Positions 1 to 64,000 of a stretch of DNA of 64,000 bases are shown here, one piece after another. The DNA is from Kalaharituber pfeilii. Lineage: Eukaryota > Ascomycota > Pezizomycetes > Pezizales > Pezizaceae. The position numbers and the translations under genes are program-made. The notes below the pieces were generated by a model that saw only the letters and a list, made by a program, of their open reading frames with translations, was not told the DNA's origin and made no database searches. Position 1 is the stretch's first letter. Every line of letters starts with the position of its first letter. The stretch is taken from NCBI GenBank assembly GCA_015179045.1, contig WHUZ01000142.1:1-64000 (forward strand). Reading direction: 5' to 3'.

Positions 1-460
1 AGCATTCACGCAGCATGGCAGCAAGGTGAGTTGTGGCATCATGCTCATCGCGTCGTGGCAAGGCTAACCTCTCGCGTGTGGCAGAATACATCCCACAGCA
101 GCATTTGCGCAGCATGGCAGTATGCACGTAGCATGGCAGCATTCACGCAAAATGACAGCAGGGTGAGTTGTGGTATCATGCTCATCGCGTCGTGGCAAGG
201 CTAAGCTCTCGGATGTGGCAGAATACATCCCACGTGGTAGCATCCGCGCAGCATGGCAGCATTCAACGTAGTACAGTAGCATTCACGCAGCATGGCAGCA
301 TTCGCGCACCATGGCAGCATTCAACGCAGTACAGCAGCATTCGCGCAGCACGGCAGCATTCACGTAGCATGGCAGCATTCACGCAGCATGGCAGCATTCG
401 CGTGCTATGGCAGCCTACGTATAGGATGCATGACAGCATCGACGTAGCATAGCAGGCCCT
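1..460. repeat. Minisatellite built on CAGCATGGCAGCATTC
   Basis: Imperfect tandem copies of a roughly 20-bp unit (CAGCATGGCAGCATTCACG and variants) run from the window edge to about 460. A longer module containing GGTGAGTTGTGGYATCATG occurs twice (about 26 and 163). Open frames here are repeat artefacts; no gene is visible. Confidence 0.85.
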
Positions 461-490
461 TCAGTGTAGAAGCCTTTGATACTTTAGCAT

Positions 491-551
491 TTTTTTTTTT
501 TTTTTTTTTTTGTCACATGACCCCGCATGCGGCTCTTCGCCATGGCAGGAC
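491..551 (-). mobile_element. LINE-A tail micro-insertion (61 bp)
   Basis: A poly(T) run is followed by the family-A tail in reverse (TGTCACATGACCCCGC, then GGCTCTTCGCCATGGCAGGAC). The insert is bordered by the 13-bp direct repeat GATACTTTAGCAT at 478-490 and 552-564, a clear target-site duplication. Nothing but tail is present. In sense orientation it begins just before CCATGGCGA, as do the copies at 4326 and 9444. Confidence 0.85.
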
Positions 552-651
552 GATACTTTAGCATGTATATAGAATGAATATACTATTTTGATGAGTGGAT
601 ACATTGGATGTGGATGTAGACATATAGAAGGCACTGCCTCCCAACTATACA

Positions 652-825
652 GGATTACAATTGCGTCCTGACCGTACAGGTGTGCAATTGCGTCCTGACT
701 GTACAGCTGTGCAATTGCCTCCTGATAGAGTACAGCAATACAATGGCGTCCTGACAGTACAGTTCTACAATTGCGTCCTGACTAGACAGCTGCGCAATTG
801 CCTCCTGACAGTACAGCAATGTTCT
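652..825. repeat. Minisatellite with TTGCGTCCTGAC core
   Basis: Five to six copies of a 30-36 bp unit containing CAATTGCGTCCTGAC and GTACAG. The same core recurs at about 2465-2515, 3710-3890, 7350-7400 and 7765-7865, so these look like fragments of one repeat class separated by transposons. Confidence 0.8.
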
Positions 826-940
826 GGCCCACCGACGAACATTGCGGTTCGCGAACCGGCCAGGCCCATTCGCGAACCGGCCAATTCGTCGGTGGGCTGG
901 CTAATTCGCGAATGGGCCAGCCCACCGACGAACACTGGTT
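826..940. repeat. Palindromic (foldback-like) element, copy 1
   Basis: GGCCCACCGACGAA at 826-839 is matched by its reverse complement at 885-898, and the perfect palindrome GGTTCGCGAACC lies inside. A related block at 2344-2455 sits in the same minisatellite. No coding capacity. It may be a foldback MITE; the ends are not defined. Confidence 0.6.
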
Positions 941-1592
941 TAGTACAAGTACCACTAGGTACCTCTACGTACTACCAGTGATTGAGTATAGAGAAACATT
1001 CTGCTACCAACGTTAATTGATAAGCCAGTTACTGTGTGCTAGCACAGCCCTATTGCCACTGACAAGTTGCCACCTACAAGTTGCCACTTGAAAGTTGCTG
1101 TCGGTGATAAGTTGCTACTTCTTACCCACATACTAGAAGATAATACAGACAGTTTAATCAATAATTCACTACGCTTCTAGACTGCTATAGTTAAGAATAC
1201 CAATTTGTAATCATAACTTAATTATTGTTAACCGAAACAATAGAAGAAAATTACTAAATATGCTTATAGTATTCTTCTTACTCTAAGCGAAATTTTGGAG
1301 TGTTATCTTCATAGGTAGAGATTTCCGGAATCCTCCGCCATTCTGGTATTATATTGTGGCAGTAACAGGGATTGCGTTGATGCCAAGAATGAAAAGTTTG
1401 GTGGTTGTATTACCAGAAACAGTAGATAATAAGAGCCATGCAAGTGCCAATTACCCACTTTAAGCAACCTCATCATGATAAAACTTGTCAAGACAAAATT
1501 TCATGTTCTTGCTAGGTACTCTTCGTTGTACATGCATATGTCAAAAGGTTAAATGTTCTTATTCTTGTAATAAAAGCAATGCTGGTCAATGT

Positions 1593-2004
1593 ACTAACCA
1601 GGAGAATGAGAGTGAACATAGTGACGTATATTTAGGGAAGGTCCGGAAATGGTTGGAGTCCGGGAATGATAGGCTAGGCAAGACCGTGGGGATAAGGTGG
1701 CTGAGACGAAAGAACGCCCTACTGGAAGAAGGAAAAATGACCAGCTGGGTCGTGGTGTACTTGGAGGCAGCGACGGGCGTAGACAGAGTTAGGTTAGGTG
1801 GGAAATGGTTGAGGACCACTCAATACGAGCCCGATAGACGGAGGAAATAGGCTGTATTGACCAGTGTGTACATTCTACCCGCACCATGTATGAGTATTGC
1901 GGGCACCACATGTATTTAGTGACGGTTAATTTTCTTTCTTTAATAAATACCTCGCCATAGCCCATAGGGCGGCATGCGAGTAATGATATAAAAAAAAAAA
2001 AAAA
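1593..2004 (+). mobile_element. LINE-B derivative: ORF1 end plus 3' tail only
   Basis: The frame ending at 1850 (residues such as VVVYLEAATGVDRVRLGGKW, then DRRRK before the stop) resembles the C-terminus of the gag-like first ORF of Tad-type LINEs. It is followed not by a reverse transcriptase but by the LINE-B 3' UTR: a CCCGC/GCGGG pair (TATTGCGGG here), CATGTATTTAG, the hairpin CTCGCCATAGCCC, GGGCGGCATGCGAG, then TAATGATATA and poly(A) to about 2004. Similar ends occur at 21561, 32165 and 39458. The 5' boundary is approximate; a possible short duplication (GTACTA) was not confirmed. Confidence 0.7.
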
Positions 2005-2114
2005 GTACTATTGTCTGTACATAGATGACTGCAAAGGGGGATAGGAGACTGTGGAAATTGTTTAGCTGGCTGTATGATAGATCACTATTACATTAAATCA
2101 TAAGCGAGTATATA

Positions 2115-2299
2115 GGGGGGGGAGAGAAGGTTGGCGGAGGTGATGGACTGGGCGGCGGAGTAACCGGTCATAGTTTCACTTTATCTCCTTATCTGTTACT
2201 TATTTTTCCGTTGATTATCATTCATGTATCTAAACCCTCGCCATAGCCTGCAAGGCGGCATGCGAGTAATGATATAAAAAAAAAAAAAAAAAAAAAAAA
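2115..2299 (+). mobile_element. 5'-truncated LINE-B 3' end (185 bp)
   Basis: Non-coding LINE-B 3' UTR, the terminal hairpin (CTCGCCATAGCCTGC, then GGCGGCATGCGAG) and poly(A). A 14-bp target-site duplication, TAAGCGAGTATATA, lies at 2101-2114 and 2300-2313. Orientation follows from the poly(A) at the right end. Confidence 0.85.
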
Positions 2300-2343
2300 T
2301 AAGCGAGTATATATATTACATATAGGTACATTGAGGTACATTC

Positions 2344-2455
2344 ATGTTCGCCGCTGGGCCAGGTGTTCGTGGCTGGGCTGGCCCCGTGAAAAACACCATA
2401 TGTTTTTCACGGGGCCGGCCGGTTCGCGAACCGGAAAATGTTCGTCGGTGGGCCA
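2344..2455. repeat. Palindromic element, copy 2
   Basis: A perfect 16-bp inverted repeat with a 5-nt loop: GGCCCCGTGAAAAACA at 2380-2395 and its complement at 2401-2416. It is followed by GGTTCGCGAACC and GTTCGTCGGTGGGCCAG, which are shared with copy 1 at 826-940 in the opposite arrangement. The flanking TTGCGTCCTGAC repeat continues on the right. Strong cruciform potential. Confidence 0.7.
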
Positions 2456-2785
2456 GAACAGCAATACAATGGCATCCTGACAGTACAGTTCTACAATTGC
2501 GTCCTGACAATGGAATGCCAGATATGTGTCTGGAAGTGGACAGCAAAGGTCTGCATCTAGACACCACATTTTAACTCTAGCTTCCGGGTATTGAGAGCAG
2601 CAATGCGATACCTAGGCATAGCAGTCAGAGGGCTGTGCACCCCGGGTGGCAAGTCTCCGTCAGAGGCGCTAGTGTCGTCTGACGCACAGGACGCAAAAAT
2701 TTTCCGTTCCTGATGCTATTCTTTTCTCCATATTACTCTCCCTGGTCTCTTCCTACTCCTTCCTGACCTCTTTCACCCCCTCTCT

Positions 2786-3721
2786 CTACTCCTTTATCTC
2801 CCTCCCCGTCATCTTCGCCCTCCTCCTATATTTCAAAACCCTCTCCCCTTCCCCGCCCTTCTCCCTCAGCGCCTTCCACCCTTTTTCAAAGGCAACCTCC
2901 CCCAAAGTTGCCATCACCCAAACCCATGCTGCCCCCAGCCTCTTCGCCTCTCTTTCCTTCCCTTCTTTCCTCAGCCTGTCCGCTCTCCCGTCCAGCACCT
3001 GTGCCGCATGCACAAGTGCTAGCACTTCTTTCTCCTCCCTCCCTACCCCTTTTTCATCCTTCTCTTCTTCTTCCCCCTCTTCCTCGTTCTGCCCCATCTC
3101 CTCATCATCGTCTTCCTCCTTTCCCCTCTTAGCTCCACCTACTTTTTCTTTCTCTTCTCCTCGTTCCTCCACTCTAGCTAGTACCGGCGCTGCTGCCGGC
3201 AACTCTGCCACCGGCCCAACGCCCAGCTGTGAATCTCTGATCTCCCATTCCCCCCCATTCCTATCCCTGAATCCTTCCCTCCTTCCTCCCCTTCTCTCGC
3301 ATGGAGACCTACTCCTGCTGCCTCTCCTCTCCCTTCTTCTTCCCCAGCTCATCATCACCCTCGTAACTCTGGGAACCCGTTGCTCCTTCTGGCAAACCAC
3401 TAACGGTCCCCGCTTGACTGTGATATATTCTCTTATCGCATTCCCTAGAACCTCTTGCTCCCTTTCTACTACGATTCTATCCTCCCCCTCCACATACCTC
3501 CGGAACATCGCCGCATCCTTACTCCAGAGCTTCACGACCCTTGCTACCTCCGCGATCCCCATGAGCTCTTCCGTCTTCACCCACTCCACCTCCTCTACTC
3601 CCTTCCTCGCTGCTGCCTCTACTGCCTCCTTTCTAATCTCTTCGATCATATCCAACTTCCCATCATACATCAGTAAACATGAAGTTGCGCCCCGACACAC
3701 CCACTTAGCGTCCGGACACAA
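2786..3721 (-). CDS. Uncharacterised charged protein (311 aa)
   Basis: An uninterrupted 311-codon frame on the minus strand. The N-terminal ~120 residues look like a compact, mostly helical domain (MIEEIRKEAVEAAARKG, then VEGEDRIVVEREQEVLG). Residues about 125-155 are arginine/serine rich (RRRERRGSRSRSP). About 195-235 form a glutamate/lysine tract with EEDDDEE and EEEGEEEEKDEK, and the C-terminal third is helical and basic. I do not recognise the family. On the plus strand the region is simply pyrimidine-rich, so part of its length could come from low stop-codon density. A degenerate, possibly related frame lies near 10620-10865. It sits among repeats and may belong to a repeated family rather than being a single-copy host gene. 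No introns are apparent; the start is the first ATG of the frame. Confidence 0.45.
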   Translation of the reverse strand: MCPDAKWVCRGATSCLLMYDGKLDMIEEIRKEAVEAAARKGVEEVEWVKTEELMGIAEVARVVKLWSKDAAMFRRYVEGEDRIVVEREQEVLGNAIREYITVKRGPLVVCQKEQRVPRVTRVMMSWGRRRERRGSRSRSPCERRGGRREGFRDRNGGEWEIRDSQLGVGPVAELPAAAPVLARVEERGEEKEKVGGAKRGKEEDDDEEMGQNEEEGEEEEKDEKGVGREEKEVLALVHAAQVLDGRADRLRKEGKEREAKRLGAAWVWVMATLGEVAFEKGWKALREKGGEGERVLKYRRRAKMTGREIKE

Positions 3722-3954
3722 TGCACTATTTCCATTGCGCTCAGTGCGCCCTTACGTCCTGACGCTAAATAGCATCCCATGTCGCATTGTGATGCAACAT
3801 ATTACTCTAGGGATCAATGGTCATTGCGTCTCGGCGCATTTGAGCGTCCATAATGTAATTTCAATAATTGACTTGCGCCCTGACGCTGGGGGTCGGCGTA
3901 AGACTACTGGGTCGGCGTGGGCTTGTAGATATCACCTTCGGTATGCCGATTCTA

Positions 3955-4325
3955 TTTCCAACCAATATCTCATGCGCACAGTGAATATACTTCCTATACT
4001 TATTGAATATCTCATGCACGTAGTGAATATACTCCCTATACTTATTGAATATCTCATGCGCACACTCAATATGCTCAATAATTTCTATATCTTATGCTGC
4101 AGTCAATGTGCTTCATATTCTCTATGCCTCATGGGCCGCTCAATGTGCTCAATACTCTCTACATCTCATATGTGCCTGGTCAATATGTTCAACATCTCAT
4201 ATGCGCCCGGTCAATATGTTCAACACATGTGCACTGCGAAAGTGGTCAATTCCCAGCGAATTCATGACCAATATGCCCAATACTCAATAATATCTATATC
4301 ATACCCATGCTCAGTATGCTCAATA
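3955..4325. repeat. A+T-rich tandem repeat (CTCATGCGCAC...)
   Basis: Diverged copies of a unit of about 45-50 bp containing TATCTCATGCGCACAGTGAATATACTTCCTATACTTATTG and shorter CAATATGCTCAATA variants. Frames through it are rich in SICSI/HILY-type repeats and are not genes. The preceding stretch 3722-3900 carries fragments of the TTGCGYCCTGAC repeat. Confidence 0.7.
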
Positions 4326-4386
4326 TGCCCTCCCATGGCGAGCAGCTACAAGCGGGGTCATGTGATATTAAAAAAAAAAAAAAAAA
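4326..4386 (+). mobile_element. LINE-A tail micro-insertion (61 bp)
   Basis: TGCCCTCCCATGGCGAGCAG, then GCGGGGTCATGTGATATTA and poly(A), flanked by the 12-bp duplication GTATGCTCAATA at 4314-4325 and 4387-4398. Only the tail was inserted. Confidence 0.85.
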
Positions 4387-4539
4387 GTATGCTCAATACG
4401 CTCAATTGGCCCAATGTGCCCAATATCTTCAGGGCGGTCATTATCTCAATCTGGCAACATCACATTGTGCCTGAGCTGCCCTGTTAGGACATTGCTAATT
4501 TGGGATAAACCTCACGCTAGCCATAGTATGATACAACTA

Positions 4540-4860
4540 GCGTTTCAGTAGATTACCTTCGGGCTTACTTGTTGACACTACCAGAATTAACCAGCGTTGA
4601 TCAGTACTCCTTCGGGCTTCTAGGTTGACACTACCAGAATTAACTAGCGTTAATCAGTACCCCTTAGAGTCTAGAAGGTAGGAGAGTGGGGTCAATGGCG
4701 TGGTGAGGCAGAAATTTTCTTTTAGCCTGTCTCCAGGCGTGCCGAGCGACCCTGCCATGCCTTAGCGGGGTTACGTGATTAAAAAAAAAAAGGAGAAACG
4801 CCTTAGGGCTTACTGGTTGACACTGCCAGAATTATCCCTCATCTTATGTCAAATTCACTA
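4540..4860. repeat. ~70-bp tandem repeat interrupted by a LINE-A tail
   Basis: Three to four copies of CCTTCGGGCTTAC...GTTGACACTACCAGAATTAACCAGCGTT. Between copies, about 4741-4791, lies another family-A tail (CCTGCCATGCCTTAGC, then GGGGTTACGTGATT and poly(A)). Its duplication is not clear. Confidence 0.65.
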
Positions 4861-5009
4861 GCAAATAGGATGTCGATTCAGTTACCAATAGAAGACATGA
4901 GCTGATACGGGCCCCCTCTGTGGCAACTTGGAGGCATGGTGTAATGTGCTCACGTGCTGGAATACAGAACGTGTTTGTTGATGTGAAGAATACAACCTAA
5001 GTGTGGCAG

Positions 5010-5364
5010 CATTTCATAGGTATTACTGAGCCCTTTCTCCAGCACGAGATGCAGCAGAATGAACTGAATCTGACATATGACATGCCTATCTCGAAGGCGC
5101 AAGATGGGCTCATTCTATAGGTATGAAATCACCCTTTCTGCGGTGCGAGATGGACTCATCTACAGGTATGACTGGACCCTTTCCACAGTGCGAGATGCAG
5201 CAGAATGGGCCCAATCCGACGTGCTGCAGGCTCCTCTCGACGCCGCATAATGCACTCATCTACAGGTATGAAATGACATTTTCCACGGCGCAAGATACAG
5301 CAGAATGAACGCAATGTAACATATAGCAGGCCTCTCGACGGCACGAGATGGGCTCATCTAGAGG
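5010..5364. repeat. ~60-70-bp tandem repeat, left part
   Basis: Units containing GCGAGATGCAGCAGAATG and CTACAGGTATG...GGACCCTTTC. The array resumes at 6445 after the pogo element, so it was one array before that insertion. Confidence 0.8.
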
Positions 5365-5366
5365 TA

Positions 5367-6442
5367 CAGTCAGACCTTGCTATAATGAAAACGTAAAATT
5401 TGGCCCTTTGTTTTCACTATAGCAAGGTTTTCAGTATAGAAAATTGTACTAAATTAGTCATGTAGTCTTGGCAGCTAAGTGACCAGAGGAACTTCGCTAC
5501 CAGTTAACATCTGTATCGATCTATTAGTAATGGAAATAGCTACATTAAGAAATTAATTCAAAGGGGATAGTAGCAGTCGTGATGAATAGAAATAGAAATA
5601 GAAATGTAAGGAGTAGTAGTAGTAGGAGAAGAATATAAATTAGAAGTAAATCAGTAGTAGATTAAGATTCGTATTCATTAATTGCTGGGAGCAAGCGGGT
5701 ATTCATTCATCTTTGAATACTAGTGAGTTAGCAAAGCAATCATATGAGCAATATATTGAACACCTACAGACTGGAACCTTTGTTACCATCAATAGTCTGA
5801 TACAGGATAGTTGTCACTCCGGACAGGTTCAAGATTTGGTAGATGAGTATCTATTTCATGATGAGGATGCAACAGATAGCACTATTTCTATAGAGGCTAT
5901 TAGTATTGCGGAACTTATAACAGACATGCAACAAGCACAAGTGGAAGACCTTCACCAGTCTGAATCAAATCCCGAACCCGAGTCTCTATCCCGCCCTCCC
6001 ATTAGCACCTCAGAGGCTATCCAGTCTATTGATTCTCTCATGTATTATATGGAGAGTTTGCCGGTTTCTTCTCCGGACCACACTACTTTTCGTCAGCCAC
6101 TAGAACTTTCAGAGCTTGCTTCTACCTTTCAGCAGACAACCTGGTTCAAACCAACCTCTAGCACTTAGCGCTGTTGGCTGGGCTGCTGGGAATTACTGGT
6201 ACGCAGGAGGCAAGGCAGGAGCAGGGGGTCCCTATGAATTTCATTAGTGTCTTTTCATTATAGCAAGAACAATTTGTATGTAGATAAAAATAACTTCATC
6301 TAGATTTTTTTTCATTACACTATTTGGTGTGATTTCATTATAGCAAGGTCAAATTGTATGGGGATGGAAATCCGAGAGCGTGGTATGTTCATTATAGCAA
6401 GGTTTTCACTATAGCGAGGTTCATTATAGCAAGGTCTGACTG
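5367..6442 (+). mobile_element. Pogo-like (Tc1/mariner superfamily) element
   Basis: Terminal inverted repeats CAGTCAGACCTTGCTATAATG at 5367 and, inverted, ending at 6442; TA is duplicated at 5365-5366 and 6443-6444. The right end carries extra copies of CATTATAGCAAGGT, a sub-terminal repeat array. At 1076 bp it is much shorter than an autonomous pogo/Fot element. The flanks rejoin into the tandem repeat (AGGTATGRCTGGACCC), which confirms the insertion. Confidence 0.9.
5713..6168 (+). pseudogene. C-terminal remnant of a pogo transposase
   Basis: An open frame of about 150 codons with no upstream DDE domain. Its composition (acidic, Ser/Thr/Pro-rich with short helices, e.g. QVQDLVDEYLFHDEDATDS) fits the low-complexity tail that follows the catalytic core in fungal pogo transposases. 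The frame opens with TTG and has no convincing ATG, so it is read as a leftover of an internal deletion, not a gene. The assignment rests mainly on its position between pogo-type inverted repeats. Confidence 0.5.
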
Positions 6443-6444
6443 TA

Positions 6445-6990
6445 TGGCTGGACCCTTTCAGCATCGCGAGATGCAGCAGAATGGGCCGAATGTAACATGC
6501 TGCAGGCTCCTCTCTATGGCGCGAGATGGGCTTAATCTACAGGTACGAAATGCCCCATTCCGTGACGAGATGAAGTAGAATGAGCTCTATTAACAGGTAT
6601 AGCAGGTCCCTCTTGACGGCGCAAGAAATGGCAAAATAGGCTCAATCTACAGGTATAGCAGGATCTTTTCTGTGTCGCAAGATACACCAGAATGAATTGA
6701 ATGTGACAGGAATTACAGGTCCCACTTTACGGCGCGAGATGCAGCAGAATGAGCTGAATTCTACAGGTATGGCAGGGTGCTTTCGCGGCGCGAGATGCAA
6801 AATGAGCTGAATTCTACAGGTATGGCAGGGCGCTTTCGCCACATGAGATGCAGCAGAATGAGCCGAATTCTATAGGTATGATAGGGCCCTTTCGCGGTGC
6901 GAGTTGCAAAATGAGCTGAATTCTACAGGTATGGCAGGGCTCTTTCGCGGCACGAGACAATGTAGAATGAGCTGAATTCTACCCATATGG
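6445..6990. repeat. ~60-70-bp tandem repeat, right part
   Basis: Continuation of the array at 5010-5364: repeated GCGCGAGATGCAGCAGAATGA, GCTGAATTCTACAGGTATGGCAGG and similar. No coding signal. Confidence 0.8.
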
Positions 6991-7189
6991 CAGGTCCGCG
7001 ATGGTATAATCTACCGCGGGATGAGAATGCGCCGGAGTGATAGGACGACACATGAGGGCATGGAATGGTGCAATAATGAACGGACACCTGTATATAGATC
7101 GCGATAGCTAGTAATGAATAAACAAGTGGTTAATTGAAATCTATGCAATAAGCGTAGTAGGCGCGAGTGGCCGACCATGAGATTCAGGG

Positions 7190-7340
7190 CGCCGACGATG
7201 CTAGGGCTTGTAGGTATTATGGATGCGGAGGATCTAAATAGTTGCATTGTTAACAATGAGGATCTGAGTACTTGCATTATCAATGCTAGAGATCTGAGTA
7301 CTTGTATCAGGAACATTGAGAATCTGAATTATTGCGTTAT
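7190..7340. repeat. ~40-bp tandem repeat GAGGATCTGAGTACTTGCATT
   Basis: Three to four imperfect copies (GATCTGAGTACTTG..., AATCTGAATTATTGCG). The reverse-strand frame over it is a repeat artefact. Confidence 0.65.
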
Positions 7341-7411
7341 GAACGTTGGCAATTGAATCAAATTGCGCCCTGACATGGAGGGTCCCAGTTGTTGCGTCCA
7401 GACATAGTCGT

Positions 7412-7762
7412 TAGTGTTTGCATCTGTTACAAGTACTTGTCGGTTTAACTTGTCGGTTTTTCGGTACAAGTCGGGTTTTCTTCCCAAAAAAAAAATGACT
7501 TGCCCAACAAGTCGGTTTTTTGTATATTGAAAAACTTGGACCGACAAGTTGAAACAGATACAAGTTGAAAATTTTATGTTTCACTATACAAATAATCCCT
7601 GTCCAAGTCGGTTTTTGGCACTATTTTCAACTTGTCGGATAAGTTTTTTCAAAAAAAAAAAAACCGACTTGTTGTAGTAAGTTGGTGTTAGTCTAAAGTG
7701 AAAACTTGTACTGAAAAACCAACTTGTACCGACTTGGACTGATGCAAACACTATTAAATAAT
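7412..7762. mobile_element. hAT-like MITE (351 bp)
   Basis: Inverted ends TAGTGTTTGCATC (7412) and GATGCAAACACTA (7741-7753) enclose A+T-rich DNA full of inverted ACAAGTCGGTTTTT motifs. The 8-bp direct repeat ATAGTCGT is at 7404-7411 and 7763-7770. The right copy starts 9 bp beyond the inverted end, so the right terminus carries extra bases or has shifted. It is inserted in the TTGCGTCC repeat and is non-coding. Confidence 0.65.
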
Positions 7763-8124
7763 ATAGTCGTTGCGTCCAGACACCAGCGGTCCAGGGTGCC
7801 GCGTCCTGATTCATCAGTTTGCGTAAGTGCGCCTATACATCAGGACGCAGGGACACACTCTGACGCAAAGAAATATTTTTTCTATTAGAGGGATTTTGCT
7901 GGCACCAGGGATGGTTTCCAGGGATTTCCAGAGATGACTGCGCCACGCACTAGAGAATTCTACGGGAGGAATTTCATCCCTGGGATTGGATTTCCAGGGC
8001 TGGATCCCTGGAAACCACTGCTTTTTGACTCTCATCTATCTTCACCAGTTTTTACTCAATTTTGATTCTGAAAGTTGAGATCGATTCTGCGAACTGATTC
8101 ACACGGTTAACCAAAAACCAGGGA

Positions 8125-9055
8125 ATGTCTGACGAGGTTGAGTTGCGATCAACGCAGTTGGAAGGTACTCCATTTTCATGGGAGCCTACGCCAACACCAC
8201 AGCCCACATCGGCACTGCAACCTACCCCTACACCTACGCCGGCCCCAGTTTCAACTCGTACACCTACACCAGTACATCTACCTAGAGTCTCACGTTCTAA
8301 AGTCAATTTAACACATGAGGATCGTCTAATACTTGTACGATTATGTGTGGAACATCAGACCAAACATCGTCGTGGCAATAAAGAGAATTTCTGGAAGGAC
8401 ATTAAGGAATATTTTATTCATACTATGGGTAAAAAGACTTAGTGATCCTAGAGATACAATGTCTAGTCTCCTTATCCAACTCGGCGTTGATGATAGACAA
8501 GAAGCAAAAGAATCAGGAACAGTACAGAATGATTCTGATCTTAAGCAAGTACTCCGGTTGTGGAAGGACCATATGGATGCGATGACAAAAGATACAGAGG
8601 ATAAGAAGAAAGTGAAGGAGGAGCTACAGGCAGAACAAGAGGCAGCATCCCAACGGCGCAATAATCTCCTCCTCACTAGGTCGCAAAAACGAAAAACTAC
8701 ATCACCTGTCAACCTAGACTCCTCAGATGATGAGGAATCTCCTAGCTTCATGGTTTCCAGAAAGCGAGCAAAGCGGCACCGGCGACAAAGCTCTACTGCG
8801 CTAATCTTGCTTGTAACAACAATTATGGATATGCGAAAGGATTCTCAAATATTTATTGAGAAGTTTGGCGATAAGATCAGTAATAGTTTACAAGCTTTAG
8901 CTACTAATTCGGCTCCTGAAAGACATCCTCAAGCTGACCCGAAAGCTATTGAATCACGACTAACTACACTGGAAAATGAAGTCCGCTCTCAGACATCTGC
9001 TATGGGACAAATCCTAGCTATATTGAATGATTTAAAGCAAAGCATACCAAATTAG
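8125..9055 (+). pseudogene. PIF/Harbinger Myb/SANT-like helper protein
   Basis: The frame starts at 8125 (MSDEVELRST) with a Thr-Pro-rich linker (PTPTPTPAP). A helical DNA-binding segment follows (LTHEDRLILVRLCVEHQTK, then ENFWKDIKEYF), typical of the Myb/trihelix partner of Harbinger transposases. The frame is lost near 8440 and resumes in another frame (LSDPRDTMSSLLIQLGVDD), indicating one small indel. The distal part has a charged coiled region (KKKVKEELQAEQEAASQRR), an acidic patch (SSDDEESPS), a basic cluster (KRAKRHRR) likely to be a nuclear signal, and a C-terminal coiled coil (ESRLTTLENEVRSQ). In the family this protein helps the transposase bind the element ends. Confidence 0.75.
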
Positions 9056-9294
9056 AGCTCCCATCATACTCATATTCCCGATTCTCAGGCTGCGGCTCCC
9101 AATTCTGCAGCTCCTAATTCTACAACTTCCGGTTCTGCGACATCCGGTTCTGCGGCTCCTGTTTCTGCAACTTCTGATTCTGTAGCTCCCGTTTCTGCAA
9201 CTTCTGATTCTATGGCTTAATAACTTCCGAATGGTTTCTAGAGGTTCAGGTACTCATTGAGTGTAGAAGGGTCTAGGTCAAATTTTTTCCTTAT

Positions 9295-10435
9295 TTATGA
9301 TCCATTAAAGCATGTATGAGTGTTAGTTAATAGAATAGCAACCTTATAGTAGCTTTCCACCGGAGATATTCCAATCCTGAGATTGTCTTTCTGACGATTG
9401 AATCCCCATAAATTTGTGACTTTGCTGAAACCGTGCTCCACACCTTTTTTTTTTGTCACGTGACCCCGCCCGCAGCTGCTCGCCAAGGCAGGGCGTGCTC
9501 CACACTGATTCGGGAACTAGACATAACTGTATTCACTTTCTGCTTTTCCGGAGATAGAACTGTATTTGGCTCTGCTTTATAACTGCCGATTATTCCAAAT
9601 GAAGTTCCATAGGCTGGATCCCCATATAGATACAGTCTATCTCTTGTTCGAACACCAATATGCATATCTCGAAGGTTTTGTTGTAACCAGATTTATGAAA
9701 GACTAACCAATCCCCCATTGGGCCTTCATAAGGTCCGCCGAAATGTAAAATAATTCCATCAGGAGTCATAACTGCTTGGAACTTAATAGCATGTACTTTT
9801 TTATAACCTGAATACTATAGTCTTTGATCTTCACTAGGCCTACAAATCGGTCTCAAAGTTCCATCAATAAATCCCCAAACTCCATTCACTCCTCCAATAT
9901 CTCCTATAGCTCGTACATAACGTTTGAGTTGTGTCCGATTAAGACGTTTCTCATCCCAAAATAGCTTTGTACTATATCGAGAATCCAAATACTGTACACA
10001 AGTATTGAATATCGTAGATTGCCATGATGTAGATCTTCCAAACCACCAGATATTATCCTTATAACGATTTGGACTAGCAAGGCGATATAAGACAAGACAA
10101 AAGGCAACCTCTGGTGAAGGCTTATACTTAGTTGGATATTTGATCATATCCAGCCTAAGCTTTGGAAGTAGCTCGCGAATTTGATCCTTACTGAACCGAA
10201 GATATGCTAGGCATTGCTCATCTGTCAAGTTATCTAGAGAAAACTGAGCTCGATGAGGCATATCTAATGGCTTCCGGTAGCGTGAGCATTTCTTTCGCTT
10301 AAGACAAAGGTATAGAGTAATCAATAATGCTGTATCTGACATAGTGGTCAGAATTTCGGTAGCAGTAGTCATAGCAGTAGTGGCTACACCTGTAGCAATA
10401 GCTATAGTAGTAAGCTTAGAATTGAGTGTTGCCAT
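9295..10435 (-). pseudogene. PIF/Harbinger DDE transposase, broken
   Basis: Starts at 10435. The N-terminal half has the helical region LTDEQCLAYLRFSKDQIREL and FCLVLYRLASPNRYKD. The first catalytic Asp is in GVWGFIDGTLRPICRP. A single in-frame TAG follows SEDQRL, and the same frame then continues with YSGYKKVHAIKFQAVM and GGPYEGPMGDW, so that stop is a point mutation. A frameshift near 9660 leads to the second Asp (LYLYGDPAYG). The last acidic residue (SVEHA) is split by a 50-bp LINE-A tail, after which FSKVTNLWGFNRQKDN continues to the stop at 9295. All three catalytic blocks remain recognisable (DDE_Tnp_4 type). It is inactive as it stands. Confidence 0.85.
9444..9493 (-). mobile_element. 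LINE-A tail micro-insertion (50 bp)
   Basis: Poly(T), TGTCACGTGACCCCGCC, then GCTGCTCGCCAAGGCAGGG, with the 12-bp duplication CGTGCTCCACAC at 9432-9443 and 9494-9505. It lies inside the third catalytic block of the Harbinger transposase, so it post-dates that element. Confidence 0.88.
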
Positions 10436-10619
10436 CGCGAAGTTGATGGTGTTGTAGGTATATCACGTTGTAGTTGACAAACAAAGGGAGAAACCCTGGA
10501 ATATCCCTGGTGTAGCAAAAACTCAATTACATTTTTTGTTATTTCCAGGGTTGTGCCACGCGCCAAATGCTTTATCCCTGATAAATCCCTGGTGACAGCA
10601 AAATCTCTCTAATATATTC

Positions 10620-10868
10620 TCCCCCCTTTCTGCATGCCCTCTCTACTCTTTCTTTCACCATAATCATATCCTCCCCCTCTCCCAGCCTCGCCAGCTACCA
10701 ATCCTTCCTTTCCCATGTATGGATAGCGTCTATCCCTCACACTATATTCCTGTCCATTACATATACCTCCCCTGTCCATCCCTCTCCTACCGGTCCCAAG
10801 AACTGCATCTTTAGTACTTCCTCCTCCACCGACATCCTGCTCTCTGACTTCCTTAACTTCTCGTGACC
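10620..10868 (-). pseudogene. Degenerate frame possibly related to the 2786-3721 protein
   Basis: The plus strand is pyrimidine-rich. The minus strand reads HEKLRKSESRMSVEEEV, then GEGEDMIMVKERVERACRKG, with stops. The last block resembles VEGEDRIVVEREQEVLG in the 311-residue protein at 2786-3721. This is a by-eye resemblance only. The downstream stretch 10870-11410 shows no gene I can support. Confidence 0.25.
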
Positions 10869-11412
10869 TTCGCTTAGTCCAGCCTTTTCTGGCTGTGCAC
10901 CGCTTCAGTCCTAACTCTTGTTGCTAAGACTGAAAAGGGAAGGTCGCTGCTCGTTGCTCGTTTGCGCTATTACTGTTCTTGGTCGCCCCTTCTGCAGCCG
11001 ATTGGCCGATCTCCGAAGTGATTGCGTGATCCTAGGTGCAGGTCCCTGCCTCTCGAGATTTGTGTGGGAATTCTCTGAAAAACTTCAGAAAACTTGACCT
11101 TAATGAAACGAGTCCTAAACTTCTGAATTCTGTAAATCAAATAAGGTATTCTTTCTCAGGTGGTCCTCAGCTTCGCTTTGATATAACTTTCATGTTCTGG
11201 AGGCGCTGGAAAGTTGGAGTTCTTCCAAGCGCTCGTTCTGAAAAAGTTGTTATTGGTATACAGGTCGAGGGTATAATCTGCGTTCTCATTACATATTTAA
11301 AGTAAATATAGAGTATATATACTTTTCCTCTTATTGCATAGTGAGGAAAGAGGCATACGATTTTATCTAAGTACTGTACTAGAGATGCTTTGAGTCAAAT
11401 AGACCAAATATT

Positions 11413-11456
11413 GGATTTTTATTTATTTATTTCAGTACTCGCATGCCGCCCTACTA
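11413..11456 (-). mobile_element. Partial LINE-B tail
   Basis: ATTTATTTATTTCAGTACTCGCATGCCGCCC is the outer half of the LINE-B hairpin in reverse. The inner half is missing. The duplication was not identified. Confidence 0.5.
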
Positions 11457-11777
11457 TATATTGGAGCAGGCCCCTTACACCTTGCGTATCTTCAAGCTGC
11501 TACAAAACAATTCAAACATAAGTTTAAGCTAACATATCAAAACAGAGAATGAGATACGGTACTTACTTCTTGTAGGCTGCCATCAATAGAACAATGTATT
11601 TTTTTTTTTTTTTTTTTTTATATCATTAATCGCTTGCCGCCCTATGGGCTATGGCGATGTCCTAGATACATAATGAAACGAGTAAGGTAGCCCTCCCCTT
11701 GTCGTCCCTCTACTACATGACAGGAAAATTTCTCCGCGTTCTGGACTCACTCCCCCAACATGTCTATCATCGCCCTC

Positions 11778-11973
11778 TTTTTTTTTTTTTTTTTTTTTTT
11801 AATTTCATTACTCGCATGCCGCCCTGTGGGCTATGGCGAGGTTTTATAAAAGAAGAATAAACTAACTAAATACATGATGCCCGCGGTTCACATAGTATTG
11901 CGGGGGGAGCGGTCAGCAGTCTGAATCATCTCCGTCCTCTTTCAGTCTCATACTGGCTCGCCTTGAGCCATCT
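11778..11973 (-). mobile_element. LINE-B 3' end inserted into a LINE-B copy (196 bp)
   Basis: Poly(T), inverted hairpin (ACTCGCATGCCGCCC, GGGCTATGGCGAGG), the 3' UTR with CCGCGG, and the last ~20 codons of ORF2. The 15-bp duplication TCTATCATCGCCCTC is at 11763-11777 and 11974-11988. The insertion is in phase, so the host reading frame now ends in the guest's C-terminus. Confidence 0.88.
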
Positions 11974-13019
11974 TCTATCATCGCCCTCAGTGGGTCCCCC
12001 TCCCCCTCCTTCCCCCGTGGTGGTCTCCTGATATGCTCCTCCCCTCCTGGCCACCGCCGCCTCCATACCCTACACTCCCCTAGCAAGTGTCTCGTCGTCT
12101 CTTCCTCTTCTCCGCACCACCTGCACTCTGGGCCGTCCCCTTCGCCTAAATGCCACCTCCAGCCCCTCAGCCCCTTGCCCCCCAGGAGGCCCGCCGACCG
12201 TCCTATCCCATTGCCGCACCTCTCTAGCGGCTTGTATGTCAATCCCAACCGGTTCCTCTCCTCTGCTCTCTCTCTCCTCCCCCTCTGTCTCAATCCGGCC
12301 TCTGTCACCATCTCCGACTTGTACTGCAAAGCGGTACCCGTTCTCGCTGCCTTGTCAGCCCTCTCGTTGCCGGAAATCCCCCTATGCGCATTAACCCATA
12401 GTGCCGCTATGTCCCAGTCTCCTCTCAGGATCCTCTTTTCCCAGGCTTCCCTGAGCCGCCTCGTCGCCCCGTCGTGAGCGAGCTCCCCCCTTGACACCGC
12501 CGTCATCCTCTGGATTGCGTATCTGGAGTCCGTTATGATCAATAGCTCCCCTTCCACTCTCTCCATCGCCTCACTGATCGCCATCAGTTCCGCATCGTTC
12601 ACTGTCGCATCCTCCCCTAGATATATTGATGTCGAAATCCCCCCCCAAAACATCCCCGCTCCCGCCTTCTCCTCCCTCATGCTCCCGTCTGTGTATACTG
12701 GAACCCACCCCTAATCCGTAACATCATCTATATGTCTCTCCCACTCCCCCCCCTCCGCATCCCGGTGCAACGTCTGTATGACTGCCAGAGGCAATTCCCT
12801 GTTATGTGTCAACGACCCTCTCAGATACACTTTCTCCTCGTCCCCTTCTTTCAGCTGCTCCCCCTCGAATCTCAATGCTCTCGCCTCCACTCGCGTCGCC
12901 TCCCATCTCACAAACGTCTCCACCGACTCCAAGTTTGCTAATCCTTCCACCACGTCCCGCCTCGTCCCCCACGGGGCATGCGTGATCCCCCTCGCCACCG
13001 TGTACTGCCATTTCTCCAA
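11913..13019 (-). pseudogene. LINE-B ORF2 C-terminal part: RNase H and zinc motif
   Basis: Reads from 13019: the connection segment EKWQYTVARGITHAPWGTRR, conserved in all LINE-B copies here. One in-frame stop (TAG, near 12713) follows, then the RNase H domain with all catalytic residues visible: D in VYTDGS, E in NDAELMAIS, D in IITDSRYA and D in GNERADKAA. The C-terminus has a C-x2-C-x7-H-x4-C motif (CRWCGEEEETTRHLLGEC), typical of this LINE group. The reverse transcriptase is missing through 5' truncation. Downstream of MIED the sequence comes from the nested copy at 11778-11973. Confidence 0.88.
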
Positions 13020-13053
13020 CTCCCTCAGCTTCTTCTCTCTTAGAACAATGTAT

Positions 13054-13293
13054 AGAGATCACTGCTCTTTCTCTTATAATTTTCAGTTAAATTTTCCTAC
13101 ATGACTACAGTTCTATTACCTATTTCGTATGGCGAGGACATGATGAGGATCAGTTCAATTTCATCTCTATAGCTTTTTTCCTATTTATCAATTCTTGTTA
13201 TTCATCCCCTATGTACATACCTAATCTCGCCATAGCCCACAGGGGCGGCATGCGAGTTATGATATTTTTTTTTAAAAAAAAAAAAAAAAAAAA
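13054..13293 (+). mobile_element. LINE-B 3' UTR and tail, plus orientation
   Basis: Ends in CTCGCCATAGCCC, ACAGGGGCGGCATGCGAG, TTATGATAT and a T9/A-rich run to 13293. The 5' limit is not clear. No coding sequence remains. Confidence 0.6.
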
Positions 13294-15285
13294 CTGGTCT
13301 TTCGGAGTACTACACTATACACAACCTCCAATGATTAGGTCGTTGGTAGCGGGGTAGGTAGGTCAAAGATAGACCTACGTCGGTGATTCGTAAGCATAAA
13401 GCTGAGCTAGTTACACGTGATGTTGCAAATTGTTAGCCTGCCCATGACATACGGTGTGCCGAGACATAGGATCGTGCAGAAATTGCTGCACGTCTTCAGC
13501 TGCCGAGCCCACAGGGAAGTCGCAAACAGAGCTGGAATCAACACGAGACCGCGCGAATACGTATAACTATAACACCCACAACCTTGATAACCTAGTCCCC
13601 TGGTGCCCAGCCTTTTGATCCAAGCTGATAACGCCCTGTATAGAGTATCCCACGTGAGAACAAACACTGACCAGGTTGTTACTGCAGTTCGGCGCACTAA
13701 TACAATAAGGCAACTATTTTCAGCTATCACGCAGCAAATACCAGTAAACTCAGCTGCTAATTATTCCTGACAATTTGTGCGACAGTACATGGATTCGATG
13801 TGCAGAAGAGGAAACCTCCCACTTGTACGAATCGACAAACATATTATAGTACTTGAGCATAATAACTTTGCGATATTGCTTCTTTCGTTTAGTTCCGCGA
13901 TGTAGAATTGACACAATGGGTGCCTCCTGCGGGGACTTAGATACTCTTGCATCCCACCCTGGCTGCTCGCTTACCTGTTGTGTGAACAAGTCCGGAAATA
14001 TCTATCGCGCATGAGGAGTAATGATTAAAAAAAAAAAAGAAGGTTTCATGCAAATTCGCAGTGTGGCACGGGGTGTGGGAGCCCTGGAAAGCCGGGTACA
14101 GATAAATCTGTATGATCGCAATGATGATAGTGGCTGGCTGTTGTAACTGCAAACAAGTGTGAGTTATCTCCGGCAGGCAGTTTCGGCCGTCATATCCAGT
14201 TGTGAGCTCAGAAACATGGATCACGATACCATTGATAACCAGAGGAGAGCATAATGAGAGCAACCACATACTAATTATGTTCACAAGCGAATACCCGGCA
14301 CTTTAAGAAAACGAACATCAAACTGGTAAGAAATCCACTTTCCGGTACTCAGAGCTCTGATACACTTTTGGGCTACAATGCCCCAACCCAACCCAGATTA
14401 GGGATCTTAATCGCCGATCTCTACAGAATGCATCAAGTCCACTCCTTCCGTTGAGCTGCAGCGCGGTAACCTTGAACTCGAGTATGTGTTGAGCTGTGAA
14501 CGCCTGGATTTTGGCATTGCATCGACTCCCCAATTTGCTCAATTCATACATGTGGAAAAAAAGCGTAAGTGAGGGAACAAATGGAAGGAGGACTTGTCGC
14601 AGGAGGTGGGTTATATGCACTAGCCAGAACCGCAACGGTCCAATTGGCTGAGTACTGCATTATTGGCGAATAAAGATAAGAGACCCAGGTACTAGGAACA
14701 CATTCATCAGCCGTTGTACATTCAATCAAGCACAGACGTAATAATGTATGTATGTCTTGAAATACGAGCAGTCACCGCACCTGACTGGCCAGAAGAGCTC
14801 GCAACCCCACGCAAGTGACGTCGTAACTAGATAGTGGAATTGTAGTAGCAGATAAACTGATCACGTTTGTCTATCTTTGACCTGCGCAAAGGGAAAAATT
14901 CACCTCGTCTGTGTGATCTCATCGCCGTTTTACTTGGAACACGCTGCGCATCTCTTGGAATTTCATAGCGGCTGTCATCGGATGAGTTCGGCAAATTGAG
15001 GAGAAGGTTGACATCAACAGCCACGAGGGAAATTCAAATGGTGATCCTCCGACAGCACCTTGCAGATTCCTGACTTGTTATGATTTGAGTGCATTGCATA
15101 TAAATCTAATTGGCACACGCTCTTTATCGATGTCCGACGAGGTGCATCGGCATTTGGAGATGGCATCGCACAGTGATATGTTGTTCTCCTTCGTGCGCAC
15201 CTAGCACTAGTGGTGCTTCTTGCCCCCTGCAAGGAAGACGTTGTTCTACTCTATCGCTGGAAAGTATTGTCCCAGGCTTGCTGAA
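13294..15285. other. No gene recognised
   Basis: Several frames of 60-115 codons occur on the minus strand (e.g. 13750-13989, 14318-14635, 14544-14729), but none has a family motif, and splice sites joining them are not convincing. A worn LINE-B-like tail (GCATGAGGAGTAATGATTAAAA) is at about 14010-14038. A small multi-exon minus-strand gene cannot be ruled out. Confidence 0.4.
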
Positions 15286-15289
15286 CAAG

Positions 15290-15297
15290 ATATATAA
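15290..15297 (+). promoter_or_regulatory. TATA box of the amine oxidase gene
   Basis: TATATAAA lies about 120 bp upstream of the chosen ATG at 15415. Spacing suits a transcription start near 15320-15330. Confidence 0.5.
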
Positions 15298-15414
15298 ATT
15301 CCCCTGATCCTGCTGTTGGGCCCATGTAATACGACGTGCCTCCAGGGTCAACTCTACCCCATTGCTGTCATCTTTCTCGGCAAGTGCCTCATAACCTTTG
15401 CCACACACGCAACA

Positions 15415-17190
15415 ATGCGAACCTTCAACTTCTTCTTCACCCTGTTCAGCAATGTCGTTCTACTGCTGTCAATGGTCCGGCATGTATCTTCCCAGCATCC
15501 CTTACCTGCTCCACAGGAGGTTAACACGACTGTGCTCATCTTGGGAGGTGGCATGACCGGAATTACTGCTGCCCGGTCTCTTGCAAACGAACTTAATATC
15601 ACTGACTTTCTCCTTGTCGAAGCCCGCCATGAACTTGGGGGGCGGATGCAAAACACCAAAATCGGCAACACTACAATCGAGTTCGGGGCGAATTGGATCC
15701 AGTCACTTGGTAACAATCCAATATATTCCCTAGCAAAAAAATACAATGTTATGAATGTGCGATCGATATGGACCAGTTTGGACTACTTCACTGAGGACGG
15801 CTGGAATGGGGAGAATGGAACCGTCGCACAGGCAATGCATCGATATGAGGAGGAGTACTTCCCGCTAGCTCAAGTCGAGGCTGGGCGAAGGGAGGAACTT
15901 GGCCTCCCTGACCTCAGCATGAAGGCTGGGCTGTCGCTCGTGGGTTGGATTCCTGAGACCGCCGCAGAATGGATAGCGGAATATTTCTACCATGATTGGG
16001 AGATGGGCGAAACGCCAGTGGAATCCAGTTTTATTGAAACCGTGAACAGTCACAATGAAACATTCATCGAGTCCGGCAGTGATGAGAATAATCTTGTGAT
16101 CGAGCCGCGGGGGTTCAAGCAGATTGTGATTGGCCAGGCAAACGAAATCGAGGACTTCGAGGCGAAGGTGCTGTACAACAAGACCGTTGAACAAATTAAC
16201 TACGGCAAGGATGGGGTGACAGTGTTCACTCGAGACGGATGGAAAATCAATGCTAAATATGCCCTCTGCACGTTTTCGTACGTTCTTGTTTCTTCCCTTC
16301 CTGAATTGAAGCCTTTGCTAATTATGCCGGCAAGGTTGGGTGTACTTCAACATGACGACGTGAAGTTCGATCCGCCTTTGCCGAATTGGAAGAAAGAAGC
16401 GTACGCGCAGGGGCACATGTCAACATACACTAAGATATTTGCAAGATTCGATCGCAAGTTCTGGAACTCGACACAATTCACTGTTTATGCTGACTCCGAT
16501 GAGCGTGGCAATTATCCTGTCTTCCAATCGCTTGACGAGCCCGATTTTGCCCCTGGGTATGTAGCTCCAGTTCTTTAACACTGGGCGACAGAGGAATTCA
16601 TCTAAACATTTGATAGGAGCCATATCTACTTTGCGACGCTCACCTCCCGGCAGTCCTACCGGGCTGAGCATCAAACCGATAAGGAAACCCAAGCAGATTT
16701 CATGGCTGTGCTTCGTAAGATGTACGGCTCTGATATTCCGGACCCAATTGAATTTAAATACCCGCGATGGACGCTGGACCCGCTGTTCCGTGGTTCATTC
16801 TCGTCCTGGGGCGCTGGAGTAACAGTTAAGCAGCAGGAGGACATGCGTGAGGCCCTCGGTGGGAACGATAACTCCGATCTAAGCAAAACGCTATTTTTTG
16901 CGGGTGAACATACGAGTCGAAAGTGGTTTGGTGAGTAAGAATATCTCGAATAGCATTGGAGTTTTATGCACCGAAAACGATGACTAATGTCATGGTAACA
17001 TACAGGATATTTACAAGGTGCATACTGGGAAGGTAGATTCGCAGCGCATAGGATTGCCGACTGCGTGAACCAGGGATGCGTGGAGCAGCCGATGACGGCG
17101 TTCGTAAAGAGGAACGCCATGGATATGGACAAGAGCATGGCAAGGAGAAGGGTGGCAAGCAGATTTAAGAGGGCGAGAATGTGGTCGTAA
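15415..17190 (+). CDS. Secreted flavin-containing amine (polyamine) oxidase
   Basis: A four-exon gene: 15415-16277, 16335-16556, 16617-16930 and 17006-17190. The introns of 57, 60 and 75 nt all run GT..AG, and joining them gives exactly 528 codons (527 aa). I chose the ATG at 15415 because it starts a signal peptide (MRTFNFFFTLFSNVVLLLSM); an in-frame ATG at 15316 would bury it. The FAD dinucleotide-binding motif is at about residues 40-53 (VLILGGGMTGITAA), followed by EARHELGGRM. The middle has the polyamine-oxidase block LGVLQHDDVKFDPPLPNWKK and YTKIFARF. The C-terminal FAD motif is FFAGEHTSRKWFGYLQGAYW, and the last 30 residues are basic (ARRRVASRFKRARMW). The family oxidises polyamines to an aldehyde, amine and hydrogen peroxide. 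Several N-x-T/S sites fit secretion. No frame damage is seen. The gene stands alone; the next 60 bp downstream holds a LINE tail. Confidence 0.92.
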
Positions 17191-17247
17191 ATGTCGGTAG
17201 TAAGATGGTGGTTTGCCGGTAAAAAGTATGGAAAGGTAACACTAATG

Positions 17248-17248
17248 T

Positions 17249-17280
<32 letters not shown>

Positions 17281-17319
17281 CATATCATTACTCGCGTGCC
17301 GGCTTGCAGGCTATGGCGA
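17248..17319 (-). mobile_element. LINE-B tail micro-insertion (72 bp)
   Basis: Long poly(T), ATATCATTACTCGCGTGCC, GGCTTGCAGGCTATGGCGA. The 13-bp duplication GGTAACAC(T/C)AATG is at 17235-17247 and 17320-17332 with one mismatch. It lies 57 bp beyond the oxidase stop codon, probably in its 3' UTR. Confidence 0.85.
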
Positions 17320-17568
17320 GGTAACACCAATGATGAGGTTATGTGCATGCTATACGGTGAGGATTCGATTGGACAGGTATTTGGGTGTTGGCATGTACAT
17401 ATTGTGCGTTAGGGAGCTAGGTTCAAAGGAAATCATAATATCAAGAATGAGATGATGGTTCATAATTTCTGTGAACAGCCGCAACGTTGGTGTACCGACA
17501 TACGGTCGTCCAAGCAAAGAAGTCCCTGACATGCATGATAAACCCAACCGCCTGAGCTGCATTAGGTT

Positions 17569-17632
17569 ATTTTTATTTTATTTTTTTTTTTTAATATCAG
17601 TGATCGGGTGCCGCCCTAAGGGCTATGGCGAT
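17569..17632 (-). mobile_element. LINE-B tail micro-insertion (64 bp)
   Basis: T-rich tail, AATATCAGTGATCGGGTGCCG, CCCTAAGGGCTATGGCGAT. The perfect 11-bp duplication TGCATTAGGTT is at 17558-17568 and 17633-17643. Confidence 0.88.
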
Positions 17633-17643
17633 TGCATTAGGTT

Positions 17644-18590
17644 TCGAGCAGGAGGGCTAAGTGCCAAATAGTCATATAACTCAGTTATACTCAGGACCAG
17701 TCCGTTTGCGGCGAGATTTCGTGTCCATAGTATGTGTGAGGCTACAGATCTTATGACTCAGAGTCCAACTCAATTACTCGTTGGATTGAATTTTCGAGAT
17801 CTTTAGGCCATGTAGATGTGACGCGGATTCTACAGGACTTGATCCAGTTAACTGAATTTGTTTGAATTTTGCAGTATCGCGGTAGTGATCCCGTGCCCTT
17901 CCCTTACAATTGACTACATATATCGCTAAACGATACTGCAGTGTTGATCTGTGACTATCAAATTTCTCTGCACGAATGAGCTAGCTGCTGACGCATGTAT
18001 CTAATCTCCATTTGCGAAGTTCTCTTACCAAGAACAATACAGTTGATTCTTGAGTTTCAGCATGTCTCTGGACACTTTGCGAGGGTGGGTACGGACTGTC
18101 TCTGACACACCACTGGGTTTGGAGGACCTCAGCTGAATTGGCTGAAAGAACAGCTGCAGCAAGAGATCTCAAAACGCCGCGTAGAGAGCAGGAGAGGGTC
18201 TACAGACGCAGTTGCGCTTGACGAGCACACGCTGTAATGAAGGCTCAACAGCACCCACTGTCTTGCACAGGGTACCGGTATCTAGACCTGACGGAACAAA
18301 GCGTCAAGGGCGGTCTCAATAGTCAAATGTCAAGGAAAGGATCATGTGTGACCTGTAGTCTTGTCTGCGATTTGTGGTCTGTCCGAACCATGCCTGCATA
18401 TCCATGTCTGTCCCTCTTTTCCTCCTCTGCCCATACAGTCCTATCTACATACAATTTATAGACCACCTTCACGTTTCAACTGAGCCTATACATCCATATC
18501 CCGTTTGCTAAATACGAGCTCGGTTCCTTAGCATATATACGCATCATCATATACTGCTACCGATAAGTGGCGTTCCGGCCCGCATTTACC
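17644..18590. other. Intergenic, nothing recognised
   Basis: No protein family, RNA gene or transposon end was recognised. Short frames at 17981-18172 (minus) and 18237-18461 (plus) have no motif. Confidence 0.4.
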
Positions 18591-18845
18591 CTTATTCTTT
18601 CCATCGGTACTGTAGTTACCACCACAACGCAAAGCAACTCAGGATGTTCTTCTCGTTGCACCAAGGCAGTGTGGATAATGGGGGATGTCAAGGGAGGCTT
18701 CCGCAACACACGATGGGATGTGGTCAAGAAGCGAGTACAGGGTTCTCAAGCAGAGAAGTGGTTGGCCTGGCTGGAGACCTTCCGGGAGCGCGAGTGCGAG
18801 GCGGAATGGGACGGACAAGTGAGGGGCCCTGGCAGGTCTGATGTA

Positions 18846-19668
18846 CTCCTGTCGCATTCCTGATATATTTGGTGTAAGATAGACAGATAGTATCCACTAC
18901 TGCGTTTCGATGGACCGGAGGGGTGCGAACTGGCGGAACGAACGTACGACCAAATGCGAATGCGAGTGCGAAAGCGTGGGTGCGAAAAGAAGGGAAGAGA
19001 AGGTTCTTGATTGTATGTGCTACAGTACAGAAAGTCTATATCTCCTCATATGCTGCCGTTATGTCCACGTGCTATCCATGCCAAGCTTGCCTTTACCCAT
19101 TCCGTCGCCGTCACCACAATGGCACCAATCCTGGAAGAAACCTGAAAGCCATCTCGGAGGGCCGCCCGACACTCGGAGAGGCGGCTTCCCTTGTCTGGAA
19201 AGCCTGGGAAGACAAGACCAGGAGAGGGGACTGGATGTGGCGGTGATGTTTTTTTTGTTTTTTTTTTATTACTCGCATACCGCCTATCAGGCTACGGCGA
19301 GGGTGGCGGTGATGTCAGTCAAGGCACACAAGGGGTGACAGGCAACGAAAAAGCCGACAGGGTAGCCAAAATTGGGGCATTCCTCCCATACCAGGATGAA
19401 TGGGTCCCGGAGACCGGATTACGGGCATAAGCGAGCACACGACGAGCGAAGAGAGGAATCGACTGGGCCTGATCTACAACCCACTCCGACGATTTTGGAA
19501 TGGGCGGGGAGAGAATAGCATAGGGGTCATTTCTCTTCCTTGTTCATGTCGGTTAGGTCTTCAGTTATTTATATATTTCCTTTCCCCTCTCTTTCTTATG
19601 TACGTAATCTCACCATAGCCCCCAGGGCGGCATGTGAGTAATGATTTAAAAAAAAAAAAAAAAAAAAA
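18846..19668 (+). mobile_element. LINE-B fragment with RNase H and tail
   Basis: Decayed ORF2 end: NLKAISEGRPTLGEAASLVW, KAWEDKTRRGDW, then after a 53-bp insertion VMSVKAHKGVTGNEKADRVA. It ends with the hairpin CTCACCATAGCC, CCCAGGGCGGCATGTGAG and poly(A) to 19668. It separates two reverse-transcriptase pieces of the LINE-A host. The left boundary is approximate and the duplication is unclear. Confidence 0.65.
19250..19302 (-). mobile_element. LINE-B tail micro-insertion (53 bp)
   Basis: Interrupted poly(T), ATTACTCGCATACCGCC, TATCAGGCTACGGCGAGG. The perfect 13-bp duplication GTGGCGGTGATGT is at 19237-19249 and 19303-19315. It splits the RNase H domain of the surrounding LINE-B fragment. Confidence 0.9.
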
Positions 19669-19908
19669 TCCTGGAAGAGTCAGAGAAGAAGGCAGCCATA
19701 GCAGTGAGAAATTGCAGAGGTGCAGCTGCCCTCGTTTGTGGATGGCATGAACTATGTGGTTCTGGACTTGGGAGGAAGAAAGGATATGAGGCGGATTGGG
19801 GAGAGAAGTGCAGGAGTCGTCAGAGAGGTTGCTGAGGCACATGGACTACCACTGGAGACCTCGAAGGAGGAGGTCATAGTGATTGGTGAGAAGATCAAGA
19901 AGAGGATG

Positions 19909-20712
19909 AAGCAGTTGATGGCAGTGCAAAAGTACTACTACTCGCAGATTCTCAGGCAGCTATCAGTGCAGTCCAGAAAGCAGGAAAAACTGGCAAGGCA
20001 AGAACCGCAGACCTAGCGCGGGTGATAGAGCTGATTGCAGAGAGGCGGCGGAGGCTAAGGAAGGCGGATGCAGTGAAGCTGGCATGGGTCAAGGCCCACG
20101 TGGGGATAGAAGGCAATGAGAAGGCGGATGAGTTGGCCAAAGAGGGGGCCAAGTGCATGAGGTATGATGGGCAGGCCACTGAGGGTGGGCTGCGTCAAGA
20201 GTTAGTTCGAAAAAGAAAAGAGGAGAGGGAGCGTGCAGGGTTTGGGAAGGGCAAATTCGTGAAGTGGGGCAGGAGAGCACTCACAAATTACACTTGGCTG
20301 CGGACTGGAAAAGGCGGAGCTATGTGGAGGTGGATGGTCAGTGGCGAGGAGGTACAATGCACATGTGGTGAGGCATGGAGTGCTGAGCATGTGGTGTTCA
20401 GATGCACAGAACTGGAGCGGCCCCAGAGGAAGAACAAAAATGGGGCACATGTCACCTGGCAGTCCTGGAAGGACCTAGAGGAGAAAGGATGGAAGCAAGA
20501 AGGCGTGGAAGGTGACCCGGTCGAGTACTGGTTTGCCTGCCTCGATCTGGGGTAGCCGGGGACCGGGGGACGGAGGGCTCTGGGTGCTCAAGGGTGTATG
20601 TAGATTCCGTAGTTAGTTGTCTCAAACCTGGCCCGGGTATATGGGTCCCTGCCATAGGCTGGTAGCCTATATGCGGGGTTACGTGAATAAAAAAAAAAAA
20701 AAAAAAAAAAAA
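19909..20712 (+). mobile_element. LINE-A 3' copy inserted into a LINE-A copy
   Basis: A 5'-truncated LINE-A with RNase H, C-terminal tail, 3' UTR and poly(A), flanked by the 12-bp duplication AAGAAGAGGATG at 19897-19908 and 20713-20724. Removing it rejoins the host frame as KIKKRMDVEKCKWLDV. Its 3' end (GGCTGGTAGCC, then TATATGCGGGGTTACGTGA and poly(A)) defines the family-A tail seen in the micro-insertions. Confidence 0.85.
19935..20555 (+). pseudogene. LINE-A ORF2 end: RNase H and cysteine-rich tail
   Basis: After one frame change the RNase H domain reads LLLADSQAAISAVQKAGKTG (catalytic Asp in ADSQ), then LAWVKAHVGIEGNEKADELA (final catalytic block). The C-terminal part has KFVKWGRRALTNYTWLRTGK, GAMWRWM and a C-x-C...H-x4-C element (VQCTCGEAW, EHVVFRC), and ends at 20555. 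The first RNase H residues (YTDGS/E) and all of the reverse transcriptase are absent through 5' truncation. Confidence 0.8.
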
Positions 20713-21018
20713 AAGAAGAGGATGGATGTTGAGAAGTGCAAGTGGTTAGATGTAATCTGCAACCGCATTCTCGACTTCGATGATCACTGGAAAAGCTGAT
20801 TTGAGAAAGCCAGAAAACTCTTGGCTACCGTGACTGAGTTGGGCAGCTCGCAATGGGGCATGAGTCTACTCTTATAGAGAAACGTTTATAAAGGCATCGG
20901 AAGGGCAGTGGTCATGTGGGGTCCGGAAGTGGGTAGAGGGGACAGAAGCAGTGGAGAAAGGAGTTCAAGAGGCTTCAGTATTAGGCGCTTTGGAAGTGCA
21001 CAAGAGCAGTTCAGGGAT

Positions 21019-21990
21019 TTTTTTTTTTTTTTTTTTTCTATATCATTACTCGCTTGCCGCCCTGTGGGCTATGGCGAGGTATGGTTACATGATGGTAAGG
21101 AAATAAAGGGAATAGTGGCAAAATAGTGAGAAATAAGAAAGAAAGTTTGAGGAAATAAAGAAAAGTCAAATGACAAGTTAGTCCCTTTCTTCCAACCTGA
21201 CCATTAGGTCAAGTAGTGGGTCTCCCTCCTGTTCCGGCGGGTCCAGGAGGTCTTCCCTCCCTCCCGGCCATATCCTGTTTTTCCATACTCGGCACTCTTC
21301 CAGCAGGTGGCTGGTTGTCTCCTCCCGTTCCCCGCACCAGCAGCAGTTCGGGGTGTCGGCTTTCCCCACTTTGTGTATCCATGCCCGAAGGCCTTTCCCT
21401 CCCAGTAGCCCGGCGAGCGTTCCTATGTGCCTCTCAAGGCGTGCGAGTGGCCTGTATGTGAGCTGTAACCTGTTCCTTTCTGTTGCTCGTCGTGCTTTCG
21501 CGTCTTGTATGACCCCTGGCTCCGTGATGATCTCCGCCTGGTACTGTAGATAGGTGGCTAAATGCGACCGGTATGAGTTTGACAGGGGACGGAAGCAGGA
21601 GATACCGGTCCGGCATTCCACCCGCATCATGTACGAGCGTCGCGGGCAAAACATGTATTTATTTAGTTAGTTTTTTTTTAGTCCTTCTTTTAAACAATAA
21701 ACCCTCGCCGTAGCCCTTAGGGCGGTATGCGAGTAATGATATATAAAAAAAAAAAAAATAAAAAATAAAAAAAAAAGATAAGTGGCTATCTTAGCTGCTC
21801 GGTCGGCAGCGGTGTTGCCCTCAATTCCTCGGTGGCTTTTAATCCACATGACCGCTGTGTCTCGGTACCCTTTCTTGTCTCGCTCTAGCCAGGCCTTCCT
21901 TAGGGCCTGTGAGGCTCCGTCAGGTGTGGGTAGGCCTTTCGCTATTTTCTCTATTCTGTTTATGGCTGTGCGTTTGCAAAGCTTCACCGT
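21019..21990 (-). mobile_element. LINE-B copy, minus, carrying an ORF1-only insertion
   Basis: Poly(T) and inverted hairpin (ATTACTCGCTTGCCGCCC, GGGCTATGGCGAGG) at 21019-21080, followed on the minus strand by ORF2 sequence: AINRIEKIAKGLPTPDGASQ, VMWIKSHRGIEGNTAADRAA, then after the nested insertion ERNRLQLTYRPLARLERHI, the zinc motif CCWCGEREETTSHLLEEC, and a stop at 21178. The N-terminal part of RNase H is missing. The right boundary is inferred from where LINE-A sequence resumes. Confidence 0.78.
21561..21776 (+). mobile_element. ORF1-only LINE-B derivative (216 bp)
   Basis: Carries the last residues of the ORF1-type C-terminus (CDRYEFDRGRK), the 3' UTR with CCCGC...GCGGG and CATGTATTTA, the hairpin CTCGCCGTAGCCC, TTAGGGCGGTATGCGAG and poly(A). 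The duplication GATA(G/A)GTGGCTA is at 21549-21560 and 21777-21788 with one mismatch. It lies within the minus LINE-B RNase H (between KIATYL and QYQAEI). Confidence 0.82.
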
Positions 21991-22025
21991 ACAGTATTCG
22001 AGAGCGCCAAGGACACAAGTCTGTA

Positions 22026-22480
22026 TTTTTTTTTTTTTTAAATCTATCTTATCAGCTGCTGCCTGGTGGTTCTGCCTCTCCTAGTACTAGTAGCGGTACT
22101 ATTCACAAGGATAGACAATAATGGTCGGCGGGAATTGGAATGATTAATAGCTCTGTATTATTTCTGTATGCAGATGTTGGTCAATGCCTGTTCCGTGCAA
22201 ACTATCCTGACTCATTGCAAAACTGTTCTCACCAGTGAATCCTACGGAACAGATAACTTGATTCCCACCCGACTAACAAAGCTATATTGGGAGTGAATCA
22301 GAAGCTGGAGTTGGTTGTCTAACTCCTTGGACGAGATGTAATTGGGCATGGTCTAATTGGAAGCTTTGCACGTCAGTATTATTATGGGTGGTTATGTGTC
22401 GCTTTACTGGGGAGGAGGGTGGCATGGGGATGACCAAGCATATTCGAGCGGGGTTACGTGAAATAAAACAAAGAAAAAAT
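22026..22480. other. Poly(T)-linked and LINE-A-like tails, otherwise empty
   Basis: A poly(T) run at about 22027-22041 is followed by AAATCTATCTTATCAGCTGC and GGTGGTTCTGCC, perhaps a third tail type. At about 22447-22476 GAGCGGGGTTACGTGAAAT plus an A-rich run is a worn family-A tail. No gene. Confidence 0.4.
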
Positions 22481-22995
22481 AACTTTCGGATTAGTCCTGG
22501 GTAGGCTCAATGCAGAGGATGGCATGGGACGACGAAGATCCTCATAGTTACCCATGCGCGATGCCACAGTTAGGCGTAACCGATTAGATGCCGTAATTGG
22601 AATACGGTTCTGCTTCTCGGTAGATATACCTTGGCATGCAAAAGTAACTGTACTAGGACCGTTTTGACTAACACACCAGTGGATACTTGTACTGTCTTCT
22701 CTGCCTTACGTAGTTCGATTGCATATCGTACCATGTGATACACCCTTGCATGGGCAATTTCGAATCGTATGTGATGTGCTAGTATACTCTAGTCCAGTTT
22801 GAAACATCGGTTGCGTGCGTGCAGGCCGCAGACAGCAATTGGCCTGTATTGCCTCGTCGCACACCCTCACGCAAGTTGCCGGCTTACAGTATGATACCCC
22901 GCAAAATGACTACCTGAAACAAGAGTAGCGGTGGCGATAACAAAGTCCTATTAGAATCGGGTCATCACTTTTCCGATCGCTTGAAGAGATGTCTC
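22481..22995. other. Intergenic upstream region of the metallothionein gene
   Basis: No transposon or gene recognised. It probably contains the metallothionein promoter, but I see no metal-response motif I can name with confidence. Confidence 0.35.
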
Positions 22996-23000
22996 AGTGA

Positions 23001-23010
23001 GGAGATAAAA
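23001..23010 (+). promoter_or_regulatory. TATA-like box of the metallothionein gene
   Basis: GAGATAAAAG occurs about 150 bp before the ATG and is followed by a pyrimidine-rich stretch (CCCCTCTCCGCTCTC) and an A/C-rich leader, the usual layout of a strongly expressed fungal promoter. Confidence 0.45.
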
Positions 23011-23152
23011 GGGCCCCTCTCCGCTCTCGAACCTATCTTTCTAAGCCTCAGTTCAGTGAAGCCTAGACAAAGCACAAACGTAATACGAACCTCACACGAA
23101 TATCTATAACACCCTCTCAGATTAACATCAAAACCCTACGCCAATTAACACA

Positions 23153-23227
23153 ATGAGTGGTTGCGGTAACAGTTCATGCAGCTGTGGGTCCACTTGCCAG
23201 TGCCCACCCGAGGCATGCACATGTTAG
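23153..23227 (+). CDS. 24-residue fungal metallothionein
   Basis: ATG at 23153 and TAG at 23225-23227 encode 24 residues without an intron. Seven are cysteines, at positions 4, 9, 11, 15, 17, 22 and 24, giving C-x4-C-x-C-x3-C-x-C-x4-C-x-C. The rest are mainly Ser, Gly, Thr, Pro and Asn; there is no aromatic residue and no His. Size, cysteine count and C-x-C pairs match the small copper metallothioneins known from Neurospora, Podospora and Agaricus, which bind Cu(I) in the cytosol and protect against metal stress. The ATG context (CACAATGAG, A at -3) is good, a TATA-like box lies about 150 bp upstream, and the leader is A/C rich with no upstream ATG in its last 100 bp. The gene is too short for standard ORF calling. 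It stands alone between transposons. The main uncertainty is chance, but seven cysteines in 24 codons in this pattern is very unlikely to be random. Confidence 0.9.
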   Translation: MSGCGNSSCSCGSTCQCPPEACTC

Positions 23228-23855
23228 ATTTATAACCTTGCCAGCTAGTAAGTTCGTCCGCAGGGTTTCAAGTCAATGAAGTGTTAACTTGCATACCAGT
23301 GAGCTCCCTCGGTAGCGGCGAGACACGCAATTGTCAATCTACGCGATCGCTTGCTAGCTATCGACGGGTGGAATTGCAGCAATGGATTTTGGCGATGGTG
23401 GGATCGATTTAGGTTGAAGGGATGATGTTGCGCATCTCGAGATCTTATTATGCTTTATCCTGTATTCGATGTTTTTGGTACTTGGTATTTTTTTTGCGCC
23501 TTGCTTGTCAAGGAGGGATTTGTTGTATTTTCCGACTCACATGTTTAATACTCAATATTCTTGCAATTTGACTTCATCAATAATCACACATCCATTTCAA
23601 TCGATTCGGGTTCCAAAAACATGGTTTCCTATCCAGATAGAGCGATAGATTTCCCTCCGTAAACATCCCCAGTGGATATCGAAGCCAACGAATGTTCGAT
23701 CTTCGTATCGTAGATGGACTATTCGGTACATGTTTTTATTGTATTTGGTACTATCAGGGCTGGTTCAAGTTTCGGAAGGGGATTAGCATTCCCACCCAGC
23801 CTCACGAAGGAAGATTTGAGCCCAAAGGGCGTCTGATGTGTAGTATTGCAGGTGA

Positions 23856-23913
23856 TTTTTTTTTTCTTTTATATATCATTACTCGCGTGCCGCCCTATGG
23901 GCTATGGCGAGGT
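23856..23913 (-). mobile_element. LINE-B tail micro-insertion (58 bp)
   Basis: T-rich run, ATATATCATTACTCGCGTGCC, GCCCTATGGGCTATGGCGAGG. The perfect 12-bp duplication TATTGCAGGTGA is at 23844-23855 and 23914-23925. Confidence 0.9.
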
Positions 23914-24244
23914 TATTGCAGGTGAAACGGGACCCTGACCCGAGTACATTGCTGGGCAATAATGAGCGAGTTACTCATTTTTTTCATTTTTGATAATGCT
24001 CTTAGTGATCACGTTGTTATTTCGGTACCTAGGTAATCTAACAAAGATGTGTATTGCTTTGTGATCCTATGTAAGCGATGGGTTCTTCAGTTCATTTATC
24101 GATGGAGTAGATATACATAGCAATTACAGTGGCTCTTCTTTTTTCAAATGTCGTTAGTATGTCGTCGGGTATCCTTTCCGCCAGTTCACTATTTACCTAT
24201 GAGTACATCCCAATGGTCATTCAATCACCGAGTGTCCCCGGCCG

Positions 24245-25544
24245 TAGTGAGCGGCACGAGCTAGCTCGAGCCAAGCTGGAGGGTGAGCTCGAGCCAGCTC
24301 GTGGGTAAGTGAGCTCGGCTCGAGCCGAGCTCGTCAAATAGAAGGTGAGCTCGAGCTTGATTACATGATATTGATAACTAATCTAAACTATTCTACAGCT
24401 CCATCCTCGTCGCCGCCATCCACTAAATTCAGTATTTCTTCTACATTTACTCCTGCTGCAAGTTCCTCCACTGCTTCCTTCAGCTCATCAACATTGAGCC
24501 AGGACTTTAAGTATATAATAGCGTTCATAGTCTCACCTTCCATTCCGTTTCAGCGCTTGTTGAGAACTTCGCCTTTTCTAAACTTTGGGGTTGCAATATT
24601 GGAGGAGCTCTAGAAATGATGCCTTTTCTGCTAGTTTGATTGGTGAATTTGTTGAGATAAGAAAGCGGCAAAGGAGTTCACGATACGTGTTTTGGAAAAG
24701 CCCTCTGGTTTAGCTCGCTTTGTTGGAACCATCATCTCAAATGGTATTCGTCGCTTTAATTCTGTGGCGTTACTAGCTGACACGAAAGTGGAACTGATGC
24801 ATGTGACTTCCGAAAATAGTGAAGTAACATGGATGTGGCTGTTGTACAAGCTTTTTGACTTGCCAAGTCTTGAAACAATGCACACATATGAAATTTCGTG
24901 CTCATTATCTGATATTTTTCGCCGCAAAATCATACATCTTTCATACAGGTAACTAGGATAATGAGAGTTCAAAACAGTATGCTGCTAGAATATCGGCCAG
25001 CTAGGCTGGCAAGAAAGGCATTATAAATTGATATAAAATTGGTTGTCATATTGATAAATTGCTAATGTAGTATAAGAAACAAGAATCTTAAAGTGTTGTA
25101 TAAGGATCAAGAGTCTCGAACCGTAGTATGAGTCTCGATATGGGGTAGTAGTGAAGAGAAAAGAATTTCAAGAGAATAGAGAGAATAGAGAGGCTTAATA
25201 TACACTCTTAAAATATGCAAGTTACCTTCTAGAGGCCTTGAGAGAAATTAATCATAAAAGACTTGATATAGGTCTGTGTAAGAGAACCACTTGTGATATT
25301 TATAGAAGTTGTTGGCAGGTCGGATGAGCTCCGAGTCTCTAATTTATTACTATGTTAGGTATTTACAATTTATGAAACCCTGCGCTGGCTAAGCATTTTA
25401 GCGAGCTGTCAAAGAGAAACACCAGCGTGATCTTAGCTGTCTCAAGCTCGAGCCAGAGCTCGAGCTCATGCCAGGCCAGCTCGATCCAGCTGGAGCTCAA
25501 GATCAGTCGAGCTCGAGCTAGCTCGTGTGGGCTCCCGCTCACTA
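24245..25544 (-). mobile_element. Decayed hAT transposon (1.3 kb)
   Basis: Left end TAGTGAGCGGCACGAGCTAG and right end ...GCTCACTA at 25544 are inverted and match the 335-bp MITE at 29326. Sub-terminal GAGCTCGAGC repeats occur at both ends. The flanks hold GTGTCCCCG and GTGTCCCG, so a duplication is only approximate. The interior carries a remnant of a hAT transposase on the minus strand and several frames I cannot assign (24631-24972). Confidence 0.7.
24386..24620 (-). pseudogene. hAT transposase C-terminal remnant
   Basis: On the minus strand the frame reads KFRKGEVLNKR, stop, NGMEGETMNAIIYLKSWL and an acidic tail ending EILNLVDGGDEDGAVE before a stop near 24390. The RNR..ET..A..CLKSWL pattern is the end of the hAT C-terminal (dimerisation) domain. 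The upstream RNase H-like fold is not recognisable, so the element cannot move itself. Confidence 0.55.
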
Positions 25545-26190
25545 GTGTCCCGGACAAGTCACGACCGAAATTTGGGTTATGAGGGGCTCGGAACAGCGAG
25601 CCAGCGACAGGGTGCACAAGTACGATTTGTGGTCATCGAGCCTCCAGTATGCAGCTTCGCTACTTCAAACAACTATCATCTATTGATAGGTGGCTAAGTA
25701 CTACACTGCATGCACTTTGACAGGATGTCGAACAGGAAAGGGACCTTCTAATGCCAGCATGCGGGCTATTCTGGCATAACCATTTCAACAAACACAAGCA
25801 GTCTGAATCCACGCTTTCAGACTGGTAAAGGTGTGTATTTGTTTTTCATTTATATTATCATTCAGATACTACCAGCCTGGGGGCTACTAGTATAATGACT
25901 AAGTAACTACAAAGGGGGTAAAGGGAAATATCTGAGTTCCGTACTGCCTTCTTGTGGTTCCCCGTACCAACGTTTCAACCAGTTAGAAAGGAGATGGAGG
26001 AAAATATGTGGTTAATTACATTTGAATAGGAAACTTCAACAGAAAGCAAAATCACAAGATGGACAAGTAGGTAGCTGAACAGTCTTTGCTAAACTTTACA
26101 CACGAGTAGGTGCGTAAAAAAAGACAGCCTGTTGAGCCCTGTTCTCCGCTGTGTGCTTTGAAGGAAACCAGTGATCCGTGGTTGAAGCAT
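25545..26190. other. Intergenic, nothing recognised
   Basis: Downstream region of the adenylate-forming enzyme gene. A stretch at 25845-25900 (TATCATTCAGATACTACCAGCC, then GGGGGCTACTAG) faintly resembles the LINE tail hairpins but lacks a duplication. Confidence 0.3.
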
Positions 26191-26193
26191 TGT

Positions 26194-27666
26194 CTAAGGC
26201 CTCCTGTCGACAATCTTCAACACCTTTCTTGCCGTTCTTCCCCTCTCTAACTCATCGTATTCCACCGTCCGGACTGCTAGCCTCGTATAACGGTCAAACA
26301 CCATTTCATCCAGGGCTGTTCTTAGCCGTTCCTCATAGTCGCCTTCATCCCTAGCCATCCCCCCAGCTCTTTCTCTAACTACGCGAAACTCTACCATGTC
26401 CTGTATAGCCCCCATGCCTTCATTCTCCTTCGTCGCTTCGGCCTGCTGCTCGTCAGTTAAGGCTGACAGGATGACTTGCCACTCCAGCACGCCCCATTCT
26501 GGGCGACCGAAGACAAGCCGGTCAAGTTCGGTGACGTCGACGTACCACCCGCGGATGTTGAACGAGGAATGGACTCTGCGGCCATATATGCGGATGCAGA
26601 GGTGATCGATGAGCTCTTTCAAGCGGGCCTCGTCGCAATCGTGGAGGACTGTGGCGGGGTCCCCAAGCGCGGAAAGCGGATGGAGGCTGCCAAGGTCGCC
26701 GGTGCGGTAGCGGACTAGTGGGTTACGCCAGCGGCACAGTGAGGTCAGCACAATTTCGCCAATTGCAGCAGGTGCTTCATCCGCCGGGACGGGAAAGTCA
26801 TTGGTGGTACTATTGGCGAGAACAGTGCCCTCCTCGGAGACAATCTCGACCACCACATGCCGCCGGTCAAACACAAAGATCCGACCCGACGCCCGCCGCA
26901 ATCCCGCCCTGTCTCCCGCCATATCGAGACCATCCATGACAATGGGCGAAGGCGGAGCTCCGCACCAAATGCCCACCTCTGCGCTGCCAAACAGACTGGC
27001 GACGACCTCCGCTCGGAGCGCGCCTGCCAGATACCGCTCGTGGTGCGGCGCAAGAGGCTCAGACGTATAAACAATCTTTTTGATTGCGACCCCGTCTCCC
27101 CCCCGGCCCCTCAGGTCATTCACGTATCTCGCAAACTGCAACAACCTGGAGGTCGGACCCATCACCGCTGTCGCCCCGAACTGCCGGGAGAGCTGCACGA
27201 CCAGGGCGTCGCTCGCCAGTGACGTTACGGGCAGTTCCATGGCCCCTGTGTACTCCGCGAGCTCGCCGAAAACGCCTAAACTGCGATACATTGGCAGTCC
27301 GCCGCTAAGGTTCATGACTATGTCGGTGCTTGTGAACACACGCAGCGGACGTAAAACGTCGATGGATACCAGCTGGTGCTGGTGGCGGTGTTCAGCGCAA
27401 GAGGAGATGAAGTAAAGGGACACAGAGATGGTGCCACCGGTGGTAGCGACGTGGGCGCCGTCATGGAGTGCCGTCGGATCGGAGGCTAGGAGATAGGCGA
27501 TACCATTTCCGAGGTCGGATTTCGTCAGGAAGGGGAATTTGGCGAGGGACGGGGCGCCAGAGGTCACGTCAAGACCAGAGTCTCGAACAAGCGAGGCATA
27601 GATTGGATGGGTGGCCGCGCGGACAAGGACCTCTGGGAGGGTTTTCGGTATCTGGGGAGGTTCCAT
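26194..27666 (-). CDS. PaaK-like adenylate-forming enzyme
   Basis: An uninterrupted 490-codon frame on the minus strand, starting at 27666 and with no intron. It has the layout of the phenylacetate-CoA ligase (PaaK) branch of AMP-binding enzymes: LAKFPFLTKSDL near residue 42-52, the phosphate-binding loop TTGGT at 75-79, the adenine-site block SLFGSAEVG at 224-232, and the hinge-region YRTGDLG at 320-326. The C-terminal small domain includes INGR-type IYGRRVHSSFNIRGWYVDVT and ends ARKVLKIVDRRP. These enzymes activate a carboxylic acid with ATP, usually before transfer to CoA; the substrate cannot be told. There is no carrier-protein or reductase domain attached. The sequence is clearly more G+C rich than its neighbours, and no frame damage is seen. 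It stands alone, so no pathway context is available. Bacterial-type relatives make horizontal origin possible, but that is inference. Confidence 0.88.
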   Translation of the reverse strand: MEPPQIPKTLPEVLVRAATHPIYASLVRDSGLDVTSGAPSLAKFPFLTKSDLGNGIAYLLASDPTALHDGAHVATTGGTISVSLYFISSCAEHRHQHQLVSIDVLRPLRVFTSTDIVMNLSGGLPMYRSLGVFGELAEYTGAMELPVTSLASDALVVQLSRQFGATAVMGPTSRLLQFARYVNDLRGRGGDGVAIKKIVYTSEPLAPHHERYLAGALRAEVVASLFGSAEVGIWCGAPPSPIVMDGLDMAGDRAGLRRASGRIFVFDRRHVVVEIVSEEGTVLANSTTNDFPVPADEAPAAIGEIVLTSLCRWRNPLVRYRTGDLGSLHPLSALGDPATVLHDCDEARLKELIDHLCIRIYGRRVHSSFNIRGWYVDVTELDRLVFGRPEWGVLEWQVILSALTDEQQAEATKENEGMGAIQDMVEFRVVRERAGGMARDEGDYEERLRTALDEMVFDRYTRLAVRTVEYDELERGRTARKVLKIVDRRP

Positions 27667-28600
27667 GGAAAATAATCACGCAATTTGAGTAGATACTCTA
27701 CGTTTCACCTTGTCTGTGTGATGGTCTCTGAATTGCTATCTTTGCACCGGCACGGAGTCAGTTAGATATTGGTCGCTGCTGTAGGCTCGTAGCGGTGATG
27801 TGACCGTGGGGAAAGTAATTTGAAGTATCACTTGGGGCGGGGTTGCGACCTGAATACGTGTGCAGTGATCAATTTCTAGAACGCATGTGATTTCATTCTT
27901 TTGAGGTTAGCTGTCGAGCCTGGTGCATGCCTAACAGTGTCGTAGAAGGACCTAGATGTATATGAGCAACAAGACCTTAAGACCTTTTCTGATACTACCT
28001 AGCGTTCCCGTACACGAAACTGGCCTCACCTTTCGGGCTGTTTCGCATCGCCAAAGCAACAGAGGGGGCGGCCACGAGACTGACTCTTACCAAGAGACGC
28101 CAATTATACACCGGCATAGCCCATACTATAGTAAGATTCTACAGATTATGCAATATACAAAGGCTTGGGTTAGGCTGCGAAAGTTGGGTTTTTGAAATGG
28201 CCCGCTAGGACATACAACTTCGCATCTCCGCCGCAACATGCAATTTTGTTGTGATCACCTTCAATTCAGACTCAAATGAAAGCCTTATATCTCCTCTACA
28301 TTTCTATGTAAAAAAATACTATATTTATTACTTTAGTTCTTGCTGTATTTACAGTCAAAGATAGTGAGTTTTGAGTAAATTTTCGCACTAGTAGGCTATC
28401 CCTGTCATATCCTTGCCATGCTACAGCTTGGCAGCAACGGCCATAGAAAATAGACTCAGTAGTTTTCAGAATGGTCTATGCCAAAAAGACATGACTTTTC
28501 GTCGACAACCTATCCCAATTCAGATGACTTTTCGTCGACAGCCCATACAAATTTTTACCCTAACGTTACACACCACTGTACTTCTCATCACAAACCTCCG
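27667..28600. other. Intergenic with one dispersed repeat
   Basis: The upstream region of the adenylate-forming enzyme gene; no other gene seen. About 28465-28560 (TTTTCAGAATGGTCTATGCC, ATGACTTTTCGTCGACA twice) recurs near 32970-33045, so it is a dispersed repeat of unknown type. Confidence 0.45.
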
Positions 28601-28609
28601 GCAACAACT

Positions 28610-28930
28610 ATCCTAACTTCCTTGTTAAGTAATAATTCCAATTAGCAATACACATTTTTGACGCATTTAACGTGCCGAAAATGACCCATTTTCTCAGATG
28701 TGAAGAGGTCATTTCCAACGAATTCAACATGCCAAAAAGAACCTATTTTCCATATCTGCAAAGAGCCTATGTGCAGCGTAGTTAACATGTGGAAAATGAC
28801 CCATTTTCTACATGCATTGGGCGGCACGCGAGTATTGATATCAAAAAAAAAAAAAAAATACATGCGCGACGAGACTATTTAACATGCGTAAGATGGTCTA
28901 TTTTCCACATGCGCCATGAGAGCTTTTGCG
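28610..28930. repeat. ~60-bp satellite, block 1
   Basis: Diverged copies of a unit with GACGTATTTAACATGCG, CAAAATGGCCTATTTTCTACATG and CGCGACGAGGGCATTTTC. A truncated LINE-B tail (CATTGGGCGGCACGCGAG, TATTGATATC, poly(A)) interrupts it at about 28815-28859. Confidence 0.8.
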
Positions 28931-28984
28931 ATGTATTTGCTGTTACGGATTCACTGCAACCGTAGGGCGGGATGCGCGCGCAGT

Positions 28985-29859
28985 TTTTTTTTTTTTTTTT
29001 TTTAATTTCATTACTCGCATGCCGCCCTAAGGGCTATGGCGAGGTATAAATAAACTAGTTAATTACAGGTATAACGAATAAAATAAATGCTAATAATCAC
29101 TCCGGCCCTGCCCATTCCAGTATCTCCCCGATGTTCGTATCCTTGTCTGGTTGTCTTAATCCTCCCGCTCCGTCTTTCATCTTTCCCTTCCATGTCTGAC
29201 ATTCGTTGGTTATGTGGGCTAGGTTCTCGGGTGCTCTCCCACACCATCGGCATTCCGGGGAGTCCGTCTTTCCTATGGTGTGCCTCCATTCTTTGAGTCC
29301 CTTGTTCCCTAGGATACCGGCCAGGTAGTGAGCGGCACGAGCTAGCTCGAGCCGAGCTGGAGGGTGAGCTCGAGCTGGCGTGGCATGAGCTCGAGCCTGG
29401 ATTGATTATATACATAATATTGACAAACTAAACTAAACTAAGCTAAATTTTCATCTTTCTCACTACTATCAGCTAAATTGTGCATTTCGAAGTTGTTGGT
29501 AGGTCAGAATGAGCTCCAAGTCTCTAATTTTTACTATATTAGGTATTTACAGTTTATGAAACCTTGCACTGGCTCAGAATTTTAGCGAGCTGTCAAGAAA
29601 AACACAAGCATGATCTTGGCTCGTTTGAGCTCGAGCTGGCTCGGCTCGTGCCGCTCACTACGGCCAGGGTTGCGATCCTCCTGCGGTTGTCTATTCTTTG
29701 AAGGGGTCGGTAGGACATACGGAGGCGGTCCCTTTCGTCGGCTCGGAGGTTTTTGGCTTCCTGTCTGATGCCTGCTTCTGTAGCAATGTCCTCTTCGTAC
29801 TGTAGTGCCGTGCCTATCTTAGCCGCCGTGTCCGCCTTGGTGTTGCCTTCTACCCCTTT
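28985..29859 (-). mobile_element. 5'-truncated LINE-B copy with nested hAT MITE
   Basis: Poly(T), inverted hairpin (ACTCGCATGCCGCCC, TAAGGGCTATGGCGAGG), then ORF2 C-terminus on the minus strand. The 13-bp duplication ATGCGCGCGCAGT is at 28972-28984 and 29860-29872. The frame starts within RNase H (KGVEGNTKADTAAKI), is cut by the MITE, and continues with GILGNKGLKEWRHTIGKTD and the zinc motif CRWCGRAPENLAHITNEC to a stop near 29094. Confidence 0.88.
29326..29660. mobile_element. hAT MITE (335 bp)
   Basis: Ends TAGTGAGCGGCACGAGC and GCTCGTGCCGCTCACTA are perfect inverted repeats, flanked by the exact 8-bp duplication CGGCCAGG at 29318-29325 and 29661-29668. Sub-terminal GAGCTCGAGC motifs and the internal ATATTGACAAACTAAAC block match the third copy at 40141. 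Non-coding. It splits the ORF2 remnant of the LINE-B copy, so it is younger. Confidence 0.92.
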
Positions 29860-30029
29860 ATGCGCGCGCAGTATACGTATTTGCGACGCAGGCGATATGC
29901 GACAGCCGGGCGCTGGCATCGCAGTCATGAAATGTGCTTTATGAGCTACGCAGAGGACTAGCGAGTATCGCTGGTCAAGTGTCTTTTTGGCCTGGCGGAC
30001 GGTAACTCTCTGCGTTTACTACCATCCGT

Positions 30030-30470
30030 TACATTTGCCATGTGCAAAATGGTTTATTTTATACATGTTCGAGGAGCTCATCTAATGTGCGCAAAAGGAC
30101 CTATTTTCTAAATACGCGACGAGGACATTTTCGACGTATTTACTACGCGCAAAACGGTCTATTTTCCACATGCGCGGCGAGGGCATTTCCGACATATTTA
30201 CTATGCGCAAAACGGTCTCTTTTCTACATGCGCGGCGAGGGCATTTCCGACGTATTTACTATGTGCAAAACGGTCTATTTTCCACATGCGCGAAGTGCCA
30301 GTGGTCATTTGCAGCGAATATAGTATGCGGGAAATGACCAATTTTCCACATTCTTTGAAGAGCCCATCTGTGGCAAATTTTACATGCGCAAAACGGTCTA
30401 TTTTCTATATGTGTGAGGAGGCAATTTTCTGACGGATTTAACATGCACCAAATGGTCAAATTTTCTACAT
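30030..30470. repeat. ~60-bp satellite, block 2
   Basis: Six to seven copies of TTACTATGCGCAAAACGGTC, TATTTTCCACATGCGCG and GCGAGGGCATTTCCGACG. Some neighbouring units are almost identical, suggesting recent tandem duplication. GGCCTGCACGGTRGTTAAC-type units follow to about 30655. Confidence 0.85.
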
Positions 30471-30546
30471 GGCCTGCCCGGTACTTAATGGCCTGTACGG
30501 TGGTTAACTACTGCAGCGACCACCTATTTTAATAGCCTGCACGGTA

Positions 30547-30587
30547 TTTTTTTTTTTTATTTATTTATATCAATACTCGCAGGCCGG
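30547..30587 (-). mobile_element. LINE-B tail micro-insertion, truncated (41 bp)
   Basis: T-rich run, ATTTATATCAATACTCGC, AGGCCGG. The perfect 11-bp duplication CCTGCACGGTA is at 30536-30546 and 30588-30598. Only the 3' half of the hairpin was copied, making it the shortest insertion in the window. Confidence 0.85.
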
Positions 30588-30692
30588 CCTGCACGGTAGT
30601 TAACTGCTGTAGCGACCGGTGCGAGTACTATTTTACCCGGCCTTGGCAAACTGGGGCTTGCTCCTTACTTGACAGATGTGCGGTGAGCCGTA

Positions 30693-30945
30693 GCTGAAAA
30701 GGCTGCTGCAATGGCTGCTGAAATAGCAGCCAAAATGGCAGTCGAAATGGCAGTCGAAATGGCAGCCGAAATGCGTGCTGAAAAGGCTGCTGAAATGGCA
30801 GCCGAAATGGCTACCCAAATGCGTGCTGAAATGGCAGTCGAAATAGCAGCCGAAATGCCAGCCGAAATGCCAGCCGAAATGGCTACCGAAGAAATGAATG
30901 CTGAAATGGCTGCTGAAATGGCTGCCGAAATGGGTACTGAAATGC
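30693..30945 (+). repeat. 12-bp codon repeat, (M/K)-A-(A/V)-E
   Basis: About twenty tandem variants of GCTGAAATGGCA and GCCGAAATGGCT. All three frames of the plus strand stay open over much of it because the unit is a multiple of three. The MAAEMAVE-type peptide would be an amphipathic helix, but there is no gene context. Confidence 0.8.
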
Positions 30946-31299
30946 GCCATGCGCAAAATGGTCTATTTTCTACATGGCCTGCACGGCGGTTGATGGCTTG
31001 CACAGTGGTTGACCACTGCGGCCACTGGTACATGTGCTATTGTGCTTTGCGCATCGGGATACCCGGCAATTGACAGATAACGTCCTGTTCTTCACTTCCA
31101 ACATTTTATGGTTCATAATAGTGATGATATTGCAATGTGATTTCTACAATTTGCAACATGAGGCAATTAACCTGTCGCCTTGGATGATATACCCAATGAC
31201 AGTTCACGTTATGCTATCAGATCCTTTAAAATGCTACATGATGCATGATTTATCCTCCGAACTAATTACATTTCGTCCACCATCCTGCCAAGTAGATAA

Positions 31300-31700
31300 G
31301 TCATGTGTAAAATGGTCTGCTTTACTATTTTACACATGCACGGTGGGGTTATTTTCAATTGACTCATTCAATGCGCGAGCAGCCAATTTTTGTCATATTT
31401 GAGATGCGCAAAATGACCTACTTTCTACACGCGCGATGAGGGCATTTTCGACGTATTTAACGTGCGGAAATGGCCTATTTTCTACATGCGTGACGAGGGC
31501 ATTGAACAGGCGGAAAATGACCTATTTTTAACATGCGGGACGAGCCCATTTGTGATGTATTTAACATGCGCAAACTGTGCTAGTTCACGGATGCGGGAGG
31601 AGGGCGTTTTTGACATATTTGACCTACGCGATGCGTGAGCAGTCTATTTTCGACGTATTTAACATGCCCAAAATGGCCTGTTTTCTGCCTGGGCAATTTT
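31300..31700. repeat. ~60-bp satellite, block 3
   Basis: Further units (GACGTATTTAACATGC, AAAATGGCCTATTTTC). The block is interrupted by the solo LTR at 31706 and resumes at 32534. The preceding 31040-31300 shows nothing recognisable. Confidence 0.75.
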
Positions 31701-31705
31701 CCGGC

Positions 31706-32533
31706 TGTGTTTAGCAGGTCCGGGTCAGGTCAAGGTACAAGATCTGGGTACGGGGTGGGCGGCGGGCGCCGAGGCAATTTCACAGTGGAGGCAGAGGCAG
31801 AGGCAGAGGCAGAGGCGGTCGGAACTATGTGATATCGAGAGGTAGATGTATTAAAAGCTACATACACAACTTGGGTAGGATACAAGTTGTTGCGTGGAGA
31901 AGCAAGAGGGAGGAGGGAGGAGGGCCTCTTCATAGAAAACCCTCGGTGGGAAATCCAAGCAAACAAGCAAACAAGGAAACAAACAAACGAAAGTACGTGG
32001 AAAACCGAGGAAACGACTGGAAGTACATGGAAAGCAAAGGAAATGACAGGATGTACATGGATGGCCTAAGGAAATGACGGGAAGCGTCAGGAATATCCGG
32101 GAATAAGCTCGGCGATACCTGTCGCTGGTGGATTCCGGGGTCTTCCAGCAGGTTCTAGGGCTTTTTTTTTTTTTTTTTTTTTTATTATCAATACTCGCTT
32201 GCCGCCCCACGGGCTATGGCGAGGGTCTTAATTAGAAAGTAAAAACAAAACACCAAACCTAACTACCTAACTACATGTATTGCCCGCGGATCCTTCCATG
32301 TTGCGGGTGGCGCCCCGTATGATCTCCTACTTCCGTCCCCTCTCCATCTCATACCGGACACATTTATGCCATCGTCCGCTCAGTCTCACCTTCTCGACTT
32401 CCTCTAGGGCTTTCCGGCAGGTTCTACGGCTTTCCGGCGGGTTCTGCGGCTTTCCGGCAGCTTCTGGGGATCCGGGTTCTTCTAGCAGATTCTGGCAGGT
32501 TCTTCGGGTTCGGGTCCGGGTTGGATTGTCACA
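31706..32533 (-). mobile_element. Solo LTR with a nested LINE-B end
   Basis: Runs from TGTGTTTAGCAGG to GATTGTCACA with imperfect 5-bp flanks CCGGC (31701-31705) and CCGAC (32534-32538). The reverse complement matches the solo LTR at 43772-44552 over most of its length. Shared features are the CTGCCGGAAAGCC repeats, a GTTTGTTTGCTTG-type microsatellite, a TATA-like CTATRAAGAGGCCC and GCAACAACTTG. Without the nested 238-bp LINE-B insertion and its duplication it is about 580 bp. Non-coding. Confidence 0.75.
32165..32402 (-). mobile_element. ORF1-only LINE-B derivative (238 bp)
   Basis: Poly(T), inverted hairpin (ATACTCGCTTGCCGCCC, ACGGGCTATGGCGAGG), the 3' UTR, then on the minus strand the ORF1-type C-terminus EVEKVRLSGRWHKCVRYEME, RGRK, stop. 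The 11-bp duplication TCTAGGGCTTT is at 32154-32164 and 32403-32413. Confidence 0.85.
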
Positions 32534-33000
32534 CCGACGTATTTAACATGCGCAAAATGGCCCATTTGCTGCGTGCAGTAGGAGCCAATTTTTGACGTAT
32601 TTACCATGCGCAACATTGGCTATTTTGCTCCAGCAGGAGAAGGGCGTTTTTGGTGTATTTGACCTGCGCCAAGTGACCTGTTTTCCAACAGCGCAAGGAG
32701 CCAACTCTAGAGGTATTTAACATGCTCCACAAATACGTGAAGAGTACATTTGCGACGTGTTTGACCTGCACAAAGCGTTCCATGTGCACGACGAGAGCAT
32801 TTTCGAGGCATTTACAATGCCTATTCCACGCATGCGCGAGCAGCTAATTTTCAAATTTTTTTTCTTTCTTTTTCTTTTTATTTTACATTACTACGCTCGC
32901 AGCCGTTTGCCATGGAAGGGCCAATTTTCAAGGTATTCAACATGCGCGAGGACCCAATTTTCGATTATACTCTGTAGTTTTCAGAATGGTCTATGCCAAA
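32534..33000. repeat. ~60-bp satellite, block 4
   Basis: Resumption of the satellite after the solo LTR (GACGTATTTAACATGCGCAA and variants). At 32858-32915 a T-rich run followed by ACATTACTACGCTCGCAGCC and GTTTGCCATGGAAG looks like another LINE tail, with AATTTTCAA on both sides. Confidence 0.7.
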
Positions 33001-33059
33001 AAGAGATGAATTTTCGTCGACAGCCTATACAAATTCTTACCCCAGCATCAACAGCTCGT

Positions 33060-33265
33060 TCCTAAACATTCCTGACAATTCTACCTGGTTCTAGTCATTT
33101 CCTTAGTCTTCTATATGTTTCTCTTGTTTGTTTATTTCCTCGAAGGAATTGGAGTTTGGCCATGGGGGCTCTCTATAAAAGAGGCCCTCCCTCCCCGCTC
33201 TCTAGACTCCCTATGCAACAACTTGTATTCCCATCCAAGTTATTGATTGAGCGCAACTTCATATG
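33060..33265 (+). mobile_element. Diverged LTR-like fragment
   Basis: CTCTATAAAAGAGGCCCTCC, then ATGCAACAACTTGTATTCCC and ATCCAAGTT, parallel the TATA region of the solo LTR at 43772-44552 (CTATAAAGAGGCCCTCC, GCAACAACTTG, CCCAAGTT). It directly precedes LINE-B ORF2 sequence. Boundaries are unknown. Confidence 0.5.
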
Positions 33266-34189
33266 TATCACAAGGACAAGAAACTACGACCACTACTATC
33301 AGACCAACAGGACTCACCGTCGAAAAAGATCAAGCCAGGATGATGATAGAAAAGGCACTAACAAAAGCTAAACCAAGATCAGCACCGGGACCCGATGGCA
33401 TACAATATCGCTTACTGAAGCTTCTGAAGGGTACGACTCTATGGACTGCTGTAAGAGAGAGAATTGTAGAATATATAAACGGTGACTACGATTTTGCCAG
33501 AGGCTTTGAGGTGGTTATGATACTCAAGAAAGGGAAACCCAGAGATCCGGTAGGGAGCTGGAGACCCATAACGCTTCTGAACACAGTAGCAAAGCTAGGT
33601 CAAAAAGTCATCGCAGACCTGCTACAAAGAAAAGACGACCTTTTCAGAGACACTCAGCTTGGAGGAAGACGCCATCGAGGTGCAGAGGATCTACAGCGAC
33701 AAGTGCTGAAGGAGACAGAGAAGAGGCTACAGAAGAAAGAATGGGTAGCCCTAGTGGGAGACGATATTAAGTCAGCTTTTAACTTTCTTCGAAGGGACAA
33801 GGTGGTTGCTCGAATAAGACAAACAGACCATAACTTAGCGAGCTTTGTAGAAGCTTTTATGATGCCGACCAACTACAACATGACATGGGATGGCAAAAGG
33901 AGAGCATGACAGATGGTACACCGCAAGGATCTCCACTATCCCCGGTACTATTCCTGATAGGTGTAGCACCTGTGGCAGAGAAGGTAGACCCACACAACTT
34001 CACCAGGTCATATGTCGATGATTTCCACAGTGTAATCTCACATCCGTCACTCCTAAAACTCCGACAATAAACCGCGGGCATCATGTTATATAGTTGGGAG
34101 CAGAGAGTTTGGGGTTGCTTACTTCGTTCCTTCGTTTTTATTTAAATAAAAACCTCGCCATAGCCCTCTTGGCGGCCTGCGAGTATTGA

Positions 34190-34223
<34 letters not shown>

Positions 34224-35084
34224 CGACAAGCCATAAAGATACACAGGGCAAAAATCACCGAAACAGCAGCAGAGCATGGATTCGAAATTGACCCAAACAA
34301 GTCCGAGACACTAATAATTGGGGTAAAAGGCCCTGACTATAGGCTAACCGGATTGACGGTAGATTGGGAGCTAAAATTTACTCGACATCATAAGAAGAGA
34401 CTACTTCTCGGGAAGGCAGCATGGGGAGTGGCATCGAGACTAACTCGCCTCACACCAGGCAAGAAACGACAGATATATACAAGCATCGCACGCACAATCG
34501 CCACATGAGGATGCTGGGCATGGCAGGACTACTCAAGACAGTCTCCACCAGCAACCAAGATCAAAGACATAGAAAAATGGCAATACACAGTAGCACAGAA
34601 GATTACTGCAGCCCCGTGGGGTACCAGGCGAGACGTAGTCGAAGGAATAGCCAACCTAGAATCAGCCCAAACATTCCTAGAAGGAGAATGCCAGAGGGTA
34701 GAAGCCAGGGCCCTACGGTTCCACGATGAGATAATCCAAAACAGGGATAATGAGTGCAGGTACCTACGGGGGTCTCTCTCACACAACAACCCCCTACCAC
34801 TAGCCATCCTACCAGCGCTACCTGCGGACGCAGACAAGCTCGAGTTCGAGAATGCCATAGCCAATGCCGAGGATGAGGGGTGGAACTCCGTCTACACTGA
34901 CGGGAGCAGGATAGATTACAAGACAGGCCTAGGCACCTGCGCAAAAGACACCTCTACTTCCACATACCTAGGGGAACAGACTACTGTCAATGATGCAGAA
35001 CTCATTGCCATGAGTGAAGCATTACGCAATCAAGCTGGGGAACTCCTGATCATAACCGACTCTAAGGTATCGATATCCAAGCTC
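33265..35084 (+). pseudogene. LINE-B ORF2: reverse transcriptase and RNase H, broken
   Basis: The fullest LINE-B ORF2 in the window. Fingers/palm: KPRSAPGPDGIQYRLLK, FEVVMILKKGKPRDPVGSWR, LGGRRHRGAED and LVGDDIKSAFNFLRRDKVV. A frameshift near 33905 precedes the conserved DGTPQGSPLSPVLFLI and the catalytic RSYVDDFHSV. A 149-bp LINE-B tail (34068-34216) then interrupts LLKLRQ|AIKIH. The thumb/connection has GLTVDWELKFTRHHKKRLLL and one in-frame stop after SIARTIAT (near 34506). RNase H follows with VYTDGSRIDYKTG, NDAELIAMSEAL and IITDSKVSISKL, where the Ty3 element begins. The endonuclease domain is not seen. Confidence 0.85.
34068..34216 (+). mobile_element. LINE-B 3' end insertion (149 bp)
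   Basis: Starts TAAACCGCGGGCATCATG and ends CTCGCCATAGCCC, TCTTGGCGGCCTGCGAG, TATTGATATA and poly(A). The duplication AAAACTCCGACAA is at 34055-34067 and 34217-34229, its left As merging with the tail. It begins inside the loop of the upstream CCCGC/GCGGG hairpin. Confidence 0.88.
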
Positions 35085-35404
35085 TGTTACGGTGTCTGCG
35101 ATTGCAGCGAAGTGTAGGTGTAACTTAGGACAACGCTTGGAACTTGACCTTTGTATAGAGGCCGTCGATTGCAGCGAAGTGTAGGTGTAACTTAGGACAA
35201 CGCTTGGAACTTGACCTTTGTATAGAGGCCGTGGAGGCCTCTATATATAGGCGTCCAGCGTGTCGGTTATTTGCATTATTCTATTTAACATTGAGTGCTA
35301 ACTAACAAGCTTCTCTCTCTTCACCATCATAACTATGAATGGCGTGGTTATCATGCGTCATCTCTCATCGCTTATCAATGATACTTTGTTGGGTCACCCT
35401 GACA
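35085..35404 (-). repeat. LTR of the Ty3 element (320 bp, with 67-bp duplication)
   Basis: TGTTACGG...CCCTGACA. A 67-bp segment (CGATTGCAGCGAAGTGTAGG to GAGGCCGT) is present twice in tandem; the other LTR has it once. CTATATATAGG lies near the middle and is a TATA candidate. Confidence 0.9.
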
Positions 35405-35589
35405 TTACCCCCGTTCTTACGGCTGACGTCCTCGTCAGACCTTCGCTTCATTGAGACCTTCACCTCATTTCTTTTGGGTAGCATTTCTGTATGTCAGGGG
35501 CCTGTATCATCCATCACCTTGCGCTACCGTTAAACCTCTCCATGGGTAAAAAAAAACCCTGTGGGAAAAAGTACTCCATGGGCGAGGAA

Positions 35590-36080
35590 GGTATAGGCTC
35601 AGTGTCTATCACTTCTTCGATTCGTCGGCATGTGTTCCGTGCAGCTCTTCGACTCGTCGGTATATGCTCAATTCAATTGTCAACTCTTCGATTTTCATCG
35701 GTATAGGCTCAATTCATCAGTCTTCGATTCGTCGGCATGTACTCAGTTCAGCTCTTCGACTCATCGGCATAGGTTCAATTATCAATTGTCAGTCTTCAAT
35801 TCGTCGGTATGTGCTTACTTCAGCTCTTCGACTCATTGACATAGGTTCAGTCTTCGATTTGTCGGTATGTTCAGCTCTTCGACTCATCGGCATAGCTCAA
35901 TTATCAATTGTCAGTCTTCAATTCGTCGGTATGTGCTTACTTCAGCTCTTCGACTCATTGGCATAGGTTCAGTCTTCGATTTGTCGGTATGTGCTTACTT
36001 CAGCTCTTCGACTCATCGGCATAGCTCAATTATCAATTGTCAGTCTTCAATTCGTCGGTATGTGCTTAGTTCAATTGTCA
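35590..36080. repeat. Tandem repeat in the Ty3 3' region
   Basis: Units with CAGCTCTTCGACTCRTCGGCATAGG and CAGTCTTCGATTYGTCGGTATG alternate for nearly 500 bp between the chromodomain stop and the polypurine tract. Frames rich in SSALRLIGIG are repeat artefacts. Confidence 0.85.
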
Positions 36081-38330
36081 ACTCTTCGATCCATTGGCTT
36101 TCTTGGGTGCTCATTATGAAATTTAATAATTTCCTGCAGTACTAAAGGAGCCTGTAAATCATCGAATGATTCCCATGTGTCGGATTCTGCACCATAATCT
36201 TTCCAATGGACTCGGTACTTTACGCCCCCTTTGGTGCGTCTGCTATCAACAATACAATCCACCTCATATAGTGGTTCCTCTTCTCCATCATTATCTTCAT
36301 TGTCACTTCTCGATGATGGATCAACCTGTGGTTGCACTCTATCTTTAAAAGGCTTCAGTAGTGAAGTGTGTATCACCTTGTGCAGGCGTAGCCTTTTAGG
36401 AATGTTTAGCTCATACGCATGCCGGCTGATTCGTCGAGTAATGGTGTATGGGCCAATATACTTGCTGGATAAGGACTTGTTTCCAGTTTGTACTGTCAAA
36501 TTGCGGCGATCCACCCATACTTGGTCTCCAACTTGAAATTGGCGAGATTTGTCAATGTGGAGTGCAGAGCGCTTATCGTTGATCTGCTTGAGGGTTTGGT
36601 GAATCTGGCTGTGTACTGCGGCCATACGTTCAATCCATTCTTCAGCAGCTGGGCTGGCATATATGTAATCATCATTGACATGAATAGTACGTGGGTCAAA
36701 CCCATACAGGCTGCGGAATGGGCTGTATCCATGTGTGGCGGTATTTGTGGAGTTGTATGCGAATTCGGCTAGTGGTAGCCATTGTACCCAACGTTTCTGA
36801 CGATCATGGCAGTAGATTCTCAAGTATTGTTTGAGTGTTTGTATCGCTCTCTCACTCAAGCCATCTGTCTGTGGGTGATGTGCTGTTGACAGCCTCAGAC
36901 CAATATGAAGTTTCGCATTTAGATCTCGCATAAATGCACTTGTGAATTGTGGGCCACGGTCTGAGGTAACATGCCTGGGTAAGCCATGAAGTCGCCAAAT
37001 TTCACAAATGTAGGCATTTGCTACGTCCTCTGCTGTCCATGTCGTTTTAGCAGGTATATAGTGCTGCATCTTAGTAAAACGGTCTGTGATAACTAAGACA
37101 GCATTGAATCCTTCACTTTCAGGAAGTTCTCCTACAAAGTCCATAGCTATTTCTTCCCAGGGTAGAGTTCCTGTAGGCATTGGTACTAATTTCGTTTGGC
37201 GGGCATGTCTGTCTGCTTTAGCCTTTTGGCAATGATGGCAACCAGCAACATAGCGTGAGATATCCTCTTGCCATCCTTTCCATATAAAGTTGCGTGATAC
37301 AAGCTCTTCAGTACGTCGTCGTCCCCAATGGCCCGCAACTCTGGAATCATGACACTGTTGTAGCACAGCATGCTGACAATCAGTAGGTACAATAAGCAGT
37401 CCGCCTTCAATATCTTTGGGCCATGTTGTGACATCAATTCCTTCTAGGTTTGGGTCTGGAACGTCTTCTTCTTCAGGGTCTGAAGCATCTTCTTCATTGG
37501 CTGGAGTATCTTTGTTGGCTGGAGCATCTTCGTTGGCTGGAGCATCTTCGTTGGCTTGTGCAACTATAAGTTGGCCTTCTTTGAACATTGGTGCATTGGT
37601 TCCTGAAGGTTCGTTACGTTCTCGTCGTGTGATAGCATCTGGGCGTCCCATAGCTGATCCCGGTCGATACTTGATAATGTAGTCAAATTCAGCGAGCTTT
37701 TCGGCCCATTCAGCCTGTCGCATGTTTAATCTTGGCTTGGTCTGAAAGTACTGTAGTCCTTGATGATCTGTATGTACTTCAAACTGCATTGTCAAACTAA
37801 GAAGCCATGTACGCCAGTGTAGTAAAGAGCTGACGATTGCCCATAACTCTTTATCATGTATAGGCCAGTTGCGTTGATGTTGCTTTAGTAACCGTGAGTG
37901 GCAGTCCACCAATTTCCACTGCCGGGCTTCAGCCTCATTTTCGTCTGTTGCTGGGTGTAATTGAGAGAATACTCCTGCAATAGCTTGATTTGATGCATCC
38001 GTTTCAATGAGTGTGCGTAGTGTTCTATCATACTATGCAAGTATAGGAGCAGATTCAAATAGCTTTTTCAATTCGTCAAATGCACTCTGTTGTTGTTCAG
38101 CCCAGGACCATGGTATATCCTTACACGTCAACTCAACGAGTGGCTTGGTTTGTGCACTGTAATTCTTGATGAATCGTCTGTAGAAGTTGGTGAATCCTAG
38201 AAAAGACTGTACTTCTTTCTTTCTTTGCGGTGCTTTCCAATCTTGAATCACTTTTACTTTCTTTGGATCAATTTTGACTTCAGTACCATTGATGATATAT
38301 CCTAGAAAGCAGGTTTCTTTGACGTGGATG
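36071..38330 (-). pseudogene. Ty3 pol: RT end, RNase H, integrase, chromodomain
   Basis: Reads from about 38330: CFLGYIINGTEVKIDPKKV, QSFLGFTNFYRRFIKNYS (reverse transcriptase thumb). One in-frame TAG near 38030 is followed by RNase H with LIETDASNQAIAGVFSQ, HDKELWAIVSSL and VHTDHQGLQYF. Next comes a linker with PANEDAPANEDAPANKD repeats, then integrase: the H-H-C-C zinc region (HDSRVAGHWG...CHHCQKAK), the catalytic Asp in MDFVGELPESEGF, VTSDRGPQFTSAF, and the Glu in HPQTDGLSERAIQTLKQYL. After a KLIGPF-like block (SSKYIGPYTITRR) the chromodomain YEVDCIVDSRRTKGGVKYRV, HWKDYG...TWESFDDL ends at 36071. From 37912 downward it is one open frame of 613 codons. The catalytic palm (YVDD) is deleted, so it cannot act alone. 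Confidence 0.9.
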
Positions 38331-38469
38331 CAGATGTGGATGCAGATGTCGATTGACTAGTATTAGTAGTTAGTAAAGCAGGGTGTAATACCTTACATAG
38401 AACTATATCTACAAAATTGTGAGCGTCAAGCATCACAGTGACCTGGTAAGTTGCCATTTTTTAGTATCA

Positions 38470-39075
38470 GATAACTCTAGTAATTTTACAGTTGATACTG
38501 GCTTAGTACTTCAAAATCCGGTTCTGCAGTCTCTTCCTATATGCCCTTTGCGTCTACACTTGAAACAGAGGCCTGCTTTAATTCCTACATCCTTCTCATG
38601 CTGAGAAACATAATTTCTAGTCTTAATATTGTTTCTGGGAAGTGTTGTTTGTTGTCCGTAATGCTACCATGTTTTGAAATTCATACTCAAATTCATCAAA
38701 ATTTGAGGTACCATCAAATCTAGGTATCTCTGTAAGGCGGAGTGTTTGAATGGCATTGCGGTCCTCCTTACTGATTGCGGTGTCTAAGTTATTTGCTTCC
38801 GAGTTTGCTGAGACTGATAGAGTTGCCGGGGCTGCCAGAGTTGCTGGGGTTGCCGGAATTGCCAGAGTTGCTGGGGTTGCCGGAATTGCCGGGGTGGCTG
38901 CCAGAGTTGCTACTTTTCGTTCTAGCTTCTTGATGGTAGCCTGGAGGGCTTGTATAGTCTGTTGAGTAGTTGCAGTCGATCTTGGGGGTTCCGGTGAGAG
39001 TGATCCTAATGTTGGGGAGTAGGGTGTAGGCGATCCCAATGTTGGGGAGTAGGGCACTTCGTCATCCATATCCAT
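38470..39075 (-). pseudogene. Ty3 gag remnant
   Basis: Start at 39075 (MDMDDEVPYSPTLGSPTPYS). A Pro/Ser-rich head is followed by a coiled coil (QTIQALQATIKKLERKVATL), an Ala-Thr-Pro repeat (PAIPATPATLAIPATPATL) and the start of the capsid-like domain (TEIPRFDGTSNFDEFEYEF). After a large deletion the frame region near 38600-38520 carries the zinc knuckle CFKCRRKGHIGRDC. Most of the capsid domain and the whole protease are missing. Confidence 0.8.
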
Positions 39076-39204
39076 TTGTGCAAGCGAGTAACTTCAAAGG
39101 GTTGGAGGCGAGAACGTTTGTTGAGTAAAGGTAAACGGTAAGGCGTTGAGGTAAAAGGTAAAGGTAAGGCGTTGAGGTAAAAGGTAAAAGGTTCAGCGTT
39201 GTAA

Positions 39205-39457
39205 TGTTACGGTATCTGCGATTGCAGCGAAGTGTAGGTGTAACTTAGGACAACGCTTGGAACTTGACCTTTGTATAGAGGCCGTGGAGGCCTCTATATA
39301 TAGGCGTCCAGCGTGTCGGTTATTTGCATTATTCTATTTAACATTGAGTGCTAACTAACAAGCTTCTCTCTCTTCACCATCATAACTATGAATGGCGTGA
39401 TTATCATGCGTCATCTCTCATCGCTTATCAATGATACTTTGTTGGGTCACCCTGACA
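39205..39457 (-). repeat. LTR of the Ty3 element (253 bp)
   Basis: TGTTACGG...CCCTGACA, almost the same sequence as the 35085-35404 LTR but without the 67-bp tandem copy. In the minus orientation it is the 5' LTR. Confidence 0.9.
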
Positions 39458-39815
39458 GCTGCCGTCAAAGACAAAACTGGTTGAAGAGGGGAAGAAGACC
39501 AGTTCGGTGGTGTTTTATCTGGAGAAGACGACCGAGGTGGAAAAAGTGAGGCTTGGGGGACGTTGGTTGGGAGTGGACCAGTACGAGTGGGACAGGGGAC
39601 GGAAATAGGTACTGGGACATATCTACTCCCGCATCTTTTTTTTTTTTTTTTTTTTTATTTCATTACTCGCATGCCGCCCTATGGGCTATGGCGAGGTTTT
39701 ATTTAAAGATAATCAAGGAAAAAAAATTATGTCTAGCTTCACTGAGACTCACCGCGGGCATCACTTGTACTTAGTTGGTTTTTGCTTTTAGTTAATATAA
39801 GACCCTGTTAGAGAT
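39458..39815 (+). mobile_element. ORF1-only LINE-B derivative with inserted minus tail
   Basis: The frame KLVEEGKKTSSVVFYLEKTT, EVEKVRLGGRWLGVDQYEWD, RGRK ends at 39608. The 3' UTR (ACTCCCGCAT...) is then cut by a minus LINE-B tail (poly(T) from about 39635, ACTCGCATGCCGCCC, TATGGGCTATGGCGAGG) and resumes with CACCGCGGGCATCACTTGTA. The left side is truncated exactly at the Ty3 LTR. Confidence 0.7.
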
Positions 39816-39981
39816 CTACAGTAATGTCGGAGTGTCGGAGGTGTCGGATATCAGAGAGGTCCGTGATAAAGGGTGGTAAGGGCCCGAGAGCAACCTCATG
39901 CTCTATGTATATAGGTGTATTACTTTGGCTACTCTCTCTACGAAGGAATAACAATCATCTCTTTCTACCCAAAGCTCAACA

Positions 39982-40045
39982 GACCCTCGCCATAGCCCGT
40001 TGGGCGGCACGCGAGTATTGATATAAAAAAAAAAAAAAAAAAAAA
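39982..40045 (+). mobile_element. LINE-B tail micro-insertion (~64 bp)
   Basis: ACCCTCGCCATAGCCCGT, TGGGCGGCACGCGAG, TATTGATATA, poly(A). Flanks AAGCTCAAC and AAGCTCCAAG suggest a worn duplication. Confidence 0.65.
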
Positions 40046-40140
40046 TATCAAGCTCCAAGCTCACCCCGAGCCCGACACAAAAGGCCCAGACACCCAGAAC
40101 TCCCTCCCGCCCTAAGACCAAGCTCCCTACCTCACCAATG

Positions 40141-40458
40141 TCTGAGCCGAGCTGGAGGGTGAGCTCGAGCTGGCCTGGCATGAGCTCGAGCCTGGATTGA
40201 TTATATGCATAATATTGACAAACTAAACTAAACTAAGCTAAATTTCCAAACTACTATCAGCTAAATTGTGCATTTCGAAGTTGTTGGTAGGTCAGAATGA
40301 GCTCCAAGTCTCTAATTATTACTATATTAGGTATTTACAGTTTATGAAACCTTGCACTGGCTAAGCATTTTAGCGAGCTGTCAAGAAAAACACAAGCATG
40401 ATCTTGGCTCGTTTGAGCTCGAGCCGGCTCGAGCTGGCTCGGCTCGTGCCGCTCACTA
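40141..40458. mobile_element. hAT MITE, left end lost
   Basis: From GAGCCGAGCTGGAGGGTGAG to ...CTCGTGCCGCTCACTA it matches the MITE at 29326-29660, but the first ~28 bp of the left end are missing. No duplication can be tested. Confidence 0.85.
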
Positions 40459-41474
40459 TCATCTGCCCAATCCTCACGGCCGGCAGCCTCAATACCTGCT
40501 ATAAAGTCTCAGCAGGCACTGATGGACTTCTTAATTGAGCAACTTTTTGGAACAGAAACTTGCTGCCCTGTTGCGCACGAGGAGGATATGGATAGCAAAA
40601 GTATTTCAGAGTTAACCGCCACTATTTCCGAGTCATTAAATGGTCTTGACTTATTGGAAGACGTTCACTTATTGAGTAGTGAAAATGTACCTGATGTGGA
40701 CACAGAGACTATGCGGCATTTGTTTGAGGGTGTTAAAGCAGAATCTCCTGGTAGTTCTGGTGCTTTTGATAACCCAATTGTTATCTCGGACTCGGATACG
40801 GACTTACCGTCAGACTCAACCTTAAGCTCACAAGTATTACGCGGGCGGCACAGACCACAACCGCATAATGAGTCGCAAGGGAACGTGCCCAGCTATTCCG
40901 CATTTGCAAGTAGTAATACCACATCTGCGCTGGTTGGACAATCACTTGTTACAGTGGATATTGACAGCTTTTTGGCACTGCCACATACGCTTGGATTTGC
41001 AAAATCAGGACTTAATGTGAGTACTACTTTATAAGGAAAATTTTATTCATTTGCTTATAATATTTAGCTTTGCTTCCATCCATCTCGCGCCGCCAATTTA
41101 AGTAGCAATATTTACTTGTGGTGTAAAATTGCTCCATCGGAGGAACATAACAGACCGCGATCCAAGCTGGTGCCTTATAATAAAGTTCCAAATACTTATT
41201 TAGGTCGGGTTTCAAGCTTTCCCGAATGTGAGCTTTACGTTGTATTTCCACATCTGTATTATGACGAGAGGCCCACCAACTACTTGACCGATGATCAATC
41301 GGAACGCTTCATGGCAGTCATGCTCAAGGCACTCGCCGACACAGGTTTCTACAACTCTGGGTATCTCCAGCACCTGCCTGGGTCTGCGGCGCATGCTAAA
41401 CTTGCCGCCTTTGCCAAGGCAAGAGAAACTGGAGTCAGTTTAACGCAACCAGTTGCCAGACAACAGGCGTTACA

Positions 41475-42257
41475 TGTTACGGCTAAGGTGGAAACTTACC
41501 CACCACTGTGGCAAGGGGCAAGGGTTCCACTACTACTAGCTGTCACGGCTAAGGTGAAGACTTACCCGCCAAGGGGATAACGCTTACCCTGTAATCGAAC
41601 ATAAGACCAATGCTGACTGACCGGACTGATCACCCGTTACTGTAGGCTTGGCTGTTGATTCTCGCATCGTTTAGATAGGGTAGTACTACGGAAGTGTGTG
41701 TCATTCGAAACGCAGCTTGATGCATGCACTCTACTTACGAAAGCTTTATTAATATACGCACATGCATTAGTACATTCGTTATCTTTGTCCCGTACTATTT
41801 TTGCATGTTTTCAGTTACGTGTGCCTATTACCACAGGTATTGGCATTGATAAGGAATCGCCGCAGTGCCAGCCAATTATTCATTTGTTGACTACTCATGT
41901 ATGACTGCGCTGAAGTCTATATAAGCGCCGGCTGGCGATAGCATAGTTAAAAGAAATCAAGACACTAGCGGTGTTCTAAGTTTCTCTATAAACTCTGAAA
42001 CCTATCGTTTCCTTTCTACGCCCGTGAATCGCTCCGCTCCGCTGCGCGCTCCACGCAAAACAGCTGCCCATTCGGCCCGCCGTATCCACACCTCCGTAGC
42101 CATTCCGACCCGCCGTATACACACTTCCGTGGCGACTCCGGCACCGCTGTACGCAAACCTCCGTAGCGACTCCGACCCGCCGTATACACTCCTCCGTAGC
42201 CGTAACATCCGGTGCCTTCCAGCGCCTACCGGAGCCTAGCCCCTCACGCCCGTAACA
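41475..42257. mobile_element. Solo LTR 1 (783 bp)
   Basis: TGTTACGGCTAAGG...CACGCCCGTAACA with the exact 5-bp duplication TTACA at 41470-41474 and 42258-42262. It is related to the LTRs of the Ty3 element at 55149-60903 but carries extra CGCCGTATACAC...CTCCGTAGC repeats. Removal restores the host frame. Confidence 0.92.
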
Positions 42258-43771
42258 TTACATTATTATATTCCTCCTGGCGGATTATCGGGGGTATGGG
42301 ATTATGTTGTTCAAAATCTCCATGCTCCTGAGTTTTTTGATTTGGCCGATCCAGTACTGCTCATAAACGCAAAAAATATGAAGACTATGATTCGAGAGGA
42401 TACGCCGCAGAAGCTCATACAAAGTTTTCACGCTCGATGGGAATCTAGTTTTGACTCCACTGCGTTTCACCCTGGCAGCACATGGATTGACATCGGCAAA
42501 GAGACAGTTTCCCCGAACCGTTCCAGCGAACGCACTGCTTCAACTCCCCATGTCTACTTGTGGCGACAAAAATATCTAGAGCACATTCAATCAAAGTTCA
42601 AAATGGATGTTCCCCGAGACGGCATGAAAGTCAGTCCTTATCCTTGGGCGCTTTTGAATGATGTTGGAAGTATGACATTGGAGCCGGGCAAGCGACATCC
42701 ATTACGTTTCGCAGGACTTATTTACTCCCAGTTTTACTCCTCCACCAAAGAAATCTTTGACGCAGCAAAGACCTATCCATTTGCCGATCAAAGTCTTGAG
42801 GGCCTCGCTGTAGATCCCAGCCTGCATAAAGAATGGCAAAGGGAAGCTAAGCATTTTGGATGCAAATGGAGTGCACAAAAAGCTCGTCAGACTTACGGAT
42901 CTGGTAAGTTACGAGTGGCAGAAGGGCTAACGTCTGCCCTGTCAAAATCCTTTGGTGTTAGGGAGGAGCATCGCATGACCATAGACCTACTGCTTCAAAT
43001 AGGTAAGCGTATGGAGGCCCGTGGTTTAATCAACCAGCCTCTCGCCTGTCCCACATTCCAGACATCGCCGCACCGACACCCACCATTTCTTGCCGTACCA
43101 ACCCATATTGCCATTGAGTATCTCCGAGCAAATGTTAATAAGTTTGCATTCGGATTTGAATTTTCCCTGGTTAAAGATGGAGGAAAGACAATTTCGCCTG
43201 CGGCAGGCCAAATGGCATTGATGTTTCTCCAGTTTTTGCGAGCGTCCTACGAGGGATTTCCTGTGAGGCGTACTCCTGGAATGTGGATTGACATAAGCCA
43301 ACCTAACAACGAGCCTCCGAGACACGGCATGGGTCTACAGTATACGCTTGCCCATCGTGGATATGGCTTCTTGCAACAACAGAAAGTTGCTTGGGACACA
43401 TGGCAATTTACGCCAGACGTGAGAGATCATATCTTTTTCAGTGTTGCACGATTCGCCAAGTCATATTCTGGGGCATATAAGAAGGTTACTCATGCGATGG
43501 AGTTTGATGCCCATTGTCACGAGCTGTGTGCCTGGCTAGCAAGCGAGTTGGCCAAGCATTCAATGACAAAAAGGCTCTATCCTCAGAAATGGCTCGCGCG
43601 TCATGGGACAACAAAGGCTACCGTTTGCGCTACCAAACTGGCACACAAATTTGGAATGAGAAACTCTCGGCACACGGATGGAAATGGTGTGACGAAGAAT
43701 TTTATAAATTCCTTATCCGTCGATGCTATGTTTGGCCAAATGCGACCACGGGGAAATGGTTTCCACGAAAA

Positions 43772-44552
43772 TGTAACAATCCAACCCGGACCCCTCGCCC
43801 CAGACCCTCCAGCTCCGGTCCTATACTGGCAACCAACGTACTACTCGCCAGTACTCGTACACGTGCAGCTGACCCTGACACCCTTGCAATTCGCCGCACT
43901 CCTTCTAGCACTCCGATATATATCCCTGCACCTGTAAGCACGCTTAAGCGACATGGCCGCCAGCATCCCGGTCATTGCTTAACAACCCGAACCGAAGAAC
44001 CTGCCAGAACCTGCTAGAAGAACCCGGATCCCCAGAACCCGCCGGAAAGCCGCAGAACCCGCCGGAAGCCATAGAACCTGCCGGAAGCTATAGAACCTGC
44101 CGGAAAGCCGTAGAATCTGCTGGAAACAGGTATCGCCGAGCTTATTCCCGGATATTCTGGACGCTTTTACCTGCTTCCAGTCATTCCTTGGTCATCCATG
44201 TACTTCCTGTCGTTTCCTTTGTTTTCCATATACTTCTAGTCGCTTCTCGGTTTTCCATGTACGTCGTTTGTTTGCTTGTTTGCTTGTTTGCTTGTTTGCT
44301 TGTTTGCTTGTTTGCCTGGATTTTCCACCGAGGGTTTTCTATAAAGAGGCCCTCCTCCCTCCTCCCTCTTGCTTCTCCACGCAACAACTTGTTTCCTACC
44401 CAAGTTGTATATTTAGCCTTTTAATACATCTACCTCTCGATATCTCATAGTTCCGACCGCCTCTGCCTCCGCCTCCACTGTGACCTCGCCTCGGCGCCCG
44501 CCGCCCACCCCGTACCCAGATCCTGTACCCTGGCCCGGACCCATTCGTTACA
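43772..44552. mobile_element. Solo LTR 2 (781 bp)
   Basis: TGTAACAATCCAACCCGGACC...CATTCGTTACA with the exact 5-bp duplication GAAAA at 43767-43771 and 44553-44557. Inside are GAACCTGCCGGAAAGCC tandem repeats, a TTTGCTTG microsatellite (44262-44312) and a TATA-like CTATAAAGAGG near 44340. Related to 31706-32533. Confidence 0.9.
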
Positions 44553-45080
44553 GAAAAACTGTTCCCGACGCAAATCAGAGTAACGGGCTAGCGAGGTCAT
44601 ATGTTTGGCATGCCGTGGCAAAAAGAGGTCTGAAGTCAGAGACACCGGAAGACTGGGAGACGTGGGAGGCTGGGAATACAAGCGCATCACTGCCGGAATA
44701 TCCTTTGCGGGTCTCGCCAATGTAGATAGGAAAAGGCGCCGAAGTCGTTGCAGACTATGTGAAGCAATGTGAGGCGGGGGCAAAATGGCGAGATTTGGGG
44801 AGGGTATATCGATGGCAGTGGGGGGAGTCTTCACGGCTCCCCAATTATTCTGTGCAGCGAAAAGGTAGGACCGGGAATGAGTTTCATGAGCCTGTGTGGA
44901 GGCCCTAATGTATATATTTTTCTATGTGTTATAGAGTTGGGCTGCTGGCGGCTTTGATAATGTTTTTCTTTTTGTTTTCATGATTTCTTTGTAGTCTTTT
45001 TCGCATTGCGCAGCCCGCACAGCAGCAATAGTCTCATGGGCATGGAGAAGAGATATTGACCTTTGCTATTGATCTGCAAT

Positions 45081-45136
45081 CTCGCCATAGCCCACAGGGC
45101 GGCATGCGAGTACTGAAATAAAAAAAAAAAAAAAAA
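45081..45136 (+). mobile_element. LINE-B tail micro-insertion (56 bp)
   Basis: Begins exactly with CTCGCCATAGCCC, then ACAGGGCGGCATGCGAG, TACTGAAATA and poly(A). The perfect duplication GATCTGCAAT is at 45071-45080 and 45137-45146. The cleanest hairpin-only insertion in the window. Confidence 0.92.
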
Positions 45137-45449
45137 GATCTGCAATCATATTACTATGTGTGAGAAAACAAGGTGCGAGACGACGGAGGCAACACCGGTG
45201 GGAGAGGAAAGGCGCTGACTTTCCGCCATTGCCACCAAACTAACATTCCGCGTCGCCGCCGAAAGTTCAAAATGGGAAAAAATCGAATGACAAAACGGCA
45301 ATATTCAGCGCGGTCTCGGCTTGCGCAGTCTCGGCTTGCGCAGGGAACTGGCAGCCGCACCGGCTTGGCGTGGCACCATTGGAACGATGACTAATTTTTC
45401 CAAGCCAAGATGTTCAACTGCAATCTTGTCAACTTTTTACTTCTGGAAA

Positions 45450-46134
45450 CAATGGGTGCCTTCCGCTAAGGATTTATGTGAAATTCAAACCCCTGCTTTG
45501 AAATAAAACTGGGGTCCGTATCCCTGTTTTATTGTTTGGTAGAGCGTTCGAAACAATTTTTTGAAAGAGGGGTACCCCCCCCCCCTTTCAAAAAACTCAC
45601 TTGAATAAACAATAAACAATAAATTTCAAAAGCAGTTAGTTAGAGTACACTACTGCTGAAGTAGCATAGTCTACAATAACTATACCATATAGAGGATATT
45701 TAAATTCACATTTGCATCATTCGCACCTATTCCTGCTTGCATATGTAATATCCAGTAATGCATTCTTATGCTCTAGCGAGAAATTTTCACTCCGACAGTT
45801 CAGCCTCCTCTACTCTTTCACTTTTCAGATACATTAATACCTGACTGCTACCTAGTGCTTGCCAGCAGAACTTGACTGCTATTTCTTAAGACCTAGTGCT
45901 CTCTTGGTGCTTGAGAGCTCCTGTTGTCTTTTGTGGTGAGATTGACAGCTTGTTCACTGGCTCATAATTTCTGCATTTAAGGTGTAAATGTCTGCATAAA
46001 CAAAAACTTTTCTTGATTTATTATTTACTCACGTCTAAGTGCTTAGAGAAACTACCCCCTGTTTGTAGTGGAAATGTACCCTGGTAAAATTTGGTTTGAA
46101 TTTCACATAAATCCTTAGCGGAAGGCACCCATTG
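45450..46134. mobile_element. Element with 41-bp perfect inverted ends (685 bp)
   Basis: CAATGGGTGCCTTCCGCTAA...GAAATTCAAAC at 45450-45490 is repeated inverted at 46094-46134 without mismatch. The interior is A+T rich and non-coding, with a strong hairpin at 45557-45596 (TTTTTTGAAAG / CTTTCAAAAAA around GGGG and C11). No direct duplication was found at the ends. It could be a MITE that lost its duplication or an inverted segmental copy. Confidence 0.6.
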
Positions 46135-46357
46135 CTCCATGCACCACCGGTCACTCCAGTCGCTTTACCACTTCTGGCATTAAAAAAAGATCGTTTGCAG
46201 GAAGAAATTTCCCCGTTTTCATTGTGAGCTTAATTTTTTGGGGCTGTAGCGAAACTCGCAATCATTGTGAGTACAAATTTGATAATACTAATTCCACAAG
46301 CTCTTGATGCTGTTTCATATTACTATTAATTGATTTTTCAATAAACGTTTACGAACC

Positions 46358-47640
46358 ATGGACACAGATAAAGATGGTTTTGTATATGGCATAAGTGTCC
46401 TGAAGATGTATATAGAAGGTTTTCTCGGACCAGCGTCACCTCTTATTTGGTGCCTAGTAATGGATGTGGCACTACGAATGGCGAGGCGGAGTCTAGAGAA
46501 GAGGATCTGGGATTATATGGCTAAGCAGGGGTCCTCCGGTGGGTCTAAGAGGAAGGCAGAGATAGAACATCTATCAGAGCAACAAAAGCGAGTAGTCGAC
46601 TGGAGAATCAAGAACAAACACAATATCGAGGTTGACACGGACGCCTATATGGATGATGGCTTTATAGGTATTACGGGTCTATTACCTGGCAAACAGTGGG
46701 ATAACTTTCTTGGGCTCATAGAACATACGCTTAAGAAGTTCGAGAATACCTGGGGGCTGGTGTTGCCAAAGGAAAAGCGGCATACCGTTGCATACGGAGG
46801 AGAGAAGGGTGATCAGAAGCGAGAATACGAGAGGCTCGGAGTTAAGACACCGAATACAATAAAGGGGGATTACCAAGATACAGTAAGTATAAGGGTCAAG
46901 AAAGCATGGGGACGGACATGGCAGATGGCACAAACTATAAGAGAGAGACGTCTAGGGATAAATATTATAGTTAAGCTGATTAACATAATACTACTTCCAA
47001 CACTTACCTATGGAGCGGACATATACAAGTCTACAAAGGACCGGGAAACACTGAGAAAAGAGCACACACGAATGGTTAGGGCGCTACTGCAGTTACCTAC
47101 GAGTGTCTCGTTCAAGGTAGCAGTAGGGGCACTGGGAGTCATACCAACGGATGCATATATTGATAAGCTTCGGAGAAGAGCAGCCATTAGGATAGCAACA
47201 GTTCCAGGTCATATAAACCGGAGTAGGATAGGGAAAGGAAGTCTAGTTGATAAGCTGATACAGGAGGCGGTGGGGAGAGAGCTAGGCACCAGAATCGAGT
47301 TACACGTAGCTCGGGAGTGGGAGCCGTGGAGAAAGGGAATAATCTTGGGAAGTATAGAGCCAGAGCAGAGGCGGCCAAAGGAGGAGGAATGTGAACGGTG
47401 GATTGCTGCAGTGGCAGTGTGGGAAGAAGAGCAGGTTTGGAGTGGGGCACAGGTGTGGTATACGGATGGGAGCCGCTCAGAGGCTGGAGTAGGGGCAGCA
47501 GCAGTTAGAGTCCGCAGGCCGACACTGGGAGCATATGGGGGTGTGAGTGAGCAAGAGTCAAACAGGTATGAGGCATACAGGGTAGCATTGCCGGACACAT
47601 ATGACAACGACGTAGCTGAGCTAAGGGTTCGAGATAGATC
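46358..47640 (+). pseudogene. LINE-C reverse transcriptase and RNase H start
   Basis: Starts within the reverse transcriptase: GPASPLIWCLVMDVALRMA stands where other LINEs have PQGSPLSP. The catalytic box is TDAYMDDGFIGITG, the thumb/connection includes YERLGVKTPNTIKGDYQDTV and NIILLPTLTYGADIYKSTK, and RNase H begins with VWYTDGSRSEAGVGAAAVRV and E in QESNRYEAYR. At about 47600-47640 the sequence changes to LINE B in another frame. It is distinct from LINE A and LINE B over its whole length. The 5' end is truncated; an ATG at 46358 opens the frame by chance. Confidence 0.75.
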
Positions 47641-48494
47641 CACAAAAGTCGGAAACGTTGGTAATAGGAGTAAAGGGGAAGAGCTATAGACTAGTGGGGC
47701 TAACGGTGGACTGGGAGTTAAAGTTCAACGAACACTTCGTCAAACGGCTCCGACTAGGGAAAGCAGCATGGAACACGGCTTCTCGACTAACAAAAATTCC
47801 CCCAAGCAAAAGAAGGCAGCTATACACCAGCATAGCCAGAAACATCGCAACCTACGGGAGCTGGGCCTGGCTCAGACATGCGAAAGGGGCTCCGCCGGGA
47901 AAGAAGTTAAGGGAGCTAGAGAAATGGCAGTACACGGTAGCGAGAAACATCACCGGGGCACCATGGGGAACCAGGAGAACAATAGTCGAGGGGATCGTCA
48001 ACCTAGAGTCGATAGAAACTTTCGTAGCAGGAGAAGGAGAGAGAGTAGAAGCCAGAACACTGAGATTCCCACACGAACCGATCCTTCGCCCGGACATGGA
48101 CTCTGCTTACTTGAGAGGAGATCTGAGGCACCGGAATCCGCTACCGCTACACACGTTCCCCACACAACCGAGCGACCTGAGCAGGGACGAATGGGAAGCT
48201 ATCATAGAAAGAGAGACAGACGAAGGGTGGGAAGGGGTGTATACGGACGGGAGCAGGATAGAGGACACAACAGGAGCGGGAGTATACCATCGATCCACTG
48301 CACAGTCTTACTACCTGGGGAAGAGAAGCACGGTAAACGATGGAGAGCTCATAGCGATAAGCAAGGCCCTACAAGTGCCAGGCGAGCTGATGGTAATCAC
48401 CGACTCACAGACGGCGATCGCAAAACTACAAAAGATAGCGAGAGGCGACCCCACACCCGACGGAGCTGCCAGCGAGGTGAGGAGACGTGTCTAG
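47625..48494 (+). pseudogene. LINE-B ORF2 connection and RNase H joined to LINE C
   Basis: FEIDPQKSETLVIGVKGKSY, GLTVDWELKFNEHFVKRLRL, the conserved ELEKWQYTVARNITGAPWGT, then RNase H with VYTDGSRIEDTTGAG, NDGELIAISKAL and VITDSQTAIAKL. It ends at a stop at 48494, before the last RNase H block. The following 48495-48644 lacks the LINE-B hairpin and ends in poly(A) (about 48629-48644) after ACACAATCG, so the tail is foreign as well. The frame is fully open over 278 codons. Confidence 0.78.
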
Positions 48495-48933
48495 ACCCTC
48501 AAAGCCCGGAGACAGGCTAACTAATTACCTAATTACAGGCTCCAACGAACCTGTTGCCGCTGGGCACGAGACTGCGCTGTTACTTGAGTCCCGGCATGGA
48601 GCCGAGCAGTGCAAAAGAAAACACAATCGAAAAAAAAAAAAAAAATAGAAGAGAATACGCGATTTCTGCAACGAAACCCTACCCAACTCGGTGCAAAGGT
48701 TGAGCTATAATTGGGTAAAAGCCATAAAATGAAATCTGTACTACAAATATATTATCATGTACTTCCTGGGTAGTAATTGAAGACGAGCTCCTTGTGCACA
48801 AACGTCGGGCCTAATGCCAAGCATTACCATGCAGGTTTTCCATGATCAGAGGCTTTCCTACTCCGCAACCTGTACGAGGGTTCATTAACCTGTTCCTCCG
48901 CCAGCAGAACCTACATCCGCAGAAAGCTTTGAC

Positions 48934-51900
48934 ATGGATAAACAAAAACAGCGCAAGATGCTTAATCCGCTTGGATCACCGCAATTGGATTCGGCGGAGG
49001 TGAATTCAATCGAGACCTCATCGATATCGCTGTGGCAAAGATCGCTTCAGATAGCTCAGAGAAAACTGTCCGAGAAACGTCTACCCCCTCTCGAGATCCA
49101 CGACATTCCAACTCAATCGGCTAGTGAGATTATTCAATTGACCATAAGGGATTTACAAACCATCATCCATACTATTCAGCATAACGACAACGCTGTCGCT
49201 GTGGGGTGGTTGCAAGAAATTTTGCTCGTGTTCGAAAAGTATACAACCTTCGTGGATGCTGCAGTACCTCTTTTACTGCTATATTTGATTTTTTTAGCGG
49301 AACCGGCGATAGAATGTGATCCGGGGGTGATCGCTCTGGCTTGGGTGGCCGTCAGAGGTATATTGCAGGCATGTTGGAGTATTTTATATAGTCCATTCGG
49401 TACTTTAAAAAAAGGGTATGCTGACCTCCGGCAGGTTGCTCTCAATCATTTTGAAGTGGCGAAAAAGCTGGAGACAACTATCGCGACTATTCTTGACAAA
49501 ATAGCACTATATCAGTTCTACGACAATATATATAGAGACATATTGGCATTAGATATGCTATCTTTAGTTACGCCGTCTTCTGCTGCAACAATGCACACCC
49601 CCCAACAAATTCTGGCATCCTCTTTGCCGGAGCTATACGCTGCCATCCTTATTTTCTCGGTGAAAGCACGCCAATATTTTGATCCCTCCTTCACTAGTAA
49701 GACACTACAGATATACTTTTTGGAATATACCTCATTCTGACTTCGTATTTAGGGATCAGAAAATCGGGGAGTATATGGAGGACCACTGCTGTTGATTTCC
49801 AGCCGTTTATCGATGAGATCTTTGAGAAGGAACGGCGCGTTCGGGAGTGTGCAGACATGGCCAAAATGGAAATAAGCATGAGTCTGTTCCCCCGCTCATG
49901 TTGAGATGAAGCAATCTAAATGTGGTCTCTAGAGGGACCTGCAAGGTTACAGCAGGTACAAGATCTTCTCAATAACATTGAATCAAAAATGGCTTCGTTA
50001 GGCAAGCTAGACGGTCAGTGCATTTCAACTCCGTGAGAACATAAGGAGAAGCTAATTGAACATATAGAGATTATGAGCACCACGGCGGAGAATTTGAAAT
50101 CGGTGAAGGAAAGGAATTTGAAAGCAAAAGGTTCGGCTCACCAATTATTTTATTGTTTTTATTGCTTGCATAGCCCCTATGTGCTATGACAAGTGTGCAT
50201 ACTACTTCACATAAAGTGGTTCTATCTAACTGCTACCTATAGAGGAGAAAGTGCAAAGGCTTTTACGAGTACTATCTCCGCTTGAGGCTTGGAAACGGCA
50301 TCAGGACGTGTTGCCAAGTGGAGTCGATGGAACAGGAACCTGGTTGCTAGAGCATGAACATTTCCGCCTCTGGTGCGATCCCACCAATAGTCCAAGCGAC
50401 CGTATCCTGTGCTGTTTTGGGGGTGTAGGTACTGGTAAAACAGTGTTAAGGTACCTTCTTATGTACCCTGGAGAGGCTTGGATGGCTTTGCTAACGTCCC
50501 ACCTATGCATAGTTGTATTGTGATCGAACATCTCCTTCATGAATTCCCAAAGCGAGATAAAGTAGGAATCGCATGGTTATATGGTGACTACCGAGACCAA
50601 GGGAGCCAAACATTAAATAACATTCTTGGCAGCTTTCTCAAGCAACTTTTAACCGCTGCATCACACGTCCAGATACAATAACGAGCATCCTCGAATCCGT
50701 CCAAAAGCAAGAAAAGAGGGCGGACAATTCTAATGTTCTACAATTACTCAGGCTCACATTACCCCTGTTCGACAGCACATTTGTCTGCATAGATGCTGTA
50801 GATGAGTTAGAGCCCCAGACACGAAACAGTCTCCTCAAAGTGATTCGAAGCGAATTTAGCACTGCACGGATATTTGTCACCGGAAGACCGCACGTACGAT
50901 CAGAAATCGATAAATGCCTTGAAATGGAACGCCGGAATGACATCGAAATCATGGCTGACCGGGGTGATATCAAAAAATGTCTTCTTCTTCACCTTGCATT
51001 GGATACACATCCTGATGCCATGAATGAGGAGCTGGAAAACGAGATTTTGAGCACCATTCTTGAGCAATCTCAAGGAACGTAAGTGGTACATTCCTTTCCT
51101 CTTTCAAGACATACATTAATCAATTGATTTCAGGTTCCTATTTCCTGCTTTGCATATCCGTATGTTCCTTCAGCAGCGCACAATAGCAAAGAGGCGGAAG
51201 GCGCTGAAGAAATTGTCCCTGAGTCAGAATAACGTTATAGCATGTATGATTGATCGAGTTACGAACTCGCAGTCGTGCAGTTCTGAGCTGGGCATGCAAG
51301 TGCTAATGTGGCTACATCTTGCCTATCGGTCATTGAAGTTGGATGAACTCCGGCATGCTCTTGCGGTTCAGCAAGGCGATCTCGATCTAGATAAGGATAA
51401 TATTCCATCAGCGGAAACTTTGACGGAGTGCTGCCTTGGCCTCGCCGTCATCGACAAGGACACATCGACCGTTCGGTTCGTGCATCATTTATTGGATGAA
51501 TATCTCAAGCAACATAGCAAGGCTTATTTCCCTAATGGTCACAGCACTGCGGCGGAGACTTCTTTGACGTACCTTAACTTTATGAAATTAGCTTCCCCTT
51601 GCCCCACAGTCCCTGAACTTGACCAAAAGAAATCAGACTTTGCCTTCTTAGACTACGCAGCCTGTCATTGGGGCCACCATATACGACAACAGTCCAATGA
51701 CGCTGCGGCTGAGCTTGCCGGGAAATTACTACGACCGTATAACAGGCAGCCTCATAGTGCTTTGGGAGCCTTGTATATGTCTTTATTGCCTGACTCATAT
51801 CCGGAGTGGTCTGAACCTTCACCTGAGAGATTTATGGGAATACATGCGGCCGCTTATTTCGGACTGGAAACGGACATGGCTACATTGGGAAATGAGTACG

Positions 51901-53570
51901 CGGGTTGGGATTCAAAGGACGGGCACGGTCGAACACCACTGTCATATGCGGCTATGGGAGGACATGTGGCCTTGGTGCGGCTGCTGGTTGACCGAGAGAA
52001 TGTGGACGTTGATTCGAAGGACTATGATAGCCAGACACCGTTGTTATGGGCAGCTACACGTGGGCACGAGGTTATTGTGCAGCTGCTAGTTGAGCGGGGA
52101 GATGTGAGCGCTGATTGGAAGGATACTAAGGGCCGGACAGCATTGTCATGGGCAGCTGAATATGGGCGGGAGGCCGTTGTGCAATTGCTTGTTAACCGTG
52201 ATGATGTGAATGCTTACTCGAGAGATGGCAATGGCCGAACACCATTATCGTGGGCAGCTCAATATGGGCGGGAGGCCATTGTGCAGTTGCTTGTTAACCG
52301 TGATGTGAATGCTGACTCGAAGGATAATAACGGCCGGACACCATTGTCGTGGGCAGCTAGGAATGGGCAGGAGGCCATTTTGCTTGTTAACCGTGATGAT
52401 GTGAATGCTGACTCGGAAGATGGCAATGGCCGAACACCATTATCGTGGGCAGCTCAATATGGGCGGAAGGCCATTGTGCAGTTGCTTGTTAACCGTGACG
52501 ATGTCAATGCTGACTCGAAGGATAACGATGGCCGCACACCATTGTCGTGGGCAGCTAGGAATGGGCACGAGGCCATTGTGCAGTTGCTTGTTAACCGTGA
52601 CGATGTCAATGCTGACTCGACGGATAATAATGGCCGGACACCATTATCGTGGACAGCTGAGTATCGGCGGGAGGCCATTGTGCAGTTGCTTGTTAACCGT
52701 GAGGATGTGAATGTGAACTCGACAGATAAGGAAGGCCGGACACCATTGTGGTGGGCAGCTCTATATGGGCCGGAGGCCATTGCGCAGTTGCTTGTTAACC
52801 GTGACGATGTCAATGCTGACTCGAAGCATAAAAATGGCCGGACACCATTGTCGTTGGCAGCTGAATATGGACAGAACGCCATTGTGCAGTTGCTTGTTAA
52901 CCGTGATGATGTCAATGCTGACTCGACGGATAACAATGGCCAGACACCATTATCATGGGCAGCTGAGAATGGGCGGGAGGCCATTGTGCGGTTGCTTGTT
53001 AACCGTGACGATGTGAATGCTGACTCGAAAGATAACAATGGCCGGACACCATTGTCGTGGGCAGCTGCGACTGGGCGGGAGGCCATTGTGCCGTTGCTTG
53101 TTAACCGCGACGATGTCAATGCTGACTCGAAGGATAACAATGGCCGGACACCATTGTCGTGGGCAGCAGCTGAGAATTGGCGGAAGGCCATTGTGCGGTT
53201 GCTTGTTAACCGTGACGATGTCAATGCTGACTCGACGGATAATAATGGCCGGACACCATTGTCATGGGCAGCTGGGAATGGGGAGGAGGCCATTGTGCAG
53301 TTGCTTGTTAACCGTGACGATGTCAATGCCGACTCGAAGGATAACAATGGCCGGACACCATTATCGTGGGCTGCTACACAATTGCATGAGGACGCTGTGC
53401 GCCAGCTCGTTGACCGCAATGATGTTGATATCAATTCGAAGGACAATCAAGGTTGCACGCCATTGTCGTTGGCATCGGACGATAGCGGTCGCGGGTGGAT
53501 GGCTTCGTTGGAGCGTGAGAGAAAGGAGAGGATTATTCAGCTGTTACAGGAGCGTGGCGGTAGTTCCTAG
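48934..53570 (+). CDS. NACHT-ankyrin NLR-like protein
   Basis: Multi-exon gene. Exon 1 (48934-49696) gives a ~250-residue helical domain with a hydrophobic segment (AVPLLLLYLIFLAEPAIE), resembling N-terminal domains of fungal STAND proteins. Confident introns are 49697-49752, 50451-50512 and 51079-51133; at least three small ones lie in 49880-50245, where the frame pieces ARLQQVQDLLNNIE and EKLIEHIEIMSTTAENL are seen. NACHT core: P-loop CCFGGVGTGKT, Walker B-like TFVCIDAVDELE, then ARIFVTGRPHV. A winged-helix-like part (RFVHHLLDEYLKQHS) leads into 16 ankyrin repeats from 51910 to the stop at 53570. The family works in non-self recognition and regulated cell death, with the repeats as sensor. 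At about 50665 the frame shifts by one (ASHVQIQ, stop; then PDTITSILESVQ) with no splice signal, so the allele may be broken or carry a sequence error. Confidence 0.85.
51905..53440 (+). repeat. 102-bp ankyrin-coding tandem array
   Basis: Repeats of 34 codons, NADSKDNNGRTPLSWAA then xxGREAIVQLLVNRDDV. Units from about 52200 to 53330 are nearly identical in DNA (GGCCGGACACCATTGTCGTG recurs unchanged). Differences cluster at the residues just after WAA and at KD/TD. Two units are one or three codons short (52300, 52380) and one is a codon long (53165). Confidence 0.92.
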
Positions 53571-54653
53571 TCAATGTTACGTTTATTTCTGGGTTTACTA
53601 CTATATTGCTTTACTCAGTGGAAAAGTAAACAAGCTTGTTGGTTTCCTAATTTTTATATGTTTCTTAGCCATTGACGTTAGGCAAGGGGTATTGCGGGTG
53701 CATCTCTGATTTCGTTTCGCATTCAGGAGCCGGAAATATGTGATGGTGGAGACAGAGACCAAATGTTCATGTTTTGAGATGTTCAGAATCTACATTATTT
53801 GATCTGTTTAGCTAGATATGCCATGCTGCTACATGTGCACTAGTCGATCTCCTGTTAGCACGGCATGGGATAGTACTGCAATTTGTCACAGGCATTTTAG
53901 CAATAAGCAATATGAAATTGCTTATGGGATGTATCCCTTTCAAGCTTGCATACCTCTCACACGAGTAGCCTCCACATCTGATTTACTTTCTATTATTTCT
54001 GCTCTCATCCTGTTTGGTTTTACATTTTCATAACTGTCCTTATCAATTGTTGTCAGTCTTTAGCTGCTGAACAATAACTCCTGCTACTCACTACTTGCAT
54101 ACATAATGAGATATTCATATCTTATTCTCTCTCTTTTTCTTTACTTTATAGCTTGCTACTTTTATCTTGTTTTTTTTCTTATATCAGTAATCATATTGCT
54201 ACTTTTATTGACCTTGCAGGTACTGTGTATTTATGCTCCTATTCTGTAGTTCTTGTATACTGGATTCTATTAATCAAGGCTTTTAATAGTTGAAAAGATA
54301 TTACTTACTCATATAAACTTAAGTAGGCTAGTTAGTATCTTTTTCTTGCTTTGAGAGTTGTGCTGCAGTCGATACAATATAAGTATCAATTAAATAATCT
54401 CTGTATGAGAATGAGAAGAAAGGAAATAAGCTAGTATAGATTACTATTACATTTAATATTTAGTTATCTTTATTTTATTATTTAGTTAGTTATTTTTTAT
54501 ATACTCTATATTGCTATCACCTTTAGAATGGCATACAATTAAAGATATTAAGAGAAAAAAAATTAAAAATTGAATAACCTAAACTTGTAGAATATTAGTA
54601 GTATTTGAACTAATATAATCTTTATAGCTTTATCTCTTTATAGTAATAATAGT
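53571..54653. other. A+T-rich intergenic DNA
   Basis: No gene. From about 54100 the sequence becomes strongly A+T rich with many TA steps (TTATTTAGTTAGTTATTTTTTATATAC style), as expected of RIP-mutated DNA. TTTTTTTTCTTATATCAGTAATC at 54171 may be a mutated LINE-B tail. Confidence 0.5.
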
Positions 54654-55148
54654 TATTATGGGTTGCAACCGACCATCTTGTAAACTGTTGTACTAAAAGG
54701 TAGAACTACTGGTGACTCTTGGTAGTACAGTCGGAATATATAGAAGTATCTATGCATACGGGCTCTTGGTATCGGTTCGCACTAGGTCTTTAGGCATAGC
54801 AGGGGTGGGCCAGTCATATGACCTCATAGCTCACTGCATTTTAGCTCTACTTTGGGTACACTCGCATACTGCTATATCATACCATCATGACATTACTTCC
54901 TTCTTAATAAAGTACGTCCCAAACTCTCTATATATTAATTCCCAGCTACTCGTTACCACCTTAGGGCTTTAATTTTATATACTACCACACTACTTTATAA
55001 CCAGTAACCGGCTTATAGCTGTAAGCCATCCAAATCCAAAGGTTGCATGCAGTATCTCACATTTACTACATACAAGATTTAAACTGGCTGTCATGACGGT
55101 ATGACATGGCGGTATGCGAGCGTACCCAGAGCAGGGCTAAATTGCAGT

Positions 55149-55757
55149 TGTTACGGCTACGGTAAGACTTACCCGCGTTGGGGAACACTTACCCTGAATC
55201 GTTACATAAGACCAATGCTGATAGACCGGACTGATCACCCGTTAGGCTTGGCAGTAGATTCATTTATTTATCGAATAGAGTAGTGCTAAGGAAGTGTGTG
55301 TCGAATGTTTTTGGTATGACCTCCGGGTCTGCAATGCACTCGGCTTATTGAAAGCTAATATATGCGCACATGCACTAGTACATAGCATTATCTTGCGTCC
55401 GTACTATTTTCGCATGTTTCTGTTACGTGTGCCTATTACCACAGGTAGTAGCATTGATAAGGAATTACTACGTTGCCAGTCATTTATTCATTTGTTGACT
55501 AATTATGTATGACTGCGCTGAAGTCTATATAAGCACCGGCTGGTGATAGCATAGTTAGAAGAATCAAGACACTAGCAGTATTCTAAGTTCTCTATAACTC
55601 TGAACTTATCGTTCCCTCACTACCCATGTGAATCGCTCCGCTCCGCTGCACGCCTCACGCCGAGTAGCTGCCCTTCCGGTCTGCCGTATATACGCCTCCG
55701 TAGCCGTAACATCCACTTTCAGCGCACAGCGAAGCCAAGCCCCTCACGCCCATAACA
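55149..55757 (+). repeat. 5' LTR (609 bp)
   Basis: Same length as the 3' LTR at 60295-60903. Contains CTGCGCTGAAGTCTATATAAGC, a TATA candidate, at about 55509-55533. Confidence 0.92.
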
Positions 55758-55796
55758 TTACACCGCTCCTCCTCCATCTACCACCCCGCCTTCACA

Positions 55797-56992
55797 ATGT
55801 CGGCACTAGAAGGCTCATCCGCCGCCCCCTCTTCCTCGAGGACCTCTCTCCGGAGGTGTCGCCAACCTCCGTGATGAGCAAGCGTTTCAAGGTAATGTAT
55901 CCACCCCTCTCTCTCAGAGCCAGCAAGAACTGCAAAACCCGATAACCTAGGTCCGAAAAGCTCTCCTCCGAAGCATCTCCTCCGCCGGGTACTGATGGTG
56001 CGGTTTCCTCCGCAACCTGCAAATTTTCCCCGACTCGAGTTGATGAATCGCACGGCGCATACTCTTCCTCCTCGTGCCCCACCTTGCAGTTCTCGTCGAG
56101 TACGAGACCCTACGCCTCTTTGTTTTCCCCACCAGTCAAGCACTGCCGTGGGGCCTTTCTCTCCTCCTCCTCCTCCTCGTTATCCTCATGAGTCAGTTAT
56201 TGCCGTGGGGCCTTCCTCCTCCTCGTATGTCTCCTCGCGGCTCCGCCGAGCCGAGATTCAACGCCTCCTCCTCCTCCTCAGTCAGTTGATGCTATGGGGC
56301 CTCCTCCGCCTCCTGCGAAAATTCCCCCTTCAGAAAAGTTTGATGGGATGCAAAAGAGCTTGACAAACTTTCTCTTCCTGGTCCAGCGTTGCGCTGGGAG
56401 TTCGCGAATTATTGACGTCGATGAATACATTGATATGTTCACCTCTCGCTTGAAGGGCCCTGCCCTCACCTTTTCTGTCAGAACCTCTCAGCGTTATATG
56501 CCACAGCTCTCACTCTACTGCTACAATGACGTGGCAAAGACCCCGACCCGTCCTCATTTCCTACGTTTCCGCCAGCATTCGGAAGATGTCCGGAACCTTC
56601 TAGCCGGTCATCCTGAGTATCGAAGCTACTGGAACCAATGGAAGTTTCCATTGCCGACGCCCTGTGAAAGTCTGGGAATAAGCGCTTCGCTCCTCCACCA
56701 CCATGACAAACATCACCTCCTTCAGCAGCAACTCCACGATACAGCCACTCCACCTCCGAAGAACAAGAACGATGACATACCTGAAAAACTGACTCAGGAG
56801 TGGAAGAAAGGCAACCGATGCATCAAGTGCGATAAGAGTGGCACAAGATCACGTCATGCTGCGAAAAGAAGTGGTGGAACTGTAGGGGATAGGGAAGTGG
56901 TAGTAACCCAACCGAAGCCAAAGAAGGAAGACAAAGGGGAAGTAAAACGCTCTGGAGTCACGAATCCACTCCTCGAATCACGGATATCATAG
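55797..56992 (+). pseudogene. Ty3 gag, frameshifted
   Basis: An ATG at 55797 (MSALEGSSAAPSSSRTSLRR) soon meets a stop. The main open piece is 56294-56992: a Pro-rich start (GPPPPPAKIPPSEKFDGMQK), a capsid-like helical part (FTSRLKGPALTF, RHSEDVRNLLAGHPEYRSYW) and a damaged zinc knuckle (CIKCDKSGTRSRHA, in which the G-H-x4-C half is lost). Proline/serine runs in 56150-56290 come from CTCCTC repeats. Confidence 0.75.
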
Positions 56993-57255
56993 CCCAAAGA
57001 AGACAAAGACAGACTCTGCCACCTCGAGATACAGGTCGTCGATGGATCCGAGAGGATCACTGAACTGTCTGTCTTGGAATAGATGGGACCCTGCTCAGCG
57101 CGTAGGACTCCCGTCACAGCGACCTCCCCAGTTGCGAGGTAAAATTCAAAACTGGGAAGACCGTTGGGGCTATTGTGGACTGTGCGGCCTCTGTGCCGAT
57201 TGTTCTTTGGCATTGGGTTTGAGGCCGCGAATTAGGCCTGTGAAGAGCAAGCAAG

Positions 57256-59770
57256 GTGATGATTTTTGTGAAAACTTCGTTTTCGTTTTCGTTTTCGTTT
57301 TCTGGCGTTCCGGTTCCTGATTCTGTTTCTTCTGCTTTGGATTTTGTGCATCCTATTGGCGTTCCGGGAAAGTCTGATAAGGTCTCTATTGATTTTGTTT
57401 CGTCTTTTATTTTGAACTCTCATCAAGGGAGTAAGGAATTTGTCTTCGATTTGACGCCAAAGTTATATCGGCGAATGCATCATTGGTTTGTCCTGGTTAA
57501 TGACTTTTCGATTGATTGTGTTAATGGCGTTTTGAAGCATAGCATGTTTGATGGTCTTTGCACTCACGTTGATTTGCTTCCTGTTCTTTCTGATGATATT
57601 GACACTTTCGAGGAGGGTGATATTTTATTGATTGACGCACGCGAGTACTACTCGCGATACTCTGATGTTTTCTGTTGAACAGGCACGCCGCTTACCCCCT
57701 CACCGAAGTTGGGATCATGAAATCTCTTTTGAGAACCCAAATGCGAAGCCTCCCCATGGTCCAGTATACCTGGGAAGAAGATGAGGCCCTTTAGAGGTAT
57801 ATCGACGAACACCTACCAACAGGGAAGATACAAAGGTCAAGGTCGAAAAGCAGCTTCACCGATTTTTTTTCGGAAGAAAGATGGGTCCTTCCGACCGTGC
57901 GTTGATTATAGGGCACTAAACAAACTCACCATTCCGAACAAACACTCTTTGCCCTTAATGTCGGAACTCCTCAAGAGACCCGAGGCAGCAACAAATGAAA
58001 GACGGCTGTCAAACACATCCAAAGGCCTATTCGAAGTATACAGTCATCCCTTTTGGATTCATTAGCGCACCCGCTTCCTTCTAGGAAGTGATGGATGAGA
58101 TTCTCACCGGCATCGATGGAGTTGTTTGGTACCTGGGCGACATCTTGACCTATGAAGGCAAAACCGAACGAGACCATCAAAGGATAAGTGGAAGAAGTGC
58201 TCGCTAAAGTTGAGCAAACATGGGCTCGCGGTCAAGCTGGCCACGTGCGAGTGCCATGTGCACGAAACCATGTTCCTTGGTCATTTTATTAATAGCCTCG
58301 AGGTTAAGATGGACCCAGCCAAACTCTCTATCATACCGTTCATGACTGGCCACAGCCAAAGAAGAAAGAGGTGCAAGCCTTTCTAGGCTTGGCAAACTAC
58401 TACCGCCGATTCTTTCTCAATTATTACTGCCGATTCATTCTCAACTACTACCGCCGACTCATTGCCAACTACTACTGCCGATTTACTTTGCATTATTCCG
58501 CTACAACTCGACCGCTTACAAGCCTTGACCGGAAACATACCCTTTACTTGGAGGGCGCAGAGCAGCGAGCTGCTTTTATGGAAAGACAAGTTCATGAGTG
58601 CCCCCAGACTGCGACAGTTCGATCGATCCCTGCCTACGATTGTGAAACCGACTGCTCAGACTAGGCACTCGCTGGCGTCTTGAGCCTAAGAATGACGTTA
58701 CCGAAACTATGATCCTTCACCCATGTGATTACCACTTCCGAATACTGACCCTGCCGAACGAAACTACTCTATCCACGATAACGAACTACTGGCAATCTTT
58801 GATTGTACAAGAAATGGAGGATAGAGTTATTGGGAATCAAGTTCACCATCTTCACTGACCACCACGCATTAAAGTACTTCACCACCAAACAACGCCTCAA
58901 TAGCTGGCAATCCAACTAGAGCCAGAAACTGGAAACTTTCCAAATTCGACTACGTCATCAAATACGTTCCGATAAAGTCTAACGGCAGAGCGAATGCTCC
59001 CTCTCGACGAGCTGGTGAAGTGGAAGACGCGTGGACTGATATCCCTAGAGTCAACTGTGACAAATAGGTAAGGAAGAATGACGAGTCTTATAGTACCCGA
59101 ACGATATTGACTGGAAGTATTACGACAATGACGATGCCACGGCAGTAACGTGGCTTGACACTGGAGTGTGCATTGAATACAGGAACTCCTCTCTCGGAAC
59201 TTCTACTAGGACGGCTGAAAAGACCAAGTGGCCGATTAGGTCGTCGGTTGTGCAGCCTGCCTGAAGGCCAAAGCCGACTGACATCCGAGGCAAACTAGAC
59301 TTATGCCAATGCCCACTAGTAGGAAGTCTTGGGAGGAGATAGCTATGGACTTTGTTGGAGAACTACCTGAATCCGAGGGCTTTAACGCTATTTGTCACAG
59401 ACCGGTTCACCGAAATGCAACGCTATATACCGGCAAAAACACTTGGACAACTCGGGACGTCGCCAACGCCTTTAATGACGTCTTCAGGCAATTTGGTCTA
59501 CCCCGCATATTACCCCTGACCGTGAACCACAATTCGCCTCGGCCCTTCGGAAAGAAATTACATCCAAACTCGACGTAGAACTCCAACTCTGTACCGCTTA
59601 CCACCCCCAGACCGACAGAACCGATGTAGCTGTAACGTGGCTACCTCTGGCTGAGTCCACTTACAACTCTACTGTTACGTTGACCTACTGTTACGGCCCT
59701 TTCGCTCTTTATATAGTCCATTGGCAAGGCTATGGCAAAGATGATGATACTGGGGAGCCGATTGAATAGA
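57256..59770 (+). pseudogene. Ty3 pol, many frameshifts
   Basis: Pieces in order: a pre-RT segment ending DIDTFEEGDILLIDAREYYS, RYSDVFC; reverse transcriptase with [52 protein letters not shown] followed by a local expansion of NYYCRF units (58400-58500). RNase H survives only as TDHHALKYFTTKQ (about 58855-58895). Integrase has SWEEIAMDFVGELPESEGF and fragments of the rest, and a chromodomain remnant reads YIVHWQGYGKDDDTGEPIE near 59715. No catalytic domain is complete, so the element depended on enzymes from elsewhere when it last moved, if the decay is older than the insertion. Confidence 0.8.
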
Positions 59771-59819
59771 TCGTTGGAATCTGTTAGAGGGTTCTACGAC
59801 CGACATCTGTGGAAGCCTT

Positions 59820-59948
59820 TTTTTTTTTTTTTTTTTTTTTTATTTCATTACTCGCATGCCGCCCTGTGGGCTATGGCGAGGTATATATAAACTAACTAAC
59901 TACCTACAAAAGAGTGTCTGAATCAAAAAATTGTCAAATGCATGGTGT
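59820..59948 (-). mobile_element. LINE-B 3' end insertion (129 bp)
   Basis: Poly(T), ATTTCATTACTCGCATGCCG, CCCTGTGGGCTATGGCGAGG and a short 3' UTR. The 12-bp duplication TGTGGAAGCCTT is at 59808-59819 and 59949-59960. The innermost layer of the nest at 54.65-61.8 kb. Confidence 0.9.
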
Positions 59949-60294
59949 TGTGGAAGCCTTGGGACCCTACGGTCTAATGGCTACGGCCAAGCTACTCGAA
60001 TAATTTTTTGACGTGAGTACCTTTTCCTTACGAAGAGATTTTTCCCACAGGGTTTTGCTCTTCGTAAGATTTTTAATGGCTCACTGACGACGAATGAGTG
60101 CTCGAAGACATACCAGTCTTACTGTCGGCCACAGATGATCAAAAATCTGTGTGGGACCTTGCGCATAAGGTACGCCGATACATCAGTAGCCTTTTTTAAC
60201 CCTTTGGGGTCCGATTACATTGCTCACAATCACAGTTAGCTCTCAGCTTTTTGGTGATTGTCACTCGGGACGAGTACCCTAGAACGGGGAGTAA

Positions 60295-60903
60295 TGTTAC
60301 GGCTACGGTAAGACTTACCCACGTTGGGGAACACTTACCCTGAATTGTTACATAAGACCAATGCTAATAGACCGGACTGATCACCCGTTAGGCTTAGCAG
60401 TAGATTCATTTATTTATCGAATAGGGTAGTGCTAAGGAAGTGTGTGTCGAACGTTTTTGGTATGACCTCCGGGTCTGCAATGCACTCGGCTTATTGAAAG
60501 CTAATATATGCGCACATGCACTAGTACATAGCATTATCTTGCGTCCGTACTATTTTCGCATGTTTCTGTTACGTGTGCCTATTACCACAGGTAGTGGCAT
60601 TGATAAGGAATTACTACGTTGCCAGTCATTTATTCATTTGTTGACTAGTTATGTATGACTGCGCTGAAGTCTACATAAGCGCCGGCTGGTGATAGCATAG
60701 TTAGAAGAATTAAGACACTAGCGATGTTCTAAGTTCTCTATAACTCTGAACTTATCGTTCCCTCACTACACCCGTGAATCGCTCCGCTCCGCTGCGCACC
60801 CCACGCCGAGTAGCTGCCCTTCCGGTCCGCCGTATATACGCCTCCGTAGCCGTAACATCCACTTCCAGCGCACGGCGAAGCTGAGCCCCTCACGCCCGTA
60901 ACA
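60295..60903 (+). repeat. 3' LTR (609 bp)
   Basis: Partner of 55149-55757. Differences are mainly G/A and C/T (for example CCCGCGTTGG versus CCCACGTTGG; CTTGGCAG versus CTTAGCAG). Confidence 0.92.
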
Positions 60904-61803
60904 GTAGTGAGCTACGAGGTCATGTGACCGGCCCACCCCTGCCATACCTGAAGACCTGGCGCGAACCGGTACTAAGAGCCCGTATGCATGGATACTCCTA
61001 TATATCCCGACCGTACTACCAGGAGTCACCGGTAGTTCTACCTTTTGGTGCAACGGTTTGCAAGACGGTCGGTTGCAACCCGTAACAGTACTACCGGTAG
61101 GGTCGCCAGTTCAAGCCTTGTATGTAGTGAACGTGAGATACTGCATGCAACCTTTGGATTTGGACGGCTTACAGCCACAGGCCGGTCGCTGGTTATAAAG
61201 TAGTATGGTGGCACATGAAATTGAAGCCCTAAGGCGGTAACGGGTGGCTGGGGTTAATATATAGAGAGTCCGGGATGTACTCTACCAAGGGGGAGTAATG
61301 TCATGACGGTATGACATGGCGGTATGCAAGCGTACCCAGAGCAGGGCTAAAATGCAGTGAGCTACGAGGTCATGTGACCGGCCCACCCCTGCTATGCCTG
61401 AAGACCTGGCGCGAACGGGTACCAAGAGCCCGTATGCATAGATACTACTATATATCCCGACCGTACTACCAGGAGTCACCGGTAGTTCTACCTTTTGGTG
61501 CAACGGTTTGCAAGACGGTCGGTTGCAACCCGTAACACTGGCGACCCCACAGGTAGTACTGTTATAGGTTGCAATAGACCATCTTGTAAACGGTTGTACC
61601 AAAAGGTAGAACTATTAGTAATTCCTGGTAGTATGGTTAGGATATATAGGAGTATCCATACATATGGGCTCTTAGTACTGGTTTGCACTAGGTCTTCAGG
61701 TATAGCAGGGGTAGGCTAGTTATATGCCCTTATAGCTCACTGTATTTTAGTTCTACTTTAGGTACGCTTGCATACTACCATGTTATACTATCATAAGAAT
61801 AGT

Positions 61804-62182
61804 ATTATTAAGTACTATATTAATATTATAAGATAGATAGATAGTATTAACTACTACTTTATAATAAACTAAAGTAGTAAGAACTAGTAAAACAAATGTA
61901 TAATAAAATATAAATATAAGTACAAGTATAAATATAAAAAGAAGAGAAGAAAAGATTATTGATTATATATACTAGAATATAAAAAATCTATATATATAAT
62001 ATCACCTTACATAATGCTCTTATCTCTATATACCACTTTATCTATAGTAAACTTGCATTAATCTATTCTATTATCATTACTATATCTAACTTCTTCTTAT
62101 AAAGTGGCCTTATTATAATCTTAATCTTTTTTCTTTTTGAACCTTAATCTCAATAACTAAAAAAAGACTAAAAATAAGACAA
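61804..62182. other. A+T-rich, RIP-like DNA
   Basis: Almost entirely A and T with many TA steps (AAATATAAGTACAAGTATAAATATAAA style). It appears to continue the A+T-rich DNA at 54100-54653 on the other side of the nested elements. No gene. Confidence 0.6.
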
Positions 62183-62820
62183 TGTTACGGGGTACGTTGG
62201 GGGTAAGCCGTTTACTAAATAACTAAGTGCAACGTGAAATATAATTAAATATAAGTCACGGAAAATAAAGTAGTTAAGGTAGTAAGAAAGCTTTATATTT
62301 GTTAGGGTTGAGTTCCGGGTCCTTGCCCTTCTAACTCCGGTGGGTCAGGCTTCTATTTATACAAAATGTAGTTCTTCAAAGCTGTTAACAAATTCAGCTT
62401 GAACGGATTCTGGGGATCAAGCCAGACCCTGAAAAAAGCCAAGTGACAGCCTTTCTTTTTGACCAACCCTTACAATAAATTCTAGAACAACAAATACGAG
62501 AACTTGAAACCTCTAATGCAAGCCTCTATCTAAAAATACCATCATAACTCCGATCCCTATGCAAAGATCGATGATATAAGAAAATAAGAAAAGGTTATCG
62601 TACAACGAATAGTACAACAGGAGCTGCCGGAAGAGTTAGTAACCAAGATTGCTAATCTTAGTAGTTACTTACTTCTTAACCGAAGAAGTTCCACTACCAC
62701 AGACCTGACTAGTATCGGGTTAGCTAAACTTCCGACTGGTAGGCTTTATAGTTGGTAGTACCTTTTGACGACACTTAAACAAGACGGTGTTATAGCATGA
62801 GAACGATTATGCCTGTAACA
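62183..62820 (-). repeat. 3' LTR of a Ty3 element (638 bp)
   Basis: TGTTACGGGG...TGCCTGTAACA, directly followed on the right by GTACTCCCCTTCTTAG, the complement of a polypurine tract (AAGAAGGGGAGTAC in sense orientation). The coding part lies to the right on the minus strand; the 5' LTR is outside the window. Confidence 0.85.
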
Positions 62821-63232
62821 GTACTCCCCTTCTTAGAGCACACGTCCCGAGTGCCTGTTAGCTATTACTCTTTAATTTCTTAAAAGAATATAAGCCGTAC
62901 AGGTTAGCGTCGGTGGATCTCTTACCTTGACCTTAGCAACTTAATTGCCGTGATCGTACTCAAGGTAATATTCCGTGATGTCCTGACTATAGGCTGTGCC
63001 TCTACTTAGTCTTTGACGTTGAAGGTAGTTGGTAAGAGCTTTACCTATTTATCATAAGACATACTACTATATTCGTAGTGTCTTGACCCCTTGAACACTT
63101 TTCCGTTTGACACCTTGGCTTGTATCTAGGATAAGTGTTAACACTATACGAACTTAAGTTCGTAGGTTAGGTCCATGCCGTACCTTTATGACAGATATAT
63201 CTGCACTCTAGGTCGGTAACTTGACTGCATTT

Positions 63233-64000
63233 CTAACCTCTCTTTCTCTTTCTTCCTCGTTGCCCTGATTCGGCTTGTTTTTCTTTATCAGGGTATCGTT
63301 CGCGGAATTCTTTAAGTGCGTCCACCGGTGATCCATCATCCATTAATAGTTCGCCTAGGCTTTCCCATGTTGCCTCCTCGGGCCCATAACCTTCCCACTG
63401 CACAAGGTACTCTAGTGTCTTCTTGGTACCGTTGTATCGTACGTCGGTGATGGAGGCTATGAAGTATTCTTCCTCGCCTTCTTGCATTAGTGGGGATGGT
63501 TGGTCGGGTAGAGGGTTGAGAGCGGATGTTTTGAACGGTTCGAGCAGTGAAACGTGAAAGACAGGGTGTATCTTCAAGTTGTATGGTAACTTAAGCTTGA
63601 AGGAACGTTTGCCTATTGCTTTTTCGATAGTGAAGGGTCCGATCAACTTAGCGTCGAGTTTCTTGGAAGGTCTTTTTGTCGGAATGTTTTTGGCGTTAAG
63701 CATGACTTTGTCTCCTTCCTTGAAGTTTGGCTGTTGGGCGTGATGTTGGTCGTACCACTTAGCTGCTCGTTCGATTGATTTGTTCAGTTCCTTGCGAATC
63801 CGTTCCCATTCTCCTGTGAGTTCTCCCGAGGGTACGTTGAGGGCCTCTTCCTCATTGATGGTATCAACAAGGGGGTGAAAGCCGTAGTTGGCGAAGAAAG
63901 GTGAGGTCTTGGTGGAGCTATGTTGTGCGTTATTGTATGCGAACTCTGCGAGGGGTAAGAGTTGGTTCCAATTGTCCTGGTGGTAGGTGACGTAGTTTCG
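63233..64000 (-). CDS. Ty3 pol C-terminus with chromodomain (partial)
   Basis: Open on the minus strand from the window edge (64000, in frame) to the stop at 63233: 255 residues of the end of a Ty3/gypsy polyprotein. It starts in the integrase C-terminal half (NWNQLLPLAEFAYNNAQHSS, SPFFANYGFHP), runs through the linker (WERIRKELNKSIERAAKWYD) and GPF-type motif (KLDAKLIGPFTIEKAIGKRS, HPVFHVSLLEPFK), then the chromodomain (FIASITDVRYNGTKKTLEYL, VQWEGYGPEEATWESLGELL) and a basic tail (GQRGRKRKRG). There are no stops or shifts in this part, unlike the other Ty3 copies here, so this element may still be active. Chromodomains steer integration to particular chromatin. The long stretch 62821-63232 before the LTR is the non-coding 3' region. 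Confidence 0.9.
   Translation of the reverse strand, partial: RNYVTYHQDNWNQLLPLAEFAYNNAQHSSTKTSPFFANYGFHPLVDTINEEEALNVPSGELTGEWERIRKELNKSIERAAKWYDQHHAQQPNFKEGDKVMLNAKNIPTKRPSKKLDAKLIGPFTIEKAIGKRSFKLKLPYNLKIHPVFHVSLLEPFKTSALNPLPDQPSPLMQEGEEEYFIASITDVRYNGTKKTLEYLVQWEGYGPEEATWESLGELLMDDGSPVDALKEFRERYPDKEKQAESGQRGRKRKRG

Follow-up and report, generated by a model that had tools for sequence, protein, structure and literature searches.

The window analyzed in this study, a stretch of 64,000 nucleotides from contig WHUZ01000142.1 of Kalaharituber pfeilii, carries several very short insertions that consist of a hairpin, a linker and poly(A) (Table 1). The sequence-only reading of this DNA had described the one at 45,081–45,136 as a hairpin with a short linker and poly(A) in a perfect duplication, and re-reading of the sequence bore this out: GATCTGCAAT stands on both sides (45,071–45,080 and 45,137–45,146) without mismatch, and the duplication reaches 11 bp with the next C. 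Six comparable insertions had also been listed; target duplications were found at 17,248, 17,569, 19,250, 23,856 and 30,547, but no clean one at 39,982. The statement that the copies begin close to the foot of the hairpin holds for the five hairpin-only B copies of the window, whose starts lie at +1, +2, 0, -1 and -2 relative to the foot. The copy at 30,547 had been singled out as truncated, and it does start within the B hairpin, in the 3' arm. The attribution to a single LINE group ("LINE-B") was too narrow: the B hairpin-only inserts are real, but a second hairpin family, A, also makes them, with three hairpin-only copies in the window.

A scan against Rfam, confined to window positions 44,000–46,000, returned four weak matches under the gathering scores and none on the insert; for this local stretch, it rejects a known Rfam family as the identity of the insert. 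Elsewhere in the window, positions 36071–37912 (minus strand) hold a long open reading frame that by eye resembles the integrase end of an LTR retrotransposon with a chromodomain-like tail, and positions 51150–53570 (plus strand) hold an 806-aa open reading frame with, by eye, many ankyrin-like repeats. For the one window gene that was searched, the best named relatives belong to Tirmania, Jimgerdemannia, Terfezia and other fungi, mostly Pezizomycetes, at 40–43% identity.

Table 1. Hairpin insertions and LINE coding remnants in the 64-kb window.
Feature	Position	Strand	Details
A hairpin-only insertion	491..551	-	duplication ATGCTAAAGTATC
A hairpin-only insertion	4326..4385	+	duplication AGTATGCTCAATA
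A hairpin-only insertion	9444..9493	-	duplication GTGTGGAGCACG
LINE RNase H open frame	11916..12680	-	PF00075, E 8.2e-15
B hairpin-only insertion	17248..17318	-	14-bp duplication CATTGGTGTTACCT/CATTAGTGTTACCT, one mismatch
B hairpin-only insertion	17569..17632	-	A-T foot-pair form (ATCG..CGAT); duplication AACCTAATGCA
B hairpin-only insertion	19250..19302	-	duplication ACATCACCGCCAC
B hairpin-only insertion	23856..23913	-	extra LINE-like AC 5' of foot; duplication TCACCTGCAATA
Shorter B insertion	30547..30586	-	begins within 3' arm of B hairpin; duplication TACCGTGCAGGC
Reverse transcriptase fragment	33247..33906	+	PF00078, E 4.2e-8
B hairpin (site given earlier as 39,982)	39986..40015	+	clean target duplication not found; foot score 4
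B hairpin-only insertion	45081..45136	+	30-nt hairpin, 9-nt linker TACTGAAAT, A17

The RNase H frame of the window sits in a 1,441-nt insertion with its own B hairpin (11629–11658) and a 13-bp duplication, and a further B insertion of 196 nt (hairpin 11811–11840) is nested in it, where it interrupts the end of the frame. Over 49 aa, the reverse transcriptase fragment shows 61% identity to part of L017, the only sampled locus at which reverse transcriptase (through this 49-aa match) and RNase H were both seen upstream of one B hairpin; no intact B-type open reading frame was encountered. RNase H matches commonly end approximately 75–130 nt upstream of B hairpins, and those before LINE-attached A hairpins (L009, L021) show 33–34% identity to the B-type query. 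The resident RNase-H-type fungal LINEs may belong to the Tad1-like clade. Duplication lengths have medians of 12–13 bp in every class, hairpin-only and longer alike. The base before the duplication is a pyrimidine in 79% of the B foot copies, 84% of the B mid copies and 74% of the A foot copies; the first duplicated base is most often A (46–62% in these three classes), which is partly a poly(A) effect. Except for their end point, the inserts look like what the resident LINEs would ordinarily produce.

Patterns were counted across the whole genome (78.03 Mb, 360 contigs), and loci were sampled. The B sample comprised 94 of 100 listed places with an exact B hairpin, taken as 20 stretches of up to 10 kb (L009–L028; L020 is shorter and reaches a contig end) and 74 stretches of 581 bases (L029–L102). 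To these were added 20 places of the A-T foot-pair form (L103–L122); L001–L008 overlap other stretches and were excluded from the counts. Scoring covered the 215 B copies that these 114 stretches and the window contain; 206 were usable after removal of 6 without a tail and 3 too near an end. As a control, each copy was paired with the downstream flank of another copy, and the cut-offs were set at 8 for foot scores and 9 for upstream scores. The best scores in the 206 swapped-flank trials were 7 and 8, respectively, compared with foot scores of at least 8 in 46 of the 206 real copies. Genome-wide, the consensus B hairpin occurs at 4,115 places (up to 3 mismatches), and the reversed control pattern at none.

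The check proposed in the sequence-only reading, a plot of insert starts, was carried out on the sampled B copies and gave a sharp peak at the foot: 41 of the 206 copies begin within 3 nt of it (7 nt in all) versus 53 over the 428 nt upstream, which makes the peak approximately 47 times denser per base than the upstream region. A smooth length distribution without an excess at the hairpin start was looked for and not seen. The offsets of the 45 B foot copies were -11 (2 copies, apparently a single insertion present twice), -7 (1), -5 (1), -3 (2), -2 (14), -1 (5), 0 (13), +1 (4), +2 (2) and +3 (1), with two modes, at 0 and -2. A class with spread 5' ends exists beside the hairpin-only class, with 53 copies that begin 20–390 nt upstream of the foot. 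Six B inserts begin within the hairpin itself, at positions 13–25 (3' half), and none at positions 4–12. The "long" class (11 copies starting at least 464 nt upstream) hardly rises above its control (scores of at least 10 in 13 of 76 versus 11 of 76; of at least 13 in 8 versus 2) and was not used.

That the peak arose by chance, by an alignment artefact or by later loss of LINE bodies has a practically negligible probability. Such an explanation could draw only on the 97 of 206 B copies without an assignable duplication, many of which lie in 581-base stretches unable to show a longer LINE copy, whereas the duplications directly adjoin the hairpin and swapped flanks gave foot scores of at most 7 for B and at most 6 for A. 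The swapped-flank and reversed-pattern controls rule out chance, and the duplications rule out later deletion.

Every poly(A) tract found in the window and stretches L009–L028 (255,943 bp) was examined for a duplication within 450 nt, with or without a hairpin nearby. A score of at least 10 was reached by 81 of 277 tracts, compared with 1 of 277 control pairings. Removal of duplications of low complexity and of repeat hits on a start already counted left 78, and four of these, a tandem repeat in L012, were set aside to leave 74 short inserts. They include 22 B-only inserts (20 found by script and two by reading, of 52 nt in L009 and 58 nt in L014), 17 A-only inserts and 5 that begin inside the 3' half of B, and the A and B hairpin-only inserts measure 43–74 nt with poly(A). 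The counts carry a selection bias, as the 20 stretches had been picked for an exact B hairpin; the chosen copies account for 9 of the 74 inserts and 4 of the 22 B-only inserts. A separate B count without the 17 usable chosen copies at the planned place (n = 87) contained 22 hairpin-only, 22 mid, 9 long and 34 unplaced copies.

On the minus strand of L010 (strand position 8309), a 52-nt insert with the duplication ACTCCACCGAGA has no terminal hairpin. By eye, it consists of an internal segment of a B-type LINE 3' UTR (CGCTCCCCCCGCAACACAATGGAAACCGCGGGCATCATGT; compare L077) and poly(A); earlier polyadenylation may be its origin, again with a hairpin-like core. The minus strand of L012 (strand positions approximately 3660–4670) carries a tandem array with units of approximately 225–255 bp (AGTTATTGAATCTTAAGAATTACAC...).

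The B hairpin is a conserved 3' hairpin with compensatory changes and is selected for base pairing. Among 79 distinct hairpins, pairing is kept in 95.6% of paired cells (89.1% in shuffles), both sides have changed in 41 cells (9.0 in shuffles) and the covariation score is 0.224 (0.106 in shuffles); each of these values was reached by none of 500 shuffles. Two weaker measures gave 4 pairs with a both-side change versus 2.8 (reached by 78 of 500 shuffles) and 14 pair types versus 11.9 (19 of 500). Sliding the partner strand destroys the pairing. The internal loop hardly varies outside its last base, unlike the variable apical loop; in single-sequence folding, four of five tested hairpins fold as drawn, with z-scores from -1.6 to -2.8. 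By eye, the A hairpin, (G)CCCTGCCATGGCGAACAGCTGCAAGCGGGGTCACGTGA, is built like B: its lower stem has five or six pairs and its upper stem is short, with a loop of 5 nt, while CAT lies 5' in the internal loop and GCA on the 3' side. An intermediate form, the third hairpin (C, CCTGCCATAGGCTGATAGCCTGTATGCGGG), was seen at window position 20647, 242 nt past an RNase H match, and at L021 3626 (plus strand), and it occurs at 699 places genome-wide with up to 3 mismatches. An ambiguous tally of the C hairpin pattern gave 901 places, 395 of them with a LINE flank.

The sequence-only reading had offered two explanations, a reverse transcriptase that stops at a defined point or a hairpin that is a retrotransposed unit in its own right. 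For B, the defined stop fits best and the independent lineage is not supported. When 21 hairpin-only hairpins were compared with 48 LINE-attached ones, each with 8 tail bases (18 of the 48 being copies without a placed start, classed by upstream motif), the mean distances were 6.98 within the hairpin-only set, 6.89 within the LINE set and 6.90 between them (permutation p 0.57 and 0.65). The hairpin-only copies intermingle with the LINE-attached ones and form no sequence group of their own (p 0.57), on which ground an independent B lineage was rejected. Their foot pair is C-G in 14 and A-T in 5 copies. Copies that start at -2 have, as their two extra 5' bases, AC in 7 cases, AT in 3 and CC, TC, CT and CA in 1 each; in 49 LINE copies the dinucleotide at the same place is AC in 24, CC in 9 and AT in 7, and 13 of the 14 two-base extras occur there in LINEs. 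Since the hairpin-only copies are indistinguishable from LINE-attached B hairpins and their 5' edge bases are LINE bases, the B inserts are best read as products of the LINEs that reflect a defined stop on LINE RNA, and not as a new SINE; several LINE families supply the RNAs from which they are made, and they end either at the foot or two bases short of it on the 5' side.

The A hairpin behaves in part differently. A loose A pattern recovered 47 copies (44 usable), some of them B or C hairpins. The 44 divide into 19 that start at the foot, including one B hairpin, 8 mid copies and 17 unplaced ones. Of the first 40 exact places of the A 38-mer listed, 25 start at the foot, 2 upstream and 13 are unplaced, and by reading approximately 5 of the 40 have a LINE tail. 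Genome-wide, the left 20 bases of A occur at 2,878 places (up to 1 mismatch), the left bases with the LINE-A flank at 730 (up to 2 mismatches in 27) and a G-type second hairpin at 388; of the first 100 exact A places listed, 22 are also listed with an exact LINE flank. From these flank counts (730 versus 2,878; 22 of 100), roughly three quarters of the A places have no LINE tail, a figure that reflects pattern counts and not verified insertions and in which a diverged flank would count as detached.

The 5' edge of the A inserts is also peculiar. A G immediately precedes CCCTGCC in 39 of 42 A foot copies; the base at -1 is A in 13, G in 7, C in 2 and T in 2 of the non-foot copies, and A in 62 and G in 38 of the first 100 LINE-tailed A places listed. 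Bases beyond the constant G are present in 10 of 42 non-duplicate copies, with the LINE base in one only and non-LINE bases in 9 of 42. In the loose-pattern set, 16 of 18 A foot copies have a GCGAA or GCGAG loop, and nine copies of other LINE-A loop types are mid or unplaced, none starting at the foot; L017 holds a shortened A copy of another loop type that is hairpin-only, 43 nt long and begins with A. In two A inserts (L016, with a 16-bp duplication, and L124, with 13 bp), the start coincides with the foot of the next upstream hairpin, and L150 is perhaps a third, with an A-rich duplication below the cut-off. Overall, the A data are better accounted for by an RNA 5' end or by a lineage than by simple loss of grip; A may possibly be a short discrete RNA, a minimal mobile hairpin RNA.

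A separate SINE-like family, in which a hairpin RNA with its own source genes multiplies independently of the LINEs, would account for the excess of A places over those with a LINE-A flank or a G-type second hairpin and for the uniformity of A copies in G and loop type. We nevertheless consider it improbable, given that the B hairpin-only copies have no sequence group of their own and that, judged by space, the gap between duplication and hairpin is too small for an internal promoter. This gap is at most 4 nt before CCCTGCC in all 42 non-duplicate A foot copies. Of the 45 B foot copies, 41 have no more than 3 nt there and the other four have 5, 7, 11 and 11 nt. Such gaps leave no space in these 42 A and 45 B copies for a SINE-type 5' head with a tRNA, 5S or 7SL promoter. 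Nor is there room between duplication and hairpin for a chimera with a second RNA at the foot, which was rejected.

We propose that the hairpin-only inserts may be products of target-primed reverse transcription by the RNase-H-type LINEs of this genome, with the 3' hairpin as the putative grip site of the LINE reverse transcriptase. Synthesis would begin at the poly(A), pass through the linker and then the hairpin and, in approximately a quarter of B copies, end after the last hairpin pair has been opened and copied, when the specific hold on the template is gone; joining of the cDNA at the foot would then give an insert of 50–70 bp with a normal 12–13-bp duplication. The peak position, the duplications, the LINE origin of the hairpin and the constraint on base pairing are observed; binding of the hairpin by the enzyme and the end of synthesis through loss of hold are what we infer from them. 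That the reverse transcriptase lets go once the recognized hairpin has been copied has, in our estimate, an even chance of being correct. An enzyme that stalls on entering the stem, not once it has opened it, would be expected to give the B starts seen at positions 13–25 with none at 4–12. Against release stand the A data, which fit less well in their constant G, non-LINE extra bases and loop type, and the A starts at the next upstream hairpin, which a single grip does not predict; the B modes at 0 and -2 have no explanation under release, and the 97 unassigned B copies also weigh on this side.

The main rival to enzyme release is an RNA whose 5' end already lies at the foot: the LINE RNA would be cut or trimmed from its 5' end up to the hairpin, shielded there by its fold or by bound LINE protein, and the reverse transcriptase would copy the remaining hairpin RNA up to its end. 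The constant G of A and the non-LINE bases in 9 of 42 copies resemble run-off at a true RNA end with bases added, A starts also lie at the foot of the second hairpin upstream, and the parts of an R2 study available to us suggest 5' template degradation and report untemplated additions (PMC11331408). We still regard a shortened template as unlikely, although a serious competitor, as the extra bases of B are LINE bases, the six B inserts that start inside the 3' arm require another cause, and other LINE-A loop types yielded only one hairpin-only insert, itself shortened. A tentative reading, slightly more probable in our estimate, is that the LINE recognition hairpin has become a free polyadenylated RNA of approximately 40 nt plus tail, copied and inserted thousands of times; equally tentatively, the element would here be reduced to the handle of the reverse transcriptase, with the A family as the clearest case. 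In a further alternative, the copied stem would fold back, free the 3' end of the cDNA from the template, and be joined or trimmed there. An end flush with any hairpin, terminal or not, is what fold-back would predict, but it leaves the B ends at -2 unexplained and LINE-A copies with a similar stem yielded almost no such inserts, and we regard it as very improbable.

The cause of 5' shortening in most LINE copies is an old open question. Ordinary 5'-truncated LINE copies share with the inserts described here the LINE 3' end, the poly(A) and the 12–13-bp target duplications, but their 5' ends are spread, whereas the starts of the hairpin-only inserts peak at the foot. SINEs that share a LINE 3' tail are likewise short and non-coding, with duplications and a LINE-like 3' end, but they have a 5' head, whereas the inserts have only hairpin, linker and tail. 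The fungal SINEs named in the accessible part of one source, such as MgSINE (472 bp) and the AfuSINEs, are 140–900 bp long (PMC5063351).

Closer parallels come from LINEs with a 3' stem-loop. In the UnaL2 and ZfL2 systems, a region of the LINE protein binds the element's own 3' stem-loop, according to the portion of the source at hand, which makes no mention of hairpin-only insertions (PMC4176376). A conserved, covarying 3' hairpin across divergent LINEs is common to those systems and ours; there the protein recognizes the stem-loop, whereas here the hairpin is known from sequence alone. In the available excerpts on R2, 3' RNAs of 68–98 nt serve as templates for target-primed synthesis by R2 proteins (PMC12180492), 5' degradation of the template RNA is suggested and is countered by stable 5' folds, and untemplated bases are found at some junctions (PMC11331408). 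For MGL of Magnaporthe, the consulted part of the report describes reverse transcription that switches template near predicted hairpins, before GCC (PMC2104539); that fungal LINE, too, breaks off synthesis at preferred places near predicted hairpins, but its enzyme goes on to a second RNA, whereas the inserts here stop at the foot. Among the literature matches listed, no title or beginning of an abstract mentions hairpin-only LINE insertions, which does not prove their absence.

In the present case, one class of truncation ends at a single place, the foot of the hairpin presumably held by the enzyme, and this defined end occurs in two related LINE groups and in many copies. The diffuse question of truncation thereby becomes a concrete one: is the enzyme released after copying its handle, or is the RNA already short? 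The hairpin-only inserts also set a lower bound on retrotransposable length, and repeat surveys that use longer consensus sequences would probably overlook them.

Several individual insertions deserve a separate record. L154 and L155, approximately 24.6 kb apart on contig C168, contain an identical A hairpin-only insertion with identical flanks, from which it seems that the segment was duplicated after the insertion; a segmental duplication of this kind may also link L026 and L029. At L025 4943–5054, a two-hairpin A insert lies, with poly(T) at one end and poly(A) at the opposite end, inside a single palindromic duplication (AACTTGTAAGTT).
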